In this document: in pieces, positions 1 to 64,000 of the stretch
Position numbering within the stretch: the stretch's first letter is position 1
Layout: each line of letters begins with the position of its first letter
Assembly: GCA_017403985.1 (NCBI GenBank)
Contig: JAFRDE010000023.1
Span: forward strand, 1-64,000
DNA from: Ruminococcus sp.
GTDB taxonomy: Bacteria; Bacillota; Clostridia; Oscillospirales; Acutalibacteraceae
Direction: 5' to 3'
Length of the DNA stretch: 64,000 nt
Program-made: the position numbers and the translations under genes
The notes under the pieces: generated by a model
What the model saw: only the letters and a program-made list of their open reading frames with translations
Databases searched by the model: none
What the model was told of the DNA's origin: nothing

Positions 1-80
1 TCTACTTTTACAACAACCAGCGTCTTCAACTAAAAACAAAACTGACGCCGATCGAATACCGACGTCAGTATGTTGCTTAA
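1..80 (+). CDS. IS3-family transposase, C-terminal fragment
   Basis: An open frame enters from the left edge and stops with TAA at 78-80. The visible C-terminus (FYNNQRLQLKTKLTPIEYRR) matches the end of the rve integrase domain of IS3-family OrfB transposases, where FYNxxRxQxKLxxLTPxEYR is the usual closing motif. Only about 25 residues are visible, so integrity of the rest cannot be judged. Confidence 0.7.
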   Translation, partial: YFYNNQRLQLKTKLTPIEYRRQYVA

Positions 81-141
81 ATCTTAATATTCTGCCTTTT
101 AGGGGCTCTTTTGTGCTGTCCGTACAATTCGGGGCAGTTCA
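1..141 (+). mobile_element. 3' end of an IS3-family insertion sequence (truncated by window edge)
   Basis: The first 80 bases encode the extreme C-terminus of an IS3-type transposase. After the stop, the sequence ends in a candidate right inverted repeat around 120-141 whose complement begins TGAACTGCCCC, a typical IS3-family terminus. The left part of the element lies outside the window. The element sits beside the 3' end of the hydrolase gene, with only about 40 bases between them. The boundary at 141 is an inference from the repeat form. Confidence 0.6.
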
Positions 142-178
142 GTCGAGCCGGAGTTCTCTTTATTTTATCATATACCTT

Positions 179-955
179 TTATGTGGAATCATTTTTAAAT
201 AGCCAATTCATGATCGTTTCATCATGTGCGAACGCCATGCCGCCGCCGTGTTGATCGGTGTAACCGCGTTCGGTAAAATACGCTTGGTCTTTTACGTCGA
301 GAACGAGAATTCTATCGATCTCTGTTTCGGTCAAGCCCTGTGATTCATATATGCCGCGCAGCTTGTTGTAAGCATTTTTCAGCGGTTGAGAGCCGTAGTA
401 GCTGTCACTTTCGCCTGTCGCTAAATAGACGGGCGTTTTTGCTTTTGCCAACACTTCCAAATCGCCGTCCCACTGTGATGACGTCATCAGAAAGGCTGTG
501 TATAGCTCCGGGCGCATCCCCATCACGAGCGAGCCTGTTTCACCTCCGCCGGAGTAGCCGTGCAGATACACTTTGCTTTTGTCGATGCTGTAGTGATTGA
601 TAAAATATTCTGTCAAGGCGATTGCCTGATTTGCCGAGGCTTCGCCCCAGTCGTTCAGCTGAGTAGACAGCACGATCATCTCGCTGTTGTATTTGATTGC
701 TTCAACGCCGAAGTCCTCGACCATATTCGCGCCGACTCCCTGAAAATACAAGCCCTCATATCCGGGAAGGGTAATGAACAGCGCATAGGGCTTTGTTCCG
801 TCGTAGCTTTCGGGAATATAACTGCTGTAGTGAATCTCTCCGTACTCTGCCGAATGATAAACATTGCCGTTGATAAATCCGCGTTGTGTTTCGGTGCCGA
901 CCGTTATTTCGGAGGGTACGGAGGAGGTTATTCCAACGGGAGCTTCTTTACCCAT
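179..955 (-). CDS. alpha/beta hydrolase (esterase/PHB-depolymerase-like)
   Basis: The protein of up to 258 residues shows an alpha/beta-hydrolase fold. It has a nucleophile elbow GYSGGG with Ser135, an acidic residue in TGESDSYY, and a C-terminal His in HDETIMNW. The family includes secreted feruloyl/acetyl-xylan esterases and polyester depolymerases; the exact substrate cannot be told. No signal peptide is visible, although relatives are often exported. The frame overlaps the end of the flavodoxin gene by 28 bases and has no clear ribosome binding site, so the first 20-30 residues are doubtful. The gene may have lost its N-terminus or be translated by coupling to the flavodoxin gene. It probably shares that gene's transcript. 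Confidence 0.7.
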   Translation of the reverse strand: MGKEAPVGITSSVPSEITVGTETQRGFINGNVYHSAEYGEIHYSSYIPESYDGTKPYALFITLPGYEGLYFQGVGANMVEDFGVEAIKYNSEMIVLSTQLNDWGEASANQAIALTEYFINHYSIDKSKVYLHGYSGGGETGSLVMGMRPELYTAFLMTSSQWDGDLEVLAKAKTPVYLATGESDSYYGSQPLKNAYNKLRGIYESQGLTETEIDRILVLDVKDQAYFTERGYTDQHGGGMAFAHDETIMNWLFKNDST

Positions 956-1638
956 TCAACGACCTGAGTCTCTGCGCTGTCCGAACCTGCGTCGGAACCT
1001 GCGATCGCGATACCGTCGATGACATTGGCGTTTGGTTCACGTTCACGAATCATATTATAGGTATTGCCGTCGCGACTGCCCGCGTGGGTGTTGAACGGTA
1101 CGATGGTCACGCCGGAGAGGTCGTAGGTATCGAAGAAGGTTTCCAACACCATCGGGAGCGTGTACCACCAGATCGGATAGCCGATGAATACGGTCTTGTA
1201 CTGCGTGGGGTCAACGTTGAGCGGCTCAAACGCCGGGCGTTCGTTGTTATCTACTTCCGCCTTTGCCGCATCCGCCAAGGCATCATATTCAAGCGGATAA
1301 TCCTTTGACGGGATAATCGGCTCAATGTCGCCGCCGACCTCGTCGTGGATGATATCGGCGATCCATTTGACGGAGGATTCGCCGTTCGGCATCGGTGTTG
1401 CGGTGGATACTGCGTCAACGTCCTTTGTATTGTCGGCGCTGAAATACAGGATCAGGATGTCATTATCAGCCGAGGTTTTGGCACCTTGCTGAGCGGCTTC
1501 TGCTTGTGTCGCAGTATCATCAGCTTTTGATGTTGTCGCATCCGACTTTGCTGTCGTTTCGGTTTTTTGACCGTTTCCGCACGCTGCAAGAGAAGCGATC
1601 AGTAAGACGGCTAAGATGATGCTCAGGATTCGTTTCAT
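928..1638 (-). CDS. flavodoxin-domain lipoprotein
   Basis: This 236-residue protein starts with a lipoprotein signal peptide (MKRILSIILAVLLIASLAAC, lipobox Cys20) and a Thr/Ala-rich linker. A flavodoxin-like domain of the Flavodoxin_4 type follows from about residue 59: ILILYFSADNTK resembles the FMN phosphate-binding loop, and IGYPIWWYTLP is the usual flavin-contact segment. Such proteins bind FMN and carry electrons, here presumably outside the membrane. A good ribosome site (GGAGG) precedes the ATG. The hydrolase gene follows with an overlap, suggesting one operon. Confidence 0.85.
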   Translation of the reverse strand: MKRILSIILAVLLIASLAACGNGQKTETTAKSDATTSKADDTATQAEAAQQGAKTSADNDILILYFSADNTKDVDAVSTATPMPNGESSVKWIADIIHDEVGGDIEPIIPSKDYPLEYDALADAAKAEVDNNERPAFEPLNVDPTQYKTVFIGYPIWWYTLPMVLETFFDTYDLSGVTIVPFNTHAGSRDGNTYNMIREREPNANVIDGIAIAGSDAGSDSAETQVVEWVKKLPLE

Positions 1639-1863
1639 GTTATAACCTCCGTGATATTATGATTATATGATATACCGGGTATTGATCTACAAGTACAGTA
1701 TAGTAGAAAAACAGCCGCTTGTAAAATGCCGATTGTTTATATAAATATAACTGTTAGTTATATAAAACAGCGTGAGATGAATCAATCATGCTTGGTATAT
1801 GTTGAGATACTTTTGTTCAACAAGTTACAACTTAATGTTGTACCCTACACAAGTTTTCGGTCA

Positions 1864-1892
1864 TTTTCAAAAGGATCAATGTAAGCTATACT
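1864..1892 (+). promoter_or_regulatory. candidate sigma-A promoter of the SnoaL-like gene
   Basis: A TATACT -10 box (1887-1892) lies 17 bases after a weak TTTTCA -35 box, 58 bases ahead of the SnoaL-like gene. The stretch 1639-1863 holds divergent leader sequence and otherwise shows no gene. Confidence 0.4.
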
Positions 1893-1949
1893 GTAGTCAC
1901 AGCAAGAGAAAAGCTGAATTTACAAAACTTCAATCAGGAGGAAATCACT

Positions 1950-2720
1950 ATGACTAACATCGAAAAGGCTTTGGCATTGATCAACACATTCGCAACTACC
2001 GATACTGAGAAAGCTGCTTCTTTACTCGCTGAGGGTTATATTCAGCACAATCTCGCATTCGGCACCGGAAGAGACGCATTTGTCGGTGCGGTTCAGGCAC
2101 TCGGAGCTGCTCCCGTAAAAACTACCGTCAACAACATCCGCGCATTCGAGGACGGCGATAAGGTATTTCTGCAGACCGTTTATAACTTCGCCGGTGCAGG
2201 CGAACAGGTCGCATTTGATATCTTCCGTTTTGACGAGGACGGCAAGATCGCTGAACATTGGGACAACTTAGCTGATAAGGCAGAACCGAACCCCTCCCGT
2301 CATACGCAGATTGACGGCACTATGGAGAAAAAGGATGTTGACAAGGAAGCGACCCGCAAGGTGGTTTCTGCTTTCGTAAGCGACATTCTTCGCGGTGAGA
2401 ATCCCGACAATATCACCTCTTACTTTGACGGTGACAACTATATCCAGCACAACACCGGTATCGCAGACGGTCTGTCGGGACTCGGCAAGGCGCTTGCAGC
2501 TCTCGCTGAGCAGGGTATTCAGATGATCTACAACAAGACCTACATGGTTCTGGCTGATGGTAACTACGGTCTGGCAGTTTCCGAAGGCACCTTCGGTGGC
2601 GCACCTACCTCTTACTATGATCTGTTCCGCGTCGAGGACGGCAAGATTGCCGAACACTGGGACGTTATGGAGACGATCGCCGATAAAGAGACTTGGGCAA
2701 ACGAGAACGGCAAGTTCTGA
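1950..2720 (+). CDS. SnoaL-like (NTF2 fold) protein with two tandem domains
   Basis: This 256-residue protein contains two related SnoaL/NTF2-like halves, about residues 1-125 and 133-256. Each contains a YIQHN motif followed by a segment ending in DGKIAEHWD, so the gene arose by internal duplication. SnoaL-like proteins include polyketide cyclases and small-molecule isomerases, but many are uncharacterised. The ATG has a strong AGGAGG at about 1936. The gene stands alone and ends at a bidirectional terminator shared with the LysR gene, which may regulate it or the ferredoxin gene. Confidence 0.8.
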   Translation: MTNIEKALALINTFATTDTEKAASLLAEGYIQHNLAFGTGRDAFVGAVQALGAAPVKTTVNNIRAFEDGDKVFLQTVYNFAGAGEQVAFDIFRFDEDGKIAEHWDNLADKAEPNPSRHTQIDGTMEKKDVDKEATRKVVSAFVSDILRGENPDNITSYFDGDNYIQHNTGIADGLSGLGKALAALAEQGIQMIYNKTYMVLADGNYGLAVSEGTFGGAPTSYYDLFRVEDGKIAEHWDVMETIADKETWANENGKF

Positions 2721-2739
2721 TTACGATCCTTATATGACG

Positions 2740-2767
2740 AAAGCGTGAGGCAGGTACCTCACGCTTT
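2740..2767. terminator. bidirectional hairpin terminator
   Basis: An 11-bp perfect stem (AAAGCGTGAGG / CCTCACGCTTT) with a 6-base loop separates the convergent SnoaL-like and LysR genes. It overlaps the last codons of the LysR gene. Confidence 0.75.
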
Positions 2768-3649
2768 TGTGTTATCTATGATATGCTGCATAAACTTCTT
2801 TACAGTGGGACTCAATCTGTCATAATCCTTGAAGATGAAGGCGATCGAATAGGTCAGCGTTTCGTCATCAAAGGGAATCACGCGAATGTTTTGGAACAGC
2901 ATTTTTGCACCGCTGTTCTCGGGCGAGATAAACACACCCTTGCCTCGATTGACCAAATCATAGATCTGCATCACATCGGATGACTCAAACGATTTTTTCA
3001 GCGTTACATCGTATCTGCTGCTGAAGTCCCCGATCATATGATGATAGTGTGATTTCTTCTCGACCATCAGCAGGTTTTTGCGGTGCAGCTGCGCAAAGTT
3101 GACTTTTTCAAGCTGCGCTAAAGGATCGCCCTTGTGAACATATAAGCAAAGCGGAACAGTGAGCACGGGCAGGTGCTTGAATCGCATACCGTGACGGTTT
3201 TCGGGAAGCGCCAGCAACGCAAAGTGTTTAGAATCCTCTTTGATATAGTCATCAATGTCCATATCCGGCATTTCCATACGATTCAGCGTAATGTTGGGAT
3301 ACAGTTCTTCGAATTCAAACAGCAGCTCGGTATCCAGAATACGAAAGATAAACGGAGCACAGGCAAAGCTGAGCGTCTGCGGACGGTTGGATAACACAGC
3401 AAAGACCTCGTCCTCAGTATGGCGGAATTGCTCTACAATGGGACTGAATTTGTGATACAGCAATTTGCCTTCCTCCGTCAGCACACTACCCTTCACTGTA
3501 CGCTCAAACAGATTGCAGGAAAGCTCCGCTTCCAGATTCTTCATACAACGGCTGAGCGCTTGCTGAGAGATAAACAGGTTTTCGGCAGCTTTGGAAATAC
3601 TTTTGTGTTTCGCTGTTTCAACAAAGTATTCGATATGCTTGAACTCCAT
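2759..3649 (-). CDS. LysR-family transcriptional regulator
   Basis: This 296-residue protein has an N-terminal winged helix-turn-helix (about residues 1-60, with SISKAAENLFISQQALSRCM as the recognition part). A LysR substrate-binding domain follows to the end. Length and layout are standard. It is transcribed divergently from the FMN-binding/ferredoxin gene with a 92-bp intergenic region, the classic arrangement for a LysR protein controlling its neighbour. The effector is unknown. Confidence 0.9.
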   Translation of the reverse strand: MEFKHIEYFVETAKHKSISKAAENLFISQQALSRCMKNLEAELSCNLFERTVKGSVLTEEGKLLYHKFSPIVEQFRHTEDEVFAVLSNRPQTLSFACAPFIFRILDTELLFEFEELYPNITLNRMEMPDMDIDDYIKEDSKHFALLALPENRHGMRFKHLPVLTVPLCLYVHKGDPLAQLEKVNFAQLHRKNLLMVEKKSHYHHMIGDFSSRYDVTLKKSFESSDVMQIYDLVNRGKGVFISPENSGAKMLFQNIRVIPFDDETLTYSIAFIFKDYDRLSPTVKKFMQHIIDNTKA

Positions 3650-3741
3650 ACGATCACCTCATTTATATGGTCATTATACCACATTTTTAAATTGTAGCAA
3701 GACAAAAGTGATGATTTATGTTATGATGTCAAAAAGGAGAG

Positions 3742-4368
3742 ATGGAAATGACCGTTCAACAGTACCTTAGTTATATTGTAAACGATATCCACCGCACGAT
3801 TGTAGCCACCGTGGATGATAAGGGCTTGCCCGTAACCTGCGCGATCGATATGATGGATGCCGATGAGAACAGTTTGTATTTTCTGACAGCGAAAGGTAAA
3901 AGCATTTATGACAGGCTGATCAAAAGAAAATTCCTTGCTTTCACCGCGATGAAGGGCGAAGACACCATGACGAGTGTTGCCGTTTCCGTAAGAGGAAAAG
4001 TGCGCGAGCTTGGATTTGACAAGATACCGGAGCTGTTTGAGAAGAATCCGTATATGAAAGAGATCTATCCGACTGAGGAAAGCCGACGCGCCTTGACTGT
4101 GTTCCAAATTTATGAGGGCAGCGGCGAGTGGTTTGATCTCAGCAAGAAGCCGATCGAGAGAGCGTCGTTCGCTTTCGGTAAAGCCGAAGAATCTCCCGAG
4201 GGCTATGAGATCACCGACGCCTGTATCGAATGCTCAAGCTGTTTGGACGTCTGTCCGCAAAACTGTATCGAATCCGACACTATCCCGTATGCGATCGAGC
4301 AAGAGCACTGTCTTCACTGCGGTAACTGCCATACCGTTTGTCCTGTCGGAGCTGTTACGACGCGGTAA
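3742..4368 (+). CDS. pyridoxamine-phosphate-oxidase-like FMN protein with 2x[4Fe-4S] ferredoxin domain
   Basis: This 208-residue protein joins an N-terminal split-barrel flavin-binding domain (PNPOx-like, about residues 5-130) to a bacterial-type ferredoxin. The two cluster motifs are CxxCxxCxxxCP at Cys161/164/167/171 and Cys190/193/196/200. It is probably a small flavin/iron-sulphur oxidoreductase of an anaerobe, acting in the cytoplasm. A ribosome site (AAGGAGAG) precedes the ATG. The divergent LysR gene is the likely regulator. Confidence 0.85.
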   Translation: MEMTVQQYLSYIVNDIHRTIVATVDDKGLPVTCAIDMMDADENSLYFLTAKGKSIYDRLIKRKFLAFTAMKGEDTMTSVAVSVRGKVRELGFDKIPELFEKNPYMKEIYPTEESRRALTVFQIYEGSGEWFDLSKKPIERASFAFGKAEESPEGYEITDACIECSSCLDVCPQNCIESDTIPYAIEQEHCLHCGNCHTVCPVGAVTTR

Positions 4369-4533
4369 TTCTTTTTGAAATCGCTTTTACAGCGTGTTTT
4401 GTCGCACAATAAATACCCGAAAGCGGTTCGACATCTTATATGCCGAGATCTCTGACACTGAGGATGTGTCCGCTTTTCCGATTTCTCATTGAAGGAAGAA
4501 CTGAAAAGCTACCCCATCACAGCATAAAAAGCA

Positions 4534-4573
4534 CCCGCCTGTTCACATCGCGTGAGCAGGCGGGATTATTTTA
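4534..4573. terminator. hairpin terminator
   Basis: A 13-bp stem with one G-U pair (4534-4546 with 4552-4564) and a 5-base loop is followed by a T-rich run. A-rich sequence on the other side could serve sfsA in the opposite direction. The rest of 4369-4605 shows no gene. Confidence 0.7.
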
Positions 4574-4605
4574 AATAGATAAAATTATATCGGGTAAATA
4601 AGAAT

Positions 4606-5331
4606 TTATAGGTCTGTGCTTTTCTCTACGCTGTGAAGAGTTACTCCTTCCGGTCTAAAATCCATCTGAACCTCCCAAAACTCAACGCCTGCCTTTGCAG
4701 CATCCGTAAAAGTTTGCGACACCTCTTCATAATGAGTTGACCTGAGCCGTTCCTTCTTTTCTGTAATGCGATATTGAAACACCTGCAGAAAAATTGCCTT
4801 CTCATGATCCTTAAGCGACTCAGCAAGCTCCTTAAGGTGCTTTACCATCCTGTCTGTTGATGAAAACGACTTAGGGGGAAGCGTCTTTATGTTCTTCCCG
4901 TATTTTACATTGATTGTTGTCAGCGGAGTCTTTACTTCCAAATAAACATCTCCAACTTTGAAATCCAGTTTGGATATTCCCAGTTTCACTTCTCGCTGAA
5001 CGCTGTCGAAATTCGAAACGATCGCGTCCAGCTCGTGTTCACAGAAAAAGAACTCTACCAGCCTGTTGGAAAGGATTTGATTGATTCCTATCCAGTTTTC
5101 ATCATCGGAAAGAAGCACTGCCTCAATATCGTATTTCAGCTTGCGTTTAGGATCATCATGATATGATAAAAGACACGGCAGATTCTTGTTTTCTACATCA
5201 CCGATGCGGTTTGTCGTCGGGATATGCGCCGTCAATTCTACTCCGTCTATATCTACCAAAGCTGTGAACTGACTTTTTCTTTTCAACAGAGTTCCTCTGG
5301 TAAGAGGTTTCTCAAATAGATACTTACTCAT
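4606..5331 (-). CDS. sfsA: SfsA-family DNA/RNA nuclease
   Basis: The 241-residue product matches SfsA in length and motifs: an N-terminal OB-like part (LTRGTLLKRKSQFTALVDID, AHIPTTNRIGD) and a nuclease-like core with DVYLEVKTPLTT, where E and K are the expected PD-(D/E)xK residues. SfsA was named for sugar-fermentation stimulation and is now regarded as a nuclease. The start is the ATG at 5331, which overlaps the cupin stop as ATGA and gives the family's usual length; the open frame extends further upstream. Confidence 0.85.
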   Translation of the reverse strand: MSKYLFEKPLTRGTLLKRKSQFTALVDIDGVELTAHIPTTNRIGDVENKNLPCLLSYHDDPKRKLKYDIEAVLLSDDENWIGINQILSNRLVEFFFCEHELDAIVSNFDSVQREVKLGISKLDFKVGDVYLEVKTPLTTINVKYGKNIKTLPPKSFSSTDRMVKHLKELAESLKDHEKAIFLQVFQYRITEKKERLRSTHYEEVSQTFTDAAKAGVEFWEVQMDFRPEGVTLHSVEKSTDL

Positions 5332-5657
5332 TTCTTCACCACAACAGTCAGCATGACCAAATCTTCCTCTCCAACATTGATGATAGAGTGCATTGATCCT
5401 TTCGGGCAGATATGCAAGACTCCCGGTCTCAATTCTTCCTCGATGCCATCGCAAATTGCTTTGCCCATTCCGCTGATAATATAATTCATGTCATCTCCGG
5501 ACTCCTGCTTGTGGCTGCCAATGCTTCCGCCCGGATGAATAGCTGTCGGAATAATCCGATAGGAATCGTCGTTATACATACGGGCGCTCATCGTACCGGT
5601 GCCATTATTCATCCCCGGCAGTGTCATTGATTCTATCTTGTTGAAATCTATCTGCAA
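5328..5657 (-). CDS. small cupin-domain protein
   Basis: The product is a single-domain cupin with HPGGSIGSHKQES and GDDMNYIISGMGKA as the first metal-binding motif, and PGVLHICPKGSMHSIINVG as the second. Such proteins are often sugar isomerases or sensors; the substrate is unknown. A TTG at 5655-5657, placed 8 bases after GGAGG, fits the ribosome site better than the upstream ATG and gives 109 residues. It is coupled to sfsA by a 4-base overlap. Confidence 0.75.
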   Translation of the reverse strand: MQIDFNKIESMTLPGMNNGTGTMSARMYNDDSYRIIPTAIHPGGSIGSHKQESGDDMNYIISGMGKAICDGIEEELRPGVLHICPKGSMHSIINVGEEDLVMLTVVVKK

Positions 5658-5726
5658 GATTGCCACCTCCACAAATTCCGATTTATCTTTCCAAAAGTAT
5701 AGCACAAAACAAAAGATATGAAAAGG

Positions 5727-5749
5727 GGGAGTATCAAAATGATACTCCC
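5727..5749 (-). terminator. hairpin following a tRNA-Ala 3' fragment
   Basis: A 9-bp perfect stem (GGGAGTATC / GATACTCCC) with a 5-base A-rich loop lies just downstream, on the minus strand, of a partial copy of the tRNA-Ala 3' end. Confidence 0.55.
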
Positions 5750-5757
5750 AAAATTTG

Positions 5758-5771
5758 TGGTGGAGATAAGC
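5758..5771 (-). repeat. partial copy of the tRNA-Ala 3' end
   Basis: Fourteen bases (TGGTGGAGATAAGC on the plus strand) are identical to 5998-6011, the 3' acceptor end including CCA of the real tRNA-Ala gene. The copy is in the same orientation and is followed by its own hairpin. It matches the fragment-plus-terminator units downstream of tRNA-fMet. Confidence 0.6.
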
Positions 5772-5850
5772 TCCCTTTCTTCTGTAGGAAATCAGTTGCC
5801 CCGTCTTGGGTGCGTCACCTCCTGTCAGAAGTCGCGCCTACGCTCTCCTT

Positions 5851-5875
5851 AAAAATGATTCACTGAATCATTTTT
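5851..5875. terminator. A/T-rich hairpin
   Basis: Twelve bases (AAAAATGATTCA) are followed almost directly by their exact complement ending in a run of T. It could terminate plus-strand transcription. The stretch 5772-5953 otherwise shows only tRNA-derived pieces. Confidence 0.4.
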
Positions 5876-5917
5876 ACCTTCGGTTCTTCGCACGGCTTGA
5901 ACCTCGGCACAGTCGCC

Positions 5918-5934
5918 TTCGAATCCGCTTATCT
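5918..5934 (+). repeat. inverted copy of the tRNA-Ala T-arm/acceptor segment
   Basis: Seventeen bases (TTCGAATCCGCTTATCT) on the plus strand are identical to the T-loop/acceptor segment of tRNA-Ala, which is encoded on the minus strand at 6004-6020. The two therefore form an inverted repeat about 70 bases apart. Confidence 0.6.
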
Positions 5935-5953
5935 GCCACTTTGCTGGTATAAT

Positions 5954-5994
5954 CAGAAAGAACGGATATCCTTTGTGGATATCCGTTCTTTCTG
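5954..5994 (-). terminator. terminator of tRNA-Ala
   Basis: An 18-bp perfect stem (5954-5971 with 5977-5994) with a 5-base loop starts 4 bases beyond the CCA end of the tRNA gene. Confidence 0.75.
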
Positions 5995-5997
5995 AAA

Positions 5998-6073
5998 TGG
6001 TGGAGATAAGCGGATTCGAACCGCTGACCTCTTGAATGCGAACCAAGCGCTCTACCAACTGAGCTATACCCCC
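5998..6073 (-). tRNA. tRNA-Ala (anticodon CGC)
   Basis: The 76 bases fold as a full cloverleaf. The acceptor GGGGGTA pairs with TATCTCC and carries the G3-U70 wobble that identifies alanine tRNAs. The anticodon stem CTTGG/TCAAG encloses loop TTCGCAT, giving anticodon CGC. The T-loop is TTCGAAT, and CCA is encoded in the gene. Confidence 0.92.
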
Positions 6074-6297
6074 ATGCCACTTTTGGTATTATACAACACT
6101 TTTTTTGATTTGTAAAGTGTAAAACGAATTTTTTTTAGCCGGGACGATTCCGACCGATCGCGGATCCGCTCATCGACCTGTTAGGCAAAATCAACAAAAT
6201 GAGCCTTTGCAAATTTGACACCGAAATGATAAAAACCTATGGCAAACCGGATTCAACTGTGCTATAATGAGTCCAACATATAAAAGGAGGGGTTCCC

Positions 6298-6801
6298 ATG
6301 TTCCGGTCCAATCATCTGTTAAAATCCATCGTCTGTCTTGCGCTTGTCTTAATGTGCATCGCGTCTGTCGCGCTGCTTGGCGGCTGCGGCAGCAGTAAAA
6401 TCACCGTTCCGGATCTCGTCGGCTTGACGAAGGAAGAGGCGGAGGCAAAGGTCGCCGAGCTGGGCGCGGTGCTGAACGTTCAGCGAGAGAGATACTCCAA
6501 GAAGAACCCTGCGGGCTCTATCGACGCCATGATCACCAAGGTCGGTGATACCGTTGAAAAAGACGGCGAGATCAGAGTCGTCGGCAGTCTCGGCGAAGGC
6601 GTTGAGGTCCCGAATATCAGCGTCCTCACCGGTAAGGAAGGCGCCAACCTCGTGTCCAAGGTCGGTCTGAATCCGATCGTTGTCGAAGAATTCAGCGACG
6701 AGGTCGAAGAAGGCAACATCATCTCCTACACCGACGGCGGACAGACCATTCCCAAGGGCGCAGACGTCACCATCACCGTCAGCAAGGGTCCCGAAAGCTG
6801 A
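6298..6801 (+). CDS. PASTA-domain lipoprotein
   Basis: This 167-residue protein has a lipoprotein signal (lipobox LLGGC, Cys30) followed by two PASTA domains, about residues 34-97 and 98-165. Each starts with a VPDLVG/VPNIS-type motif and ends in TITVSKGP-like sequence. PASTA domains bind muropeptides and usually sit on Ser/Thr kinases or PBPs. Here they are on a stand-alone lipoprotein with no kinase domain, so a cell-surface or cell-wall sensing role is inferred. AAGGAGG precedes the ATG by the usual spacing. A TATAAT at 6263-6268 is a likely -10 box. Confidence 0.85.
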   Translation: MFRSNHLLKSIVCLALVLMCIASVALLGGCGSSKITVPDLVGLTKEEAEAKVAELGAVLNVQRERYSKKNPAGSIDAMITKVGDTVEKDGEIRVVGSLGEGVEVPNISVLTGKEGANLVSKVGLNPIVVEEFSDEVEEGNIISYTDGGQTIPKGADVTITVSKGPES

Positions 6802-6835
6802 TAAACGGCAATTGAATACTGAAATACAACGGTCG

Positions 6836-6866
6836 CCGACGCGGGTATTCCTCGCGTCGGTGTTTT
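6836..6866 (+). terminator. rho-independent terminator of the PASTA lipoprotein gene
   Basis: The stem CCGACGCG (6836-6843) pairs with CGCGTCGG (6853-6860) and is followed by TGTTTTTT. Confidence 0.8.
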
Positions 6867-7025
6867 TTATAGCGTATATTCTAAGCGAAAACTGCAAATA
6901 TCTATCGCAGAAAATCCCGCATAGCGGCTGCACGGTCGAGGGAGAAAAAACTAACAGTGCCTGTCGCATATGCAGCAGGCACTGTGATTGTATCAATTAT
7001 AATTATTGAACCGCGTCCGTATCTC

Positions 7026-8390
7026 TTACTTCAAATTCCAGCTGCTTACGTTGAGCTGTCCGTCCTCGCTCGCTCCGGTGGCGTAGAGAGTACCGTCGTC
7101 CTTCAGCGCTACAGAATAGTAACCGCCCGCGGCGACCTCTGTTACATGAGTCCATGTTTCGGTATCACAGCGGTTATCATAGTTGACGCCTACCGCTACG
7201 ACCTTGCCGGTGCTCGTTAAGCCCATAGTATGATGATAACCTGCCGAGATCGCGACGATATCCGACCAGCCGGAGGTCTCAGTCTCGCCGCTCATATTAA
7301 CGCCTGTCGCTACAACGGTGCCGTCGCTCTTCAGACCGACCGTGTGATCGTCGCCGACAGCGATCGCAACGATATTCGTCCAGCCGGTGACATTACACTG
7401 ACCTTCGTCGTTGCCGCCTACCGCTACAACGGTGCCGTCGCTCTTCAAGCCGACGCTGTGATGATAGCCTGCCGCGATCGCGACAATATCCTTCCATCCG
7501 GATACGTCGGATTGACCGTCGTCTTCGTCGCCTGCCGCGACGACCGTTCCGTCATTCTTCAGACCGAGGGAATGGAAGGTGCCTGCGGCTACGCTCTTGA
7601 TGTTGCTCCATGTGCTGACGTCGCACTGTCCGAATACATTGGAACCCGTTGCTACCACCTTGCCGTCAGCCTGAACGCCGAGGGTATGCTCATAACCCGC
7701 GGAGATCGTAACGATATTTGACCAGCCGCTGACGTCGCACTGACCGTCTCCGTTGTTGCCGACCGCGATGACGGTGCCGTCGGACTTGATGCCTACCGTA
7801 TGCGTACCGCCGGCGGAAACCGTAGCGTTTTCACTGCCCGTGACAGTGATATCGTCACCGCCGCCTATCGCGATCGTTTCCGTATTGTTGCCGGGGATGA
7901 TATTCGGTTTTGCGGAATTGGCGGAGATCACGATCGCCACCACGGCTATAATCACGATCAACAGCGCAGCGCCGCCGATGATCAAGCCGATCAGCAACCC
8001 TTTGCTCATGCCTTTCTTCGGCGGAGCGGGCATATTGCCGTCGCCGGGATAGTTGATGCCGCCCGGTTGATTCGGAACGGGATTCTGCGCATAATTCGTC
8101 CCCTGCTGATAATCGTTATACGGCTGCTGACCGTAACCCGGCACATTGTAATCCGGCGCGCCGTAGGGCTGACCCTGAGGCTGATCGGAATAAACCTGAT
8201 TATCGCCCTGCACAGGCGCCTGATCGCCGTAGCTCTGTGCGTTCGGATCGCTGTAGCCGCTCTGAGCATCCGCTCCGTCAAAAGCGCCCGGTAAAAGCTG
8301 CTGCGCACCGCAATGAGGACAATAGGTGCTGGTCATACCTTCCGCAGCTTCAAAAATCTCACCGCAGTTTGTACATCTGAAATAAGCCAT
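7026..8390 (-). CDS. zinc-ribbon membrane protein with seven RCC1-like repeats
   Basis: This 454-residue protein has, in order: a cytoplasmic zinc ribbon (Cys6/Cys9/Cys24/Cys27); a Gln/Pro/Tyr/Asn-rich linker to about residue 125; one membrane helix (about 131-156); and an outside domain from about 185 built of seven repeats of about 37 residues. Each repeat has the form AGxxHTVGLKSDGTVVAxGxNxxGQCDVSGW, typical of the RCC1/regulator-of-chromosome-condensation propeller family. Seven repeats are enough for a closed seven-bladed propeller. Function is unknown; a surface-exposed binding role is inferred. The start follows AGGAGG closely. Confidence 0.8.
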   Translation of the reverse strand: MAYFRCTNCGEIFEAAEGMTSTYCPHCGAQQLLPGAFDGADAQSGYSDPNAQSYGDQAPVQGDNQVYSDQPQGQPYGAPDYNVPGYGQQPYNDYQQGTNYAQNPVPNQPGGINYPGDGNMPAPPKKGMSKGLLIGLIIGGAALLIVIIAVVAIVISANSAKPNIIPGNNTETIAIGGGDDITVTGSENATVSAGGTHTVGIKSDGTVIAVGNNGDGQCDVSGWSNIVTISAGYEHTLGVQADGKVVATGSNVFGQCDVSTWSNIKSVAAGTFHSLGLKNDGTVVAAGDEDDGQSDVSGWKDIVAIAAGYHHSVGLKSDGTVVAVGGNDEGQCNVTGWTNIVAIAVGDDHTVGLKSDGTVVATGVNMSGETETSGWSDIVAISAGYHHTMGLTSTGKVVAVGVNYDNRCDTETWTHVTEVAAGGYYSVALKDDGTLYATGASEDGQLNVSSWNLK

Positions 8391-8726
8391 AATTACCTCC
8401 TGACATCTCTTTTCGAGATGATTCTATAGCTGTCTTGCGGGCAGTCCTCCCGCCGTAAAAATCTTTCGTTATCTCAGGACAGATCGGCAGCCGGCGGCAA
8501 TGACTCACGGATGCGGGACGCGCACAGCACAGCCGCCCGCAGCCTTGCGAAAGCGTGATCCGTCGTGAAAACAACCGCCTTATGACACGATCCTTCCTGA
8601 AGCAGAACCGATTAATACAGATACTATTATATTATCATAAACGCTATATTGTCAATGCAAAAAGACTATCTTTTGCACAAAATAAACAAATTAACCACTG
8701 TTACGGCGATTCGCCTTCTTTCGCCC
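8391..8726. other. intergenic stretch without a recognisable gene
   Basis: Between the RCC1-like gene and the tRNA-fMet promoter no convincing coding frame is visible. Part of it must carry the promoter of the leftward RCC1-like gene. The base composition becomes A/T-rich from about 8600. Confidence 0.5.
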
Positions 8727-8755
8727 TTGACAAATACCCTATTCGGTGGTACCAT
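8727..8755 (+). promoter_or_regulatory. promoter of tRNA-fMet
   Basis: A perfect TTGACA -35 (8727-8732), a 17-base spacer and a TACCAT -10 (8750-8755) lie 23 bases ahead of the tRNA gene. Confidence 0.75.
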
Positions 8756-8777
8756 ATAGAGGCTGAAAGGCAGATAT

Positions 8778-8854
<77 letters not shown>

Positions 8855-8872
8855 AGGTTACTATAACCTAAG

Positions 8873-8904
8873 CAACCCCGATATCATAGGCGTTATCGGG
8901 GTTG
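8873..8904 (+). terminator. phage-borne terminator downstream of tRNA-fMet
   Basis: An 11-bp perfect stem (CAACCCCGATA / TATCGGGGTTG) with a 10-base loop lies 18 bases beyond the tRNA, inside the prophage. Confidence 0.75.
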
Positions 8905-8948
8905 TTCAATTTCTGCAGTTGTCTAACTTCGGCTAAAATTGCCCTCGT

Positions 8949-8980
8949 AACTAACACACAACTAACACACAACTAACAAA
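8949..8980 (+). promoter_or_regulatory. left attachment-site arm repeats (candidate integrase arm sites)
   Basis: Three direct repeats of AACTAACACAC/AACTAACAAA with an 11-base period end in TCG. The same motif recurs twice, in the same orientation and with the same period, at 59030-59050 just inside attR. Repeats of this sort flanking a core are typical arm-type binding sites of tyrosine integrases. Confidence 0.65.
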
Positions 8981-9026
8981 TCGAAAATGGGACAGCGCAC
9001 GTTTTTCAGCGTTAAACGTGCAATCT

Positions 9027-9066
9027 AAAACGCACGGTGCGTTATATAAGCGTTACCGTGCGTTTT
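9027..9066. terminator. hairpin terminator at the left end of the leftward phage transcripts
   Basis: A 12-bp perfect stem (AAAACGCACGGT / ACCGTGCGTTTT) lies just beyond the stop of the last leftward phage gene. Confidence 0.7.
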
Positions 9067-9071
9067 ATTGT

Positions 9072-9275
9072 TTATTCGATTGTGTTAAGCAGCTTTTCAA
9101 GTCCGAGATCCATTTCCTGCCATGTGGTAAGAGCGTTTTTGGCTGCCTTCGACGGCGTTTCAAAGTTTATGCTTTGCCAGATCTCGATTTCGTTCTTTCG
9201 GTGCCGTTCCGTCCAGATAATGTAATTTCTGAGCAGCTCCCACTGTTCGCGGGTTAATGTGATCTTGTCGTCCAT
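9072..9275 (-). CDS. small phage protein, function unknown
   Basis: This 67-residue, probably all-helical protein (Trp- and Glu-rich) has no recognised domain. A ribosome site (AGAAAGGG) precedes the ATG. It is the last leftward gene before attL. Confidence 0.6.
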   Translation of the reverse strand: MDDKITLTREQWELLRNYIIWTERHRKNEIEIWQSINFETPSKAAKNALTTWQEMDLGLEKLLNTIE

Positions 9276-9331
9276 AGTGTACCCTTTCTCCCCGTATAGC
9301 CGATAGGTCAGCTGATTATTATTTTAAATGA

Positions 9332-9595
9332 TTATAATGCGCCGTAGTATTTAAGCCTAAAATCTATCCACATCTTTAAGTCTTTTATATTGCCTCCCCG
9401 TCGTTTGTTGATCGAATGATACGAAACTTTCCCGTCAGGAGTTGTTAATCGGTATTCTCTGTGTCTATCGCGCAAGTCAAAAGAATCGGGATGAACGGTC
9501 AACGTTTCAATTTTTATCCCTCTATATTCTTGTATTCTGTCAACACGCTCCCACTGTGCAACATCGTCATTCCAGTAGAATTTTGTGTCTTTCAT
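9332..9595 (-). CDS. small phage protein, function unknown
   Basis: The 87-residue product begins at an ATG with AAGGAGA upstream (9595). The frame is open further upstream, but that part runs through the operator repeats and lacks a ribosome site. The protein is basic and rich in Arg, Asp and Tyr, without a recognised domain. It is divergent from the ribbon-helix-helix gene across three operator-like repeats and is probably controlled by it. Confidence 0.65.
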   Translation of the reverse strand: MKDTKFYWNDDVAQWERVDRIQEYRGIKIETLTVHPDSFDLRDRHREYRLTTPDGKVSYHSINKRRGGNIKDLKMWIDFRLKYYGAL

Positions 9596-9636
9596 TTCAA
9601 ATTCTCCTTTACTTGTTTTAGTGTCTATATTATAAT

Positions 9637-9720
9637 ATATTGTACCCGATATATCAATACGCAAAACTACCAATATTGTACCCGATATATTGTGCAATTT
9701 GTATATTGTACCCGATAGAT
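9637..9720. promoter_or_regulatory. triple operator between divergent genes
   Basis: The 18-mer ATATTGTACCCGATATAT occurs at 9637-9654 and 9673-9690, and with one change at 9703-9720. The starts are 36 and 30 bases apart, close to whole helical turns. It lies between the divergent 87-residue gene and the ribbon-helix-helix gene, the expected place for the latter to bind. Confidence 0.7.
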
Positions 9721-9764
9721 AAATATGATACAATGTACTTACCCTATTATGAGGTGGTGAAGCT

Positions 9765-9956
9765 ATGACGATAAGCAAGGCTCAAATGAAAGCAACGGCA
9801 AAGTATATGAAAAACAATTATGACGAAATCAAAATCCGCGTACCGAAAGGCGACAAAGCGCTTATCAAGGCATACGCGGATAGTAACGGCGAAAGCGTGA
9901 ACGAATTTATCAAAAGAGCTATTTCAGAGGCTATGCATAAGGATAATCAGACATAA
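9765..9956 (+). CDS. Arc/CopG-type ribbon-helix-helix DNA-binding protein
   Basis: This 63-residue protein has a basic N-terminus, then a beta-strand-like KIRVPKGDKALIKAYADSNG and the helix pair SVNEFIKRAISEAM, the pattern of the ribbon-helix-helix family. It is one of few rightward genes at this end of the phage and has GAGGTGG before its ATG. It probably represses itself and the divergent gene through the triple repeat. A bidirectional terminator follows. Confidence 0.8.
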   Translation: MTISKAQMKATAKYMKNNYDEIKIRVPKGDKALIKAYADSNGESVNEFIKRAISEAMHKDNQT

Positions 9957-9960
9957 GAAA

Positions 9961-9990
9961 AAAGCCCGCAGCATGATCGCTGCGGGCTTT
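9961..9990. terminator. bidirectional terminator
   Basis: A 12-bp perfect stem (AAAGCCCGCAGC / GCTGCGGGCTTT) with a 6-base loop lies between the convergent ribbon-helix-helix and XRE genes. Confidence 0.85.
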
Positions 9991-9996
9991 GCCTTA

Positions 9997-10212
9997 TTAT
10001 GATATTTTTTTGTTTGGCTCGTACTTTAACAGGTCGGATATATCACAACCAAGCACCTCGCATATTCTGTCGATATGATCGAGGTTTACTTTTTCAATCA
10101 GTTCGTGATACATTTCGTTGATTGTCGCAGGTCTGATACCCGTTTTGCGTGATAATTCCACCTGTGTCATACGTCTTTCGCCTAATAAGGTTGATAGTTT
10201 TATTCGTATCAT
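9997..10212 (-). CDS. XRE-family (Cro/CI-like) regulator
   Basis: The 71-residue product is almost entirely a helix-turn-helix domain: MTQVELSRKTGIRPATINEM is the HTH, ending in VLGCDISDLLKY. It belongs to the short XRE group (YozG/Cro type). The ATG at 10212 is the first that gives a complete domain. The upstream A/T-rich region is full of ATAATAAC/GTTATTAT elements that could be its operators. The same leader GGGGCGTTATTATG precedes the small hydrophobic peptide at 11094. Confidence 0.8.
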   Translation of the reverse strand: MIRIKLSTLLGERRMTQVELSRKTGIRPATINEMYHELIEKVNLDHIDRICEVLGCDISDLLKYEPNKKIS

Positions 10213-10260
10213 AATAACGCCCCGTGTAACATAATAACACAATGCGTTATATAATAACGT
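10213..10260. promoter_or_regulatory. operator-like GTTATTAT repeats
   Basis: Several ATAATAAC/GTTATATAATAACG elements cluster directly upstream of the XRE gene. They fit autoregulation, but no binding sequence is known. Confidence 0.35.
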
Positions 10261-10292
10261 AAAACGTAGTAATATTACGGTATTCGTAATTT

Positions 10293-11057
10293 TCAGTAAT
10301 TTGTTATGATTACCTCTTTGTATTCCGCGCAATACTCAACCTTAGACGGTAAACTATTGATTCTGCCAACTCCCCGTATATTACAGCCGTGATACAGCTT
10401 TCGTACCAGTTCACAGTCATTGTAAGAAAGAATAAACTTGCCTTTTATTTCGGACAGGCATTTACATAAGCGTTCGTGATCTTCCAGACCAAAATTGCAA
10501 TACTTTTTGTTGTAATACTGCTCCGCGCCTACATAGGGTGGATCAACGTAAAATACAGCGTCCGCACGATCATATGTTGATATCAGATTTTCAAAATCCC
10601 TGTTTTCAATTATAACGTCCTTTAGCCTTTCTTTAAAGGCGGGCAGATCGTGAACAATATTTACAGGACGTGCTGTACGAGTTGAGAAAGAGCCGCGATT
10701 ACTGCCAAAGCTGCAGCGAATAAGGTATAAGTATCGCGCTGCCCGCTGCAGATCAGAAAGCGCATTATCCTCTTTCATTTCTTCGCGGTATTCGGCAAAT
10801 AGCTCGCGGGATTGTAGCCAATCTATTTCTTTTTGAAGTTCGGCGCAGTGATATTTTATCTGTCGATAAAGGTTAATCAGATCACCGTCAATATCGTTAA
10901 ATACTTCCATTTGACCTGTAACCTTATCTTTGCCAAACAACACCCAACCTGCGCCCCCGCATACTTCAATATAGCGGGAGCAGCTGTCGGGTATTAAAGG
11001 AATAATATGTTTTTTGAGTTGGCTTTTGCCACCAATCCAACCTATAAAACTTCGCAT
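10293..11057 (-). CDS. Dam-type D12-class N6-adenine DNA methyltransferase
   Basis: The product of about 254 residues has the D12-class layout. FIGWIGGKSQL near the N-terminus binds S-adenosylmethionine with the help of YIEVCGGAG, and DPPY (about residues 172-175) is the catalytic motif. No restriction enzyme gene is nearby, so it is a solitary phage methylase that could protect phage DNA or affect gene control. The ATG at 11057 has GGAGA 8 bases upstream and fits better than the ATG 5 codons earlier. Confidence 0.85.
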   Translation of the reverse strand: MRSFIGWIGGKSQLKKHIIPLIPDSCSRYIEVCGGAGWVLFGKDKVTGQMEVFNDIDGDLINLYRQIKYHCAELQKEIDWLQSRELFAEYREEMKEDNALSDLQRAARYLYLIRCSFGSNRGSFSTRTARPVNIVHDLPAFKERLKDVIIENRDFENLISTYDRADAVFYVDPPYVGAEQYYNKKYCNFGLEDHERLCKCLSEIKGKFILSYNDCELVRKLYHGCNIRGVGRINSLPSKVEYCAEYKEVIITNY

Positions 11058-11093
11058 TATTATCATCTCCATAATAGAATTAGGGGCGTTATT

Positions 11094-11192
11094 ATGAAAA
11101 TGATGTTATTGCAACATTTAATCGCGTTATTGATACATTTTGTATTGTTTTTGCAAAAACAATCAATTAAATTGCAATTATTGAGCAATTAA
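11094..11192 (+). CDS. 32-residue hydrophobic peptide, candidate small membrane peptide
   Basis: An ATG preceded by AGGGG at 7 bases opens a frame of 32 codons (MKMMLLQHLIALLIHFVLFL, then a basic tail with QKQSIKLQL). It points opposite to its neighbours and has one membrane-spanning stretch. Its size, hydrophobic core and charged tail resemble type I toxin peptides, but no antisense RNA can be proven. The leader GGGGCGTTATTATG is identical to the one ahead of the XRE gene. The rest of 11058-11247 shows no gene. Confidence 0.4.
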   Translation: MKMMLLQHLIALLIHFVLFLQKQSIKLQLLSN

Positions 11193-11247
11193 CAGTTTAC
11201 AAATCAGTTTACATATTGGTTTACGATTTGGTGTATTAGTTGGTGAA

Positions 11248-12180
11248 TCAGGCTTTTTTGAGGTTGCTGACCTTAATATCAGCGGTAACAGCCTTGCCGA
11301 TACCGATCACAGCCCTATCGCCCTTGATCTGGATAACGTCGTACTTATCGAAATAGGTCTTAAACGGTTTGCCGTCGTAGGTAACAGCATTAACAACCCT
11401 TACCTTATCGCCGACGCTAATGCTGCCCGTAATCAGGGCAAGGTTGGAGGCTTTCACGGGCGCGACAACCGTTTTGCCGATACCGATAACAACGCGATCA
11501 CCCTTTACCTCGATAATGTCATACTTGCCGTAGTAGGTTTTAAAAGGCTTGCCGTCGTAGGTTACGGCATTTGTAACCTTGACAACGTCGCCAACCTTAA
11601 AGGCAGCGGCGCTCTGAGTGGGGGCGGTAGTCTGTGCGGAGGACGCGGGGTTGCTTTCGGTCTTTGTCGCCTTGCTTGCGAATTTCGGGGTTACAAAGCC
11701 GCGAATATACCTGCCGTTAATGGCAAGGGTACGGCGTCCGACGTTCAAAGCGCCCATATTGCCCTCAAGCACCGTCATAGTGCCTTTAGCCTTATTGACG
11801 CTTTCAATGGTGCCGACGTGTTCAGGATCCCCGACACAGTCACCCTTGCCGTTGTCGTCCCAATCGTAAAGCACCTTATCGCCGACGTTCGGGACATAGG
11901 CGTCGTTTTCGACCCAAATGCCCGCAGCCTTTGCGAGCTTAATCATCTGCCCGCAGGAACATTCATAACACGGGAAAATATCGCCAAGCCCTACGGCGCT
12001 CATGGCAGCCGAGGCTGTTGTCGCACAGTGCGGATCGTTGAGCGTCATTTTATAACGCTTGCAGCGCCCCGATTTGTTAAACTCGTCAAGGATTTTTTGA
12101 TGTGCAGCGGATTTCTGCTTTGTGCCGACCATAGCCTGCAGCCATTTTACAGGTTGTAACCTGAGTTCGTTTTCAGTCAT
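11248..12180 (-). CDS. endolysin: CHAP-type amidase/peptidase with two C-terminal wall-binding repeats
   Basis: The 310-residue product has an N-terminal CHAP/NlpC-P60-like domain to about residue 165. Cys52 in DPHCATT is the probable nucleophile and His121 in DPEHVGTIE the base, with EGN following. After a Ser/Thr/Ala linker come two near-identical repeats of about 50 residues starting VGDVVKVTNAVTYDGKPFKT, probably SH3-like cell-wall binding units. It should cleave host peptidoglycan at lysis. Start at 12180 follows AGAAAGGG. Holin and a GH25-like gene are close by. Confidence 0.8.
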   Translation of the reverse strand: MTENELRLQPVKWLQAMVGTKQKSAAHQKILDEFNKSGRCKRYKMTLNDPHCATTASAAMSAVGLGDIFPCYECSCGQMIKLAKAAGIWVENDAYVPNVGDKVLYDWDDNGKGDCVGDPEHVGTIESVNKAKGTMTVLEGNMGALNVGRRTLAINGRYIRGFVTPKFASKATKTESNPASSAQTTAPTQSAAAFKVGDVVKVTNAVTYDGKPFKTYYGKYDIIEVKGDRVVIGIGKTVVAPVKASNLALITGSISVGDKVRVVNAVTYDGKPFKTYFDKYDVIQIKGDRAVIGIGKAVTADIKVSNLKKA

Positions 12181-12194
12181 AACTAACACCCTTT

Positions 12195-12401
12195 CTATTC
12201 TGTGACATCGAAAATAACGGTTGTTTCTGTGGTGTTCCCCGAAACCAGTCCGCTATTAAATTTTACCTTTGTTTGTACTACCGCCCCGACAATACTGTCA
12301 GGACGGTAATAGGTACATTCTTTGTTTTCATTTATTCCCAAGTCAACAACGGCGTCGTCGGGAATACGCGAAACGATCTGCTTTAAATCTTTTCCAGTCA
12401 T
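12195..12401 (-). CDS. small phage protein in the lysis region, function unknown
   Basis: The 68-residue product begins MTGKDLKQIVSRIPDDAVVD, a form often seen in short phage proteins next to lysis genes. It is otherwise unrecognised and lies between the endolysin and a small membrane protein. Confidence 0.65.
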   Translation of the reverse strand: MTGKDLKQIVSRIPDDAVVDLGINENKECTYYRPDSIVGAVVQTKVKFNSGLVSGNTTETTVIFDVTE

Positions 12402-12410
12402 ATTACCGCC

Positions 12411-12530
12411 TTACTTTCTGTTCGCCATCTTCTCACGCCATGCGAGGGAAGAAATAAAGGCGGCGCAGGTTCCTACGCCGCCCACAAAGCCGCCAAATAA
12501 GCCGATAATCAAACCGACAACCCAAGACAT
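12411..12530 (-). CDS. small Gly-rich membrane protein
   Basis: The 39-residue frame reads MSWVVGLIIGLFGGFVGGVG and continues to a basic end (REKMANRK). One Gly-zipper-like membrane helix is clear. It lies in the lysis cluster, so a role as holin partner or antiholin is possible. It starts just 2 bases after the GH25-like gene. Confidence 0.6.
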   Translation of the reverse strand: MSWVVGLIIGLFGGFVGGVGTCAAFISSLAWREKMANRK

Positions 12531-12531
12531 A

Positions 12532-13038
12532 TCAGTTTACCCCCTGTTCCTTTTCGTCGCTCACAGGGGCGTCTGCGGGCTGTTTCGCGGCGGTTTTCTT
12601 CGTCTTGATCTTAACCTCTGTTGTTGAAACAGGTACACCGTCGATCAAGACCTTTTCACCCCGTTTGAGAACAGCCGCATTATAGCCCGCAGCCTGCAGC
12701 TCGTCACAGAAAGCCTTAGCAATCTCTGCGTTAGTTGCGTCAATATAGATCGGCAGGTCAAGCTGCTTTTCTTTCAGATTGTCAAGCACAACAAGGCAGC
12801 CTGCAGCTTCAACCCGTGCCATACGAGCGTTGCGGGCGTATGTCTGCCAGTATGCGCCGACTTTAAGACCTGCCGCTTTCGCGTTTTCGCAGTTGCGCTC
12901 GTAATAATTGTCGATCTGCGAGCTGTAAGCGCCAAAACCTAAGCGGCAAAGGGCAAAGACAAACCCCGCCTTTTTCGCCTTAGCAAAGTTCACAATGCCG
13001 TCCCATACCGAAACAACGATACCTTTTGATAAAGACAT
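12532..13038 (-). CDS. degenerate GH25 (lysozyme-like) protein lacking catalytic residues
   Basis: This 168-residue protein follows the GH25 muramidase pattern: SKGIVVSVWDG, AGLKVGAYWQTYA, LPIYIDATN and FCDELQAAGYNA. The first catalytic position of the family's GIDVS is Val8 here, and the Glu of DxE is Thr102 (IDAT). The last third of the barrel is missing and replaced by a Lys/Pro-rich tail. It is therefore probably not an active lysozyme, though it may keep a wall-binding or regulatory role. It lies between holin and endolysin. Confidence 0.7.
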   Translation of the reverse strand: MSLSKGIVVSVWDGIVNFAKAKKAGFVFALCRLGFGAYSSQIDNYYERNCENAKAAGLKVGAYWQTYARNARMARVEAAGCLVVLDNLKEKQLDLPIYIDATNAEIAKAFCDELQAAGYNAAVLKRGEKVLIDGVPVSTTEVKIKTKKTAAKQPADAPVSDEKEQGVN

Positions 13039-13040
13039 AT

Positions 13041-13460
13041 CTAATCCCCCTTATTCTTTTTTGTAAGCACGTCGATTGCCTTAGTGATAACATCAGGCAA
13101 CGGCAAGCCCATAAGTCCCGCGTTTTCAACGATAGAAATGCTCTCGTTCGCACAGAAAGCTATTACAACGGCGTCACGGATATAGTTTGTTCCGATTGCC
13201 AGATCAAGCCTGTACGCAACGAGGACAATTAAAAGAGCCATGCCCTTACGACACAGCCCTTTCCAACCTGCGCGGCTCTCGAGCGCCCCGCTTGCGGTCT
13301 TTTTCGATTGTTTGAAAACGCCTGCGACGACCAACCCGCTTATATAGTCAATCGCCATAAAAATACATAGTGTTGTCATTCCGTAAGTCCACCCGCCGAG
13401 CAGAGTAGTGATTAAGCCACCGACTAAGCCCGTTACGGTGCTTACAATTTTCCCGTACAT
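13041..13460 (-). CDS. phage holin (holin_4/TcdE-like family)
   Basis: This 139-residue membrane protein has two or three hydrophobic helices (LVGGLITTLLGGWTYGMTTL, AIDYISGLVVAG, ALLIVLVAYRLDLAIG). It also carries the SRAGWKGLCRKG segment characteristic of the toxin-secretion/phage-lysis holin family. It forms the pores that release endolysin. AGGAGGT precedes its start. Confidence 0.85.
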   Translation of the reverse strand: MYGKIVSTVTGLVGGLITTLLGGWTYGMTTLCIFMAIDYISGLVVAGVFKQSKKTASGALESRAGWKGLCRKGMALLIVLVAYRLDLAIGTNYIRDAVVIAFCANESISIVENAGLMGLPLPDVITKAIDVLTKKNKGD

Positions 13461-13473
13461 TTCGTGTACCTCC

Positions 13474-14310
13474 TTAGGTTAAGCCTAACTCAGCTTTAAG
13501 CTCTGCGCTTAATTTGTCTTTTGTGATAGAGCCGTCAACAAGGGCGCTCCCGTATATCAAGGTTTTTTGCGTCAGCACGCCGTCCTCTATGGTGAAGAAA
13601 TACCCGTTATCCATAGCCAACATACCGTTATACGAAAGATACACACCGAAATCGGCATTGTGAGTAATGCTTTTCAATGAGCCATTACCTACATTGAAAT
13701 ACAATATTACAACATCGTTGTCGCTCTCGTTGTCGTCGATCATATCCTCAAGGTCGCCTAACGTATACGCCGTACCGCCGAAAGCTGCTGTATGAAGCGT
13801 CGCGTCAATCTTAGACGTCGGCAGCGAGTAGTCCGCAATAGGAAGATCAACCTTTATGAACGTCGCACCGCTATACTTTAACGTGATACCCTTTTTAGGG
13901 AACGTAATAACCTCTTGTCTGCAGTTGAGTTCGCCCGCGTCGCCGCGTGATACACCATAAGCGCTAAAAAGATTGCCGCCAACGGTAAAGTATACTATCA
14001 CGCTTTCGTCTTTAGCTTTACCCTGCTGCATATAGCTGACAAGGTTGCCGACCGCCGTCACTTCTCCTACGTCGTAACGAATATAAAACAGCTTATTGTT
14101 AAGGTAGTCTTGCATATTATTTACGACTGTCAGAATTTGAGAAAACAACACAGACACTTTCGTCCAAAACCAGTTAAAGTAAGCAGCAGGCGGCTTGTAG
14201 CCAGAAAGAAAACCTTGCGAACGCATGGAGGACGGCGGCGCTGCGCCGCTTGCCGACCAGTTCGGGGCTTCTTCGGTGATCGTTGTTTTACTGTACTTTG
14301 TCGCCATCAT
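13474..14310 (-). CDS. putative tail-fibre/appendage protein
   Basis: This 278-residue protein has an N-terminal segment (GFLSGYKPPAAYFNWFWTKV) frequent at the start of phage fibre proteins. Beta-rich repeated units follow, and the C-terminus contains GSALVDGSITKDKLSAEL, a short helical end often seen on fibres. It overlaps the preceding small gene as ATGA. It lies downstream of the DGR and upstream of holin, the usual place for fibre genes. Confidence 0.6.
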   Translation of the reverse strand: MMATKYSKTTITEEAPNWSASGAAPPSSMRSQGFLSGYKPPAAYFNWFWTKVSVLFSQILTVVNNMQDYLNNKLFYIRYDVGEVTAVGNLVSYMQQGKAKDESVIVYFTVGGNLFSAYGVSRGDAGELNCRQEVITFPKKGITLKYSGATFIKVDLPIADYSLPTSKIDATLHTAAFGGTAYTLGDLEDMIDDNESDNDVVILYFNVGNGSLKSITHNADFGVYLSYNGMLAMDNGYFFTIEDGVLTQKTLIYGSALVDGSITKDKLSAELKAELGLT

Positions 14311-14591
14311 TCGCCCTCGCTTTCATCCTGTGCTGCCTCCTCAGCGGCTTTCGCAGCCTCGGCAGCTTTCTTATCGTCCAAGTCCTTTTCAAAGGCTATG
14401 CGCTCTGCTTCGGCTTCTTCTATGGTTTCTGCCGTAGATACGACACCCATTGAGTTAAGCAAGCGCTTATGCCCCGCTAAGTCCTCTATGAATTTGACCC
14501 CGTCTTTCTCGAAAATATAAACGTCGCCGTGAAGATCACGACGACGCTTTCTTTTCTCTATAACGGGATCGGTTCCGTTTTTTATAATCAT
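14307..14591 (-). CDS. small charged protein next to the DGR reverse transcriptase
   Basis: The 94-residue product has a basic N-terminus, a middle with YIFEKDGVKFIEDL, and a long Ala/Glu/Lys-rich helical tail. It does not look like the barrel-forming Avd accessory protein of other DGRs. It starts only 3 bases after the reverse transcriptase stop and is coupled to the fibre gene, so it may be a fibre accessory. Confidence 0.6.
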   Translation of the reverse strand: MIIKNGTDPVIEKRKRRRDLHGDVYIFEKDGVKFIEDLAGHKRLLNSMGVVSTAETIEEAEAERIAFEKDLDDKKAAEAAKAAEEAAQDESEGE

Positions 14592-14593
14592 TA

Positions 14594-15787
14594 TTATGCT
14601 ACTCCTTTCAGCAGTGCATTTCGGCGCTTTGCGTCGTTGCTAATGATTTTTTTAAGTTTACCAATACCGATAGGATATACATACTTCGTATAGGCATGGT
14701 AGCTGTCGGTACAATGCTTTAGCTGCCCTATACGGCTGATTATTCCCTGAGCCATTTTGACGGGTATAGATAGCCCTTGCCGCAGTTTCTTCATAGCCCG
14801 CCTGCATTGTCGTATCAGGCGCAGAAAATTCTTTTTACATATTGTAATACGATCTCTGCTGATACGATAACCTACGGTTGCTATCCTGCGGCTACGTTTG
14901 ACCTTTTCTTTGCCTTTCTCGGTGTAGTGCTTATCTTGATACACCTTGAATACCTGCCAATCGCTCTTTAAGGTGACGCCCAACAGCTCGCTCATGTAAG
15001 CGCTGATAGCGTCAACGGCTCTGTGCAGCTTTCGCTTGTTTCTACCTGCTATAATAATGTTATCCATGTTGCGGCTTTCATAGTACACACCGTCAAGGGT
15101 AAGTATATACCTGTCAAGTGCTTCAAGGTAGTAGTTTCCGAGCCATTGACTAAGGATCATGCCGATATGCAGCCCGACTTTATCGCCTACAACATCATAA
15201 GGCGATAAGTTGTGCTCCATAGCGTACTTTAAACCCTGCGGATAGGACGACGCCGCAACCGCGATAAGCAGCAGGAATTTTTTGTCTTTGATTTTCCGCT
15301 CCAACGCCGCTATAACATTTTTCAGCGGTACGGACGGATAATACTTTTTAATGTCAAGCTCTGCAACATACTTAGAATTGCGGGCTTTCTGTTGCGCTAC
15401 CCTGACATTATATTTTAGCATACGCTTTGCGCCGCGTCCCTTTACCGAGGAACACGACCAAAAGTGCATACCGCGCATTATCACAGGCTTTAAAACCTCG
15501 GTTATAGCTGCAATTATAACGCCGTCATGGCTAAACGGCTGTATAGCAAGCTCGCGTTCCTTTTTGGAACACTTGTCATAAATAACCTTGATTTTCGGCT
15601 GTGTCGGCGTGTAGTCGTAGTCCGCAAAGATACGATACATATGGTCAACCGTACCGTCAATATCTTTCACGACCTTTTTGACGTCGCGCCTTTTCTTCTT
15701 TTTCTTTTTGAGCGTTTCTTTGACGCAGGCTTTCAGAAAGTCTTTGTCTACTAACTGCTCATACAGGAAGCCTACCCGCTTAGGCAT
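14594..15787 (-). CDS. diversity-generating retroelement reverse transcriptase
   Basis: This 397-residue protein has the reverse-transcriptase motifs in order: AELDIKKYYPSVP (catalytic Asp145), IGMILSQ (208-214), the active-site block around 241-243, and the late TVGYRIS. IGxxxSQ in place of QGxxxSP is the hallmark of DGR enzymes. The active-site block reads MDN, so the second Asp of the usual YxDD is Asn243. The N-terminus is very basic. In DGRs this enzyme copies the template RNA with errors at adenines and the cDNA replaces the variable repeat. It follows the template repeat directly, and AAAGGAGAG precedes the ATG. No Avd gene is visible. Confidence 0.92.
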   Translation of the reverse strand: MPKRVGFLYEQLVDKDFLKACVKETLKKKKKKRRDVKKVVKDIDGTVDHMYRIFADYDYTPTQPKIKVIYDKCSKKERELAIQPFSHDGVIIAAITEVLKPVIMRGMHFWSCSSVKGRGAKRMLKYNVRVAQQKARNSKYVAELDIKKYYPSVPLKNVIAALERKIKDKKFLLLIAVAASSYPQGLKYAMEHNLSPYDVVGDKVGLHIGMILSQWLGNYYLEALDRYILTLDGVYYESRNMDNIIIAGRNKRKLHRAVDAISAYMSELLGVTLKSDWQVFKVYQDKHYTEKGKEKVKRSRRIATVGYRISRDRITICKKNFLRLIRQCRRAMKKLRQGLSIPVKMAQGIISRIGQLKHCTDSYHAYTKYVYPIGIGKLKKIISNDAKRRNALLKGVA

Positions 15788-15916
15788 TTTGTTTCTCTCC
15801 TTTTAAGCTGCAACATCTTTCAAATCCTTTCGGCTTACTAAATGCTGTCCTGTTCGCTTCTTTTTCAGCAAGGGCTGCGGAGGAAGAAACGCCATAATAT
15901 GGAGAGTAGACCTTAA
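15788..15916 (-). ncRNA. DGR spacer between template repeat and reverse transcriptase
   Basis: This stretch of about 129 bases separates the template repeat from the reverse transcriptase start. In characterised DGRs the corresponding transcript region binds the enzyme and primes cDNA synthesis. No gene with a ribosome site is visible here. Confidence 0.55.
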
Positions 15917-16026
15917 AAGGTGGCGAGCGCCGAGGTTGTTGTTGTTACCTACGTTGTTACTGTTACAATACGACAAGCCGTAGTTAGCGTTGTTGTTGTT
16001 ATAGACGGAGCCGCAATACAGCACAG
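15917..16026 (-). repeat. DGR template repeat (TR)
   Basis: These 110 bases match 16145-16254 without gaps at an offset of 228. On the coding (minus) strand the TR contains 12 AAC codons in a frame equivalent to the target gene (CGSVYNNNNANYGLSYCNSN and onward). The match has 12 differences, all at adenines of the TR coding strand (7 to G, 5 to T). AAC codons randomised at A can give 15 amino acids and never a stop. Confidence 0.95.
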
Positions 16027-16101
16027 CAGAGAACAGAAAACCCCGAACGGCGGCGTTTCTAACCCCTTATTAAATTTTTGATATATATAAACCCCTACGG
16101 G

Positions 16102-16125
16102 GCAAGGGGGAAGTGTCCCCCTTGC
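16102..16125 (-). promoter_or_regulatory. hairpin just 3' of the DGR variable repeat
   Basis: A 9-bp perfect stem (GCAAGGGGG / CCCCCTTGC) with a 6-base loop lies 19 bases beyond the variable repeat on the coding side. DGRs often carry such a GC-rich hairpin that promotes target recognition. A second short hairpin (CCCC TAC GGGG) follows at 16092-16102. Either could also terminate the target transcript. Confidence 0.6.
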
Positions 16126-16132
16126 AACCCCC

Positions 16133-18286
16133 TCAGGATAATTTAAGGAGGCGAGCGCCGAGGTTGCTGTCGTAACCTACGCTGTAACTGATACAATACG
16201 ACAAGCCGTAGCTAGCGCTGTCGTAGTCATAGACGGAGCCGCAATACAGCACAGGATAACTGCTACCACTCAGCCAAATCTGATCGCAGAAATAAGTATT
16301 ATAGCTGCCGTTGTTAACAGTTTGGCAAGGCATACACATAAACGGATGATCGGGATCCCAACCGTATGCTGCAATACAAGGATTGCTATAACGGGATGGT
16401 GCCTTATAAGACAACGTCACCATATTTTCCGTTGTATCTGCAAACTTCGTCGGGTCGTCGGTCACATAATAGTCACCGCCCCAATCAGGCATACAGACAC
16501 CGTCCCTGAATCGCCACATATTACCGACCCAGTCCTCAATACCATGCCAGCGCATTTGACCGTACACAACCTCAAAACCTGAGGACGTTTCGACACCATC
16601 TGTGCCGCCTGTATTACGCCTGCTGCTGCCGCCTGCGGTTCCTGTTCCGTATTCTCTACCTTTCATTACTGCCTGTGAGTTCTTGTTGGCAAACTCGATC
16701 CACCACAAGAACATCATAACGGTTGCATGGTACAAATCCTCCTGACAGTAACCGTTACCGTTTGCAGCCGCAGCCGTGCGGAATTGCGCTCTTGTCTTAT
16801 TGTACGCAGGCGTATATCCTGACTTACTGACAAGTTTATTGCTTTCCATATAGCCAAGATAGCAGCTATACATAAAGCTCGGCACCTCGTACCAATCGCC
16901 CTCTCCAGACGGCATAGCAGAAACAGCGATATCCGTTATGCGGTTTTCGTTATCCACGCCGACACGGAAAAACATATCAGGCATTTTGATAAACTTACCC
17001 GCTGCGTCGTCAACGATCTCTGCCTCATTCCACGGGAATACGTTGTCAAAGTCGCTGTCAACAGCGCCCGTCGAGGAATTGATAACAAAGTCCATATCCT
17101 CGGCGTCGTCTGTACGGGTAAGGGCAGGTGTGCTTGAATACAAGCCGCTGACGCCGTAGATCGGTGCTGTCCCCTTAAACCATGCTGCAGGATTTGAACG
17201 GTTAGTCGCTACACCTGTACCGATAGCGTTAAGCTCGACAAAGTGCTTGCCGTCCTGCACGACGTTAGTGTAAGAGGACAGGTCAATCGTGGATCCGCTA
17301 TTTGAAACGGTATCAAGCAGCGTACCGTCGACGTAAATGCCGTATGATGTGATACCGCTGATAACGTTAAGGATATTAAGGGTGTTACCCTGTATCTTGA
17401 TTGTAGCGCCGATATTATACGACATAGTAACATTATCAGAATTGTCGTAGCCCGACGCCTCCGACTGTACTTTGATCTCGTACATACCGTAAGCTGTGAT
17501 CGAGGACAGGTCGAATACCTGTGCGCTTGTTCCAGTATACGTTGTTTGGAGCGTCCCGTCAATATAAAGTTTTGTACTTTCTGCATATTGAGGGGGTGTA
17601 ACGGTAAGATTGGTGCCGCTAAGGGATAGTGTCGGGCGTCTGAGCTTAGGAGTACTAAGCGCCGACGCCTGAATAACAATGTTACCCGTTACCGCCGCAA
17701 AGGTAATGACGCCCGTGTAACTGTTGTATTCGTATTTGTTTGTAGCGACGCCGCCCATAGTAACGACGATATCCTCAGGCAGATAATAGCCGCTTGCAGG
17801 CGTAAGGGTTACGCTGTATGTTTGACCGTTGCCGATCAACGCAGTCGAATTGTTGGCGGTCAGGTGTTCAAGCGTCCGCGTAATGGTGTAGACCGAGGCA
17901 TTGATCTTATTACTGATAATACTATCACGAAAATAATTGCCAAAGGCTACAACATACAGCTCATAGGTGCCTGCGCCGAGCGCCGAAAGTGAAAACGACG
18001 TACTTGTAAGCTCCTGCAGCAGCGTCGAGCCGTTATACAGCTTGTACTTTCCAACAAAACCCCCGTTCGTTGACGGGTTGGATATGCTGACCGTGTCATT
18101 GTTACGGGTAAGGGTTACAGGATTTAACTGCGGTGCGGGTAAATTCCTGATTTCGTCAGGATAGTCAAAGGCGTCTTTACCCGTAAGATCAGCGCCTCTT
18201 GCTAATATCGCCTGCTTACAGCCGTCGATAACGGTAACGGCGTTGCCGACGTTATTTACTATCCTTTCAAAAGGTGTAAAGCTCAT
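16133..18286 (-). CDS. DGR target: variable receptor-binding tail protein with C-type-lectin/FGE-like domain
   Basis: The 717-residue protein starts with a tail-attachment segment (residues 1-50). Several beta-sandwich, fibronectin/Ig-like domains follow to about 380. The C-terminal domain from about 385 is of the formylglycine-generating-enzyme/C-type-lectin kind: FPWNEAEI, MRWHGIEDWVGNMWRFRDG, and the closing NLGAR. The last residues (about 678-714) are the variable repeat, where Asp, Tyr, Ser and Ile stand at positions that are Asn in the template. It is very likely the adhesin that binds the host surface. It starts by a 4-base overlap with the coiled-coil baseplate gene. Confidence 0.9.
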   Translation of the reverse strand: MSFTPFERIVNNVGNAVTVIDGCKQAILARGADLTGKDAFDYPDEIRNLPAPQLNPVTLTRNNDTVSISNPSTNGGFVGKYKLYNGSTLLQELTSTSFSLSALGAGTYELYVVAFGNYFRDSIISNKINASVYTITRTLEHLTANNSTALIGNGQTYSVTLTPASGYYLPEDIVVTMGGVATNKYEYNSYTGVITFAAVTGNIVIQASALSTPKLRRPTLSLSGTNLTVTPPQYAESTKLYIDGTLQTTYTGTSAQVFDLSSITAYGMYEIKVQSEASGYDNSDNVTMSYNIGATIKIQGNTLNILNVISGITSYGIYVDGTLLDTVSNSGSTIDLSSYTNVVQDGKHFVELNAIGTGVATNRSNPAAWFKGTAPIYGVSGLYSSTPALTRTDDAEDMDFVINSSTGAVDSDFDNVFPWNEAEIVDDAAGKFIKMPDMFFRVGVDNENRITDIAVSAMPSGEGDWYEVPSFMYSCYLGYMESNKLVSKSGYTPAYNKTRAQFRTAAAANGNGYCQEDLYHATVMMFLWWIEFANKNSQAVMKGREYGTGTAGGSSRRNTGGTDGVETSSGFEVVYGQMRWHGIEDWVGNMWRFRDGVCMPDWGGDYYVTDDPTKFADTTENMVTLSYKAPSRYSNPCIAAYGWDPDHPFMCMPCQTVNNGSYNTYFCDQIWLSGSSYPVLYCGSVYDYDSASYGLSYCISYSVGYDSNLGARLLKLS
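16145..16254 (-). repeat. DGR variable repeat (VR)
   Basis: The 3' end of the target gene is 89 percent identical to the TR. Eleven of 12 template AAC codons are changed by one base each, all at A (to GAC, TAC, AGC or ATC). A twelfth base change, A to T, lies just past the GC-rich block CTCGGCGCTCGCC that is the probable initiation-of-mutagenic-homing site. Confidence 0.95.
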
Positions 18287-18954
18287 GTAATGCTGCCTCC
18301 TTGTAATACGGTTTCGATTGACGCACTTGCAACATCAAGCGTTGCAATTTGTCTTTCGGTTTCTGCTTTTTCAGACGTCAGGGCGTCGACCTCAGATTGC
18401 AGGGCTGATACCGTTTCGGTCAATGTTTGTATCTCTGCTTCTAATTCTGCCTTATTCGCTGTCAGTGTTTCAACCTGCGCCGTCAAATCCAATATCTGCC
18501 CGTTAAGGTTTTCTATCAGCGCTGCCTTTTCTGCTGTTTCGGCTTCAAGTTCGGCAATCCTTTCTATCAATACCGATCTGGGTAAGATTTCGTCCTGCTC
18601 TGCGGCAGGCTCGTTGATTGATATTGATACAGGGTTAGTAATACCGACCTCGTTGCCTTTCTTCATATACAAAGCCAGATTAAGCGTCTGCACCTGATCG
18701 GTAAGGTCAATGCCTACATTAACCGTTGCAACAAAGCCTGATTTCGCAGGCTTCGGGTCTAAGGAATACTTGAAATACTCCTTTGTTTCAACGTTGCTAA
18801 CATGGAGCTGTACGTCATAACCATCTACTGCGTTTTCGCATACTTTAGCAGGCAGGAGTATACGGATCCGTTCAAAGTCGTTTTCGCCTACATATAACGC
18901 TGTTGCTGACTTTAGCTGCAGGCGTTTATCCTCTGATAGACTAATCGTTATCAT
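18283..18954 (-). CDS. baseplate upper-protein-like (BppU) coiled-coil fibre stalk
   Basis: From the ATG at 18954 the product has about 223 residues. The N-terminal half (LQLKSATALYVGEND to SISINEPA) is a beta domain like the BppU N-terminus of Firmicutes phages. The second half (about 120-205) is a regular heptad coiled coil rich in Ala, Leu and Glu. The end reads SIETVLQGGSIT, resembling the end of the preceding gene product. It is probably a trimeric stalk linking baseplate and receptor-binding protein. Confidence 0.7.
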   Translation of the reverse strand: MITISLSEDKRLQLKSATALYVGENDFERIRILLPAKVCENAVDGYDVQLHVSNVETKEYFKYSLDPKPAKSGFVATVNVGIDLTDQVQTLNLALYMKKGNEVGITNPVSISINEPAAEQDEILPRSVLIERIAELEAETAEKAALIENLNGQILDLTAQVETLTANKAELEAEIQTLTETVSALQSEVDALTSEKAETERQIATLDVASASIETVLQGGSIT

Positions 18955-19132
18955 TAGACAGCTCACCACCTTGTAACACCGTTTCTATCGCTGTACTCAT
19001 GCTATCCAACGATAAGCCGAGGTTTGTAAGAAACGTGTCAATCTTTGTGAAATTGTTATTGAAATCCGCGATATTAAAATAGTCCGTTGTTGCGGGTAAT
19101 TTTAATTCGAGGTTAGGTGTTACGGTTGCCAT
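18941..19132 (-). CDS. small tail-fibre assembly/linker protein
   Basis: The 63-residue product starts at an ATG with AGGAGGT. It reads MATVTPNLELKLPATTDYFN, a form typical of N-termini of phage fibre proteins, and ends AIETVLQGGELSNDND. The IETVLQGG stretch recurs at the end of the next protein. Confidence 0.65.
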   Translation of the reverse strand: MATVTPNLELKLPATTDYFNIADFNNNFTKIDTFLTNLGLSLDSMSTAIETVLQGGELSNDND

Positions 19133-19142
19133 TACATACCTC

Positions 19143-19823
19143 CTAAATCGGTAAATCAAACGTGCTGCTGTCAGATACAGCAAGACTTAACGTGCCGCCG
19201 ATTGTCTGCTCAATATTGCCAAACCCCGCCGCCGCGTCATAGTCAAATGTCGGTAACAGCTCGCAGATAACGTTATTCATATCGCCGTATGTTGACGCCG
19301 CCATTTCCCCGTATGTCAAAGCGCCGTCCATAAATTCAAACGTTCCGTTAAATTCAATGTCCGTCAGCCTGATACATACGGGGAGCAGCATTTCGATAAT
19401 CAAAACCGTCTGCTCGCCGCTGAATCCTGCATTTGTCAGCAGGTCAAGCGGGAATTTCACGATTGTTATTTTGCAAGGATCCTCTGCCTCAGCAAAGACA
19501 ATATCCGAAAGCTCGGCGTTGAACATCTGCGCCAACAGCGCAATCACGTCGTTATAATTGCCTTTACAGAGATTACGACCTATCTTATTCAGAATAAGCA
19601 GCCTGTATTGTGCGTCGTCGAGCTTACCGCGACTCTGACCTACCATTTCACCGTACAGGTCAAGGGTTTTACCCGTGCTTTTCATCACATCAAGGCAATC
19701 AGACACAGCCGCCATATCCGTTTTAAACTCGGTTACAGCAAGCTCGTTAAGGTGCAACAGTTTGTAGTTATTGCCGTCCTCGCCTTTATAATAGGCGTCG
19801 GGCAGGCGTTTAACATTATCCAT
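19143..19823 (-). CDS. baseplate protein (tail protein I/YmfQ-like position)
   Basis: This 226-residue protein directly follows the baseplate J gene, where contractile-tailed phages encode the gpI/DUF2612-type baseplate component. It contains AVSDCLDVMKSTGKTLDLYGEMVGQSRGKLDDAQYR-like sequence, frequent in DUF2612 proteins of Clostridia phages. Its role is in joining fibres to the baseplate edge, by position. Confidence 0.7.
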   Translation of the reverse strand: MDNVKRLPDAYYKGEDGNNYKLLHLNELAVTEFKTDMAAVSDCLDVMKSTGKTLDLYGEMVGQSRGKLDDAQYRLLILNKIGRNLCKGNYNDVIALLAQMFNAELSDIVFAEAEDPCKITIVKFPLDLLTNAGFSGEQTVLIIEMLLPVCIRLTDIEFNGTFEFMDGALTYGEMAASTYGDMNNVICELLPTFDYDAAAGFGNIEQTIGGTLSLAVSDSSTFDLPI

Positions 19824-19834
19824 ATTGCTCCCCC

Positions 19835-21016
19835 TTACTGTACCGTTACCGTGATATGATTTGCACTTATACGGGCTATCTCATTATCGGAACACGTTAT
19901 ATCCGTAGCGCTGTAATTCGTGCCGTCCGTAGATAACTGCAAACTTGAAACATTTACAACGCCCGTGATATTGATAAAAGAATACAGCGCCGACAAATAA
20001 ACGTCGGTGCCGTTCGTGAACGTAGCAAGATAATTTACAATATTGCTCTTTATCTGATCTACGCCGTCGTCCTCGAAAAAGCTGTTTTTTACAAGCGTGA
20101 TATTGACGTATATCTCTTTTCGGGTTGTCCGCTCAAAGTTGATCGTGTGAGCCGCGCCGCCGTCGTCGGTAACTTGTACGCTTACAGACCCGACTGACTT
20201 AATACCTATGGGCTTTTTATCGAATATTGCCTTTGCTACCGCCTGATCGGTTGCCGCCTGTTCATCAGACGACACATAGCATTTGAACGAGTGCGGCGGT
20301 ATGCTGTTGACCGTTTCATCAGTGGCGTTTTCGACGATATTGCAGCCGTCTACGTTGTGTATACGCATGATTGCGCCCTTGATAGCGTCTTTTGTACCAC
20401 TTGCCGCGCCAGATATAGCCTCTTTGAAACGGACGCGTACAGCGGCGTCGCTTTCTCTGTTTTCGCCGTAAGATACCTGCGACAGTCCGATAACGCTGTA
20501 TATGTACGCTGACGGGTTTACAATGGTATCAATGCTTGAGGGGCTGACGTTGCCGTCAGTTCCAAATTCATTACATTCGACAAGGCAATCTGCATAACCG
20601 CTTTCGGCGTCGTCCTGTACAGCTGTTGACAAAGTATAGTTATCAAGCACATGATAAACGGCGCTCAGATTATCCGTTGATACTTCAAAACCTGCAGCAA
20701 CCTCTGCGTTAAGCGTTCCCGTTAATCTTACCATGAAGCGGGCGGGCGTCGCGGGATTGCGGGTTATTCCTGCATAAGGTAAAAGCCTGTCGAGATCAAC
20801 ACCACACGCGGTGTTAGGGAATCGGGCATAATAAATGCCCTCTAAATCTTGATAAAGCTCGTCTATATCAGCAACACTAAGTCTGATAAATTTACCAAGC
20901 GCTGACTGATCTGACGTATCTATGTTATCGCCGAAAAGCGTCCGCGCTCTTGTGATCTGATTATCAAGTATTTCGTTGTATAAAGGGCGATTAAACCCTA
21001 AATTTGTTAGTGCCAT
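19835..21016 (-). CDS. baseplate J-like protein
   Basis: This 393-residue protein has the J/gp47 pattern: an N-terminal ALGKFIRLSVADIDELYQ, a middle CGVDLDRLLPYAGITR, and the late VYLSALYSFINITGVVNVSSL. Together with the gp25-like and sheath genes it shows a contractile baseplate; J proteins form the wedge that transmits the contraction signal. Confidence 0.88.
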   Translation of the reverse strand: MALTNLGFNRPLYNEILDNQITRARTLFGDNIDTSDQSALGKFIRLSVADIDELYQDLEGIYYARFPNTACGVDLDRLLPYAGITRNPATPARFMVRLTGTLNAEVAAGFEVSTDNLSAVYHVLDNYTLSTAVQDDAESGYADCLVECNEFGTDGNVSPSSIDTIVNPSAYIYSVIGLSQVSYGENRESDAAVRVRFKEAISGAASGTKDAIKGAIMRIHNVDGCNIVENATDETVNSIPPHSFKCYVSSDEQAATDQAVAKAIFDKKPIGIKSVGSVSVQVTDDGGAAHTINFERTTRKEIYVNITLVKNSFFEDDGVDQIKSNIVNYLATFTNGTDVYLSALYSFINITGVVNVSSLQLSTDGTNYSATDITCSDNEIARISANHITVTVQ

Positions 21017-21026
21017 GCTTCACCTC

Positions 21027-21368
21027 TCATAGTGATATTGATATTTCTGTACCGTCTGAGGTTGTTGACTTGAAGTCGATAAACAAGCGCCTGTCATGTT
21101 GCCTAAAATCAATCTGAGTAATAACAAAGGTTTCGTCGACCTGACGCAGCCCAAGCTGTATAGTATCTCTGATAAGATCATAGTTAGGATTCTTTGTTAA
21201 AATCCTGCTAAAATCTATACCCTCTGCTGTATCAAACTCCCATTCGCCTATGTTGGTTTTTAATATCTGCCTGACCGTCTGTGCGATCAAGTCTGTATCG
21301 TCTACCATAGCGATTTTGCCTTTTTCGATAACGATGTCCCCGCCATCGTCTATTTTAAAACCTTTCAC
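21027..21368 (-). CDS. gp25/DUF2634-like baseplate wedge protein
   Basis: This 113-residue protein contains LIAQTVRQILKTNIGEWEFD and GIDFSRIL, the conserved signature of the phage gp25/XkdS family that anchors the sheath to the baseplate. It lies just upstream of the J gene as usual. Confidence 0.82.
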   Translation of the reverse strand: MKGFKIDDGGDIVIEKGKIAMVDDTDLIAQTVRQILKTNIGEWEFDTAEGIDFSRILTKNPNYDLIRDTIQLGLRQVDETFVITQIDFRQHDRRLFIDFKSTTSDGTEISISL

Positions 21369-21757
21369 TATATCACCCCTATGATTATGCTATCGCTTAT
21401 TCTATGGTGTCCCTTTTGGGGGAGCGAGAAATAACCGCGCCGCGTATCGGTTATATCCCTTTCACCACAGCCAACTATGACTATATCGTCTTTAGATATA
21501 TCATTAGCTACAGCTAAGGTATAGTCTGTACCGTCAATAACAACATTTTGTGTTGTTATCTTTTTTACGTTTCGCGGTATAGGTGCGAATAAGACCGCCT
21601 GTTTCTCTCCATATTGACTATCTGCCGTTAAGAGGGTAAGGGGCTGTATTTTTGCCATATCGCCGTTGACAGCTAACACCTTTGCTATATAGATCGTGTG
21701 AACGTTAGATATTTCATTATCTACCATAGCTTTAAACTTGCTTAAATCAAGCGGCAT
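21368..21757 (-). CDS. baseplate spike-like protein (Gp138/DUF2577 type)
   Basis: The 129-residue product has an OB-like start (IYIAKVLAVNGDMAKIQPLTL) and a second part with DDIVIVGCGERD and HRISDSIIIGVI. This pattern is common to phage spike or DUF2577/XkdR proteins. It sits between the hub and gp25-like genes, with a one-base overlap on each side. Confidence 0.65.
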   Translation of the reverse strand: MPLDLSKFKAMVDNEISNVHTIYIAKVLAVNGDMAKIQPLTLLTADSQYGEKQAVLFAPIPRNVKKITTQNVVIDGTDYTLAVANDISKDDIVIVGCGERDITDTRRGYFSLPQKGHHRISDSIIIGVI

Positions 21758-22740
21758 TAGATTACCCCCTTTACTTTGGTTATCATTTTATCGCCGTCGT
21801 ATTCGTGCGTTCCTGAAAGCGCAATCAACTTAACGGCATTATCATGTTTGTCGTTATAGTCTATAGCTCTTTGCGTTTCACCTCTGTTGACCTTGAATAC
21901 CGATAACGCATGAACATTAGGATTGAGTAACATAGATACGTTGTAACCGCGTGTATAATCAACATATTTTCCGTTTGTTTCTTTGTCAGACCATTCATTA
22001 ATGTCAAGTAGCCCATTTGCATAGCTTACTGTACCAGACGAGCCAAACTTGCGAAAATATGTGTACGGGCATACAATAATTCCGCTGCCATAGGTAACAA
22101 TAGCGCCACAAATTGCCGCTACACGATCTATATTGCTAAACAAAGCTCCGTCAATCGTTTCATCGTCGGCATAGGTATAATCTCTTGCGATTTCATAATA
22201 ATACGTCGGCTTTTTCGTGACTTTGATTAAGTCTTTTAGGATATAACTCGCTTTGCATTTATTGATATAGGTTTGGTTTATGTGGACATCTGTATAGATA
22301 GTTCCTGTTTCCGCTTTTATCGTTGTTACCCTGTCGAGATCGTCCCTCTTTGTTTTGACGCTTGTGATAGTTCCGCTGAAAATGCGGCTAACACTATTGC
22401 CATATCCCGCTGATACGCTGATACTTGTATTGTTAAATATCGACACATCATGGTTAGGAACGTTGTATATTATGATCTCTGCTTTTTTGGCTTCAAGATT
22501 ATACGCAAACGGTATATCAAACTCAAAGTCATAATCGGCATTATCAAAGACATAGTTGCCTGTTCCGTATCCTTTTGGTTTCGCTATCGTGACAATCGCT
22601 CGTTGACCAAACTGCCCGTCGAAAGGTGTAACGGTAGACTTAAAAAAGCCTCGCATTGCATTAATCATTTCTACTGATTTTTCAGTTTGGATAATTTGCG
22701 ATCTACGGGAATTTGCTCCATCAACAATAAACTTGCTCAT
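21757..22740 (-). CDS. baseplate hub protein (XkdQ/gpD-like)
   Basis: This 327-residue protein is in the hub position. AIVTIAKPKGYGTGNYVFDN and KKAEIIIYNVPNHDVSIFNN at the N-terminus are typical of hub proteins that start with a tube-like beta domain. No peptidase motif is seen. The genes on either side overlap or abut it. Confidence 0.7.
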   Translation of the reverse strand: MSKFIVDGANSRRSQIIQTEKSVEMINAMRGFFKSTVTPFDGQFGQRAIVTIAKPKGYGTGNYVFDNADYDFEFDIPFAYNLEAKKAEIIIYNVPNHDVSIFNNTSISVSAGYGNSVSRIFSGTITSVKTKRDDLDRVTTIKAETGTIYTDVHINQTYINKCKASYILKDLIKVTKKPTYYYEIARDYTYADDETIDGALFSNIDRVAAICGAIVTYGSGIIVCPYTYFRKFGSSGTVSYANGLLDINEWSDKETNGKYVDYTRGYNVSMLLNPNVHALSVFKVNRGETQRAIDYNDKHDNAVKLIALSGTHEYDGDKMITKVKGVI

Positions 22741-23060
22741 TATTGCACCCCGTAATCTATCGTTAGTTTTACATCCCGTAGGAAGTTATCAAAGGTGATC
22801 GTGTCATTCTTGCCGCTTTCATCAAATGGAATGATATTGACAGCAGGGAATACACCCGCAATATATATATCGCCAAACATGGGTTTACCATAAATAACAG
22901 GCTCGTCATAAACAAGGACGTTTTCGCCACGAGTCAGCGTGCAGGTGAATAAATCGCTTGATTCATTGTATTTGAACAAGAAATTGAATATTTCTGCCCC
23001 TATAAGGACATCACAGGAACAAGGGAAAGTTGTTCGTTCAATGATGATATAATCTTTCAT
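22740..23060 (-). CDS. baseplate plug-like protein
   Basis: The 106-residue product (FNFLFKYNESSDLFTCTLTR, YGKPMFGDIYIAG) resembles the small beta-rich 'cyanophage baseplate Pam3 plug' family found between the LysM and hub genes of contractile-tailed phages. The assignment rests on position and general pattern. Confidence 0.6.
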   Translation of the reverse strand: MKDYIIIERTTFPCSCDVLIGAEIFNFLFKYNESSDLFTCTLTRGENVLVYDEPVIYGKPMFGDIYIAGVFPAVNIIPFDESGKNDTITFDNFLRDVKLTIDYGVQ

Positions 23061-23067
23061 AACTCAC

Positions 23068-23649
23068 CTACGGTATTAAAATCTGTTGACCAACAGTAAG
23101 GCTATAGTCAGACTTTATAGTGTTTTTATTAGCATTATAAATATCAATAAAGCGCTTGCTGTCGCCATAGTATTGTTGCGCTATGGTATAGAGGGTGTCC
23201 CCGCTTTTTACAACATGATATATCGCTGATCCCGTTGAAGCAACCTGCGCTACGCCTGTACTTGCAACCCCTGTGCTTGCTTTTGCCTTTTCATAAGGCA
23301 TAGCAACCGTGCGGAGTTGTTCAAGTTCCATGTTGAACGTATAGCCGCCTGCATTGTCGGGGTCTGCCTTTGTTTCTAACGATTTTATTAATGCAGAATA
23401 AAACGTGTGTCGCCCCTGATACTTTACATTAGAAAAATTCTCGTAAAGGGTTTCTAAGGCAGACAAAATAGTGTCTGCCTTAGTTGTTCCTACATCTACA
23501 ATAGAGCCTGTAAGCTCCAGTTTCGGGTTTTTTGTCCTTACGTTATCCGTAATGCTGCCGATAGGTACAGTATGCGACGTTGTTTCAGCTTCTCTTGACA
23601 GGGTTTCTGTTTTCACAAACACATAAATATCATTGTTGATTAATGCCAT
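23068..23649 (-). CDS. LysM-domain tail protein (XkdP-like)
   Basis: This 193-residue protein has an N-terminal tail domain (GSITDNVRTKNPKLELTGSI) and a C-terminal LysM domain (YHVVKSGDTLYTIAQQYYGD to SLTVGQQILIP). The family links the tail tube to the baseplate hub; LysM may contact peptidoglycan during injection. Confidence 0.85.
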   Translation of the reverse strand: MALINNDIYVFVKTETLSREAETTSHTVPIGSITDNVRTKNPKLELTGSIVDVGTTKADTILSALETLYENFSNVKYQGRHTFYSALIKSLETKADPDNAGGYTFNMELEQLRTVAMPYEKAKASTGVASTGVAQVASTGSAIYHVVKSGDTLYTIAQQYYGDSKRFIDIYNANKNTIKSDYSLTVGQQILIP

Positions 23650-23660
23650 AGTGTACCCCC

Positions 23661-26600
23661 TTAAATATCCTCTAACACTTCGTTCACGCTTTCCTTGACC
23701 CAGCGCTGCACTTTTCGTTTGAGCGTATTATCGGTAGTACCGCTAAAGTGCATAACAAACTGCGGCGAGTAAGTGTTATACTCGGTGCGCGTATTTGTTG
23801 TGTATGTGCTGTTTTCGGGCGTGTAGTCGCCTGCATAGGGTGCCGCAGCGTATGCGACGTCGTCCGTTGCATTTTCGACCTTAGGTATGCCCGCTCGCAT
23901 ATTGTTGACAAGTCCTGTGATCTGCCAATTACCAAAGCTACCCCATACCTTAGACGGTGAGCTGATTTTCTGTACCTTTTGATACTCGGCATTGATAGCA
24001 GCAGCGATAGAGGCAGCTGTCGAAACGGCTAAACTTCTCTGTGCGTTCATACCGTTAATCAATCCGCTCAACATATAATAGCCTACGTCGTAAAGATCAA
24101 CATTGTCTAAGTAATGGTAAATGTCGGACGCAAGGGTTTTTATAATACCCTTTACCGCGCTTGACATATTACTGACTTTGTTTTGGAATCTTTGTGTCGA
24201 GCTAATCATCTTATCATAGCCGCTTTTAAACCCGTCAGAAAGTTTATCGGTTGCGTCTTTGACCTTACCAAGATTTTTAACCGTTTGCGTCAGCAGGACG
24301 ATCAAAACTGTAAACCCTTTCGCCATACCTGAGGTTGCTGCATAAGCAAGCGTTAATGATACAGCCAAAACAGCAAATTCAGTCGAGGTTAATAACAACG
24401 GCTTGACTAACTGTGCCATTACAGGCTGTAATACCAGAAACGCTTTAGCGACCAATACCGACGCAGGGGTAAGATTACCGAACAGAATAGTCAGCAACCT
24501 TGTCTGCGTTACAAGCATACTCATTGTAGCAGTTACCATAAGCAGCGCAGCAAACAGCCCGACTATCGACGCGAGCAATACAACGCCTGCAGCCGCCCAA
24601 GCAACAAACTCAACGACTAAAGGCGTTAAAGCGGCTAACAATAACCCTGTCGGAATAAGGATAGCTGTAAATGAGCCTGATAGCTTCAACAGCTCTCCCG
24701 CGATCTGCGAGGGCTTACCGACCATTGTTGAAAATGCGGTTTTGATAACTGCAAGCGATACCGCGAATAAAGCCGTCAGCGGCGATAACAAAAGCATAAT
24801 AGCCATAAGAGCCGCCATAGCTGCCGTATATACGAGCGCCGCAGCTGCGACTATCGTAAACGTAACCGCGAGCGGCGTTAAGCCAACGCCCAACATCAGC
24901 ATAGCAGGTGTCAGCGCTAACGTCGCAGGTGTAAGCAGCAGGAATTTTGCCGCCAAAAGTGCAGCCATAGCTGCACATAGTGTCATAGCCATACCAACCG
25001 TCATTAACAGCGTCGTCATCATCATAAACATAACGTTCGTCACTGTTAAAATCGCTGTAAGCGCTGTTATTGCAACGGTAAACACTACAGCAGATACCGC
25101 TAAAAGCGTAAACGCAAGCGCTAAGGGCGTGATCGCTACCGCAAGCGCCAACGTCGGAACAGTAAGCGCAAGGAATACCGCCGCAAGCGGTAATAGACTT
25201 GCCGCCAACAGCAACGCGCTTTGACTAATAACGGTAAACTGCATTTGCATAACAATCATAGCCATGTTCATAGCCATAATCATTACGATCATTGTGCCGA
25301 GAATCGCGGTAATGCCCGTGAACGTTACCAACACAACGAGCGACGATACTGCTAACACCGTGAATCCAACCGCGAGCAGCGCGATCAATGCAGTAAACAG
25401 CGTGATCGGGATTGTTACAGCAGTTAAGGTAGCCGCTAAAGGCAAAAGCGCTGCCGAGAAAGCGAACAAATGCGGTGTAAGCAAGGTAAATATGGGCGGT
25501 AATGCCGCTAAAGCTGTTCTAAGCACAACGGTCATAAGCGCAATCACCATGAATACGCCCGACAGTGCCGTCATACTCACCAAGAAAACTACCGCAGCTA
25601 CAGCCAATGCTACAAACAAAAGCGAAAGCGGAGTAATAAGCAAGGTAAACAAGCCCACGGGTATTGTTAATGCTGCGAATACAGCTGTAAGCGGTAATAA
25701 TGCCGCTGATAACAATAATGCCGCCTGTGACATAATCAGCATAGCGGAATTAATGATTTTGAAGTTAAGCAGCAACACCGTTGATAATACGGACATAAGC
25801 GCTATCGCGGCTGTAATAACGATAAACGATACAGCCATAACTAACAACGCCGCTGCACATACCATTAACCCTGTACCGAGCAGAATAGCCGCAGCGCCCG
25901 CGAGTGCTGCGCCTGCCGCAAACGCTAACAAGCCTGCACCGAGTAAAGCGATATTTGCAGCGCCTAAAGCGCCATATTGAATTAGCTGCGGCAATATGCC
26001 GACAATGATCTGCAAAGCAGTTGCCGCCATCAGTGCGCCAGCGCCAAGCAGCGCAAAGCCTGCGCCTACCATAAGGACACAAGCGCCAAACGCTAACAGC
26101 CCAACAGCGCCTACAGTAAGGGCGGGACCCAACGCCGCCGCGCCGATAGCAAGACCGACAATAGCAGCGACCATAGCGACCATGACTATGATAGCGCCCG
26201 CTCCTGCGTCTGCAAGCATGATAGCTGCCGAGGCAAGCAGGTAAAAGCCCGCGCATATAGCAAGGATAGACACGCCAACCGCGAGAATAGCTGCAGCAAA
26301 CGCCAGTATTTCAGGAGCTGCCGCACCTGCGGACGCACCAACCGCCGCCGTGCCTGTTGCCGCTGTTGCTGAGGCTGTGCCGCATACAGCAGCCATAACA
26401 GCCTGACCTGCCGCGACAATGCTTGAAATAACATTTACAACGACAAGCGCAGCCTTATACAGCAAGAAAGCCGCTATAAGTGCAGCAACCAAAGGAAGAA
26501 TCCAGTTGATATTATCGCCAATCCACGAGAACACATTAAGGGCGAGCTGACCTATCCATGCGAGAATAGGTGCAAGGAACGTCCAAAGCTGCTGTCCGAA

Positions 26601-28244
26601 TTGAATCACGCCGACGATAATGTTCTTTATAGCGCCGAAAGCCTGCTCAACGCCTGCTTTCAGTTCAGCAAAGGCGCTGTCGCTCATTTCCTCGCCTGTG
26701 AATCCCTCGTAAAGTGCCTTAATGACAGAAACGACCAAGTCCTGAGCCGCCTGCCACAAAAGCGGGGCGTTGGCGATCAGCGAATTGACAAAGCCGACCA
26801 CGAGCTGTGCGCCTGCCGTCGCCAGTTCAGGCAATACGTCTGCGATAAGCGGGGGGATTTCCTGCACGATAGCAGGTACAAGCTCCTCAAGCAGCTTTCC
26901 CGCGCCAGATAAGCCCTTTTTAAAGGCGGGTATTACATTCTTTCCAAACGTCTTAGCGCTGTCAATCAGATTATCGACGCACTGGTCAAACTCGTCGCCG
27001 CCAGAAATAAGCGCGGGGAACAGGTTACTCCAAGCCGCTTTCATGGAATTAAGGGATCCGCTGATAGTGCCGTTGGCTTCTTTTGCGGTAGTGCCTGCAA
27101 TACCCATTTTGGTCTGCATGACGTTGATCGCCTTAACGATATTCGCAAACGACATACTGTTTGCGTCAACGGTATCGTCGAGCTTTGCCGCGTCTTTAAT
27201 CAAGCGTTCCATTTCGGTCTTTGTGCCGCCGTAACCGAGCTTGAGGTTATCAAGCATTGTGTAATTCTGCTTTGCAAAGCCTTGATAAGCGTTTTGGATA
27301 TTCTCAATGGGTGTACCCATTTTATTAGCATTATCTGCCATATCCGTAACCGCCATAGACGAAAGCCGTGCAGCCTCTTTCGTGTCGCCGTCGAGCGACG
27401 CGACAAGGGACGCAGAAAAACCTGTTACGGTTTCCATATACTCGTTGGCTGACAACCCCGCCGTTTTATAGGCGTCGTTTGCAGCAGCGAATACCTCCGA
27501 CTGTGCGCTTAACAGGTTTTCGTATTCAGCCTTTACCGCGTCTGTGGATTTACCTACCGACGCCGCGTATTCCTCTAAGGATTGACCGCCCGCACCAAAT
27601 AGGGTTTCAACGCCGCCGCGCAGCTGTTCGGTATCAGCATAAGCCGTTACCGCTTTGACAACTAATGTGCCAACCGCAGCTGTGGCGGCTGTTATGCCCG
27701 TCGTTAGTGCTTTAAATGACACGCCCGCAACCTTTTTCAGTCCGTTAAAGGCTGCTGTAGCAGCTTTACTGCCGATATCCGTTAGCTTGCTGCCGATCTG
27801 CTTTAATCCTGAGATTGTGGCAGTAAAAGCGACAGAGCCAACGGCTTTCAGTTTGTTTTTAAGGGTTTGTGAGCTGTTTTGTGACTTTTCGATAGGATCA
27901 TTAAGTCCCTCCGCGCCCTTAGCCGCCTTGTCAAAAGGCGATTTAAGCTGCTCGGCGTTGCTTTTGACCTTACCTAAACCGCTTGCAGCGTCTTTCGCGT
28001 CGTCTGCCATATCGTCAAACGGGTTAGCGCTCTTGACATCAATAGCAGCGTCCTTGATATTATCAAGACCGTCTGTTGCGCGGGTGGTGCCTTTCTTGAA
28101 ATCGTCAAAGGTATCATCACCAAGCGCACTACCGATTGCGCTGCGGGTCTTGTTCACTTCGCTCTGTAACTTCGATAGGGGGTTGTCGTCAATATCAAAT
28201 AATACCTGTACTATGTCCTGACGGACAACCTCTTGTTGTGCCAT
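23661..28244 (-). CDS. tail tape measure protein with very large hydrophobic core
   Basis: This 1527-residue protein is the longest in the phage. It starts with helical, Ala/Lys/Asp-rich sequence and a phage tape-measure region (TEQLRGGVETLFGAGGQSLEEY, KMGTPIENIQNAYQGFAKQN). From about 590 to 1340 it is almost unbroken hydrophobic sequence made of degenerate repeats of about 60-70 residues (patterns such as LLLAASLLPLAAVFLALTVP). The C-terminus returns to soluble sequence with a SSPSKVWGSFGNW motif common in tape-measure proteins. It sets tail length and probably forms the membrane pore for DNA. It precedes the LysM gene and follows the chaperone. Confidence 0.9.
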   Translation of the reverse strand: MAQQEVVRQDIVQVLFDIDDNPLSKLQSEVNKTRSAIGSALGDDTFDDFKKGTTRATDGLDNIKDAAIDVKSANPFDDMADDAKDAASGLGKVKSNAEQLKSPFDKAAKGAEGLNDPIEKSQNSSQTLKNKLKAVGSVAFTATISGLKQIGSKLTDIGSKAATAAFNGLKKVAGVSFKALTTGITAATAAVGTLVVKAVTAYADTEQLRGGVETLFGAGGQSLEEYAASVGKSTDAVKAEYENLLSAQSEVFAAANDAYKTAGLSANEYMETVTGFSASLVASLDGDTKEAARLSSMAVTDMADNANKMGTPIENIQNAYQGFAKQNYTMLDNLKLGYGGTKTEMERLIKDAAKLDDTVDANSMSFANIVKAINVMQTKMGIAGTTAKEANGTISGSLNSMKAAWSNLFPALISGGDEFDQCVDNLIDSAKTFGKNVIPAFKKGLSGAGKLLEELVPAIVQEIPPLIADVLPELATAGAQLVVGFVNSLIANAPLLWQAAQDLVVSVIKALYEGFTGEEMSDSAFAELKAGVEQAFGAIKNIIVGVIQFGQQLWTFLAPILAWIGQLALNVFSWIGDNINWILPLVAALIAAFLLYKAALVVVNVISSIVAAGQAVMAAVCGTASATAATGTAAVGASAGAAAPEILAFAAAILAVGVSILAICAGFYLLASAAIMLADAGAGAIIVMVAMVAAIVGLAIGAAALGPALTVGAVGLLAFGACVLMVGAGFALLGAGALMAATALQIIVGILPQLIQYGALGAANIALLGAGLLAFAAGAALAGAAAILLGTGLMVCAAALLVMAVSFIVITAAIALMSVLSTVLLLNFKIINSAMLIMSQAALLLSAALLPLTAVFAALTIPVGLFTLLITPLSLLFVALAVAAVVFLVSMTALSGVFMVIALMTVVLRTALAALPPIFTLLTPHLFAFSAALLPLAATLTAVTIPITLFTALIALLAVGFTVLAVSSLVVLVTFTGITAILGTMIVMIMAMNMAMIVMQMQFTVISQSALLLAASLLPLAAVFLALTVPTLALAVAITPLALAFTLLAVSAVVFTVAITALTAILTVTNVMFMMMTTLLMTVGMAMTLCAAMAALLAAKFLLLTPATLALTPAMLMLGVGLTPLAVTFTIVAAAALVYTAAMAALMAIMLLLSPLTALFAVSLAVIKTAFSTMVGKPSQIAGELLKLSGSFTAILIPTGLLLAALTPLVVEFVAWAAAGVVLLASIVGLFAALLMVTATMSMLVTQTRLLTILFGNLTPASVLVAKAFLVLQPVMAQLVKPLLLTSTEFAVLAVSLTLAYAATSGMAKGFTVLIVLLTQTVKNLGKVKDATDKLSDGFKSGYDKMISSTQRFQNKVSNMSSAVKGIIKTLASDIYHYLDNVDLYDVGYYMLSGLINGMNAQRSLAVSTAASIAAAINAEYQKVQKISSPSKVWGSFGNWQITGLVNNMRAGIPKVENATDDVAYAAAPYAGDYTPENSTYTTNTRTEYNTYSPQFVMHFSGTTDNTLKRKVQRWVKESVNEVLEDI

Positions 28245-28272
28245 TATTTCACCCCCAATCTATGGGATAGTC

Positions 28273-28428
28273 TTATTTTTTCTTAGCGTGCTTTTTTTCG
28301 GCTTCGATCTGTATATCAAGGGCTATGTTTGCCTCATGTACGTCCTGCGGGGTCATGTGACAAAACACATCTTGATATGTAAAACCTCTTTCAGCCATTA
28401 GCAAGCGCCAATAAGCCCAATTAGCCTT
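28273..28428 (-). CDS. gpT-like part of the tail assembly chaperone, read by ribosomal frameshift
   Basis: This frame is +1 (equivalently -2) to the preceding chaperone gene and is open across its stop codon. It reads KANWAYWRLLMAERGFTYQD and continues to a Lys-rich end at TAA 28273-28275. The WAYWRLLMAERGF pattern is typical of the second chaperone part. The likely slip is Lys AAA to AAG in AGT-AAA-GGC-TAA, just before the stop. An internal ATG at 28398 lacks a good ribosome site. Frameshifted G/GT chaperones just before the tape-measure gene are a near-universal phage feature. Confidence 0.65.
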   Translation of the reverse strand, partial: KANWAYWRLLMAERGFTYQDVFCHMTPQDVHEANIALDIQIEAEKKHAKKK

Positions 28429-28729
28429 TACTCTTTTCCTCAGCTGCCGTTTTGTTAGCTTCCTGACGAAATTTGCCCTGCATTACTTCGCGGGCAAAGC
28501 CGACGACCTCGTTGTATTCGTCCATATCCTCAAAATCGTCGATTTTGAGCCCTTTGGGTTCGACGAGGACATTGTTGAAAAGGTACTCTGTCATCTTGAC
28601 GGTACTCGTGTTATTGGTACCCTCGATGTAACAGCTGTCAACAGCTTTGAGGGCGGTAGAAAGCCCGCTGAATTGTGCCGTGTACTTTTTGCCTCTGATT
28701 TCCTTTGATACTTCATAGAAATTAGCCAT
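28421..28729 (-). CDS. tail assembly chaperone (gpG-like)
   Basis: This 102-residue protein lies between the tail tube and tape-measure genes. It begins MANFYEVSKEIRGKKYTAQF and ends in a charged Ala/Lys/Glu tail, the pattern of gpG/XkdN-type chaperones. It coats the tape measure protein during tail assembly. Its end overlaps the frame of the gpT-like part. Confidence 0.75.
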   Translation of the reverse strand: MANFYEVSKEIRGKKYTAQFSGLSTALKAVDSCYIEGTNNTSTVKMTEYLFNNVLVEPKGLKIDDFEDMDEYNEVVGFAREVMQGKFRQEANKTAAEEKSKG

Positions 28730-28763
28730 GATAAAACAACCTTTCTTTGTTAAAATAAAGTAA

Positions 28764-28795
28764 AAACCCTACCGCCGATTAAAGCGGTAGGGTTT
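28764..28795 (-). terminator. hairpin between tail tube and chaperone genes
   Basis: A 12-bp perfect stem (AAACCCTACCGC / GCGGTAGGGTTT) with an 8-base loop is followed on the minus strand by TTTTA. It may reduce expression of the chaperone and later genes relative to the abundant tube and sheath proteins. Confidence 0.7.
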
Positions 28796-28798
28796 GCG

Positions 28799-29191
28799 TT
28801 ACTGTACGGTATAGTCGAATACAGCAAACTCAAATTCGCCGTCGCTTGCCTCGTTGCTCAATTCCTGTTCAGGATAGTTCTTGATACGGGCGCTGTTGCC
28901 GCCGAAAGAACGATTGAGCGATTTGTTCTTGATCCACAGGGGGGCGATTTTGCCCGCCTTAGCGTCTGCGATAAGTCTGTTGTAGTGAGGGCTTGTAGCC
29001 TGCAGGGTAAGGGTAACGGTGCCAAGCGGGTCGTTTTTCTCATTGACGACAACGTCACCCTGAGCACCGACAGCAGGTTCAAAAAATTCCTCGTCCTTTT
29101 CACCTGTTACCATATCCTCGCCAAGACCCGTAATAGTAGTGTTATCCCATGTGATAGCACAGTCCTTAGCGTTATAGCTTGTGATTGCCAT
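28799..29191 (-). CDS. tail tube protein (DUF3277-like)
   Basis: This 130-residue protein begins MAITSYNAKDCAITWDNTTI and contains GEKDEEFFEPAVGAQGDVV, the pattern of small tail-tube proteins paired with DUF3383 sheaths. It lies directly after the sheath gene, and a terminator follows. Confidence 0.82.
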   Translation of the reverse strand: MAITSYNAKDCAITWDNTTITGLGEDMVTGEKDEEFFEPAVGAQGDVVVNEKNDPLGTVTLTLQATSPHYNRLIADAKAGKIAPLWIKNKSLNRSFGGNSARIKNYPEQELSNEASDGEFEFAVFDYTVQ

Positions 29192-29204
29192 GCGTCATAC
29201 CTCC

Positions 29205-30200
29205 TTAAACAACAAGTTCGCCGTAAATATCGGCGTCATGGATTGCGCCCGCGAGCGCAAAGAAGAAGTTACCGCCCGTATATGTACGGTTGCGGATATC
29301 CTCGGCGCTCATTTCAGAGCGGCTCTTAAACGACACACTGAAACGGGGTGCGCCGTCGTCGTCTGTGTCGATCATGCCCTTGTCATAGGCTTCTTTCAGA
29401 ACGCCCTCGGTCACGCTTTCGAGCGACGCAATACCTGCGTTGGTATAGGGCAGCTTAGGCTCGTTGTTCAGCAGCTTCTGTGTATTGTACGCGATCTTCT
29501 GCGCGATCCAGTCCTTACTGTCGACCACGTCAAGGTATTCACCGTCAACGGTCTTGCCCTCGGAGATAACAATATCACCCGCTTTAAGCAGCAGGGTATT
29601 ACCGCCGTTGGTGTGCAGCTCGGTGATCGCTGTATCGGTTAAGGTGCTGACAGGGTCTAAGCCCTTGATCTTGATATTCTTGTAGGTAAAGCTGCCAATA
29701 TCAAGACCCGCCGTAGCACCGATAACAGCCGCTACACCGTAGGTTTTTGACGGATACAAGAAAGCAAACGTCCTCCCGCCGCCGTTGTTAGCCTTAATAG
29801 CGGTCAGCTCGGACGCAGCGGAGATATTGAGAAACAGCACCTTATCGGTGGTTTCTGCGATAGCGTCCGAAATTGCCTTGTCGGTGCTTGTGTCGCCATC
29901 GCCCTTGAATACAAAGAGCTGACGCCAGTTCTTACCGACAACCTCAGCAATCGCTGCAACCGCAGTCGACGTGCTTGTGCATACAGCGATCTTAATAGGC
30001 GCATTATCCTGTGCAAAGAGCAGCCTGCCCGCTTTGCCGACGTCTGTATTATCGGCAAAAGCGTCAGCAAATGCGCTCCTGTCATACTCTGTGTAGGCTA
30101 CGGCGGCTGCGCCTTTGGTAATCAGAAAAAGGGGAATACCAAAGCTCGCCTTACCTGCAACAGAGGCTTGATTAATTCTGACCCTTACGTCAAGTGCCAT
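29205..30200 (-). CDS. tail sheath protein (DUF3383-like)
   Basis: This 331-residue protein is in the sheath position and matches the DUF3383 family: VRINQASVAGKASFGIPLFL near the start, FLYPSKTYGVAAVIG, and the tube-contacting end SAEDIRNRTYTGGNFFFALAGAIHD. A sheath shows that the tail is contractile. Confidence 0.88.
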   Translation of the reverse strand: MALDVRVRINQASVAGKASFGIPLFLITKGAAAVAYTEYDRSAFADAFADNTDVGKAGRLLFAQDNAPIKIAVCTSTSTAVAAIAEVVGKNWRQLFVFKGDGDTSTDKAISDAIAETTDKVLFLNISAASELTAIKANNGGGRTFAFLYPSKTYGVAAVIGATAGLDIGSFTYKNIKIKGLDPVSTLTDTAITELHTNGGNTLLLKAGDIVISEGKTVDGEYLDVVDSKDWIAQKIAYNTQKLLNNEPKLPYTNAGIASLESVTEGVLKEAYDKGMIDTDDDGAPRFSVSFKSRSEMSAEDIRNRTYTGGNFFFALAGAIHDADIYGELVV

Positions 30201-30214
30201 ATTATAACCTCCTG

Positions 30215-30703
30215 TTATATTGTTTTTGGTGTGATTGTAATACTATCAATAACCCCAACAACCTTATCATGCTTGATCTCGTTCATAAACGCAAAAGTCA
30301 CGTCAAAGCCGTTGCGGTATTCATAATCTATTGTAAGTAAAGTATCTCGGTTGGTAATATCGCCGATCTTCTGAATCACAATACCGTTTTCAGCAAGATC
30401 AACGCTACCGATATTGTCGAGATAGTCATACAAAGCAATAGCGATACTTTTTGATTGCAAATCATCTGCAGCATAAACGGTAAACGACCATATCTGCTGA
30501 AATTCTTTGCTATAAACCCTGACATCATTTTCGACATATTCACTGTATGTGCCGTTGTTGGCTTTCATCAGCGTTGTTACTGTGTAGCCGATATAAGGGT
30601 AGGCAGGTGGAGGGGCATTTTGATTAACCCTTATAACCTCGATATTAAGGTGTTTCTTAATCATAGCGGTTATATGGTCGCGGATTGTTGAGAAATCAAC
30701 CAT
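30215..30703 (-). CDS. tail terminator/neck protein (LIC_12616-like)
   Basis: This 162-residue protein (PPAYPYIGYTVTTL, WSFTVYAADDLQSKSIAIAL) has the pattern of the phage neck terminator family that caps the tail tube. It lies between connector genes and the sheath. Confidence 0.7.
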   Translation of the reverse strand: MVDFSTIRDHITAMIKKHLNIEVIRVNQNAPPPAYPYIGYTVTTLMKANNGTYSEYVENDVRVYSKEFQQIWSFTVYAADDLQSKSIAIALYDYLDNIGSVDLAENGIVIQKIGDITNRDTLLTIDYEYRNGFDVTFAFMNEIKHDKVVGVIDSITITPKTI

Positions 30704-31061
30704 TACTTACCCCTCCAAACGCCGAAACATATTTGAGTATGTATGCGGTAAAGTTGGTGAAAAACGAATTGTCGGTGTCCTGTTCAACGCTGTACTCGTT
30801 ACCGTTATAGATAATCTTAGCCCCTCTGATTTCGTCGGTAAGCGTCCCGATAACGTAAAGCTGTTTATCCTGTGTGGTAAGTGTACCGCCCGCGTTGTAT
30901 ATCTTCTTTTTGTCAATGTCAAGAATAGCAGCGTCAAACGTGATCCGTCTTTCCTTGTCCGCAACATACTCACCGTTGACATATTCGCCTTTTTCGGGGA
31001 GTATAGCGGTTATTGTACTGCTATATTTCTTAATCAATCGTTCAAAATGAAAATATCTCAT
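30696..31061 (-). CDS. head-tail connector-region protein
   Basis: The 121-residue product contains YSSTITAILPEKGEYVNGEY and LYVIGTLTDEIRGAKIIYNG. It has the size and position of a head-closure protein. It overlaps both neighbours. Confidence 0.6.
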   Translation of the reverse strand: MRYFHFERLIKKYSSTITAILPEKGEYVNGEYVADKERRITFDAAILDIDKKKIYNAGGTLTTQDKQLYVIGTLTDEIRGAKIIYNGNEYSVEQDTDNSFFTNFTAYILKYVSAFGGVSNG

Positions 31062-31561
31062 TATTTCACCCTAAAAGAAATACCCCCGATCATAGCGCCT
31101 GTGTCTACAAGGGGGTTACTACTTCCTTTTTCCTCTACCGTAAACGACGAGTTAGGCGGCTTTGACAGTTCGGTTGCGTATTCCTTGATTTTGGAGGATA
31201 ACAACAGCCCCACGGCTTCTAATAGCTGATCTTCTGTCATTGTGCCGCCGACAACCTGACCGAGCAGCAGCCCGATCTGATCCATAACGTCGTTAATACT
31301 CTTATCGTGTCCCGTCCTCAAAAACGACCTTTCGGGTATTTTTATGACGGTTGTTTTCTTATCGAGGTGTACGCCCTTATAGTGTAAAAACGCTCGCATT
31401 TTAGGCGTTACAGGGATATTGCAGCCGTATTCGTGAATAGCAGCGAGCCATGTATGCCCGCCCTGTATACAGCCGACCTCGATTTTCTTGCCGTTCAACG
31501 CCTGCAGGCGTTCTTGCATTTCGGGGAATTTGTTTTTGACCGTCTTGAATTTAACGGACAC
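31061..31561 (-). CDS. virion morphogenesis/HK97-gp10-like connector protein
   Basis: This 166-residue protein carries LAAIHEYGCNIPVTPKMRAF and IPERSFLRTGHDKS. EYG..IP..PKM.AFL and IPERSFLR are typical of the phage virion morphogenesis/gp10-like family joining head and tail. Confidence 0.75.
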   Translation of the reverse strand: MSVKFKTVKNKFPEMQERLQALNGKKIEVGCIQGGHTWLAAIHEYGCNIPVTPKMRAFLHYKGVHLDKKTTVIKIPERSFLRTGHDKSINDVMDQIGLLLGQVVGGTMTEDQLLEAVGLLLSSKIKEYATELSKPPNSSFTVEEKGSSNPLVDTGAMIGGISFRVK

Positions 31562-31922
31562 GCATATCCCAACCCCTCGTAGCGGTTACAAAATGCACAG
31601 CGCCCGCCGTAACGTTATCAGCGCCGAAAATAGCCTCTGCTGCAGCGCTCAACAGTTCGCTCGGATCCTTGTTGGTATCAAAGCTCTGTGATAAACCGCT
31701 TGCGCTTTCAGACGAAACGCCCATAGGTAACTGCATGATTTCGATATACCGAGTAATAAACAATCTAACGGCGGGCTGTACGTTTTCAAGATCGTCCATA
31801 TCAACCGTGATTTTTGTATTATCGGCAATCCAAGCAAGGGCGTTTTCAACGAGCAACAGGTCGACGCTGCTGTTGGTGTTAATCGGCAGACTTAGCTTTT
31901 CTGCCTTTTCTCGTGTTAGCAC
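31551..31922 (-). CDS. head-tail connector (gp6-like)
   Basis: This 123-residue mostly helical protein contains LLVENALAWIADNTKITVD, in the position and with the pattern of DNA-packaging/adaptor proteins that sit on the portal. It overlaps the repeat-containing gene upstream by 44 bases. Confidence 0.65.
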   Translation of the reverse strand: MLTREKAEKLSLPINTNSSVDLLLVENALAWIADNTKITVDMDDLENVQPAVRLFITRYIEIMQLPMGVSSESASGLSQSFDTNKDPSELLSAAAEAIFGADNVTAGAVHFVTATRGWDMRVR

Positions 31923-32130
31923 TTTTCTTCGCCGCCTTTTCAGCCGCAGGCGCGGCGGTTTCTACCGCTGCGTCGGGCTTAGTTTCTTCTTTCGCAGGCT
32001 CGGCTGCAACCGCCTTTTCAGCCGCAGGCGCGGCGGTTTCTACCGCTGCGTCGGGAACGGGAACAGGCGTATTTGCGGAATAGTAAACGCCGTTAGCTTT
32101 AACGGCATACGGATATGTCGTATATGTCAT
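31879..32130 (-). CDS. Ala/Pro/Glu-rich protein with an internal repeat
   Basis: The 83-residue product starts with a short ordered part (YPYAVKANGVYYSANTPVPV). It then carries two copies of DAAVETAAPAAEKA and a basic tail (KSANTRKGRKAKSAD). At DNA level a 46-bp direct repeat (31932-31977 and 32010-32055) is identical. Function is unknown; it directly follows the capsid gene. Confidence 0.6.
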   Translation of the reverse strand: MTYTTYPYAVKANGVYYSANTPVPVPDAAVETAAPAAEKAVAAEPAKEETKPDAAVETAAPAAEKAAKKSANTRKGRKAKSAD

Positions 32131-32132
32131 GG

Positions 32133-33197
32133 TTAGGCGACCTCCAGTGCGTAGCAGTCGTCAAGGCGCTCGAAAGAGGGCAGCGTAACCTCAGAAACGG
32201 TCAGCTTCTCCTGCACGGGATCAACCGATCTTGAAACGGTAAGCGCAACGCCAGTATCAACGATAGATACGTCAGCGGCACCCTCGCCGCCTGCCTCCTC
32301 AGGAGTAGTACCGTACCAAGTCTTACCAAGCGCACCGCTCGGCAACATCATAACGATATTGTCGGGGTAGAATTTGGCAGCAACGCCGCTTTCGTTCTTG
32401 TACTGCTTGTTATAGATCACGATTGTTACGTTAAGTTCCTCCTCAACGTAAGACTTCACGCGCTTTGTCGTGTAGTTCACGGTAGCGGTAACATTCTGCG
32501 CGAGGACGCCAGACTGTACCTTTGCGGAGTTCTTAATGTAATTAAACGTGGTCTTAGACATCAGCAGCACCGCAGGACGTTCGCCGCTTGCCTGCTCCTG
32601 CGCGTCCATAGCAGTCTCCAGATCCTTAAGCGGATCACAGGTCGCGGCAGCGTTCCACTTGTCGGCTGTGGTGGTGATCTTAAGGTAATGGTTGGCTTTC
32701 CATGTACCATTAGGATCATAGTTGTATTCGTAGACAGCGCCGCCCGCTACGCCGATATTGATCTTGACGTCGCCATTCACAGGGGCGAGCAGCTGCATAC
32801 GCATACGCTCGGTTACAACCTTTGCGCCCGATACGAGGTTATCGCTGTCGTCGTAAACGTGCGAGATAACGTTAGCTGCATAGGGATCGTTGCTGTCCTG
32901 AATACGCAGGATTTCTTGTCTGTCCTCCTCGGACATAATCATGCTTTCACGGAAGAAAGCCATTTTTGTTTCGCTGACGGTGATACCGCTACGACCGCGA
33001 ATAGTCGATTTTGCGTCAAAAGACGACGCCGCGAGAGAAACAGGCAGTCCCTTGTGACCTTTAAAGAATTTCAGGTCAAGACCTGCCTTTTTATCAGCAG
33101 GGAAGAAGCCCTCGCCGAGATACGGGATCTTATTACTTGCAACCTCGGTATAGTGATCTGCTACCGCCTGCGCGGTGAAAAATTCAGAAATCTTCAT
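32133..33197 (-). CDS. major capsid protein (gpE family)
   Basis: This 354-residue protein matches the Phage_cap_E family. It has the N-terminal YLGEGFFPADKKAGLDLKFF and the SGITVSETKMAFFRESMIMSE segment. The late FYPDNIVMMLPSGALGKTWYGTTPEE is the characteristic closing loop. It forms the HK97-fold shell. The decoration gene lies just upstream. Confidence 0.9.
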   Translation of the reverse strand: MKISEFFTAQAVADHYTEVASNKIPYLGEGFFPADKKAGLDLKFFKGHKGLPVSLAASSFDAKSTIRGRSGITVSETKMAFFRESMIMSEEDRQEILRIQDSNDPYAANVISHVYDDSDNLVSGAKVVTERMRMQLLAPVNGDVKINIGVAGGAVYEYNYDPNGTWKANHYLKITTTADKWNAAATCDPLKDLETAMDAQEQASGERPAVLLMSKTTFNYIKNSAKVQSGVLAQNVTATVNYTTKRVKSYVEEELNVTIVIYNKQYKNESGVAAKFYPDNIVMMLPSGALGKTWYGTTPEEAGGEGAADVSIVDTGVALTVSRSVDPVQEKLTVSEVTLPSFERLDDCYALEVA

Positions 33198-33216
33198 ATT
33201 GTGTTGCTACCTCCTA

Positions 33217-33813
33217 TTAAGTAGTAGTGCGGGTGTAGTAGGTCTTGCTCGCGTCAACAGAAGTGTCGTTGGTAGCAGAATACACGCCGCCGCTTTCCTC
33301 ATAGTAACCCAGCGTCTTAGGATTACCAGTCGGGGAAGTAATCGTATAGTAGGTTTTGCCGCTGTCAACGGACGTGTCGTTGGACGCGACATAGTCCTCG
33401 CCGCTCTTTTCGTAGTAACCTGAGGTTTTCGGGTTACCTGTCGGGCTTGCAACCGCGCCGAAAACGTAAGGAACAGCCGTGTAAATGTAGGTAGGCTCAT
33501 TGGTAACCATACCGTTATTCACAAAGGTAATGCCCTTTAACGCGGAATATGCGCCGCTTTCGGGAGCTGCGGGTAGTCTGGTTTTTTCGATAAAGCCGTG
33601 AATTACGATTGTGCCGTTGGGATTGTCAGCCTTGATAACGTCATGCAGAAGCACACCCTTTGCGGTTGCGTCGTTTGCAGGGATAATTGTACCTGCAGGA
33701 ATAACGCCGTCAGCGTTGGCGGTGATATTCGAGCAATCGTAAGGGACAGCTACATAGTGATCGTTAGCAAGGATAACCGCTTGCGAGCCTGCGCTCTTTT
33801 CGGTGAATTTCAT
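33217..33813 (-). CDS. head decoration protein (gpD-like) with C-terminal surface repeats
   Basis: The 198-residue product begins like gpD-type decoration proteins (SAGSQAVILANDHY, GVIPAGTIIPANDATAKGVL, then HGFIEKTRLP). The last about 80 residues are two copies of SPTGNPKTxGYYEESG with TNDTSVDxSKTYYT. Such repeats are common on phage surface proteins and may bind sugars or mucus, which is an inference. Confidence 0.75.
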   Translation of the reverse strand: MKFTEKSAGSQAVILANDHYVAVPYDCSNITANADGVIPAGTIIPANDATAKGVLLHDVIKADNPNGTIVIHGFIEKTRLPAAPESGAYSALKGITFVNNGMVTNEPTYIYTAVPYVFGAVASPTGNPKTSGYYEKSGEDYVASNDTSVDSGKTYYTITSPTGNPKTLGYYEESGGVYSATNDTSVDASKTYYTRTTT

Positions 33814-33816
33814 TTA

Positions 33817-34584
33817 TTACTTGCCTCCTATGCCGTAATGTGCCAAAACGTCGTTGGCTTTCTTGTCCTGTTCAGCCCTCTGCTTGCCGAGCTTCACAGC
33901 AAATTTGTTTTTATCCTTGTCGTCGCCGCCGTCACCGTCGTCGGAGCCGTTCGGGTTGCGTCCGTTATTCTTGAAACGTTCATCAACCTTTGCAGCTACA
34001 ACGGCGCTGATATAATCGCCGACAGCCTTGACCTTAGCTTTTATGGTTTCCTCGGTGTCGCCGTTGCCAGTGACAACAAGGTCAACAAGTGCAAGCGCCT
34101 TGTCGCTGCCGTCGTCCAATCCTGCCTCTTTGATCGCCGTGATAGCAAAATAGCGGTTTTCCTTATCGGTAATCGCCTTTTCACGATCTGCAAGCTCCTT
34201 TTCGTGGTTCTTGCGTGCAACTTCTGCAAGCTCGTCGTCGGTCAGCTTATCTTTTTGCAGGGCTTCAAGTGCCTTTTTGGTTTCAGCGTGTGCTTTACGT
34301 TCTTTCGCTAACGCCTTGTCAATTTCCGACTGGATATACTTCTGGAGCTTTTCGCTGCCAGTTTCTTTACCCTTGTCGTCGCCCTTGCCTCCCTTGTCGG
34401 CGGGATCGGTATCATCGGTGCCGCCCTCGCCGCCCTTGCCGCTTGTATCATCAGTGCCGCCGTCAGATCCACCGTTCCCGTCGTCGCCGCCGTCGCCATG
34501 TGCGAACAGCTGCAGGTTGATCGGGTACAGTCCGTGCCGCGCCTGATTCGTTACCGCGTCAAGGGTTTCCATGATTTCTGCCAT
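33817..34584 (-). CDS. capsid scaffold protein
   Basis: From the ATG at 34584 (TAAGGAGG upstream) the product has 255 residues. It has a short PINLQLFAHGD start segment, a Gly/Asp-rich flexible stretch, a long helical coiled-coil middle (about 85-150) and a charged tail, the layout of GP20-type scaffolds. It lies between head morphogenesis and decoration/capsid genes as expected. Confidence 0.8.
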   Translation of the reverse strand: MAEIMETLDAVTNQARHGLYPINLQLFAHGDGGDDGNGGSDGGTDDTSGKGGEGGTDDTDPADKGGKGDDKGKETGSEKLQKYIQSEIDKALAKERKAHAETKKALEALQKDKLTDDELAEVARKNHEKELADREKAITDKENRYFAITAIKEAGLDDGSDKALALVDLVVTGNGDTEETIKAKVKAVGDYISAVVAAKVDERFKNNGRNPNGSDDGDGGDDKDKNKFAVKLGKQRAEQDKKANDVLAHYGIGGK

Positions 34585-34705
34585 ATTTATTGACCTCCTT
34601 AATCCGTATAGAATTTGTAAGCGCCTCCATATAGAAAGCATATGGCAATAAAAAAAGGCACACCGTATAGATGTACCTTGATTTATAAAGTTTTGCGCAT
34701 AGAAA

Positions 34706-34727
34706 AAGGCGACATTTCTGCCGCCTT
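34706..34727 (-). terminator. terminator between head-morphogenesis and scaffold genes
   Basis: On the minus strand AAGGCG pairs with CGCCTT across a 10-base loop and is followed by a run of T. It would end or weaken transcription coming from the packaging genes. Confidence 0.5.
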
Positions 34728-34759
34728 AAACTACGCAAATATTATAAGGAGAAATCCAC

Positions 34760-34783
34760 ATGAAAAAAGTAGTAATCACATAA
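34760..34783 (+). CDS. seven-residue open frame with a strong ribosome site
   Basis: On the plus strand AAGGAG stands 8 bases before ATG AAA AAA GTA GTA ATC ACA TAA (MKKVVIT). It points opposite to all neighbours. It may be a leader-type peptide of a small antisense transcript or chance. The rest of 34585-34845 shows no gene. Confidence 0.2.
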   Translation: MKKVVIT

Positions 34784-34845
34784 AATCTCACTATAACATA
34801 TTATAACATTTTTAACTTTTTTCTGCAATAGGTTTGCAAAATAAA

Positions 34846-35097
34846 TTATGCGCTTTGTCTTTCTATTTCTTCTCGTTTCTGCCCGACCTCTAACGCAAAA
34901 AGCAAGATGTTTGAATAACTGACATCTTTACCCTTGTCAATATAATCAATAATCAGCTGCCTATCAGAATCAACCGCGCTTTGTGATAATACGCCAAAGA
35001 AATAATCATCTTCATTAGAAAACGCCTTTAACTTTTCGATAAGTTCAAGCGTAACTTTCGACGGGTTATTATTTTTGCAGTATTCTTTTAGTGTCAT
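34846..35097 (-). CDS. small phage protein, function unknown
   Basis: The 83-residue product (SKVTLELIEKLKAFSNEDDY, KDVSYSNILLFALEVGQKRE) is probably all-helical. It overlaps the head-morphogenesis gene as ATGA. No domain is recognised; given its partner's nuclease-like tail, an antidote role could be considered. Confidence 0.55.
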   Translation of the reverse strand: MTLKEYCKNNNPSKVTLELIEKLKAFSNEDDYFFGVLSQSAVDSDRQLIIDYIDKGKDVSYSNILLFALEVGQKREEIERQSA

Positions 35098-36317
35098 TGT
35101 ATTCGCTTCTTTCCTATAATACGATAGTCACCAAAGCCGTTGTTTTCTACCATGTATACATAGTTTCCGATAGCTTTACTGAATACCTCGTTTGCCTTTT
35201 GCTCTGCTGTTAGATGTGTCGAAATCTCGCTCATAACGTGTGCATATTCCGCTTTGGGTAACTGGATTGTCGGGAAGTTTGACGACGAATGAGCAAATAG
35301 TTGTAAATTCACGGGCAAAGTTCCTGTTTTCATTGTACCACTATTTGAGGATTTTGCAACATTTTTTACAGTATCTTTCGCCGTCATTTTTTCGTATTCC
35401 GACCGCTTCATAACCTTGTATTCTACAAAGCAGCGGCAGTTACAGTCGTGACGGGCTACACCGCTTTGTGAGGGGCATTTAGCCTTGACATCAGGCTCCA
35501 ACTTGAAATCCTCGTCCGCAAGCACGGCGACGCCCTCCATTTTCATATGGTTAGCGCCGTTTTTTGATAGTGTAGTTTTCCACCCTTTCTTTGTCTTGCG
35601 GCGCTGCTGCGGTCTGACACGCTCGTCTTTCATGGTGCGCCATATCTTTACCATAACAAGGTCGCTGCCCTCCAAGCCCTCGTTGACGAAAACAGCGCTA
35701 TCATACATACCCGTTTCCATGTTGCGGTGTGTTTCGGTACGCACGATATTATTAGCCTTTTTCATGCTGAAATCAAGGCGCTCGGAGATTTTCTTAGCGA
35801 TAACGTCCTGACGATCACCGTTTATCATGCCTATAGTAAGCTCCTGCTTAATCTGATATACAATATCTGCCCGCTGCCGCTCCAGTAATGGCGGCAGCGT
35901 CAGCTTTGTAATACCGTTTTCATACATCCGCTTGATAACACGGGGGTTTGCTTTAATTGTCGATAATGCGGCTGCAGCGTCGGCACCGTTTGAGGTTACA
36001 GCCTTATACAACCCTTTGTAGCAATCTGTATATACCTTTTCGCATAGATCGCTGATTTCAGCTTGCAGTTCGGGTGTAATGCTACTGACACGCTCGCTGA
36101 TTTCTTCCAAAAAGCGAGCCTCCCTTACCTTTTCCTCTATGCTGCCATAGAATAAGGCACCATCAGGATCCGCGTGTTCCACAAATTCGTCTGCGAGCAT
36201 GGCGGTTAGGTCTTTTCTTAGGCTTTTGTATATCTTTTCGATCTTCTTTTCCGTTAATACTTCCCTGTGGGCTTGAATACGCCGCAGGTCGTACAACAGG
36301 CTCGCAAGTGACGCCAT
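35094..36317 (-). CDS. phage head morphogenesis protein (SPP1 gp7-like) with C-terminal BECR-type nuclease-like tail
   Basis: The first about 300 residues of 407 are a minor head protein: KKANNIVRTETHRNMETGMY and VKIWRTMKDERVRPQQRRKT, followed by HDCNCRCFVEYKVM, are the family signature. After an unrelated linker with NLQLFAH, the last about 70 residues (YAHVMSEISTHLTAEQKANE, NYVYMVENNGFGDYRIIGKK) resemble the BECR/PBECR nuclease tails often fused to gp7 proteins. Such tails may act in phage competition. The small gene that follows is coupled to it. Confidence 0.75.
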   Translation of the reverse strand: MASLASLLYDLRRIQAHREVLTEKKIEKIYKSLRKDLTAMLADEFVEHADPDGALFYGSIEEKVREARFLEEISERVSSITPELQAEISDLCEKVYTDCYKGLYKAVTSNGADAAAALSTIKANPRVIKRMYENGITKLTLPPLLERQRADIVYQIKQELTIGMINGDRQDVIAKKISERLDFSMKKANNIVRTETHRNMETGMYDSAVFVNEGLEGSDLVMVKIWRTMKDERVRPQQRRKTKKGWKTTLSKNGANHMKMEGVAVLADEDFKLEPDVKAKCPSQSGVARHDCNCRCFVEYKVMKRSEYEKMTAKDTVKNVAKSSNSGTMKTGTLPVNLQLFAHSSSNFPTIQLPKAEYAHVMSEISTHLTAEQKANEVFSKAIGNYVYMVENNGFGDYRIIGKKRIQ

Positions 36318-36330
36318 AGATTACGCCCCC

Positions 36331-37803
36331 TTATTCGTCGCCGCCCTCGGTGTCGTCGGTTTCGTTATCCTGATCGCTGATACCGCCGCTCGGCAGGCTT
36401 TTAAGGATTTTGTCGTATTCGTCTACCATGTTTTCGTCCTTTTCGTTTTCGATTTCTTCCATAACCTCGTCAACATCATCAATAAACGAAAGCAGACCGA
36501 ATACAATACGCTTAGGCAAGCCCGCAGAAATCAAGGTTGACGCCGCTTGCGCCTCGTTGACAATATTAAGCGGGAAATTGCGCTTGAAATCCATTGTGAT
36601 ATGCAGCGGGTCAACGTGCTTTTCGCGCTTCTCCCATGCCGAACAAAGCACCTGCCACATATATTGTGCCGCGTCCATAACGTTAGCTTGAAACATACCG
36701 CACTTTGTTTCTAACCCGTGCAGTTTGAATTTTAGCGACACGCCTGACGCGCTGCCGAAAGTTTCATCATTAAGGTTAGGCGTCTTAGAAAAACGGTATA
36801 TATTGTCCTCGGTATGCTTAATGTGATGTTCGGTAAAGGCGTCGTTGATATCCTTAGTGAGAAAATATACCTTGCGATTCGTCTGCGTACCTGCAGGCGG
36901 CATTTTGATCGCGCCTGTATTGCGGGCTTTGTTGATTTCTTCATCTTCTATCTTGATACCGTCGAATATCATATAGGCATGAACAAAGCCCTCTAACTCG
37001 TTGGAATTATCCGACATGATTTTATCGTAGTCGTCAATCAGATACAGCACCTTTTCGGCGTCGCCGAGCATTTCTTCATTGTTGACAATGATCTGCAGCG
37101 GGCAAAGATCGAAACAATGCTCTTTTTTGTCTTTCAGCTCAAGCGAATTTAAGCCGCCCCGATAGATATATACATAGGTTTCGTCGTAAAACTCAACAAC
37201 CCATGTTTTCTTATTGTTAATGTCCCTGCGACGGAAATACCTGATAGCATACTCAGGCTCGGCAAGACTTACGTCGGACAGTACAATCGTTTCATAGGGC
37301 TTTGTTATCAAACAGCGCTCGGCACCCTGTTTGTCGATATAAAAAAGGCGTCCGACATAGCCGCAGGTAGCGGCAAGTTTTGTGAGCGCCATATCTTTAC
37401 CGTACATATTATTTCGGGTTGTAAAGTCCGTAACGGTACGGGTTGCGTCTGTAACACCGCTTTCGCCGCCTGTGTCCTCCTGCGCTTCTTCGCCCTTGCT
37501 GTACGAGTATGTGATAGCCTTACCCGCGAAATAACCTGTCTTGAAATCAACGATTTCACCGACGAAATCATTGTTGATCTTGTTATTGATCGGGTTTTCT
37601 CCTGTAAAGTGCGGTTTACGGGAGAATATCGGCACAGCGTCCTCGGTTGCCTTATACCGCCGATACATATTGCGGTTGTAAAGGGCGTTTTCTTTGTGCC
37701 GCGTGATAATGCGGTTTAACAGCTCGGGCGTGATACCGTTCTCCCGTATAGCGTCAAGCTCGGCTGAATAATCGGGATATTCTTGTAATCTGTTTCTGCT
37801 CAT
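36331..37803 (-). CDS. portal protein (SPP1 gp6-like)
   Basis: The 490-residue protein fits the SPP1-type portal family in size and sequence: IITRHKENALYNRNMYRRYK, NNKINNDFVGEIVDFKTGYF at the N-terminus, a mid NSNELEGFVHAYMIFDG, and an acidic C-terminal tail. It forms the DNA gate in the capsid. Terminase and head-morphogenesis genes flank it. Confidence 0.9.
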   Translation of the reverse strand: MSRNRLQEYPDYSAELDAIRENGITPELLNRIITRHKENALYNRNMYRRYKATEDAVPIFSRKPHFTGENPINNKINNDFVGEIVDFKTGYFAGKAITYSYSKGEEAQEDTGGESGVTDATRTVTDFTTRNNMYGKDMALTKLAATCGYVGRLFYIDKQGAERCLITKPYETIVLSDVSLAEPEYAIRYFRRRDINNKKTWVVEFYDETYVYIYRGGLNSLELKDKKEHCFDLCPLQIIVNNEEMLGDAEKVLYLIDDYDKIMSDNSNELEGFVHAYMIFDGIKIEDEEINKARNTGAIKMPPAGTQTNRKVYFLTKDINDAFTEHHIKHTEDNIYRFSKTPNLNDETFGSASGVSLKFKLHGLETKCGMFQANVMDAAQYMWQVLCSAWEKREKHVDPLHITMDFKRNFPLNIVNEAQAASTLISAGLPKRIVFGLLSFIDDVDEVMEEIENEKDENMVDEYDKILKSLPSGGISDQDNETDDTEGGDE

Positions 37804-37946
37804 TTCTTTTTACCCTTTCTTTTTGGTTTCTGTTTATAGTTCGGTAATTTGCGGTCAAACAAAATGCGCCCGTCTGCAAGCCTTGTCAGCCCGCAGCGGG
37901 TGCATACCGTTACCTCGTCTACCTTGATCCAGTTATGCGGACACAT
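37800..37946 (-). CDS. small zinc-ribbon-like phage protein
   Basis: The 48-residue frame begins MCPHNWIKVDEVTVCTRCG, a CPH...CxxC zinc-binding pattern, and ends very basic (KQKPKRKGKKK). Its stop overlaps the portal start as ATGA, and it starts within the stop region of the HExxH gene. It is probably real. Confidence 0.65.
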   Translation of the reverse strand: MCPHNWIKVDEVTVCTRCGLTRLADGRILFDRKLPNYKQKPKRKGKKK

Positions 37947-38275
37947 CAGATACACCCCGCTTTTTTAAACACTTCAAGCATTTTCGGGAATTGTACCGCT
38001 ATCCAATCAACGTATGTTTCGTCGTGACCTGACGACGGGTGTGTGAAATTCTCATGTAAGCCGCTCTCAAAAAGGAAAGCGTGTATAATTTCGTGACGCA
38101 GCACTTTTCGTTTATACGCCTCGTAATCGTCCAGTTCGCTATCATCAGGCGAGTTATCTATAACGATCAACTTTGACGTTTTATCACAATACCCGTCATG
38201 GTCTTTCAGGTAAGCGTCCTCGCTTCGTGTGCGTTCTTCTATGGTGTATTCTGTGCCTAATATGCTTACGATCAT
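37946..38275 (-). CDS. HExxH metallopeptidase-like protein
   Basis: The 109-residue product contains VLRHEIIHAFLFESGL, a zinc-peptidase HExxH helix, preceded by KLIVIDNSPDDSE. The length matches small phage proteins of the SprT/ImmA-like group. It lies between terminase and portal; its substrate is unknown, with capsid maturation a possibility. Confidence 0.65.
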   Translation of the reverse strand: MIVSILGTEYTIEERTRSEDAYLKDHDGYCDKTSKLIVIDNSPDDSELDDYEAYKRKVLRHEIIHAFLFESGLHENFTHPSSGHDETYVDWIAVQFPKMLEVFKKAGCI

Positions 38276-38286
38276 AAATCCTCCTA

Positions 38287-39540
38287 TTAAATGCGCTTGC
38301 CTGCAACAACCTCAGCGCTGCCGAGTATTTCATCACACAGCGCATAGCGCAAGGCGTCGAGCCAGTGGTTATTTTTATCGACGGGAACATTCATAACGTT
38401 ACCGTCCTTATCCTGTTTCCAGTGATACTGTTCGATCTCGTTCTTGAAATTCTGACAGCGCACATCAATAATGATTTCATATCCCTGCAGCCACCGTATA
38501 CCGCGCCTGATACTGTCAGCACCCTTGATACACGGTATAGCGTTAAGCCCTCGGCTGCTCAAATAGTCTATCGTTCGCGGCTCGGCTTCGTCGCAGCTGA
38601 TATACTCGTGATTGCACATATCAAAACAAAGATCGGCAAGCTCGTCGTCTGACATTCCTGCAGCGCCGCCCTCTTTAAAGACATATATTTTCTTTCGCTT
38701 CTTATCCAAATGACATTTTAACAGGGCGTTCGGGTCAACAGAATATCCGAAATCAAGCCCGTTGCATACATGATCGAAAGAAGCTGTTACGCTGCTTAAA
38801 TCCTCGACGCGCCAATTCTTGAAAATGACGTTACCAAGAATACCCCAATTTCCGAGGGTGTATACTTCATAGAAATACTTATCGTCCTCGTTTTCAAGCT
38901 GCTCTATATCTTCGGGCGTCAGATACAGGTTATCTTTATATGTGGTCTTGACGATCAGCAGGTCTTTGTCCTTATAAACGTTCTGCCCGTCAATCCAATT
39001 CTTGAAATACTCCTTATACAGATAATGGCTTTTCAAGATCGGGTTAAATGCAAGGTAAATGTGCTTGCTTATCTTAGAACGACCACGCAGACGCTTTTTA
39101 AGCTGCTTTATCGCGTCCCGTTTAACCTCTGTTGCTTCTTCAACAAAAACACGCTCAATAACGCCGACCTCTGGAGAAACAGACTTGATTTTTTCGGGAT
39201 CGTCAAGCCCCGCAAATAATATCTGCTTACCGTTTAGCTTATTGGTGATAACCATTTCAGAGGTGTTTATCTTATACCATTGAAGCAAACCCGCTTTAAT
39301 AATGGCTTTCTTGACCTCGTTAAATACCGATTTACGCAGCGTCTTTGCAACATTACGGCAAACAAGCCAATTTGCGCCGTCCATATTATCAAGCACAATC
39401 TTTTGCGCCAAAAAATACGATTTTCCCGACGACGAGCCGCCGAAAAAAATCTGCATATACTGCGGCATATTAAGATATGGCAGATATGCAGGATTGATCT
39501 TGAAATTTATATTGTATTGTGGGCGTGTTGTATATTGAAT
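38287..39540 (-). CDS. terL: terminase large subunit, probable AUU start
   Basis: The packaging motor has a Walker A FFGGSSSGKS, a Walker B-like ERVFVEEATE, and a nuclease domain with NGLDFGYSVDPNALL and a late DKNNHWLDALRYALC. The only ATG (39466-39468) lies 9 residues before Walker A and lacks a ribosome site. The frame is open upstream to the small-subunit stop and encodes a normal family N-terminus (INFKINPAYLPYLN). AAGGGGG stands 7 bases before an ATT at 39538-39540, which gives 417 residues. Confidence 0.85.
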   Translation of the reverse strand: MQYTTRPQYNINFKINPAYLPYLNMPQYMQIFFGGSSSGKSYFLAQKIVLDNMDGANWLVCRNVAKTLRKSVFNEVKKAIIKAGLLQWYKINTSEMVITNKLNGKQILFAGLDDPEKIKSVSPEVGVIERVFVEEATEVKRDAIKQLKKRLRGRSKISKHIYLAFNPILKSHYLYKEYFKNWIDGQNVYKDKDLLIVKTTYKDNLYLTPEDIEQLENEDDKYFYEVYTLGNWGILGNVIFKNWRVEDLSSVTASFDHVCNGLDFGYSVDPNALLKCHLDKKRKKIYVFKEGGAAGMSDDELADLCFDMCNHEYISCDEAEPRTIDYLSSRGLNAIPCIKGADSIRRGIRWLQGYEIIIDVRCQNFKNEIEQYHWKQDKDGNVMNVPVDKNNHWLDALRYALCDEILGSAEVVAGKRI

Positions 39541-39552
39541 AGTAACGCCCCC

Positions 39553-40038
39553 TTAACTATCAATATCGGTTTCGGCGTCCTCAGGCGTAGCGGCAGAAAC
39601 AGTAATATTGATAATCGGAGCAACGCCGTTGCCGAAATCATGCTCAATCTTATCACGCCATCTATCAGGACACCGATTTTTAAGCCAAATAAAGCAGGCA
39701 GCGATTTCAGGCTGTACGTCTTTTACAACCTCTTTTGTAATAACCATTTCATACTCGCCTGTTTCGGGGTTTAGTTTGCGTTCCCGCGTTGTTTCTGTGA
39801 AACTATAGCCTAACGCCCGTTTTAACAGGGCGTTTTCAACCTCAATATCAACAATTTCTTTGCCTTTTTTTAAGGCGTCCGAAATGTCCGAAAACCTCTT
39901 TTTCCATTCGGCAAGGGTTGACCGTGATATTCCTATCTTTTTCGCTATTTCTTCGTCAATTAACCCGTCCCGCGCCCATGCAGCGAGCAAGAGCAGCCCG
40001 TCGTCCGTTCGCCAGTATTCATATTTACCCTTAGCCAT
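39553..40038 (-). CDS. terS: terminase small subunit
   Basis: This 161-residue protein has an N-terminal helix-turn-helix (ARDGLIDEEIAKKIGISRST and LAEWKKRFSDI), a helical middle (VENALLKRALGYSFTETT) and RCPDRWRDKIEHDFG near the end. That is the layout of PBSX-type small terminases that recognise packaging sites. It lies just ahead of the large subunit. Confidence 0.82.
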   Translation of the reverse strand: MAKGKYEYWRTDDGLLLLAAWARDGLIDEEIAKKIGISRSTLAEWKKRFSDISDALKKGKEIVDIEVENALLKRALGYSFTETTRERKLNPETGEYEMVITKEVVKDVQPEIAACFIWLKNRCPDRWRDKIEHDFGNGVAPIINITVSAATPEDAETDIDS

Positions 40039-40071
40039 TCGGAGCGCTCCTTTCTGCCGTTATAAAACAAA

Positions 40072-40093
40072 AAGCCCCGTCAACCGTGACAGG
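40072..40093. terminator. hairpin between early and packaging genes
   Basis: GCCCCGTCA pairs with TGACAGGGC with one mismatch and a 4-base loop in the gap before the small terminase gene. It lies where early and late transcription units meet. Confidence 0.45.
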
Positions 40094-40152
40094 GCTATAA
40101 ACATATTATTCGATAATATAATTATACAGCATTTGTAACTTTTTTTCAAGCC

Positions 40153-40614
40153 TTATTCAAAATAATAATCCTCGTTCAGCTTCTTCATCAGGTGTTTATG
40201 TGTCCTAAATGCTTTGTTTTCGTTCCACATAGCGGCGGGATAAATCAGCTGCAGCTTTCGGACACATTTTTTCCACCGATACCCCTTGAAATAGCGCAGG
40301 CGTAACAGCGTAATATCCATTCGGGACAACTCAACGCTTGAGCCGTTCAAAAAGGCGAGCCATTGTATATATATTGCTTCGCGTTGGTGCTGCAGCTTGT
40401 TTAAGAGCGCTTCTTTGCATATCAGATACTCCTCGACTTGCTTTTTGCCACCGCTGCCGCCCTTAGGCATATCAGATAGGGTTTGATTTTTCGGCGCAGT
40501 ATTGCGGGCGATCAGGGTATCAATAGCGTCCTCTGTACTCCATATCTTACGCCGCAGCCTGTATATATCCTGCAGCGGCTTAAAGATGATTGTTGTGTTA
40601 CATTTATGGCTCAA
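40153..40614 (-). CDS. putative late-gene regulator (sigma-70-region-4/ArpU-like)
   Basis: The 153-residue product has a helical body and a C-terminal helix-turn-helix-like segment (ITLLRLRYFKGYRWKKCVRK) reminiscent of sigma-factor region 4 or ArpU/RinA late regulators. It is the last gene before the packaging genes, the common position for such a regulator. The start is a TTG at 40612-40614 with GGAGG at suitable distance, overlapping the previous stop as TTGA. Confidence 0.55.
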   Translation of the reverse strand: MSHKCNTTIIFKPLQDIYRLRRKIWSTEDAIDTLIARNTAPKNQTLSDMPKGGSGGKKQVEEYLICKEALLNKLQHQREAIYIQWLAFLNGSSVELSRMDITLLRLRYFKGYRWKKCVRKLQLIYPAAMWNENKAFRTHKHLMKKLNEDYYFE

Positions 40615-41198
40615 GCGCTCGCCTCCTTGTACTGTTGCCATTGATCGTAATAATCGCCTACCTCGCGGCTCGTATGAACATCAACTCCGATCGCAGCCAG
40701 TTCATCAAATACGCCGTCGATCAGCTGCGACATTTGCGCGGTGTCATACTGCGACGAGCCGAGAATACATTTTACGATTTTCGCAGGCGTCCGCTTACCG
40801 TTTCGCACAACAACAGCGTCGTCGATCACCTTTATATCGCGGTAAAGGGATTTGAGATCATTGACAGCCTCTTTCGGGAGTACGATAAACTGTGCAACGC
40901 CGTATTTATTCAGCATTTGGTAGTATATTTCCTCAGGCTGCACGTCGCCGTGCCTGCCGCCGCCGAGGGCGTCCGCGTATATCGTCAGCAGTTTCCACAG
41001 TAAGGCGTTTTGGTCAAGGCTGCGGTGATTCTTTCGGTAATCGAAAGTAACGGAAACGGATTTGTCGGTCTGCTGTATATCGCGGACAATGGATTTGACG
41101 TTATACTTGCTGTCCTCGGATATTTTAAGGATAACGTAATTATTGCCCTCGTCGTCTGTTCGGACGCCTGCCTTGTCGATATGAAGCAGCCCGATCAT
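40611..41198 (-). CDS. NinB-like recombination protein
   Basis: This 195-residue protein contains RKNHRSLDQNALLWKLLTIY, the QNxLLW pattern typical of NinB/Orf-like recombination mediators of phages. No other motif is recognised. It is part of the early region downstream of HNH and nucleotide-metabolism genes. Confidence 0.55.
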   Translation of the reverse strand: MIGLLHIDKAGVRTDDEGNNYVILKISEDSKYNVKSIVRDIQQTDKSVSVTFDYRKNHRSLDQNALLWKLLTIYADALGGGRHGDVQPEEIYYQMLNKYGVAQFIVLPKEAVNDLKSLYRDIKVIDDAVVVRNGKRTPAKIVKCILGSSQYDTAQMSQLIDGVFDELAAIGVDVHTSREVGDYYDQWQQYKEASA

Positions 41199-41536
41199 TC
41201 TTTATTGTCTTTATCGACGCGCAGGATTGACAGGATCCTTACCGCCTGCTTGTATGTAAGGTCTGCTTTGTCAAAGACCACCCTACAGTAGCGAATTGCA
41301 GCGGCTTCGGTGAGTTCTTTTTCCTTTTCGGGCGTAAGGACGCTTAATGAGGCTTTCATCATCATGCTGCCGCCCATTTGACCGCCGTTTTTATTGAAAT
41401 ACGCCTCGTAATCGTTTACCTTGATACGCCCCGTCGGGGTTACTCTTGTAACTGTTGCGATTCTCTCATATGTTTTTGTATAGTGCCATTGTGAAAACAG
41501 CACTTTATCGCCGACCTTAACGTTTAATTCTGCCAT
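41195..41536 (-). CDS. phage protein with SH3/KOW-like start, function unknown
   Basis: The 113-residue product begins LNVKVGDKVLFSQWHYTKTY and continues RIATVTRVTPTGRIKVND, a beta-barrel pattern common to small nucleic-acid-binding domains. It overlaps the NinB-like gene as ATGA. Confidence 0.6.
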   Translation of the reverse strand: MAELNVKVGDKVLFSQWHYTKTYERIATVTRVTPTGRIKVNDYEAYFNKNGGQMGGSMMMKASLSVLTPEKEKELTEAAAIRYCRVVFDKADLTYKQAVRILSILRVDKDNKE

Positions 41537-41546
41537 AATTAACCTC

Positions 41547-41822
41547 CTAATCTATAACCATGATGGAATAGCCGTAATTTGCGCCGCTGTATATCATTTT
41601 GCTGATCTCCATAACCGACATGATCGCTGTATTAGATATACGATTGATAAACTTTATCATATCTTGTTGTGTGAAATAGCCGTAATATTTTTTGAGCATT
41701 TCCATATCCGATACGCCCACATATTCAGCAAATTTCAAGAGCGCCTGTTTCATGCTTACAGCTTCAACATAATACGCAGATTCGCCGTCCGTTCCGATCA
41801 AAAACTTTTTAGGCTCAATCAT
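41547..41822 (-). CDS. small phage protein, function unknown
   Basis: The 91-residue product is alpha/beta and rich in Tyr, Met and Ile (VEAVSMKQALLKFAEYVGVS). No domain is recognised. It overlaps the HNH-like gene by 8 bases. Confidence 0.6.
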   Translation of the reverse strand: MIEPKKFLIGTDGESAYYVEAVSMKQALLKFAEYVGVSDMEMLKKYYGYFTQQDMIKFINRISNTAIMSVMEISKMIYSGANYGYSIMVID

Positions 41823-42099
41823 CTAAATAATTCCTCCCTATCAATTCCATAAACTCGGCGCGGGTGTGCGTTTCTTCAAATTTACGCTGACAGGCACGTT
41901 TCAAACGCAGATCCCGCGCTTTGTTGAAATGAACGCCGTCGCTGCTCAGGTTGTGCAGATCGCCGCGCAGCCACACCTTAAAGCCGTTTTCTTCCGAAAT
42001 CTTACGCTGTCCCGTCCCGAAATAAATGTGGTGTTCGTGCAGCCCCGTTGTGGCTTTTGTGAAATAGCACTCCTTGCGGTCTTGTAATATACTTTTCAT
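41815..42099 (-). CDS. HNH-type nuclease-like protein
   Basis: The 94-residue product contains GLHEHHIYFGTGQRKISEEN, WLRGDLHNLSSDGVHFNKAR and a late FMELIGRNYLDD. This matches the small phage HNH nuclease family, except that Cys pairs usual in relatives are mostly absent (one Cys in ECYF). The ATG at 42099 overlaps the previous stop as ATGA and has AGGTG upstream. Confidence 0.7.
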   Translation of the reverse strand: MKSILQDRKECYFTKATTGLHEHHIYFGTGQRKISEENGFKVWLRGDLHNLSSDGVHFNKARDLRLKRACQRKFEETHTRAEFMELIGRNYLDD

Positions 42100-42347
42100 T
42101 CCACACCTAAAGCCGCGATCATCATTATAACCTTTCGATAGATCGACGAGGTAGGCGTACACTGGATAGGAATTGTTATGTATCTGTTTTCGGTTAAGAC
42201 AACCTCGATACATTCTGTGCGCCGTTTTGACGGCTTGCGATACCTGATATTCCTGACCGTTTTGCAGACGTTCATTACAGGGCGGCGCATACTCTTAACC
42301 TTTTTTCGGCGCTTTCGCACATTTGAAAAGGTTTGTATAATCTTCAT
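42096..42347 (-). CDS. small basic phage protein, function unknown
   Basis: The 83-residue product is strongly basic at the N-terminus (SNVRKRRKKVKSMRRPVMN) and may bind nucleic acid. GAGGTGG precedes the ATG. It overlaps both neighbours by 4 bases, showing a tightly coupled operon. Confidence 0.55.
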   Translation of the reverse strand: MKIIQTFSNVRKRRKKVKSMRRPVMNVCKTVRNIRYRKPSKRRTECIEVVLTENRYITIPIQCTPTSSIYRKVIMMIAALGVE

Positions 42348-42529
42348 CTGCCACCTCCGAAACGGTCTTTGAGTCGCTGCAAGAAAGAACGATCATCACG
42401 AAACGCGCAGCTGCTGCAGCCCTTGTTAGGGCGGCGCAGGCTTTTGTCCCTGACGCAGCGGATGTACCTGTCGTCGTGCTTTCTCGCATACCTGCAAGGG
42501 CATTTGATCTTTTTAGGCTTCATTGTCAT
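42344..42529 (-). CDS. small Cys/Arg-rich phage protein
   Basis: The 61-residue product has cysteines in KIKCPCRYARKHDDRYIRCV and GCSSCAF, suggesting a zinc or iron-sulphur site. No known family is recognised. Confidence 0.55.
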   Translation of the reverse strand: MTMKPKKIKCPCRYARKHDDRYIRCVRDKSLRRPNKGCSSCAFRDDRSFLQRLKDRFGGGR

Positions 42530-42855
42530 TTTTCTGCCTCCTGTTTGATTTCAAGTATTCTTTGTGCAAGGCGAGCGAGCTTATAGCGCTTGTTTTCTTC
42601 AATAGCCCTGTCGTTATTGAAGATCAGCGAAAGCTGCGCCCACATTATCAACACGTCAGCCATTTCCTCGTAAACGTGGGAAAGGGTTGTCGGGTTGATT
42701 TCGCCTATATCAAAATAGTCTTTCGGGCTTTCGGCGAGCGCTTTGCAAAGCACCTGCTGCAGCTCGCTCATTTCCTCGACAGCCTTTAAAACCTGATTTG
42801 CCGCGCCGTAGGTGTCAATAGCTTCTTTCAGCGCCTTTGCTTTAAAGTTCCACAC
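42526..42855 (-). CDS. MazG-like nucleotide pyrophosphohydrolase
   Basis: This 109-residue all-helical protein has VLKAVEEMSELQQVLCKAL and HVYEEMADVLIMWAQL, the EExxE...ExxD metal-binding pattern of MazG-like enzymes that hydrolyse (d)NTPs. The start is GTG with AGGAGG at the right distance. Confidence 0.75.
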   Translation of the reverse strand: MWNFKAKALKEAIDTYGAANQVLKAVEEMSELQQVLCKALAESPKDYFDIGEINPTTLSHVYEEMADVLIMWAQLSLIFNNDRAIEENKRYKLARLAQRILEIKQEAEK

Positions 42856-42857
42856 TT

Positions 42858-42986
42858 CTATTCCTCCTGATCGTCGTTATCTTCCTGATCGGGCTGCCTG
42901 TATAGCTTAATTATTTCAATGATCGTGCGAATACAAATGCCGACCACCAAACCGCAGATAAACCCCGCCGCTATTCCTCGGTACAT
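42858..42986 (-). CDS. small single-span membrane protein
   Basis: The 42-residue frame begins MYRGIAAGFICGLVVGICIR and ends in an acidic tail (DQEDNDDQEE). A membrane helix is clear. It starts 16 bases inside the preceding gene and ends at the MazG-like gene's ribosome site. Confidence 0.5.
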   Translation of the reverse strand: MYRGIAAGFICGLVVGICIRTIIEIIKLYRQPDQEDNDDQEE

Positions 42987-43453
42987 TCAAATTCACCCCT
43001 GAGGTATCTTTCAGCTAATTTGCGCGTCGGGAATACCGTTTTGTAATAATCGGCAGGAGTTACAAAAAAGCTGCCGTTATCTTTTGTGTCAAGTTGTGCG
43101 GTTTCGCCGAGGATTTTTGCAACAGTCGCCCGCAGGATAACCGTGACTTTTGTGTCAGCAACGATATAAAAAACGGTGTCGCCCTTAAAATACGGCTGAC
43201 GAAATACGTTGTGCCATTCTATACGCTGACCGCACCGCCTGCAGTATGAAAAATAGGCGCTGTTTACCACCGCACCGCAGTTTGGGCAATCGCCGCCCTT
43301 ATGCTTGCCCATAAATCGCCCTTCCACATTAACGGGCTTTACACCAATATTGTGTGCTTTGATTGCAGCGGCACCGATCGCGGTTGCTTCGCTGACCTCC
43401 TGCGGGGTAGCGTCCGCGCCGTTCAATACTTCAATCGCTCTTTCGGGTGTCAT
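42971..43453 (-). CDS. zinc-ribbon phage protein, paralogue 1
   Basis: The 160-residue product starts MTPERAIEVLNG and carries a zinc ribbon GGDCPNCGAVVNSAYFSYCR with RCGQRIEW. The rest (FYIVADTKVTVILRATVAKI) is an additional beta-rich domain. The same start and ribbon recur in the proteins at 44088 and 44383. Confidence 0.65.
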   Translation of the reverse strand: MTPERAIEVLNGADATPQEVSEATAIGAAAIKAHNIGVKPVNVEGRFMGKHKGGDCPNCGAVVNSAYFSYCRRCGQRIEWHNVFRQPYFKGDTVFYIVADTKVTVILRATVAKILGETAQLDTKDNGSFFVTPADYYKTVFPTRKLAERYLRGEFECTEE

Positions 43454-43593
43454 GCTGCGCCTCCTTGTGCTTTATCGCTGATAGCGGGCTGTTCATCAAT
43501 GATAGGAATAATTACACCCAACTCGCCTATATCAAACATACCCGACGTGATAAACGCCTCTTTCAGTCTTTCTGCGCTTATGTGTTTATCCAT
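43450..43593 (-). CDS. small phage protein, function unknown
   Basis: The 47-residue frame begins MDKHISAERLKEAFITSGMF, with AAGGAGGT before the ATG and an ATGA overlap with the following gene. The region LGVIIPIIDEQPAI resembles short phage proteins of the early region. Confidence 0.55.
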   Translation of the reverse strand: MDKHISAERLKEAFITSGMFDIGELGVIIPIIDEQPAISDKAQGGAA

Positions 43594-43595
43594 GC

Positions 43596-43790
43596 TTACC
43601 TCCTTATTATGCTATTCCACATCAGCATAGCGACACGCCTGCTGCTATACTCACCCTTAAACTTGCATACCCTGCAGCGCACCCTATACCCGTGACCGCT
43701 TGTATGTATCGGCAAGCCGACGCGGATATATTCGCCGACCTCGGCGGCGTCTGCTTTGCAGGCAGGGCATTTCTTTAGAAATAATGACAT
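43596..43790 (-). CDS. Lar-like/Com-like zinc-ribbon protein
   Basis: The 64-residue product has CPACKADAAEVGEYI, VRCRVCKFKGEYSS and MLMWNSIIRR, the pattern of phage Lar-family (restriction alleviation) proteins with two CxxC pairs and a final WN. Lar modulates host restriction-modification in Rac prophage; the role here is inferred. Confidence 0.6.
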   Translation of the reverse strand: MSLFLKKCPACKADAAEVGEYIRVGLPIHTSGHGYRVRCRVCKFKGEYSSRRVAMLMWNSIIRR

Positions 43791-44101
43791 TGTAAACGGA
43801 TCCTTTCCGCGAAAGCGAGCGCAGCAACCGCGTCGCGGCGATCTTTATTTCGCTGTATATCTTTTTCACACGCTGCTTTTATATCTTCCTTATCAAGCTC
43901 GGTATATTCAAGTAGCCTGTTGATCCAGTCCTCTTGTAAAAGAATTTGCTTGTCCCGCTCGTTAACCGCCACTTTCAGCCGTTCTATTTCATGGTTTTGT
44001 GCAGCGATCACGTCGTTTAGCTGCCGTATCTGCTTTTGATAGCGCTGCTCCTTTTCGATAAAGTGCTTTTCGGCAGCGTTGTACTTCTTACCCCTCGGCA
44101 T
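43775..44101 (-). CDS. coiled-coil phage protein, function unknown
   Basis: The product from the ATG at 44101 (GGAGTG upstream) has 108 residues. It is basic at the start and forms a long coiled coil (QIRQLNDVIAAQNHEIERLK). No family is recognised. Confidence 0.55.
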   Translation of the reverse strand: MPRGKKYNAAEKHFIEKEQRYQKQIRQLNDVIAAQNHEIERLKVAVNERDKQILLQEDWINRLLEYTELDKEDIKAACEKDIQRNKDRRDAVAALAFAERIRLQCHYF

Positions 44102-44393
44102 TATGTTCACTCCAATCTATTGCCTGACCGCACACATTACAGCATTGGTGAAAGCTATATACATAATTATCATCTTTACAATGTGGACAAAAGCCTTTGT
44201 ATATAGTCTTATCCTTACTGCTCAAAGAGCTAACCGCTTTCTGTCGCGGTGGTTTTGGCGTTAGCCTTTCAAGGGCTTCTATCGCTGTATCAATAGCATG
44301 ATCGTATTCTTCGGGCAAGCCGCGTGTTAATCTCGAAAAAGAAGTACCCTTGTCACGTTCTTTTAATAATTTAAGTGCTTCTTTAGGTGTCAT
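44088..44393 (-). CDS. zinc-ribbon phage protein, paralogue 2
   Basis: The 101-residue product starts MTPKEALKLLKERDKG, has a helical middle (YDHAIDTAIEALERL) and a C-terminal zinc ribbon (GFCPHCKDDNYVYSFHQCCN, VCGQAIDW). It is similar in design to the neighbours at 44383 and 42971. Confidence 0.65.
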   Translation of the reverse strand: MTPKEALKLLKERDKGTSFSRLTRGLPEEYDHAIDTAIEALERLTPKPPRQKAVSSLSSKDKTIYKGFCPHCKDDNYVYSFHQCCNVCGQAIDWSEHNAEG

Positions 44394-44640
44394 TGTCGTC
44401 CTCCCAATCTAAAGCCTGTCCGCATGATCTACAGTATTTTGCACTTTCATCTTCCACCATTAGGCAACGAGGACACACAGCCTTTTTTATTCCAGACGGA
44501 AATCTGTATGTGTTCGGCTTTTGCGGTATCTGCTTTCTAAGAGCGTCCTGCGCTGTAATAAGCGTGACAATGTCGATCATCTGCGTTCCGTCGCAGTCGA
44601 TAAACTCCTGTATCTTCTCTATGGCATAATCAGGTGTCAC
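44383..44640 (-). CDS. zinc-ribbon phage protein, paralogue 3
   Basis: The 85-residue product starts MTPDYAIEKIQEF and ends with a zinc ribbon (VCPRCLMVEDESAKYCRSCG then QALDW). It is coupled to the radical SAM gene by a 4-base overlap and to paralogue 2 by 11 bases. Confidence 0.65.
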   Translation of the reverse strand: MTPDYAIEKIQEFIDCDGTQMIDIVTLITAQDALRKQIPQKPNTYRFPSGIKKAVCPRCLMVEDESAKYCRSCGQALDWEDDNDT

Positions 44641-45326
44641 TTGTTCATTTCCTCCCGCAGGCTTTCTTTGATATAGTAATCAACGCCGAGCTTTTGACAT
44701 TCCTTTTCGATAATTCTGCCGAAATTCGCCCAGTTAATGTCTGATGGGTGATAGTTCAGCTTGCCGATCTTGACTTTGTCAATAAAAGGAGCAATTACCC
44801 TAAGCCAAGCAAAAACGTTGCCAGTATTAACAACAGGCTCAAACGATACCCAAGTCTTTATGCCTGCTTCATGAGCGATACGCAGGCTATCAACCCTTAA
44901 AGGCGTCGGGCAACAGCTTTTATTATGAATACCGTCAACGGTTACGCCGTACCAATCCCCACTATCGAGCAGGTCAAAGTCCCGTGTGCCGTCGCCTTTG
45001 GTGAGAATTTGAACATGATTGCCGCTGTCTTTCAGTAATTTGATGATCTTGCGGGTTGGTGTTGTATCATAACCCGTCGGGTAAGGATCACAGGTAAAAC
45101 AAAGGTGTATCAGCTTATCGGTGATACCCTCGCGTTCAATCTGCTTTCTTACCTCGTCGACGATACCTGTGCGCGGCTCAACGCGGCTATGAAAAGCCTC
45201 GATGTTTCGGTGCAGGACAGACGGCGCAAAACAGTAATAACAACGGTGCGGGCAGCCTGTGTATATGTTGATAGCGTAATCGCCGTATTCTTTCGCCTTG
45301 CCTTTCGGCTCATAGATAGGTTTCAT
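44637..45326 (-). CDS. radical SAM enzyme
   Basis: The 229-residue product has a radical SAM [4Fe-4S] motif YTGCPHRCYYCF (Cys25/29/32 from the ATG at 45326) in an otherwise compact TIM-barrel half (HLCFTCDPYPTGYDTTPTRK, GVTVDGIHNKSCCP, WVSFEPVVNTG). It resembles the SPL/DUF5131-type radical SAM proteins found in phages. GGAGG 7 bases upstream supports this start; an ATG at 45377 overlaps the previous stop and is possible. The substrate is unknown. Confidence 0.8.
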   Translation of the reverse strand: MKPIYEPKGKAKEYGDYAINIYTGCPHRCYYCFAPSVLHRNIEAFHSRVEPRTGIVDEVRKQIEREGITDKLIHLCFTCDPYPTGYDTTPTRKIIKLLKDSGNHVQILTKGDGTRDFDLLDSGDWYGVTVDGIHNKSCCPTPLRVDSLRIAHEAGIKTWVSFEPVVNTGNVFAWLRVIAPFIDKVKIGKLNYHPSDINWANFGRIIEKECQKLGVDYYIKESLREEMNK

Positions 45327-45373
45327 AATCATTCCTCCGTTTATTATCAAATCGACCCTGTCGATCTCTCTGC

Positions 45374-45694
45374 TCATTCATTGTCCTCTGCTTCTATTAT
45401 GGTTTCAGCTAACGCTGCAGCGTCATAAGCGGTATTATAGTCATAGCGTTCAACAAAGGTTGATCGGTTGATTTCATAAAGCAGATCGTCCCTATCAATC
45501 AGGTCGCCGTGAGGGGTTGAGATTTCGGCGAGGGGACAAAAAGATGGTTTCTCGTTATATCCCCGCCTCACATGACGGTTATTCTTATCAGCATAGCAAA
45601 AGTATACGTCTAAAGAATTTGGAACCACTTGACAAAAAACACAATCCTCACAAGATTTCGGCATATCCATGTCCTTAATCAATATGCTACTCAT
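45374..45694 (-). CDS. Cys-rich phage protein with TPHGxLID motif, copy A
   Basis: The 106-residue product starts with Ile-rich sequence, then MPKSCEDCVFCQ, SFCPLAEISTPHGDLIDRDD. The same plan is present in the next gene. The family is widespread in Firmicutes phages but has no known function. Confidence 0.65.
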   Translation of the reverse strand: MSSILIKDMDMPKSCEDCVFCQVVPNSLDVYFCYADKNNRHVRRGYNEKPSFCPLAEISTPHGDLIDRDDLLYEINRSTFVERYDYNTAYDAAALAETIIEAEDNE

Positions 45695-45696
45695 TC

Positions 45697-45993
45697 TTAT
45701 TCCTCCGCTTCTATGATGGTGGGAGCTGTGTCAATCATACCGATAACGCTATCAAACCTTCCGTTGTTCATGGCTCTCAATATCCTAACGGAAAGTTTGT
45801 CCGCGTCAATCAATCTGCCGTGAGGTGTAGGGATTTCGACAAGAGGACAGCCTTTGTCGCAATGATCTCCTATACTTACTTCACACCCTGTTGCCAAACA
45901 GCTTGTTTCTCCATCTGAAAAGTCATTGTAATAAAACTCACACGCCTGACATCTCTTTGGCATTTTCATGCCCTTAATTATCAGATCACTCAT
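45697..45993 (-). CDS. Cys-rich phage protein with TPHGxLID motif, copy B
   Basis: From the ATG at 45993 (GGAGAGG upstream, ATGA overlap with the ASCH gene) the product has 98 residues. It has MPKRCQACEFYYNDFSDGET, GCPLVEIPTPHGRLIDADKL and a C-terminal helix. It is a diverged duplicate of copy A. Confidence 0.65.
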   Translation of the reverse strand: MSDLIIKGMKMPKRCQACEFYYNDFSDGETSCLATGCEVSIGDHCDKGCPLVEIPTPHGRLIDADKLSVRILRAMNNGRFDSVIGMIDTAPTIIEAEE

Positions 45994-46532
45994 ATAAAAA
46001 CCCTCTCCTGCACATAGCACCAAGACTGAGGCGGGCGCTGTAAAGGCGCATTTTCACAGGTAAACGGAACAGAAACTACGCCCCGTCTGTTGTCGTTCAC
46101 GATTTTATAACCTGTTCTAAATCCATGCTTACGAAACTCGCTCAACTCTTTCGGCTTATCGTAGATAACAAGGTCGGATATGTGCCATGCATAGCCTTTA
46201 TGGAATCCCAAGTATTCCTTTAGTTTTTCAGGGGATAATTTGCTATTCGCAATTATATCTGTATAGCAAGTCCGCGGAGTATCATATTTTAATCCAGCCC
46301 AATATCCTCCATAAGGTGTAATCGGTTCTATGTCATTACAACAAAATTCGCCGATAACTTTTCGTAACCCGATATACCCACCATCAAAAGGCTTTTCCCG
46401 TGAAGCGCAATAGATATAACACTTGAACGGTGTGCTTATCTTCGGACGGCTCTTACGAATTTCAATAGTTTTTAAGCCGTTTTCTATTTGACTGCACCAT
46501 TCGGGGTGTATGCTTATCAATACTGATTTCAT
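45990..46532 (-). CDS. ASCH-domain protein
   Basis: This 180-residue protein matches phage ASCH-domain proteins: LISIHPEWCSQIENGLKTIE with IRKSRPK, FKCYIYCASREKPF, KVIGEFCCNDIE, and the late YAWHISDLVIYDKPKELSEF and RPPQSWCYVQE. ASCH domains bind RNA or modified nucleosides; some hydrolyse N4-acetylcytidine. The exact role here is unknown. Confidence 0.8.
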   Translation of the reverse strand: MKSVLISIHPEWCSQIENGLKTIEIRKSRPKISTPFKCYIYCASREKPFDGGYIGLRKVIGEFCCNDIEPITPYGGYWAGLKYDTPRTCYTDIIANSKLSPEKLKEYLGFHKGYAWHISDLVIYDKPKELSEFRKHGFRTGYKIVNDNRRGVVSVPFTCENAPLQRPPQSWCYVQERVFI

Positions 46533-46538
46533 ATACTT

Positions 46539-47054
46539 TTACGCCCCCCCTTTCAGCAACTCAGGGTTATCGTGTATGTTACCTATGATTTCTGCTGAAT
46601 GGTATTTAACCAACTGCATAAGATAATACTGGTCAGAGCCATTTCTTGCTATATAAGCGCCTTTCTTTTCGGAGTATTCGACTACATAATTCCTGTGGTA
46701 ATAACAAAAACCGCTTCTTATCATTCTTCCGTAAGCGCTCCTTATTGGCTTGTTTCTGAATTCCATTACATTTCCGTGAAAGGTGTGTGTTGCTTTGATA
46801 ATATTTCCTTCAAAAATCGTGTTGCTGTTTATGTCAGGAATCAATGTATTGCTCCCCACGGTTAAGGGATCGACCTGAACAAACTCGACATATGTTGTGA
46901 TTCCTTTATCGCCGCGATAATTAATGGTTAAGCCTTCTTTTTCTAAGATAAAGCTCTCTGCATTATATGTAGATGATTTTTCGCTTTCATATAAAAAGCC
47001 ATACACCCACTCTCCGCTGTCAATCCGCTTGCCGCAGTATTTTTCTTCTCTCAT
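46539..47054 (-). CDS. YopX-family protein
   Basis: The 171-residue product matches YopX: KYCGKRIDSGEWVYGFLYES, FVQVDPLTVG, NTIFEGNIIKATHTFHGNVM and the closing AEIIGNIHDNPELL. YopX proteins are common in Firmicutes phages and their function is not established. Confidence 0.82.
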   Translation of the reverse strand: MREEKYCGKRIDSGEWVYGFLYESEKSSTYNAESFILEKEGLTINYRGDKGITTYVEFVQVDPLTVGSNTLIPDINSNTIFEGNIIKATHTFHGNVMEFRNKPIRSAYGRMIRSGFCYYHRNYVVEYSEKKGAYIARNGSDQYYLMQLVKYHSAEIIGNIHDNPELLKGGA

Positions 47055-47067
47055 GTGTGTTGTCCTC

Positions 47068-47864
47068 CTAAAACAATGTTAATTGCGCCTGCGCTGCCTG
47101 CAGGCGTTCGTTTGCAAGCCTGTAATATTCCTCGTCGATCTCGCAGCCGACGAAATCAAAACCCATGTTATGGCAGGCTACCAACGAGGACGCGGATCCC
47201 GCGTGTGTATCAAGGATTTTGTCGCCTTTCTTCGCGTACCTGTTTAATATCCATTCATACAGCGCGACGGGCTTTTGCGTCGGGTGAAATCTCGCTTTAT
47301 CCTGCGGGGCGTATTCAAACACCTTTGCGTTATCGTTAAACGACGTCCATGCGTATTCACACATAGCCATAGTGAAGTTTTCGGAGATCGTCAGCTTTTT
47401 CCATATCAGAAAGCAGCGCGTCGGCGGCAGGTCAAAATAGTTGCCGCCCCATATGATCTGGTTTTGTGATACCCGCGCAAGCTCTGCAAAGTATTCGGGC
47501 GGCGGGGCTATATCCCAATGGTTTATGTCTGTCCCATCCTTCTTAGACCATGAGCGCCCTACCCTATCAGCTGATATGTCGGGGTCAAAGATACCCCCTG
47601 TCGTTTTCTGATATTTCGCAAAGCGACCCCCGTATGCGTGGTTTACTTTCGATATGGTATTTGTCAAACCTTCCGCCGAAACGGGAGCGCTTTTTATGTT
47701 GCCAGTCTGTACCCCCCCCCGCTTAATTCTTTAACGGAATTATTGACATTATCAGCGCCCCCGCCGTAAGGCGGGTCGACGATCGCTAACTCAAAATACT
47801 TGTCGGGGATCTGAGCCATCAGATCCATGCAATCGCAGTTGTATAATTTGTTAAGTTCGATCAA
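47068..47864 (-). pseudogene. N4/N6 DNA methyltransferase interrupted at a G9 tract (phase-variable candidate)
   Basis: Translation from TTG at 47864 (AAGGAG 7 bases upstream) gives MIELNKLYNCDCMDLMAQIP and the catalytic DPPYGGGADN. It then runs out of frame at nine consecutive G (47712-47720) and stops at 47694. One more G (or two fewer) would join it to the remainder, which holds IIWGGNYFDLPPTRCFLIWK, HPTQKPVALYEWILNRYA and the SAM-binding DTHAGSASSLVACHNMGFDF. The joined product would be 265 residues, a normal beta-class phage methyltransferase. The downstream part alone could start at TTG 47667 but would lack DPPY. No restriction partner is nearby. Confidence 0.8.
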
Positions 47865-47881
47865 CGGTATACTCCTTTATG

Positions 47882-47983
47882 CTAAAACTTAGATATCCAC
47901 TTTATTAGCCATTTCGCACCGATAAAGCCGACAACCGCTCCAACAGGTGCGCCTATGTATATTCCCGTGATAAACGCCTCCAT
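47882..47983 (-). CDS. small membrane protein
   Basis: The 33-residue frame reads MEAFITGIYIGAPVGAVVGF and ends KWLIKWISKF. It forms one membrane helix with an amphipathic tail. It lies between the replisome organiser and the methyltransferase. Confidence 0.45.
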   Translation of the reverse strand: MEAFITGIYIGAPVGAVVGFIGAKWLIKWISKF

Positions 47984-47995
47984 TATGCAGCACCT

Positions 47996-48739
47996 CTAAT
48001 CGTCGAAAAGACTGTCCTTTTCATACTTAGAAACATCAAAGCTCGCACCCTCGGCGCTGTAAACGCTGCCTTTGCTTTTCTTTTTCCCCTTAGGCGCTTT
48101 CAGATAGCTTTCAAACTTCTTGCCGAAAAGGGTTGACGGACGCAGGTACTTCGCCCATTCTGTACCGAGCCAGTCAGCACACTTGTTGTCGATCACCTTT
48201 TGCATATCGGCAACGGTATAACCCTCTTTCATACGGTCATTAATCAGTTTGACCGTTTCCTCCTGTTCGGGGTCGTAATCAGCGCCGCCGAGCTTGATAT
48301 TCAAATAGCTGATAACTGCGCGGCAGCTTTCAGCTGTGTTATTTGTAACGTTACAAGTAACGTTACGCCGCTGTCGGTAAGCCGCCTGCCGCTGTCGGTT
48401 TTTCTCGCGGGTGATTTCTTCCATGCTTTGGTGCTTGTTCCAATTCTTAATCTTTATGGGATCGCTTATGTTCCTTTCCCATTCGATCATGCCGTAATCA
48501 ATGAAGATGTTGACAGCCTCTTTTATATCTTCAATCGGGCGGCGCAGGATAGTCGCAAGGTTTTCAGCTGTGAGCGGCTTGCCGTTAATGGTGAAAGCGC
48601 CACCGTCACACCGCTTACCCGCAAGACACAGCAGCTTAACCCATATCACGATCAGCGTGTCCCCGTTCGGGAGGGCTTCTATCAGCTGTATCTTTTCATC
48701 ATTGAAAAAGTCCGTTGTTATCTTTATCCACTTATACAT
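47996..48739 (-). CDS. phage replisome organiser
   Basis: The 247-residue product has the phage replisome-organiser N-terminal domain (MYKWIKITTDFFNDEKIQLI, GDTLIVIWVKLLCLAGKR, LTAENLATILRRPIEDIKEA). The C-terminal domain is of the TIGR02220 type (VISYLNIKLGGADYDPEQEE, WLGTEWAKYLRPSTLFG). It should open the origin and recruit the host helicase loader. Within it, DNA at 48345-48366 has two GTAACGTTAC palindromes (coding NVTCNVT), so the origin may lie inside the gene, as in related phages. Confidence 0.85.
   Translation of the reverse strand: MYKWIKITTDFFNDEKIQLIEALPNGDTLIVIWVKLLCLAGKRCDGGAFTINGKPLTAENLATILRRPIEDIKEAVNIFIDYGMIEWERNISDPIKIKNWNKHQSMEEITREKNRQRQAAYRQRRNVTCNVTNNTAESCRAVISYLNIKLGGADYDPEQEETVKLINDRMKEGYTVADMQKVIDNKCADWLGTEWAKYLRPSTLFGKKFESYLKAPKGKKKSKGSVYSAEGASFDVSKYEKDSLFDD
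48345..48366. repeat. two GTAACGTTAC palindromes inside the replication gene
   Basis: GTAACGTTAC occurs twice with a 12-base period. The same AACGTT core is repeated nine times at 57483-57723. This makes it a candidate initiator binding site (iteron). Confidence 0.55.
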
Positions 48740-48761
48740 ATAATCACCTTAAAATAGTGTG

Positions 48762-48835
48762 TGGCACGGGCAGGCGGGATCGAACCACCACGGACGGTGT
48801 CAAAAACCGTTGCGCTACCATTACGCTATGCCCGC
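48762..48835 (-). tRNA. phage-encoded tRNA-Gln (anticodon TTG)
   Basis: The 74 bases fold as a cloverleaf. Acceptor GCGGGCA pairs with TGCCCGT (a terminal G-U), the D-arm is GCGTAATGGTAGCGC, and the anticodon stem ACGGT/ACCGT encloses loop TTTTGAC with anticodon TTG. The T-loop is TTCGATC, and CCA is encoded. It lies between replication genes inside the prophage. Confidence 0.88.
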
Positions 48836-48843
48836 ATACCTGA

Positions 48844-48869
48844 GGGCGGCGGTTTTCGCCGCCCTTTTT
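48844..48869 (+). terminator. strong hairpin next to tRNA-Gln
   Basis: GGGCGGCG pairs with CGCCGCCC across a 5-base loop and is followed by TTTTT on the plus strand. In that direction it would stop antisense transcription; in the leftward direction it forms a hairpin 9 bases ahead of the tRNA 5' end. Confidence 0.55.
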
Positions 48870-48924
48870 GGGTACAATAATATGGATAGATAGAATTAAT
48901 ACTTCTTCATATAACGTCACCTCC

Positions 48925-49644
48925 TTAGCTCAGAATAATTACCTTGCCCTCGCTGATAAGGTCGGTAAATTCGTTTAAGTAGTATTCGGCGATATTTGCC
49001 CGCGCTTTGTGTTTCCAAGCGCCGCCGTCAGCTTCAAACAGCGCAAACTGCCCGCCCTGCTTAACGCGGAAAAGGAAGTCGCTTTCGGGCTGCATGATCT
49101 CGGAAAAAGTACGGTAAGGTGCAAGGCGCTGAATAGGCGGTATTGCCTTTGCGCCGCTGACCGTAGATTGCGTGGTAACACGCTGAGTAACGCCGTCGTC
49201 GCCGATTTCGACACCCTCAATATCGTTGACCGTCTTTAAGAAAGCGAGCAGCTGATCTCTGCCGTCGTTCTGAACGAACATAGAGCGCAGGGCAATCACG
49301 AAATCCTCATAGCAGTAATATCTGCCAAAGGTAAAGCCGCAGTTTTCAGCCTGCACCTCATACGGACGCTCCCTGTCCTTTTCGTTGTCAAGCGAGGTAA
49401 TAACAGAAACGTTTTTATGATCGTTAATAACGATATAAAAAGGAATTTCAGAAAATTCATTTTCAATTTCGTTACGCAAGATCGGGACAATGCTGCTCAG
49501 ATTGTTAAAACCGAGCGTTTCCGCTTTATCCTTGTGCCTGAGGATATGATAGTCGCCGTTGGTAAATGTCTTACCGTCAACCTCGACGATCTGTGCGCCC
49601 TTTTCGACAAGACGCTGTATTTCTCTTACTGCTGATCCGTCCAT
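48925..49644 (-). CDS. conserved-type phage early protein, function unknown
   Basis: The 239-residue product (EIQRLVEKGAQIVEVDGKTF, VTTQSTVSGAKAIPPIQRLA, APYRTFSEIMQPESDFLFRV) looks like a complete globular phage protein, similar in layout to DUF2303-type proteins. It lies upstream of the tRNA-Gln gene. No catalytic motif is seen. Confidence 0.6.
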   Translation of the reverse strand: MDGSAVREIQRLVEKGAQIVEVDGKTFTNGDYHILRHKDKAETLGFNNLSSIVPILRNEIENEFSEIPFYIVINDHKNVSVITSLDNEKDRERPYEVQAENCGFTFGRYYCYEDFVIALRSMFVQNDGRDQLLAFLKTVNDIEGVEIGDDGVTQRVTTQSTVSGAKAIPPIQRLAPYRTFSEIMQPESDFLFRVKQGGQFALFEADGGAWKHKARANIAEYYLNEFTDLISEGKVIILS

Positions 49645-49647
49645 GAT

Positions 49648-50019
49648 TTAGTCCTCCTGAATTTTAATGCTGTTGTTGCTGAGTTCAATGTACTTGACCT
49701 GATGTACTTCACCAAACAGGTCAACCTGCCCCTCGCCGATACCGTCAGCCTCGAATATCGCCGTGCTGCCCTCGCTCTGCTGCACTACCATTGAAGCGTT
49801 GACAGGAGAGATCGGGCGGGGTTTACCGACAACGGAATACTCGGCGTCAATGCTCTTGCGCCCGTTTTTAGGCGTCAGTTTGATCTTGATTTCAAGTGTC
49901 CGTACTTTTTCGTCGGTGTTCGGGTTTTTAATGTTTTCAATGAGCTTTGCCAACTCAAAGTTGATACGGTCAACAACGCTGCCGTCTGCAAAGTCAATGA
50001 TACTCGGTACTTTTTTCAA
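49648..50019 (-). CDS. phage early protein ('replication terminator'-type)
   Basis: The 123-residue product (PSIIDFADGSVVDRINFELA, LEIKIKLTPKNGRKSIDAEY, VVGKPRPISP) resembles a small conserved Firmicutes phage family often labelled replication terminator protein, though evidence for that role is thin. Confidence 0.55.
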   Translation of the reverse strand: MKKVPSIIDFADGSVVDRINFELAKLIENIKNPNTDEKVRTLEIKIKLTPKNGRKSIDAEYSVVGKPRPISPVNASMVVQQSEGSTAIFEADGIGEGQVDLFGEVHQVKYIELSNNSIKIQED

Positions 50020-50216
50020 GTAGCCACCTCCTTTACTTGTTCGGGTTTTGCTATCGTGGTGCTGTTGGCTTTCAAATCCTGCAACACAACATCATAGCAC
50101 CATTCAGGCTTTTTCTTATCCTTGCGCTTAATGATCGCTGTCGCCCTGTACTGTATGCCGTTACATTCAACAAGGCGACCGTACCATATAGCTTCATTTA
50201 CCGCTTGCAGCGTCAT
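50016..50216 (-). CDS. small phage protein, function unknown
   Basis: The 66-residue product (VNEAIWYGRLVECNGIQYRA, KKPEWCYDVVLQDLKANSTT) is beta-rich. It overlaps its neighbours, as is usual in this tightly packed early operon. Confidence 0.6.
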   Translation of the reverse strand: MTLQAVNEAIWYGRLVECNGIQYRATAIIKRKDKKKPEWCYDVVLQDLKANSTTIAKPEQVKEVAT

Positions 50217-50409
50217 TGTCGCCCTCCGTGATTCGCTTTGTGGTCATATAAACGACCTTAATAACGTCCTTGACCGCCATGCTGAACACCGAGGCAATAT
50301 GCACCACAAGCGCCGCCGTCATAACCAAAACGTCGTTTTTCTTGACGCCGATATACTCAATATGGACGCCGCCCTTTTCGTCCCTTTCTAACGTGATTTT
50401 CTTAATCAT
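50194..50409 (-). CDS. small phage protein, function unknown
   Basis: The 71-residue product (MIKKITLERDEKGGVHIEYI, then a moderately hydrophobic MTAALVVHIASVFSMAVKDV) has no recognised domain. Confidence 0.55.
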   Translation of the reverse strand: MIKKITLERDEKGGVHIEYIGVKKNDVLVMTAALVVHIASVFSMAVKDVIKVVYMTTKRITEGDNDAASGK

Positions 50410-50659
50410 GGGGCTTGTCCCTTTCGATATGCGGCAGTACGATCACTGTTTTTTCTTTAGGAGCGCCGCGTTCCTTTTCAAACCTATTCAACGAACAAGT
50501 CATAGCGAGGATTTCTTCAACGGGCTTTTGTGTTACAGTCGCCACCGTTTCAGCTGTACACAATACAGCGTTTATCAGGTTAGGTAAATCGGCGGTTGAT
50601 ACATCAGCTTCAGCAGCTGCGTTGAAACTGTTATCAAAAGTAATCTTGATTTCAGACAT
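50402..50659 (-). CDS. small phage protein, function unknown
   Basis: The 85-residue product begins MSEIKITFDNSFNAAAEADV and has a helical middle (LINAVLCTAETVATVTQKPV). It overlaps both neighbours. No domain is recognised. Confidence 0.55.
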   Translation of the reverse strand: MSEIKITFDNSFNAAAEADVSTADLPNLINAVLCTAETVATVTQKPVEEILAMTCSLNRFEKERGAPKEKTVIVLPHIERDKPHD

Positions 50660-50958
50660 TACGCACCCCTCGCATATTCCTTGTATTGCTGTTCTTCCTC
50701 GGCTCTGACCTTAGCCGTTGCAGGATCCCGCAGATCAGGGTTGCGCTCCTGTATCTTACGGCGGCAGCGTGACACCGTTTCCCAAGACGGCATACCGAGG
50801 GATTTGTGACGCTCAAGCGCTGTTGATAACGACAGCGCCCCCGCCTGCGGGCAAATGCGGTTACAAACCTCTCTGTATAAGATATAGTCGTCAGATCGTG
50901 TCGCGGGTAAGTCGTTCAGAATATCCGCGACAAGACTCTCAATCTTAAAGTTAGCCAT
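50659..50958 (-). CDS. phage protein of the early operon
   Basis: The 99-residue product contains KSLGMPSWETVSRCRRKIQE and RNPDLRDPATAKVRAEEEQQ, a pattern common to small Clostridia phage proteins located next to ssb. It may bind DNA through its basic helix. Confidence 0.6.
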   Translation of the reverse strand: MANFKIESLVADILNDLPATRSDDYILYREVCNRICPQAGALSLSTALERHKSLGMPSWETVSRCRRKIQERNPDLRDPATAKVRAEEEQQYKEYARGA

Positions 50959-50969
50959 GTTGCGCCTCC

Positions 50970-51401
50970 TTAAAACGGGTTATCGTCGTCAAGCGGCATA
51001 TCGGAAAAACCGCTCGCGGGTGCAGCCGCGTAACTATCGGCAGGGGCGTTTGCATAACCCGCAGCGGGTGTCGCGTCCCGCCGTTCGCCCGTAAAGCTGA
51101 TATTCTCTGCCATAACTTCGATAACGGTGCGGTTTTGCCCCTCGCGTGTCTGAAAGCTGCGCGACTGGAGCTGACCGTCTACGGCGATCAGACTGCCCTT
51201 GTTGAAATTGCGGCACACAAACTCTGCCGAGCTGCGCCATGCCACAATATCAAAAAAGTCTGTCTGTCGCTGTTCACCCTGTTTTACATAACTGCGGTCA
51301 ACCGCAATACGAAAACTCGTTACAGCAACGCCGCTGCTTGTATGCTTTAATTCGGGATCCGCGCATAAGCGTCCCATAAGGATTACTCGGTTAATCATCA
51401 C
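50970..51401 (-). CDS. ssb: single-stranded DNA-binding protein
   Basis: The 143-residue product is a typical SSB: the OB fold starts MMINRVILMGRLCADPELKH, contains VTSFRIAVDR and DFFDIVAWRSSAEFV, then a Gly/Ala/Pro-rich linker and the acidic tip DMPLDDDNPF that contacts partner proteins. It lies in the recombination/replication operon. Confidence 0.93.
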   Translation of the reverse strand: MMINRVILMGRLCADPELKHTSSGVAVTSFRIAVDRSYVKQGEQRQTDFFDIVAWRSSAEFVCRNFNKGSLIAVDGQLQSRSFQTREGQNRTVIEVMAENISFTGERRDATPAAGYANAPADSYAAAPASGFSDMPLDDDNPF

Positions 51402-51603
51402 CTAACACCTCATTACCTAAAATCTCGTTATCATCTTTACCAAACGCAATACATATTGCGGTAAATGTGCCTCTTGCCCGCCCTGCGGGTTCCTCAAAGG
51501 AATTGTCGTAAACGTCGTCTCCCGCTTCTAACATCTTTGCTATCGCGTTCTCATATTGCGTTTTCATTTGATTGATTAGTTCAAATATCATTTCATTGTT
51601 CAT
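51391..51603 (-). CDS. small phage protein, function unknown
   Basis: The 70-residue product begins MNNEMIFELINQMKTQYENA and ends DNEILGNEVLGDD. It is helical and acidic. It overlaps the ssb start by 11 bases. Confidence 0.55.
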   Translation of the reverse strand: MNNEMIFELINQMKTQYENAIAKMLEAGDDVYDNSFEEPAGRARGTFTAICIAFGKDDNEILGNEVLGDD

Positions 51604-51626
51604 TTGTGATCTCCTACGGTATGTTA

Positions 51627-51830
51627 TTAGTCGTAAGCGCTACCCTCAACGTGGGGCAGCCGTTTTTTGATACATTCGATACAAAGCTCCTCGCCGTCAT
51701 ATTCATATAGCGGTGCCTCGTCTTTGCAATCGTCACAGTAATAATGCGTTGCGTTCATGTAAGGGCATGAGCTGCCTAAACACGGCATACCCGCAGGGCA
51801 ACCGACGCAATCGTTTTCGATACGCTTCAC
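51627..51830 (-). CDS. small Cys-rich (zinc-binding) phage protein
   Basis: The 67-residue product has two Cys clusters (CVGCPAGMPCLGSSC and YYCDDCKDEAPLYEYDGEEL then CIEC), a double zinc-finger pattern. The start is GTG at 51830, which overlaps the previous gene's stop as GTGA. Confidence 0.65.
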   Translation of the reverse strand: MKRIENDCVGCPAGMPCLGSSCPYMNATHYYCDDCKDEAPLYEYDGEELCIECIKKRLPHVEGSAYD

Positions 51831-51946
51831 TTTTTGCCGCCCTTACCCTTTCCCTTACGGTTAAGATAAAACCCGTAAGAAATAAGCAATACCGCGATCA
51901 CAACAAGTGTGAAAAGCACACCCGCCCAAAATGGGTTAATATACAT
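51827..51946 (-). CDS. small single-span membrane protein
   Basis: The 39-residue frame begins MYINPFWAGVLFTLVVIAVL and ends KGKGKGGKK. AGGAGG precedes the ATG. The stop is coupled to the zinc-binding gene. One membrane helix with a basic tail is clear. Confidence 0.65.
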   Translation of the reverse strand: MYINPFWAGVLFTLVVIAVLLISYGFYLNRKGKGKGGKK

Positions 51947-51948
51947 TG

Positions 51949-52590
51949 TCAATCCTCCTTGTGTTCATGTAAGTAAACGTATTCGCTGTTATCTCCCATA
52001 TTGGCAAATATAAAGGTGTCAGCCTGTTCTTTTGATAAATGGCGGCATACTACGTTGTTTTCGTATATATACCCGCCGTCTGCCTGCTTTTGCCTGATAC
52101 GCTCCTGCAATTCATCGTCCGTATAGTTTGCCTCTATCATGTAAAGGTCGTAATTACGGGCGGTTATGCCGTCAAGGTGCGCTGTATCGGTTGCATAGAT
52201 CACTTTGTAACCGCCAACATTCAACCGATAACCGCATTGTGGTACGTCGTGATACAGCTTTATAGGGTTGACCTTTAGGGCAGGGCTTTTATAGCAGTAG
52301 ATTTTACCGACGTCATAAACGTCTATATTTTTCTTGCTAACCCCGCAGGCTACCAAATCGGACACTAACCATGCACAGCAGCCGAACCTAAGCGCGGGAC
52401 GCTCTTTTGCAAGCCGTTTGATCGTTGACGGCTTGAAGTGATCGCCGTGTATATGGGTAAGCAGTACGATTTTTAAGTCTTTGTAAACCGCCTGCAGGCT
52501 CTTAAAGGGGACGCCGCAGTCTATCAGAATATAACCGCCGATCACTATGGCGTTACCCTTTGACCCTGTCGATATAATCTGATACTGCAT
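51949..52590 (-). CDS. metallo-beta-lactamase-fold hydrolase
   Basis: This 213-residue protein has the MBL motif LLTHIHGDH (His46, His48, Asp50, His51), an upstream GYILIDCGVPF and a downstream VIYATDTAHLDGI with the bridging Asp. Phage members near recT/bet genes may act as nucleases. Its stop and the Bet gene share the position 52590. Confidence 0.82.
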   Translation of the reverse strand: MQYQIISTGSKGNAIVIGGYILIDCGVPFKSLQAVYKDLKIVLLTHIHGDHFKPSTIKRLAKERPALRFGCCAWLVSDLVACGVSKKNIDVYDVGKIYCYKSPALKVNPIKLYHDVPQCGYRLNVGGYKVIYATDTAHLDGITARNYDLYMIEANYTDDELQERIRQKQADGGYIYENNVVCRHLSKEQADTFIFANMGDNSEYVYLHEHKED

Positions 52591-53318
52591 TACAGGTCTT
52601 TCAAAGAAACGACCTCAGCGTCTACGACCTCGGCGCTGCCGTCCTCGACAAAAGCGTCGTCCTGCTGAACAACAGGCTCGTCCTGCACAGGTTGCGGGGC
52701 TTCGTTATCCGCAGGAAGTGCGACACCCATTTCCTCAGCCTCATACATACCGTTAAGCTCCTCGGAAAAAGCCTCACGCAGTGCCCGCGCTTTAGCAACT
52801 TTTTCAATCATGGTCGCGGGCTTCGACGACCAAAACTTATTAAGATCACCGCTTTTCTTTTTCCCCGCAACTTCATCAAATGCTACGGAGCAATATGTCG
52901 GGTACTTTCTATCCTTACGGTATACGCTTGCCCAACCGCCGACAACTTTTTCGTTGGGAAGATGAAAACAGCCTTTTCGTTCAATAATCTCATTGTTTTC
53001 GTTAAGCACGATAATACCGCTTTCTCTGCCGTCGTATTGCGGGTTGCGGTCAGCGCGTTTCTCGATAGCGCCTTTGCCGACAACGATTGTCGCAGGCTCG
53101 TTGTCGCTATACTTGATACAGTAAGCCTCCCGCAAAAACGGGTTAAGATTCCGTACCTTGCAAAGCTCGGTGAACATCTTAAATTCCTGCAGGGTGATCT
53201 TGCCGTTATTGGCGCCGACGATATAATTCTGAACGATAGACGGCGTGAGCCTGATCTCCTGACCGTCTGCCTGATATACAACAGCAATCTCCTTGCGCCC
53301 CGCGTTGGTATCACACAT
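52590..53318 (-). CDS. bet: phage recombination protein Bet (RecT-like annealase)
   Basis: The 242-residue product matches Bet: TPSIVQNYIVGANNGKITLQ, CKVRNLNPFLREAYCIKYSD, AIEKRADRNPQYDGRESGII, and FWSSKPATMIEKVAKARALR. It anneals single-stranded DNA in phage recombination. SSB, MBL-fold and DUF1351 genes around it complete the usual module. The acidic Val/Asp-rich tail is typical. Confidence 0.9.
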   Translation of the reverse strand: MCDTNAGRKEIAVVYQADGQEIRLTPSIVQNYIVGANNGKITLQEFKMFTELCKVRNLNPFLREAYCIKYSDNEPATIVVGKGAIEKRADRNPQYDGRESGIIVLNENNEIIERKGCFHLPNEKVVGGWASVYRKDRKYPTYCSVAFDEVAGKKKSGDLNKFWSSKPATMIEKVAKARALREAFSEELNGMYEAEEMGVALPADNEAPQPVQDEPVVQQDDAFVEDGSAEVVDAEVVSLKDL

Positions 53319-54183
53319 ACTTGTAACCCTCTCTTTCCATGTATTCTTTCAGCTTCTTCAGCCTCGGCACTGTATCGGTCACTTTGAAAGCAACCGTTAT
53401 TATCGGATCCTCAGGGGGAGCGACGGGGATTTCCTTTTCTTCTTCGGGCGGCGCAACAGGTGTATTTTCAATAGCGGCGTCGACCTTTGCGACAGCTGCG
53501 GCTGACGCTGCGGCTCTTGCTTCGCGCTCGGCAGTCCGCGCTTTTTCGTTCTCGATAGCCTTATACTTAGCGTTCACGCTGCGGATCGCGTTACTCGCGT
53601 TAAGGTAGCCGCTGCCGCCCTTGCGCTTGTATTCATAAATCACCTCGTCGGCGTGTTCCTGCTCGGCGATCAGGGCAAGATCGTCGGCGATACGGTCAAT
53701 AAATCTGTCGACCTGTTCGTTGAGCTTTTTTACGCTTACAGCTTTTGTGATGTTAAGCCCTATGGTATAGATCGTGAAAAACTCGCCGTAATCTTCAACG
53801 ATACCGCTTGCAGCCAGTTTTTCGTCATAGTGTTCTTTTACTTTTTCAAGTTTCTGTTTCTTGACCTCGCTGTCGATAGCGTCGGTCTTATCTTTAAGCG
53901 CCTGTGTCGCGGTCTTAAACGGGATCGTTACACATTCCTTATACATCGCCTCAAACTCGTTGTACGGGGCTAATATGGAATTTTTGACCGCCTTACGCTG
54001 CGTTTCCAGTTCGTTAAACTGCTTGTTCATATCCTCTTTCAGCTTCTTAACTTCCTGTAAGTTTTCTTCGGTACAAACAAGCGCCGTCGCAAAAGCGACC
54101 TTTTCCTCTATTTCGGCTTTGATCGCCGCGAGCTGCTGCGTGATAACGGGCAGCTGTTCGACTTTAATGATTTCGTTTGCCAT
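53311..54183 (-). CDS. DUF1351 phage protein
   Basis: The 290-residue product is mostly helical with a coiled coil (LQEVKKLKEDMNKQFNELET) and carries TQRKAVKNSILAPYNEFEAM, typical of DUF1351. The Ala/Pro/Glu-rich hinge near 215-255 precedes a final VTDTVPRLKKLKEYMEREGY. This family is the usual neighbour of RecT/Bet genes. Confidence 0.82.
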   Translation of the reverse strand: MANEIIKVEQLPVITQQLAAIKAEIEEKVAFATALVCTEENLQEVKKLKEDMNKQFNELETQRKAVKNSILAPYNEFEAMYKECVTIPFKTATQALKDKTDAIDSEVKKQKLEKVKEHYDEKLAASGIVEDYGEFFTIYTIGLNITKAVSVKKLNEQVDRFIDRIADDLALIAEQEHADEVIYEYKRKGGSGYLNASNAIRSVNAKYKAIENEKARTAEREARAAASAAAVAKVDAAIENTPVAPPEEEKEIPVAPPEDPIITVAFKVTDTVPRLKKLKEYMEREGYKYV

Positions 54184-54203
54184 GTTTGGTCTTTCCTTTC
54201 TCC

Positions 54204-54602
54204 TTAAAATGTGTGCATGGGTACATTCTGCTGCGGCTCGGACACCTCAGGAAGTGGTGGCACTGCCTGCACGACATTTTGTACCGTGACTGTGGGTCTT
54301 TCTTCATTCTTTTTTACCTTTCTTTCGGTTACGATAGCCCTTATCAGAACGACGCCGATAACAACCTGAGTAATAAATAAAATCAGCGCTAATGCTACTG
54401 ATATTGCGTTTACCTCTAAGCCTGCAACCGTTAAGCAAAGGCAAAAGATAACTGCGACGATCAGTATATGGTTGAGATACTCCCAAAACCACTGCAACGC
54501 TGATTTGATACCCTGCTCGATCATCAGCATAACGCCGATAAAATACAGGTACGCTGTCTTTTCTGATAATCTATGTTCCATGTCGTTTATGCGTGCTTTC
54601 AT
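54204..54602 (-). CDS. phage membrane protein, function unknown
   Basis: The 132-residue product has two clear and one possible membrane helices (HILIVAVIFCLCLTVAG, NAISVALALILFITQVVIGV) between a charged start and a Pro/Val-rich tail. No family is recognised. Confidence 0.6.
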   Translation of the reverse strand: MKARINDMEHRLSEKTAYLYFIGVMLMIEQGIKSALQWFWEYLNHILIVAVIFCLCLTVAGLEVNAISVALALILFITQVVIGVVLIRAIVTERKVKKNEERPTVTVQNVVQAVPPLPEVSEPQQNVPMHTF

Positions 54603-54616
54603 TTGGATTGTCCTTT

Positions 54617-54985
54617 CTAAACTTTGATTCCCGTAAACTCGGTAAAGAGCTTAGGGCTGATATAATAGGTGTACTTACTGCCCGTGAGCTTTACAGCCGT
54701 ACCAATCGGCAGCTGTTTCTGTTGCATGGCAACCCTTACAAACTGTTCCGATACGCCCATAAGCTCGGCGGCGATCTTTACAGTGAGCTTTGTGTCACCC
54801 GCTGTCAATGCCTCGGTCTTAACGCCTAAAGCTCCTGCAATAGCTTCAAGCGCCTTTTCGCGGGGCTTGTTTCGTCCCGAAAGATACTGACTGATACTTG
54901 ACCTCGGCAGCCCTGTACGGCGGGATAACTCGGCTTGACTTATTCCTTTTTCGTTCATAAGCTGTGTAACGTTATCAATAAACAT
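54617..54985 (-). CDS. XRE helix-turn-helix protein with excisionase/MerR-like C-terminal domain
   Basis: The 122-residue product has an N-terminal XRE HTH (MNEKGISQAELSRRTGLPRS to YLSGRNKP). A second DNA-binding segment (LTVKIAAELMGVSEQFVRVA) resembles an excisionase-type winged helix. It lies early in the leftward operon; it may act in the lysis-lysogeny switch or in excision. Confidence 0.75.
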   Translation of the reverse strand: MFIDNVTQLMNEKGISQAELSRRTGLPRSSISQYLSGRNKPREKALEAIAGALGVKTEALTAGDTKLTVKIAAELMGVSEQFVRVAMQQKQLPIGTAVKLTGSKYTYYISPKLFTEFTGIKV

Positions 54986-55000
54986 CTTTCCGTCCTCTAT

Positions 55001-55166
55001 CTCATGCGTTTAATCGGTGCGTCGCCGCTTAGTATTGGCAACTACTAAAAATCCGTGTCTGCTACAATTCCGTACTGTTAGTGGCGCATTTCTGCGAATA
55101 TGGGGGCGTCGGGAAGTTACGCCCATGCTTAAGACGATAAGGCGACGCACTCATTAAGCGCATGAG
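55001..55166. ncRNA. structured intergenic region with long imperfect inverted repeat
   Basis: The first 26 bases (55001-55026) and the last 26 (55141-55166) are complementary at 23 positions, one of the rest being a G-U pair on one strand. An inner hairpin (GGGCGT / ACGCCC, 55104-55124) lies between. The region sits between two HTH genes of the early operon and has no coding frame, so a structured RNA or protein-binding site is likely. Confidence 0.45.
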
Positions 55167-55232
55167 ATATTACATTTTGTTGATTATGTCCATTTTATCG
55201 GACAAGTCTTATGATAGAATTTAAGCACGGGA

Positions 55233-55451
55233 TTAGTCGGCTGTGTCGATTTGCAAAATGCGGTTGATAGTCGGAATAATCTTGCTTTTCTCGACCTCGC
55301 CGACAAAGATTTTGTTAAGAAGCGAGCTGTCAACATAACTATCGGGCATTTGCTTCTTGATCTCAGAAACAAGCCATTCCTGCGTCATGTTTAAATCAAT
55401 CAACCTGCTCTTAACTCTTTTACCATATTCGGTGAGAGCCTTTTTCTGCAT
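55233..55451 (-). CDS. Cro-like helix-turn-helix protein
   Basis: The 72-residue product (YGKRVKSRLIDLNMTQEWLV, VDSSLLNKIFVGEVEKSKII) is a compact HTH protein, first in the leftward operon and divergent from the CI-like repressor. This is the standard place for Cro. Confidence 0.7.
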   Translation of the reverse strand: MQKKALTEYGKRVKSRLIDLNMTQEWLVSEIKKQMPDSYVDSSLLNKIFVGEVEKSKIIPTINRILQIDTAD

Positions 55452-55487
55452 ACTACACCCCCTTGTTTTTTATAAAGGGTATTGACA

Positions 55488-55631
55488 ATTACAAAAAATT
55501 GTAATAATATATTGTTACCACACAATTTTTTGTAACAATTTTCTGTAACCGTCACCCTATGTGCATTACTATATTACAAAATTCTGTAATTGTCAAGTCG
55601 GTTTGCAGGTTATTTTACAAAATTCTGTAAT
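55488..55631. promoter_or_regulatory. lysis-lysogeny control region with five operators
   Basis: Five similar palindromic sites are present: ATTACAAAAAATTGTAAT (55488-55505), CACAATTTTTTGTAA (55521-55535), ACAATTTTCTGTAAC (55535-55549), ATTACAAAATTCTGTAAT (55573-55590) and TTTACAAAATTCTGTAAT (55614-55631). They lie between the divergent Cro-like and CI-like genes and must overlap both promoters. Confidence 0.8.
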
Positions 55632-55661
55632 TTTGACAATTTGCACAAGGAGTGATTGGTA

Positions 55662-56012
55662 ATGAACGCTATGTATGAGCGAATTGACGAATTATGTAAA
55701 AAGCATGGCACAGATATTACTAAGGTCTGTCGAGAATTAAAGATTCAGCGATCATCGTTGACGGAATTGAAAATGGGGCGTGTTAAGAGTATCGGTGCAG
55801 ATAAAATCGCTAAGATAGCCGATTACTTCGGCGTTTCTGCCCTATACATCACCGACGGTATTATTGACGAAAGCAACCCCGCCGAGCAATCAGCAGAAGA
55901 TATTGCAAAAGTTGCTTTGTTTGGTGGTGATAGCGAAGTTACGCCTGAAATGTGGCAGGAAGTTAAAGATTTTGTCGAATACGTTAAAGCAAAATATAAG
56001 AAAGGAACCTGA
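55662..56012 (+). CDS. CI-like phage repressor (XRE family)
   Basis: The 116-residue product has an N-terminal HTH (VCRELKIQRSSLTELKMGRV to YFGVSALYITDG) and a short C-terminal helix region. It lacks a LexA-type peptidase domain, so induction probably depends on the ImmA-like protease encoded next. The ATG at 55662 has AAGGAG 9 bases upstream. Confidence 0.85.
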   Translation: MNAMYERIDELCKKHGTDITKVCRELKIQRSSLTELKMGRVKSIGADKIAKIADYFGVSALYITDGIIDESNPAEQSAEDIAKVALFGGDSEVTPEMWQEVKDFVEYVKAKYKKGT

Positions 56013-56018
56013 GGCAGA

Positions 56019-56429
56019 TTGAATAACACGGATTTATATGAATTGGCTGCAGAGAAGAAGATCACGATTGAACGACTGAAATTACCAAACAATAAATCCC
56101 TGTCCGCAAGAATAGGGAACAGGGATTTTATAGGCATTGACGAAAGCGCCATTGAAAACAGTGCCGAGGAGCGCACACACCTCGCCCATGAGATCGGGCA
56201 TTGTGAAACGGGCGCTTTTTATGAAATGTATTCACCGCTTGACATACGAGAAAAGCATGAACATAAAGCGACCAAATGGGCTGTGCTTCATTGTGTGCCG
56301 AAAAGTGAATTTGTGCAGCTCTTAAAGAAAGGCTATGCAATAGACGAGATCGCCGAGTATTTCGGCGTCACCGAGGATATGATTAAAACGGCATATACCT
56401 ACTATTTCGAGTATGGGATAGCTGTATAG
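56019..56429 (+). CDS. ImmA/IrrE-type metallopeptidase
   Basis: The 136-residue product has the zinc motif HEIGH (His57, Glu58, His61) in HLAHEIGHCETGAFY, and a C-terminal helix-turn-helix-like YAIDEIAEYFGVTEDMIKTA. In ICEBs1, ImmA cleaves the partner repressor ImmR; the gene order here suggests the same for the CI-like protein. The start is TTG with a weak GAGG. Confidence 0.85.
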   Translation: MNNTDLYELAAEKKITIERLKLPNNKSLSARIGNRDFIGIDESAIENSAEERTHLAHEIGHCETGAFYEMYSPLDIREKHEHKATKWAVLHCVPKSEFVQLLKKGYAIDEIAEYFGVTEDMIKTAYTYYFEYGIAV

Positions 56430-56439
56430 GAGTAAACCA

Positions 56440-57369
56440 ATGATAAACTTGACACCTGCAGAATTGCTAATGTTGCACTATGCAGATATATTCACCGATA
56501 ATAATAATCGCTTTCAGGGCTTTTGGAATTACCGCTATAATATCAGTGATCCCCAACAGCTTTTATCAACCTTACAGCGTAAGGGTTATATAGCTGTAGG
56601 AGATACCGCCTATCAATTACAACACCTATCAACGGCAGAAATAAAAAGGCACCTATCAGATAACGGGTTAAAGACATCAGGCAAAAAGGTTGATTTGATT
56701 GCGCGTCTGATCGCAAACACTGATACAAACGCTGTGTACAACAGCCTGCCTCATTACTACACCTTAACCGATTCAGGTGCTGTTGCGGAAAAAACGTCTG
56801 AGTATAACTGCGTCCTTTACCTGCACCATAACCAAAGCCTCGACGATTACGGGTTGAATATCAATAGTGTGTATAGACTTCTGCAAGACGGCGATTATAA
56901 AAAAGCCATAGTAAACTATCTGCTTGCTCAAACAAAACCGCCATATTTTGTGATTGCAGGGATTTTCGCAGAGATTGAAGATTACCTAAACGCTTTTGTC
57001 AACAACATAATAGATTTACGGGTTTTTCTTGAGGGACAGCAGCACCAATTTAACGATCCTGTGACCGCTCCTGTATTGGCTGCCAATATAGCAAAGTTTA
57101 TTTACCCCTATGAAAGCTCGTTATTGCGTATTCCTGTTGGAAGATTGCGCCCGCTGCATGATGATATTGAAAAGCTAAACTATTCCCGCGATCAAGTACA
57201 ACAACGGATAAACGAGATAATCAAACAACTTGCAGCGTCGCAATTCTTCTTTACTGATAGCGAATGTGCATTGATAATATACTCCGAGCTTTACGAGGAC
57301 TCCGACACGTTAACCGCAATATATAAAACTGCCGAGCAGCGCTTTAAGGCAAAGTACGGTATCCATTAA
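56440..57369 (+). CDS. SAP-domain phage protein
   Basis: The 309-residue product contains a SAP-type DNA-binding motif (LSTAEIKRHLSDNGLKTSGK then KVDLIARLIANT, about residues 66-95). A large helical remainder follows. It belongs to a family common in Firmicutes prophages between the repressor and integrase; the function is unknown, perhaps DNA binding. Confidence 0.7.
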   Translation: MINLTPAELLMLHYADIFTDNNNRFQGFWNYRYNISDPQQLLSTLQRKGYIAVGDTAYQLQHLSTAEIKRHLSDNGLKTSGKKVDLIARLIANTDTNAVYNSLPHYYTLTDSGAVAEKTSEYNCVLYLHHNQSLDDYGLNINSVYRLLQDGDYKKAIVNYLLAQTKPPYFVIAGIFAEIEDYLNAFVNNIIDLRVFLEGQQHQFNDPVTAPVLAANIAKFIYPYESSLLRIPVGRLRPLHDDIEKLNYSRDQVQQRINEIIKQLAASQFFFTDSECALIIYSELYEDSDTLTAIYKTAEQRFKAKYGIH

Positions 57370-57470
57370 CCGCAAATAGCACTTTTCAACAATTCAACAT
57401 TTCAACACAGCGACTTTCTTTGCATAGTTTCTTTTATATATATAATATATAATCTTATATCTTATATCTT

Positions 57471-57726
57471 AGGGCGTTACATAACGTTATTGTCACGTTA
57501 CGCATAACGTTATTTGTAACGTTACATATAACGTTTTTTTGAGAGCAAAAGTTACTGTTTAAGCCGTTTTTGATTTTTCAAAGCGGCGAGCATGAAGCAA
57601 AAACCAGTCAGAGCATAAAACAAATTCATGCAAGCCCAGCGTTACAAAAACGTTACGCTCTGTTATTCGTAACGTTACGTAACGCCCGTTACTATAACGT
57701 TATTGTAACGTTACTGTAACGTTACT
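57471..57726. repeat. AACGTT palindromic iteron array
   Basis: Nine AACGTT cores, most within GTAACGTTAC or ATAACGTTAT, lie in two blocks (57483-57535 and 57649-57723), with further half sites CGTTAC between and beside them. The non-coding stretch 57370-57915 is otherwise A/T-rich with TATATAT runs before block 1. The same palindrome occurs twice inside the replisome organiser gene. A role as origin, initiator-titration or partition site is inferred. Confidence 0.6.
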
Positions 57727-57752
57727 TTTATGATCTTACAAAGCAAAAGAAA

Positions 57753-57784
57753 AAGCCGCCCGTAGTTGCAGCTACAGACGGCTT
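57753..57784 (-). terminator. hairpin facing leftward
   Basis: AAGCCG pairs with CGGCTT around an inner CGTAG/CTACAG stem. On the minus strand it is followed by TTTTTCTTTT. No leftward gene ends here, so its use is uncertain. Confidence 0.4.
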
Positions 57785-57818
57785 GAAAGGACAAACCAAA
57801 CCCATTATTTCACGCATA

Positions 57819-57890
57819 CTTAATAAGAATGTCAAAGCAAACTGTTCTTAATAGGAATGGTCTATATTTAATTATACCATTTCTATTAAG
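57819..57890 (+). promoter_or_regulatory. repeats upstream of integrase (candidate operator)
   Basis: CTTAATAAGAATG (57819-57831) and CTTAATAGGAATGG (57847-57860) are direct repeats. CCATTTCTATTAAG (57877-57890) is an inverted copy with one mismatch. They lie right before the integrase ribosome site (AGGAGG), so control of integrase expression is likely. Confidence 0.6.
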
Positions 57891-57915
57891 CAAAAGTCAA
57901 TAGGAGGTATAATTA

Positions 57916-58965
57916 ATGAGGTTACCAAACGGCTACGGCACGGTATATAAACTGTCGGGCAAGCGCCGCAATCCGTGGATTGCCCGCGTAACTAAGGGTT
58001 GGACGATCAACGCTGAAACAGGCAAGAAAAAACAAAACTACAGTATAATAGGATATTATAAAGATCAGCAATCAGCATTACAGGCGCTTGCTGACTATAA
58101 CGATAACCCTTATGACGTGAATATGGCTCAAAAGACCTTTGCAGAGGTCTACGAGCTTTGGGACGCAAAAACTACCGAGGGGCTTTCTAAGAAAACCCTA
58201 AGCAACCGAAAAACCGCTTTTAAACAATGCTCCGAAATACACAGCATGAGGATCTGTGATATTAAGCAACGGCACCTGCAGGACGTCTTAAATAATAACA
58301 GCCACCTCAGCTATGACAGCGTCCATAAAATACAAGGTCTATTTAATCAGCTTTTTTCATGGTGCGTTGCAAATGACTACTTAAAGAAAAGCTATGCCGA
58401 GGATTTGAAAAACCCTGTAAAATCAACACAGTCGCTTAAAAGCCCATTTTCTACGGACGAGATTAGATTCTTATGGGATAACGTAAACGAAAACGAATAC
58501 ATTTCAATTATCCTGATTCTGATATATTCAGGTGTCAGAATCAGCGAGCTGATTGACCTTGAAAAATCAGAGGTCGATTTTGATAAACAGATCGCCTTTA
58601 TCAAGGATAGCAAAACGCCATCGGGTATTCGCAACGTTCCTATCGCCGATAAGGTGTTACCATACTGGAGGCATTATTATAATAAGTCAAGCTGCTGCAA
58701 GGTGTTTACCACAGTTGAGGGCGATCCGTTCACTTACAGCAACTTTTCAAAAAGGTATTGGCACCCGCTGCTTGAAAATCTTAACCTTTCACATACGATC
58801 CACGAAACACGGCATACCTGCGTTTCACAGCTTACCATGAACGGAGCCGATAAGACAATAATCAAATTCATTGTCGGGCATAAGTCAATAATGAATCTGA
58901 CCGAAAAGGTATACACCCATATCGAAATATCAAAGCTCGTCGAAACGATCAACCTGATCCCGTAA
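57916..58965 (+). CDS. int: phage tyrosine integrase
   Basis: The 349-residue enzyme has an N-terminal arm-binding domain (NPWIARVTKGWTINAETGKK), a core-binding SAM-like domain (about 70-165), and the catalytic domain. Arg208 in YSGVRISEL, His296 and Arg299 in HETRH, His322 in IVGHKSIMN and Tyr333 form the RHRHY set. It integrates the phage at the tRNA-fMet 3' end. It lies next to attR with TAGGAGGT before its ATG. Confidence 0.93.
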   Translation: MRLPNGYGTVYKLSGKRRNPWIARVTKGWTINAETGKKKQNYSIIGYYKDQQSALQALADYNDNPYDVNMAQKTFAEVYELWDAKTTEGLSKKTLSNRKTAFKQCSEIHSMRICDIKQRHLQDVLNNNSHLSYDSVHKIQGLFNQLFSWCVANDYLKKSYAEDLKNPVKSTQSLKSPFSTDEIRFLWDNVNENEYISIILILIYSGVRISELIDLEKSEVDFDKQIAFIKDSKTPSGIRNVPIADKVLPYWRHYYNKSSCCKVFTTVEGDPFTYSNFSKRYWHPLLENLNLSHTIHETRHTCVSQLTMNGADKTIIKFIVGHKSIMNLTEKVYTHIEISKLVETINLIP

Positions 58966-59029
58966 TGTTCAGTTTATGTTTTGAACACCAAAACGAAAAA
59001 GGCAGGCAAAAAGCCCCCTTTAATTGAGC

Positions 59030-59050
59030 AACTAACAAACAACTAACAAA
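59030..59050 (+). promoter_or_regulatory. right attachment-site arm repeats
   Basis: Two direct copies of AACTAACAAA with an 11-base period lie 32 bases inside attR, matching the three copies inside attL at 8949-8980. Confidence 0.65.
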
Positions 59051-59081
59051 ATCGGCGATTTGCTTAGGTTTTATGCGTGGT

Positions 59082-59100
59082 GTCCCACCCCCGCAACCAA
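59082..59100. repeat. attR core
   Basis: GTCCCACCCCCGCAACCAA repeats the attL core exactly. After it the host sequence resumes with the terminator that would follow tRNA-fMet in an uninfected cell. Confidence 0.9.
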
Positions 59101-59489
59101 AAATCCTTCTCCTTTTTGGAGGAGGATTTTCTCTTTAGGTCGTGAGGAAAGGTCTCCACCCCCGCAACCAAAAATCCTTCTCCTTTTTGGAGGAGGATTT
59201 TCTCTTTAGGTCGTGAGGAAAGGTCCCACCCCCGCAACCAAAAAGCAAGCGTCTATTCAAACGCTTGCTTTTCTCTTTAGGTCGTAAGGAAAGGTCTCCA
59301 CCCCCGCAACCAAAAATCCTTCTCCTTTTTGGAGGAGGATTTTCTCTTTAGGTCGTAAGGAAAGGTCTCCACCCCCGCAACCAAAGAATAACGGTACCCG
59401 TTAGGGTGCCGTTATTCTTTTTGTTATGAGCTTACTCACGACCTGCGGGTTATGTTATTGACAGCTACTTAGCTCGTTGGGTTAGGGAA

Positions 59490-59518
59490 TGAAAAACAAT
59501 CCGGTGAATTGTTTTTCA
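59490..59518. terminator. A/T-rich hairpin
   Basis: An 11-bp perfect stem (TGAAAAACAAT / ATTGTTTTTCA) with a 7-base loop lies between array copies 5 and 6. The stretch 59430-59640 otherwise shows no gene. Confidence 0.55.
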
Positions 59519-59977
59519 CGACCGGTGTCCTCCAAAGCGCGAGTATGACGAGCCGAGGCGACGAGGCGAAGTCAGACGACACGCGACGAGGACGGGGACG
59601 GGCATATCATCCAAATCCCTGTTGCGGTCAGGTCGTCTGAGGAAAGGTCCCACCCCCGCAACCAAAGAAACCGCATGGATAAGCCATTTTTGGAGCCCGT
59701 GCGGTTTTTCTTTTGTCCGAAAACTCACGAGCTGATGTTTATTTGATGTTTATTGTGCATTTTTCAGCGGTTTTTATCCTTCGGCTATAGATATCAGGTT
59801 ATATGCCGCTGACAGACAAAACCAAGTCAAAACCAAGACAAAAATGAACCAAATCAGAATCCGGGACACAAAAGCTCAAAAATACTGCACGCTTCAAATC
59901 TGAGGCGTGCAGCTTTTTATTTGATATGCTTTTCAAGACTTCATAACATATACGGCTGATAAGCCGCTACGCGTGTA

Positions 59978-60388
59978 TTATCCCGCGTTCCTGTTCAGCG
60001 TAGGCACAAGGATGTTTTCTAATGTTTCTGCGGCGGCTTCATCTGCTGAGCGGATCGCGTGTGCGTATATCTTGCCTGTCGTTGTGGTATCGGCATGACC
60101 GAGGCGCTTTGATACCGTTGTGATCGGGACACCGCTTGCGATCATCAAGGTCGCATTTGTATGTCTGAGCGAGTGGAGCGAGATCGGCGGGAGCTTATCG
60201 CTGTGAGCCTTGACAAAGGCAGAGAACCAGCTTGACAGCGTATCGGGATGGAGCGGCGCGCCGAACTCTGTTGTGAATATCCTGTCGGTCTCCTGCCATC
60301 TGTCCCTTACCCTGAGTCTCATTTCAAGCTGATACTTGCGGTACTGCCTGAGATCATTAACGGCTGACTGCGGGAGCTTTATAGCGTT
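59978..60388 (-). pseudogene. truncated tyrosine recombinase (remnant of a second element)
   Basis: The frame encodes only the catalytic C-terminal part of an integrase: ISLHSLRHTNATLMIASGVP with the HxxR motif, and SKRLGHADTTTTGKIYAHAI with the late His and Tyr. Upstream it runs to a stop at 60389 (residues IKLPQSAVNDLRQYRKYQLE before the first Met), so the N-terminal and first Arg regions are lost. It is unlike the prophage integrase and lies right after the tRNA-fragment array. An older element that used the same tRNA is likely. Confidence 0.8.
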
Positions 60389-60715
60389 TTATGTTTTCTG
60401 ATTATATATAAACCGTGTTCACACACGGATAGTTGTATCGACTGTAGCAGTTCTACTATCGTTTTGTAGCAGTAAATTGAGCAACTGCTACACTTTACGT
60501 TTTTCAGAAAGTCACTGTTCATGCGGATTCTCGACTCTCAGTGTAGCAGAAGTAGCAAAAGTAGCAGTTTTTTCAACTCCATACTCACACACCTTCCTAC
60601 TCTTGTTCCTCTCCATACATACCCACTGTACAACCCACCTCCTGATTCGCTGAGAAGTTTGAAAGACTGCTATTGTAAACCTACAGTTTAGGGATTTTCC
60701 TTATTTCAAGAGCGC
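60389..60715. other. intergenic stretch with GTAGCAG repeats
   Basis: No gene is visible. The motif GTAGCAG recurs at about 60443, 60466, 60542 and 60562. An inverted pair TGTAGCAGT / ACTGCTACA (60465-60473 with 60484-60492) forms a hairpin. Confidence 0.45.
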
Positions 60716-60744
60716 TTGAAAAGGCGCCTGTTTTATGCTATCAT
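60716..60744 (+). promoter_or_regulatory. promoter of the MalT-like regulator gene
   Basis: TTGAAA (60716-60721), a 17-base spacer and TATCAT (60739-60744) lie 23 bases ahead of the ATG. Confidence 0.6.
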
Positions 60745-60767
60745 AACAAAATAGGTGGGGATGAAGT

Positions 60768-63227
60768 ATGGAACAATTATTCTTCTCCGAAAAACTGACG
60801 GAGAAACTTGAAAAGATCAAGATGTGCGCGCTGTCAGCGCTGGAAGCCCCGGCGGGCTACGGAAAGACGACGGCGGTGCGCCGTCTTTTCAGCGAGGGCG
60901 ACGCGTCGGTGCGCTGGTTCACTGCCGTGGAGGGCATGGCGGACAACTGCTTCCGCTGGTCCATCCGGCAGATCAGCGACGTTGATGAAGCCGCCGCCCG
61001 CGATTTGGAGGACTTGGGCTACCTCAACCGAAGCAACGCGGAGCAGGCGGGGCGTATCCTTTCGAATCTGCATCCGACCGAGCCGCTGACGCTGATCTTC
61101 GATAATTTCCAGTTCGCACTGCAAAGCTGGCAGCCACAGGTTTTGAGCGCATTGGCGAATTGCGCCGGCTCAGGGCTGCGTACCGTGTTCATTTCACAGA
61201 ATTTCGGCAGACTGCGCGACGTATTGACCGCGCTTGACGGGAGCGTCTGCTATATCCGGAGCCGCGATCTGCTGTTATCGGAGGACGATATCGGCGCCTA
61301 CGCGCGGCAGCTCGGCATTCCCGCTTCGTCTAAGGAGATCCGAGCGATCTACCGCAAGACCGACGGCTGGACGGCGGCGGTCGCGCTGTATCTGGAAAAT
61401 ATCAGAGAGGGACTTCCCGAAACCGGCTCGGAGGGTCTCGACGAGCTGCTTTCTGCCGCTTTCTGGCAGCGCCTTTCGGACGTACAGCGCCGCACGCTGC
61501 TGCGCCTGTGCCTGTTCGATCGGATCACGCCGGGCGTGCTGGACGCGCTCGTTCCCGAAGACCTTTTCCCGCGCGACGAGCTTTCTCAGCTTCTGCGCCG
61601 CGCGCCGCTGATTCTGTACCGTGAAACGAGAAGATCGTATTATCCCCATGAACTTTTGACCGCTTTTCTGCGCCGACGGCTTTCTGAGACCGAAACGTCT
61701 TTCCAAAGCGAGATTTTGCGTGCCTCGGCGCAGCTCTACCGTAAAATCGGGCAGACGCGCGAGGCGGTGAGCTGTTATTTCCGCGCGGGCGACTATGAAG
61801 CGATCCTCGCCTGCGATCTGATCTGCCTGATCACCGAGAAATTCGACGGCGTCAGCTATACGGAGCTTGCGCGCCGTGTGCTGACCGAATGTCCGGAGGA
61901 TGTGCAGATCAAATATCCGTACTCGCTTCTGCGGCTGTGCTACGCGCTTTACGCCGGCTGCGCCTTTGACGAATTCAACACGCAAATGAAACGCGTTTAC
62001 GCGCTTTTAGAACAAATAAACGATTCGCAGCTGCTCGGTGAATGGCGGCTCGTCAACGCCTTTGCGTTCTTTCCCGACCTTGACGCGATGAAATGCGAAT
62101 ACCTCAAGGCGGAAGAACTGATGAGCGGGCCGTCAAAAATCTTCGTCAAAGAGGAACCCTTCCTTTTCGGCTGCGCTTCGATGTGGTATCTCTTTTACGC
62201 AAAGCCGGGAACAATGCTCGCGACCGCCGACAAGCTGGCGGAAACGATGAAGGTCTATAACCGGCTGACGAACGGTCACGGCGCCGGCGCGGCGGAGATC
62301 TACCGCGGCGAGGCATATTCCGTTCAGGGACGCTTTGAAGAATCAGACATACAGGCGTATCAGGCGGCGTTCCTGTCGGAGCAGTCGGGCAACGCGACGG
62401 CGACCTACGGCGCGGCGTTGCTGCTCGGCATCAACGCCATCTACCGCTCGGATATGGTCGGGCTGCAAAAGGCGATCGACTACCTTGAAAACAAGGCGCA
62501 GGGCTATTCGTTCCTGCGCGGCAGGACGCTCGGAACCTATATGGTAGAGACGGTGCGCGGATATCTGCTCGGATTGATGATGGAGACCGGACGCAGCGCC
62601 TTGTGGACGCAGGGCGAGGCGGATTCTCTCGCCGACCTGACCTTCACCAACTTTATGATCAAGACCTGCCGCATCACCGACCTGTTGCTGAAAAAGGAAT
62701 ACAAGCAGGCGATCGCGTCGGTCGAGGCGGCGCTGCAGCTTGACGAACGGCTGATCTCCACCTCGACGAAGAACTTTATGTACTGCGGGCTGGCACTGGG
62801 TTATATGGCGATCGGTCGGCTCCTCAAAGCCGCGGAATATCTCGACAAGTCGCTCACGCTCGCGGGGCAGGATCGGAACTACACCTTCCTCGCCTGCTTC
62901 CGCAAGTATTTCCATGTGCTGTTCATCCTGCCGCAGATCGCGTCGAAGCACGCGAAGACCATCCGCGAGATCAAAGCGCTCGACATTCGCTATACCCGCG
63001 CGGACGAGAGCCACATTTTCGCCATGCTCGAGGTGGAGCCGGAGCTTACACAGGAGCTGACGGCGCGCGAGCGCGAGGTCGCGGAGCTTGCGGCGAAGGG
63101 ACTGAGGAACGCCGAGATCGCCGAGGCGCTGTCAATCTCAGAGAATACCGTCAAGCACCACTTGAAGATCGCGTTTCAGAAAATGAATATCGACCGAAGA
63201 AGCAAGCTGATCGATATGCTTCGCTGA
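60768..63227 (+). CDS. MalT-like LuxR-family transcriptional regulator (LAL type)
   Basis: This 819-residue protein has an N-terminal STAND ATPase (Walker A APAGYGKTT at about 28-36, a Walker B-like LTLIFDNFQ), a winged-helix linker, a long TPR-like helical region (about 330-740) and a C-terminal LuxR HTH (ELTAREREVAELAAKGLRNA, EIAEALSISENTVKHHLKIA). It is a signal-integrating activator of the MalT group, whose ligand usually binds the TPR part. The target genes could be those following it; GC content rises sharply compared with the phage. Confidence 0.88.
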   Translation: MEQLFFSEKLTEKLEKIKMCALSALEAPAGYGKTTAVRRLFSEGDASVRWFTAVEGMADNCFRWSIRQISDVDEAAARDLEDLGYLNRSNAEQAGRILSNLHPTEPLTLIFDNFQFALQSWQPQVLSALANCAGSGLRTVFISQNFGRLRDVLTALDGSVCYIRSRDLLLSEDDIGAYARQLGIPASSKEIRAIYRKTDGWTAAVALYLENIREGLPETGSEGLDELLSAAFWQRLSDVQRRTLLRLCLFDRITPGVLDALVPEDLFPRDELSQLLRRAPLILYRETRRSYYPHELLTAFLRRRLSETETSFQSEILRASAQLYRKIGQTREAVSCYFRAGDYEAILACDLICLITEKFDGVSYTELARRVLTECPEDVQIKYPYSLLRLCYALYAGCAFDEFNTQMKRVYALLEQINDSQLLGEWRLVNAFAFFPDLDAMKCEYLKAEELMSGPSKIFVKEEPFLFGCASMWYLFYAKPGTMLATADKLAETMKVYNRLTNGHGAGAAEIYRGEAYSVQGRFEESDIQAYQAAFLSEQSGNATATYGAALLLGINAIYRSDMVGLQKAIDYLENKAQGYSFLRGRTLGTYMVETVRGYLLGLMMETGRSALWTQGEADSLADLTFTNFMIKTCRITDLLLKKEYKQAIASVEAALQLDERLISTSTKNFMYCGLALGYMAIGRLLKAAEYLDKSLTLAGQDRNYTFLACFRKYFHVLFILPQIASKHAKTIREIKALDIRYTRADESHIFAMLEVEPELTQELTAREREVAELAAKGLRNAEIAEALSISENTVKHHLKIAFQKMNIDRRSKLIDMLR

Positions 63228-63241
63228 CGGAAAATGAAACG

Positions 63242-63279
63242 ACGGACGGAGGATTTTGTCTTCCGCCCGTTATTTTTTT
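63242..63279 (+). terminator. terminator of the regulator gene
   Basis: An imperfect stem (ACGGACGGAGGA with TCTTCCGCCCGT) is followed by TATTTTTTTC. Confidence 0.65.
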
Positions 63280-63351
63280 CAAAAAAATGAAAAAATAACA
63301 CTTTCGGGTGATGCGCGGGTGAGAAAGGGTGATGTATAATACCCTTGTAAG

Positions 63352-63624
63352 GTGAAAAATTGTATTTTGGAGGTGCGTTATGGAATATTTTTAAGATCGG
63401 CTAAGCCGCTGCCCGGTCATCGGATCGAGCTGATATTCAAGAACGGCAGCACCGCCGTGATCAATATGGAGCGGCGGATCGGTACGCTGCGCTTTGCGCG
63501 GATCGCGGATGAAGCGGTCTTTGCGTCGGCAAAGGCGGAGGGCGACAAGGTCGTATGGCTTGACGGGAATACTCCTTTTGCCGTCTACTGCTCCGAGCTG
63601 CTCGACGCCATGATGATGGATTGA
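63352..63624 (+). CDS. DUF2442-like small protein with apparent 5' frameshift
   Basis: From about codon 14 on, the frame reads LRSAKPLPGHRIELIFKNGS, INMERRIGTLRFARIADEAV and DKVVWLDGN, the pattern of DUF2442 proteins. The best start (ATG at 63380, after GGAGG) is out of frame and stops after MEYF; one extra T in the run TATTTTT would join it. As read, the frame would start at a GTG at 63352 without a good ribosome site. The gene may be disrupted, or the run may be miscounted. Confidence 0.6.
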   Translation: MKNCILEVRYGIFLRSAKPLPGHRIELIFKNGSTAVINMERRIGTLRFARIADEAVFASAKAEGDKVVWLDGNTPFAVYCSELLDAMMMD

Positions 63625-63685
63625 ATGCGGAAGCATCCTATACATAAGCAATGAAAAATGCATGATACAAAGAGGAGGAGAACCC

Positions 63686-64000
63686 ATGAAACGAGCATTA
63701 TCTCTGTTACTCTCTCTGCTGATAGTGTGCAGCCTCTTTTCGGGGCTGAGCTTCAGCGCGACTGCAGCGACGGCCGATAGGATCGAGGCGCTGCCCCTTG
63801 AGCCGGTTGCGCTCACGGTCGACGATCCGCAGTCGGAGGGAGCCGAACTGCCCGATCTGACGCGGGTCAAGGACTTTGACCTTGTCGAAACAGGCGCAAA
63901 CGCAGACCTTGCCGCGACAGGCCACTATGACATAGCGGTCGGTCCGAACACCGTCACCGACGGCAACAAGAATGACATTCTGGGCGACGGCGGCAGCGCC
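63686..64000 (+). CDS. secreted protein, N-terminal part (runs off the window)
   Basis: ATG at 63686 follows AGAGGAGGAG. The product starts with a clear signal peptide (MKRALSLLLSLLIVCSLFSG, then LSFSATAATA) and continues with an Asp/Thr-rich mature region (DLVETGANADLAATGHYDIA). At least 105 residues are present; domains lie beyond the window. Signal peptidase I cleavage after ATAATA or similar is inferred. It lies downstream of the MalT-like regulator and may be controlled by it. Confidence 0.75.
   Translation, partial: MKRALSLLLSLLIVCSLFSGLSFSATAATADRIEALPLEPVALTVDDPQSEGAELPDLTRVKDFDLVETGANADLAATGHYDIAVGPNTVTDGNKNDILGDGGSA

What the first reader, a model, noticed from the sequence alone, without database searches (positions are those of the whole stretch)
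14594..18286. Complete diversity-generating retroelement diversifying a prophage receptor-binding protein
The order target gene with VR, TR, reverse transcriptase is present on one strand. A gap-free 110-bp TR/VR pair differs at 12 positions, and every one is an adenine on the TR coding strand (7 A-to-G, 5 A-to-T). Eleven of 12 template AAC codons are altered in the VR. The target ends in an FGE/C-type-lectin-like domain whose last about 37 residues are the VR. With 12 AAC codons, each able to give 15 residues, about 10^14 variants are reachable. This would let the phage change its adhesin specificity.
Basis: partly seen in the sequence, partly recalled or inferred. Interest (0 to 1): 0.95.

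Follow-up and report, generated by a model that had tools for sequence, protein, structure and literature searches.

The report
Tail-diversifying cassette with altered catalytic site
A virus integrated in a bacterial genome carries a cassette predicted to keep rewriting the tip of its tail protein, and the cassette's copying enzyme lacks one acidic amino acid reported as fixed in such enzymes and has a paired second change that likely makes up for it.

Summary
TR 15917-16026 and VR 16145-16254 differ at 12 of 110 positions, all TR adenines. The target's C-terminal domain is modelled as the C-type-lectin/FGE fold of DGR variable proteins. A 98% identical target from elsewhere differs at 16 of 717 residues, 11 of them in the VR, all at codons that TR-adenine changes can alter. 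As a prophage DGR it is ordinary. Its RT is not: the catalytic box reads NMDN, not YxDD. The second Asp, reported as 100% conserved in DGR RTs (PMC3521204, passages), is Asn in 118 of 121 aligned proteins, mostly one clade whose TR/VR pairs keep the adenine signature. A second site switches with it: two residues before the motif A Asp, Lys in 96 of 111 xxDD rows, Glu in 32 of 35 xxDN rows, never Lys with Asn. One distant RT made both changes by itself. These are the two positions that hold a non-catalytic ion in related polymerases (PMC3394715). That the pair rebuilds this site is inference.

The parts
16133..18286 (-). target gene, 717 aa, predicted tail adhesin; C-terminal C-type-lectin/FGE-like domain
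16145..16254 (-). VR, codes for target residues 679-714
16102..16125 (-). hairpin 3' of the VR: 10-bp stem, 4-nt loop, 19 nt after the VR end
   Evidence: fold z -2.68; a stem of 7 or more lies within 80 nt 3' of the VR at 80 of 118 loci, against 7 of 117 for the 80 nt 5' of it
15917..16026 (-). TR, 31 adenines, 12 AAC codons
15788..15916 (-). spacer between TR and RT, likely part of the template RNA
   Evidence: position only; role by analogy with the Bordetella phage DGR (PMC12875486, passages)
14594..15787 (-). RT, 397 aa, DGR type, with NMDN at motif C
15359..15361 (-). codon of Glu143, two residues before the motif A Asp145; Lys in most DGR RTs
15059..15061 (-). codon of Asn243 in place of the second catalytic Asp of YxDD

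Best explanation
The prophage carries a DGR (target with VR, hairpin, TR, RT) that is predicted to reverse-transcribe the TR RNA with errors at adenines and to paste the copy over the VR, changing the lectin-like tip of a tail protein, and its RT has Asn243 and Glu143 where most DGR RTs have Asp and Lys, a paired switch that likely rebuilds the metal-binding surroundings of the active site. Shown here: the adenine-only TR/VR differences, VR turnover in a near-identical target, a clade of xMDN RTs beside their own adenine-biased TR/VR pairs, purifying selection on the RT, and the coupling of the two sites. Inferred: that this RT itself does the copying; that in ordinary DGR RTs the Lys sits opposite the second Asp where other polymerases hold a non-catalytic ion, and that Glu with Asn provides an ion site again; that the tail protein binds a host receptor. 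Adenine specificity and base spectrum look the same as in the sister clade, so the switch does not seem to set the mutagenic chemistry.
For: TR/VR. VR turnover: 11 of 16 differences of P0121 lie in the 36 VR residues (chance 3.7e-12), all 11 at the 18 of 36 codons that TR-adenine changes can alter (chance 5.3e-5). Asn at motif C in 118 of 121 aligned proteins. Of 25 xxDN RT rows, 17 have an adenine-biased pair; in 16 distinct xxDN pairs 212 of 220 differences are at TR adenines. 33 of 35 xxDN rows form one clade, support 99, inside xxDD DGR RTs. dN 0.105, dS 1.01 between the window RT and L002, with synonymous codon differences at both key sites. Coupling; L155 has Glu and Asn while its relatives at 71 and 73% identity keep Lys and Asp. 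In the RT model Glu143 and Asp145 lie on one strand (140-146), and Asp242 and Asn243 at the turn between strands 236-240 and 243-248. PMC3394715 (Discussion part 1): the ion site is held by a residue within three before the motif A Asp and by the second motif C position. Spectrum unchanged against sister clades: A>C 7.0% of 186 against 9.3% of 321, p 0.42.
Against: No enzyme activity was measured and no distances were read from a structure. Glu is not obligatory: 13 of 118 xxDN homologues have Val or Ala there and L037 and L045 have Gln. Group II RTs have an acidic residue at that place together with YADD, so acid there does not by itself require Asn. The formal test on independent pairs had only 4 pairs, 3 going the same way and 1 the other, p 0.625, without power. 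8 of 25 xxDN rows showed no pair by my criteria. No Avd was found in the window, though Avd is needed in the Bordetella phage DGR (PMC12875486, passages).
Confidence: 0.75

Rival explanations
1. An ordinary DGR in which Asp to Asn is tolerated drift without mechanistic meaning, and Glu143 is a lineage marker that arose on the same branch.
For: Most xxDN rows descend from one event, so most of the coupling counts one ancestor many times; the independent-pairs test has no power; Val, Ala and Gln also occur with Asn.
Against: The second Asp is reported as fixed in DGR RTs. L155 made both changes apart from the main clade while close relatives have neither; L177 and the split gene L200/L211 also have Glu and Asn. 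Lys with Asn was never seen, 0 of 35 and 0 of 118. These are the two sites that differ completely and in the same way in L155, L177 and the main clade.
Confidence: 0.2
2. The RT is dead or dying and the VR was diversified earlier, or by another RT acting in trans.
For: The second motif C Asp matters for activity in other polymerases (PMC3394715). The genome holds two further RVT_1 matches.
Against: Purifying selection; Asn kept across a diverse clade with adenine-biased TR/VR pairs; VR turnover in a 98% identical target; this RT as query finds no other RT in the genome at E 0.001 or better.
Confidence: 0.05
3. Glu143 does not hold a separate ion but moves in as the third carboxylate at the catalytic metals, a direct stand-in for the lost Asp.
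For: Glu143 lies two residues before Asp145 on one predicted strand, so it likely points the same way; the number of carboxylates is kept in the Glu/Asn form.
Against: Rows with Val, Ala or Gln and Asn have no such carboxylate; nothing measured.
Confidence: 0.25

Closest known systems
Solved DGR RNP reverse transcriptase, PDB 8ub7-8ube (that it is the Bordetella phage BPP-1 enzyme is recalled)
   Different: It has Lys before motif A and YMDD, the window RT Glu and NMDN; its Avd is needed, none was found in the window
Thermus aquaticus DGR variable protein TaqVP (5vf4)
   Different: 16% identity; TM-scores of only 0.41-0.47; sequence profile match not significant (E 0.61)
DGRs of gut phages in Firmicutes-type hosts (surveyed in PMC8144416, passages)
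   Same: Phage-borne, tail target with C-type-lectin fold, adenine bias
   Different: The passages I saw do not treat the RT catalytic box; 'catalytic', 'motif' and 'YxDD' occur 0 times in its main text
Birnavirus RdRp (ADN in place of GDD, PMC3394715)
   Same: Asn at the second Asp of motif C
   Different: An RNA polymerase with permuted motifs; no kinship implied

Membership tests
Diversity-generating retroelement (the element) | TR and VR nearly identical, with differences at TR adenines | tested here: met
   12 of 12 differences
Diversity-generating retroelement (the element) | VR inside a target gene, at the 3' end, in a C-type-lectin-like domain | tested here: met
Diversity-generating retroelement (the element) | linked RT of the DGR clade | tested here: met
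Diversity-generating retroelement (the element) | hairpin 3' of the VR (in a subset of DGRs, PMC3521204) | tested here: met
Diversity-generating retroelement (the element) | accessory protein Avd (usual, not universal) | tested here: inconclusive
   PF05635 finds none in the window's contig and none in 16 of 16 viral records of relatives, some of them fragments; a divergent substitute is not excluded
Diversity-generating retroelement (the element) | VR changes that depend on RT and TR | not testable with these tools
   needs reads or an experiment; protein-level turnover only
DGR RT in the form described so far (DiGReF) | (I/V/L)GxxxSQ in region 4 | tested here: met
   IGMILSQ; several xMDN relatives have ICQ, IDQ or VNQ instead
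DGR RT in the form described so far (DiGReF) | both aspartates of YxDD | tested here: not met
   NMDN; Asn in 118 of 121 aligned proteins. Hence a new variant, not the described form
Group II intron RT/maturase | score above the curated family cut-off | tested here: not met
   TIGR04416 58.8 bits against a cut-off of 300
Defence RT Drt3a | score above the curated family cut-off | tested here: not met
   NF041747 40.8 bits against a cut-off of 200

The most novel reading that the evidence does not exclude
DGR reverse transcriptases come in two active-site forms, Lys with Asp-Asp and Glu with Asp-Asn; the second arose at least twice by a paired replacement that rebuilds the ion site beside the catalytic metals, and is the first natural RT lineage seen to keep mutagenic reverse transcription going without the second catalytic aspartate.
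Probability: 0.5. Interest if true: 0.8.

Novelty: new variant of a known kind. Interest (0 to 1): 0.62.

Why it matters
The second Asp of the YxDD or GDD box is described as invariant in RTs (PMC3394715) and in DGR RTs (PMC3521204). A clade that has Asn there and keeps the adenine signature is a natural experiment on what that residue does, on metal choice, and on whether the metal site has anything to do with adenine errors; the unchanged spectrum suggests that it has not. Searches that require YxDD would miss such DGRs.

Tried and rejected
Altered mutation spectrum in xMDN RTs: against all xxDD loci A>C is rarer (8.5% of 212 against 16.8% of 1394, permutation p 0.025), but against the sister clades the difference goes (7.0% against 9.3%, p 0.42), so it looks like lineage. 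Non-DGR RT: rejected. Sequencing error or decay at NMDN: rejected. Avd: the one PF05635 match in the genome is on contig C13 near its end; the RVT_1 matches are on C6, C16 and C21. In 36 records of relatives 6 have a match, 0 of the 16 viral ones; whether the 6 lie near an RT was not checked. The 94-aa gene 3' of the RT (14307-14591) as a substitute for Avd: no Pfam or PHROGs match at 0.001, only a chance-level one at E 0.093. Near-identical DNA in phage records: no match. Relatives of L177 in viral contigs: none confirmed. Papers: YMDN with RT, none; YADN, YXDN, YVDN, HMDN or 'MDN motif' with RT, four papers, by title and abstract none on DGRs (listing); searches on YXDD, catalytic aspartate and asparagine listed no paper that by title or abstract describes this form (listings). 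The library holds open-licence PMC papers only, and supplements were not searched.

Left out of counts: searches use the 120 listed of 253 homologues. The scans kept 80 of 358 and 80 of 134 loci. The 180 loci hold the window twice (WIN, L001) and duplicates such as L002/L020; one search dropped 5 duplicate pairs, leaving 118. The tree used 146 of 190 rows after removal of rows 92% or more identical; it took 24 of the 120 proteins and left out L001, L004, L019, L020, L025, L056, L068 and the weak RTs L011, L012, L014-L018. One search's 189 rows hold duplicates (L190 is L177 again; L199/L213; L193/L212), so I quote. The tree is FastTree only; L177 has a long branch and its place is unsure.

Full report
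What is there. On the minus strand of 14594-18286 lie, in order, a 717-aa target gene whose last residues are the VR, a hairpin, a 110-nt TR, a 129-nt spacer and a 397-aa RT. TR and VR differ at 12 positions, all adenines in the TR (7 A>G, 5 A>T); 11 of 12 AAC codons are changed. Twelve of twelve on 31 adenines of 110 has a chance of 2.5e-7. The surroundings are a tailed prophage: terminase subunits, portal, head, sheath and tape measure genes, baseplate J, holin, endolysins and an integrase. It sits in a tRNA-Met gene (8778-8854): a 19-nt stretch at 8837-8855 recurs at 59082, 59223 and 59647, so the prophage likely spans from about 8.84 to at least 59.08 kb.

Signs of activity. Protein P0121, from another assembly, is 98% identical to the target: 16 differences in 717 residues, 11 of them among the 36 VR residues (chance 3.7e-12) and all 11 at codons that TR-adenine changes can alter (chance 5.3e-5). 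For P0121, P0122 and P0123 all 32 VR differences can be reached from the window's TR. For the eight more distant P0124-P0131, 89 can and 23 cannot, as expected if their own TRs differ (their TRs were not seen). DNA for P0121 was not at hand.

The altered form seems to work in nature. Two profile scans gave 160 loci and a search of related genomes gave weaker hits. Adenine-biased repeat pairs were found at 124 of 180 loci, counting the window twice; shuffled versions of the 160 loci gave none. Of 179 RT ORFs, 25 end motif C in Asn and 17 of these have the pair; of 154 with Asp, 106 have it. Of the 8 without, L026 just misses the threshold and L032, L034 and L100 begin near the edge of the fetched DNA; the other 4 showed none. 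In the 16 distinct xxDN pairs 212 of 220 differences are at TR adenines. The RT evolves under purifying selection (dN 0.105, dS 1.01 against L002), with synonymous codon differences at both key sites.

Ancestry. On a FastTree of 146 RTs with the motif C columns removed, 33 of 35 xxDN rows form one clade (support 99), nested among xxDD DGR RTs; L155 and L177 lie outside it, three changes in all. L177 sits on a long branch, so its independence is unsure.

A second site switches with it. Two residues before the motif A Asp, xxDD rows have Lys in 96 of 111 (Gln in 9) and xxDN rows have Glu in 32 of 35 (Gln, Ala and Val once each); Lys with Asn was not seen. Among the homologues the pairs are Glu/Asn 105, Val or Ala/Asn 13 and Lys/Asp 3. 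L155 has both changes while L185 and L186, at 71 and 73% identity, keep Lys and Asp. 8ub7 has Lys and Asp. Against a strict rule stand group II RTs, which have an acid at the first site together with YADD, the Val, Ala and Gln rows, and a formal test on independent pairs that had only four pairs, three one way and one the other, p 0.625.

How it may work. The non-catalytic ion of RdRps and HIV RT is held by a residue within three before the motif A Asp (8 of 10 polymerases) and by the second motif C position; losing that Asp costs activity, which Mn2+ makes up for in poliovirus RdRp and HIV RT (PMC3394715). The two switching sites match these two. My reading is that in ordinary DGR RTs the Lys sits opposite the Asp where others hold an ion, and that in this clade Glu and Asn provide an ion site again. 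This is inference; the predicted strands fit, but no distances were measured. Since adenine bias and base spectrum match the sister clade, the switch does not seem to set the mutagenic chemistry.

Verdict. The DGR is genuine and, as a prophage DGR, ordinary. The RT form is a new variant of a known kind. I found no paper that describes it (listings of open-licence PMC papers, supplements not searched).

Noticed in passing
window 8837-8855, 59082, 59223, 59647: A 19-nt stretch at the end of tRNA-Met recurs three times, plus a shorter copy near 59156, at the far end of the prophage; repeated attachment sites or remnants of serial insertions.
   Followed up: partly
L021 9034-9438, L105 9148-9537, L130 9007-9531 and others: A small gene directly 3' of the RT is shared by 16 of 20 xMDN loci examined, and its profile hits 73 ORFs in the fetched loci; in L130 it matches phage tail assembly chaperones, in L021 and L105 nothing convincing. 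The window's 94-aa gene at this place (14307-14591) did not cluster with it.
   Followed up: partly
RT alignment, xMDN rows: The SQ of the DGR motif is CQ, DQ or NQ in many xMDN relatives, although their TR/VR pairs stay adenine-biased.
   Followed up: no
L119 9132-9255 and 9634-9757: Here the adenine-biased copy comes first and both repeats lie 3' of the RT, unlike most loci.
   Followed up: no
G000 C6 (L183) and C16 (L182): Two further RVT_1 matches in the genome: a 343-aa one with YCDD that looks retron-like, and a 693-aa one just after a gene that looks like an exonuclease/endonuclease (both labels by eye).
   Followed up: no
window 10293-11072: Dam-type adenine methyltransferase gene within the prophage (TIGR00571 above cut-off).
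   Followed up: no
window 48762-48835: tRNA-Gln (ttg) gene within the prophage.
   Followed up: no
window 7026-8390: RCC1-repeat protein with a zinc ribbon just outside the prophage.
   Followed up: no
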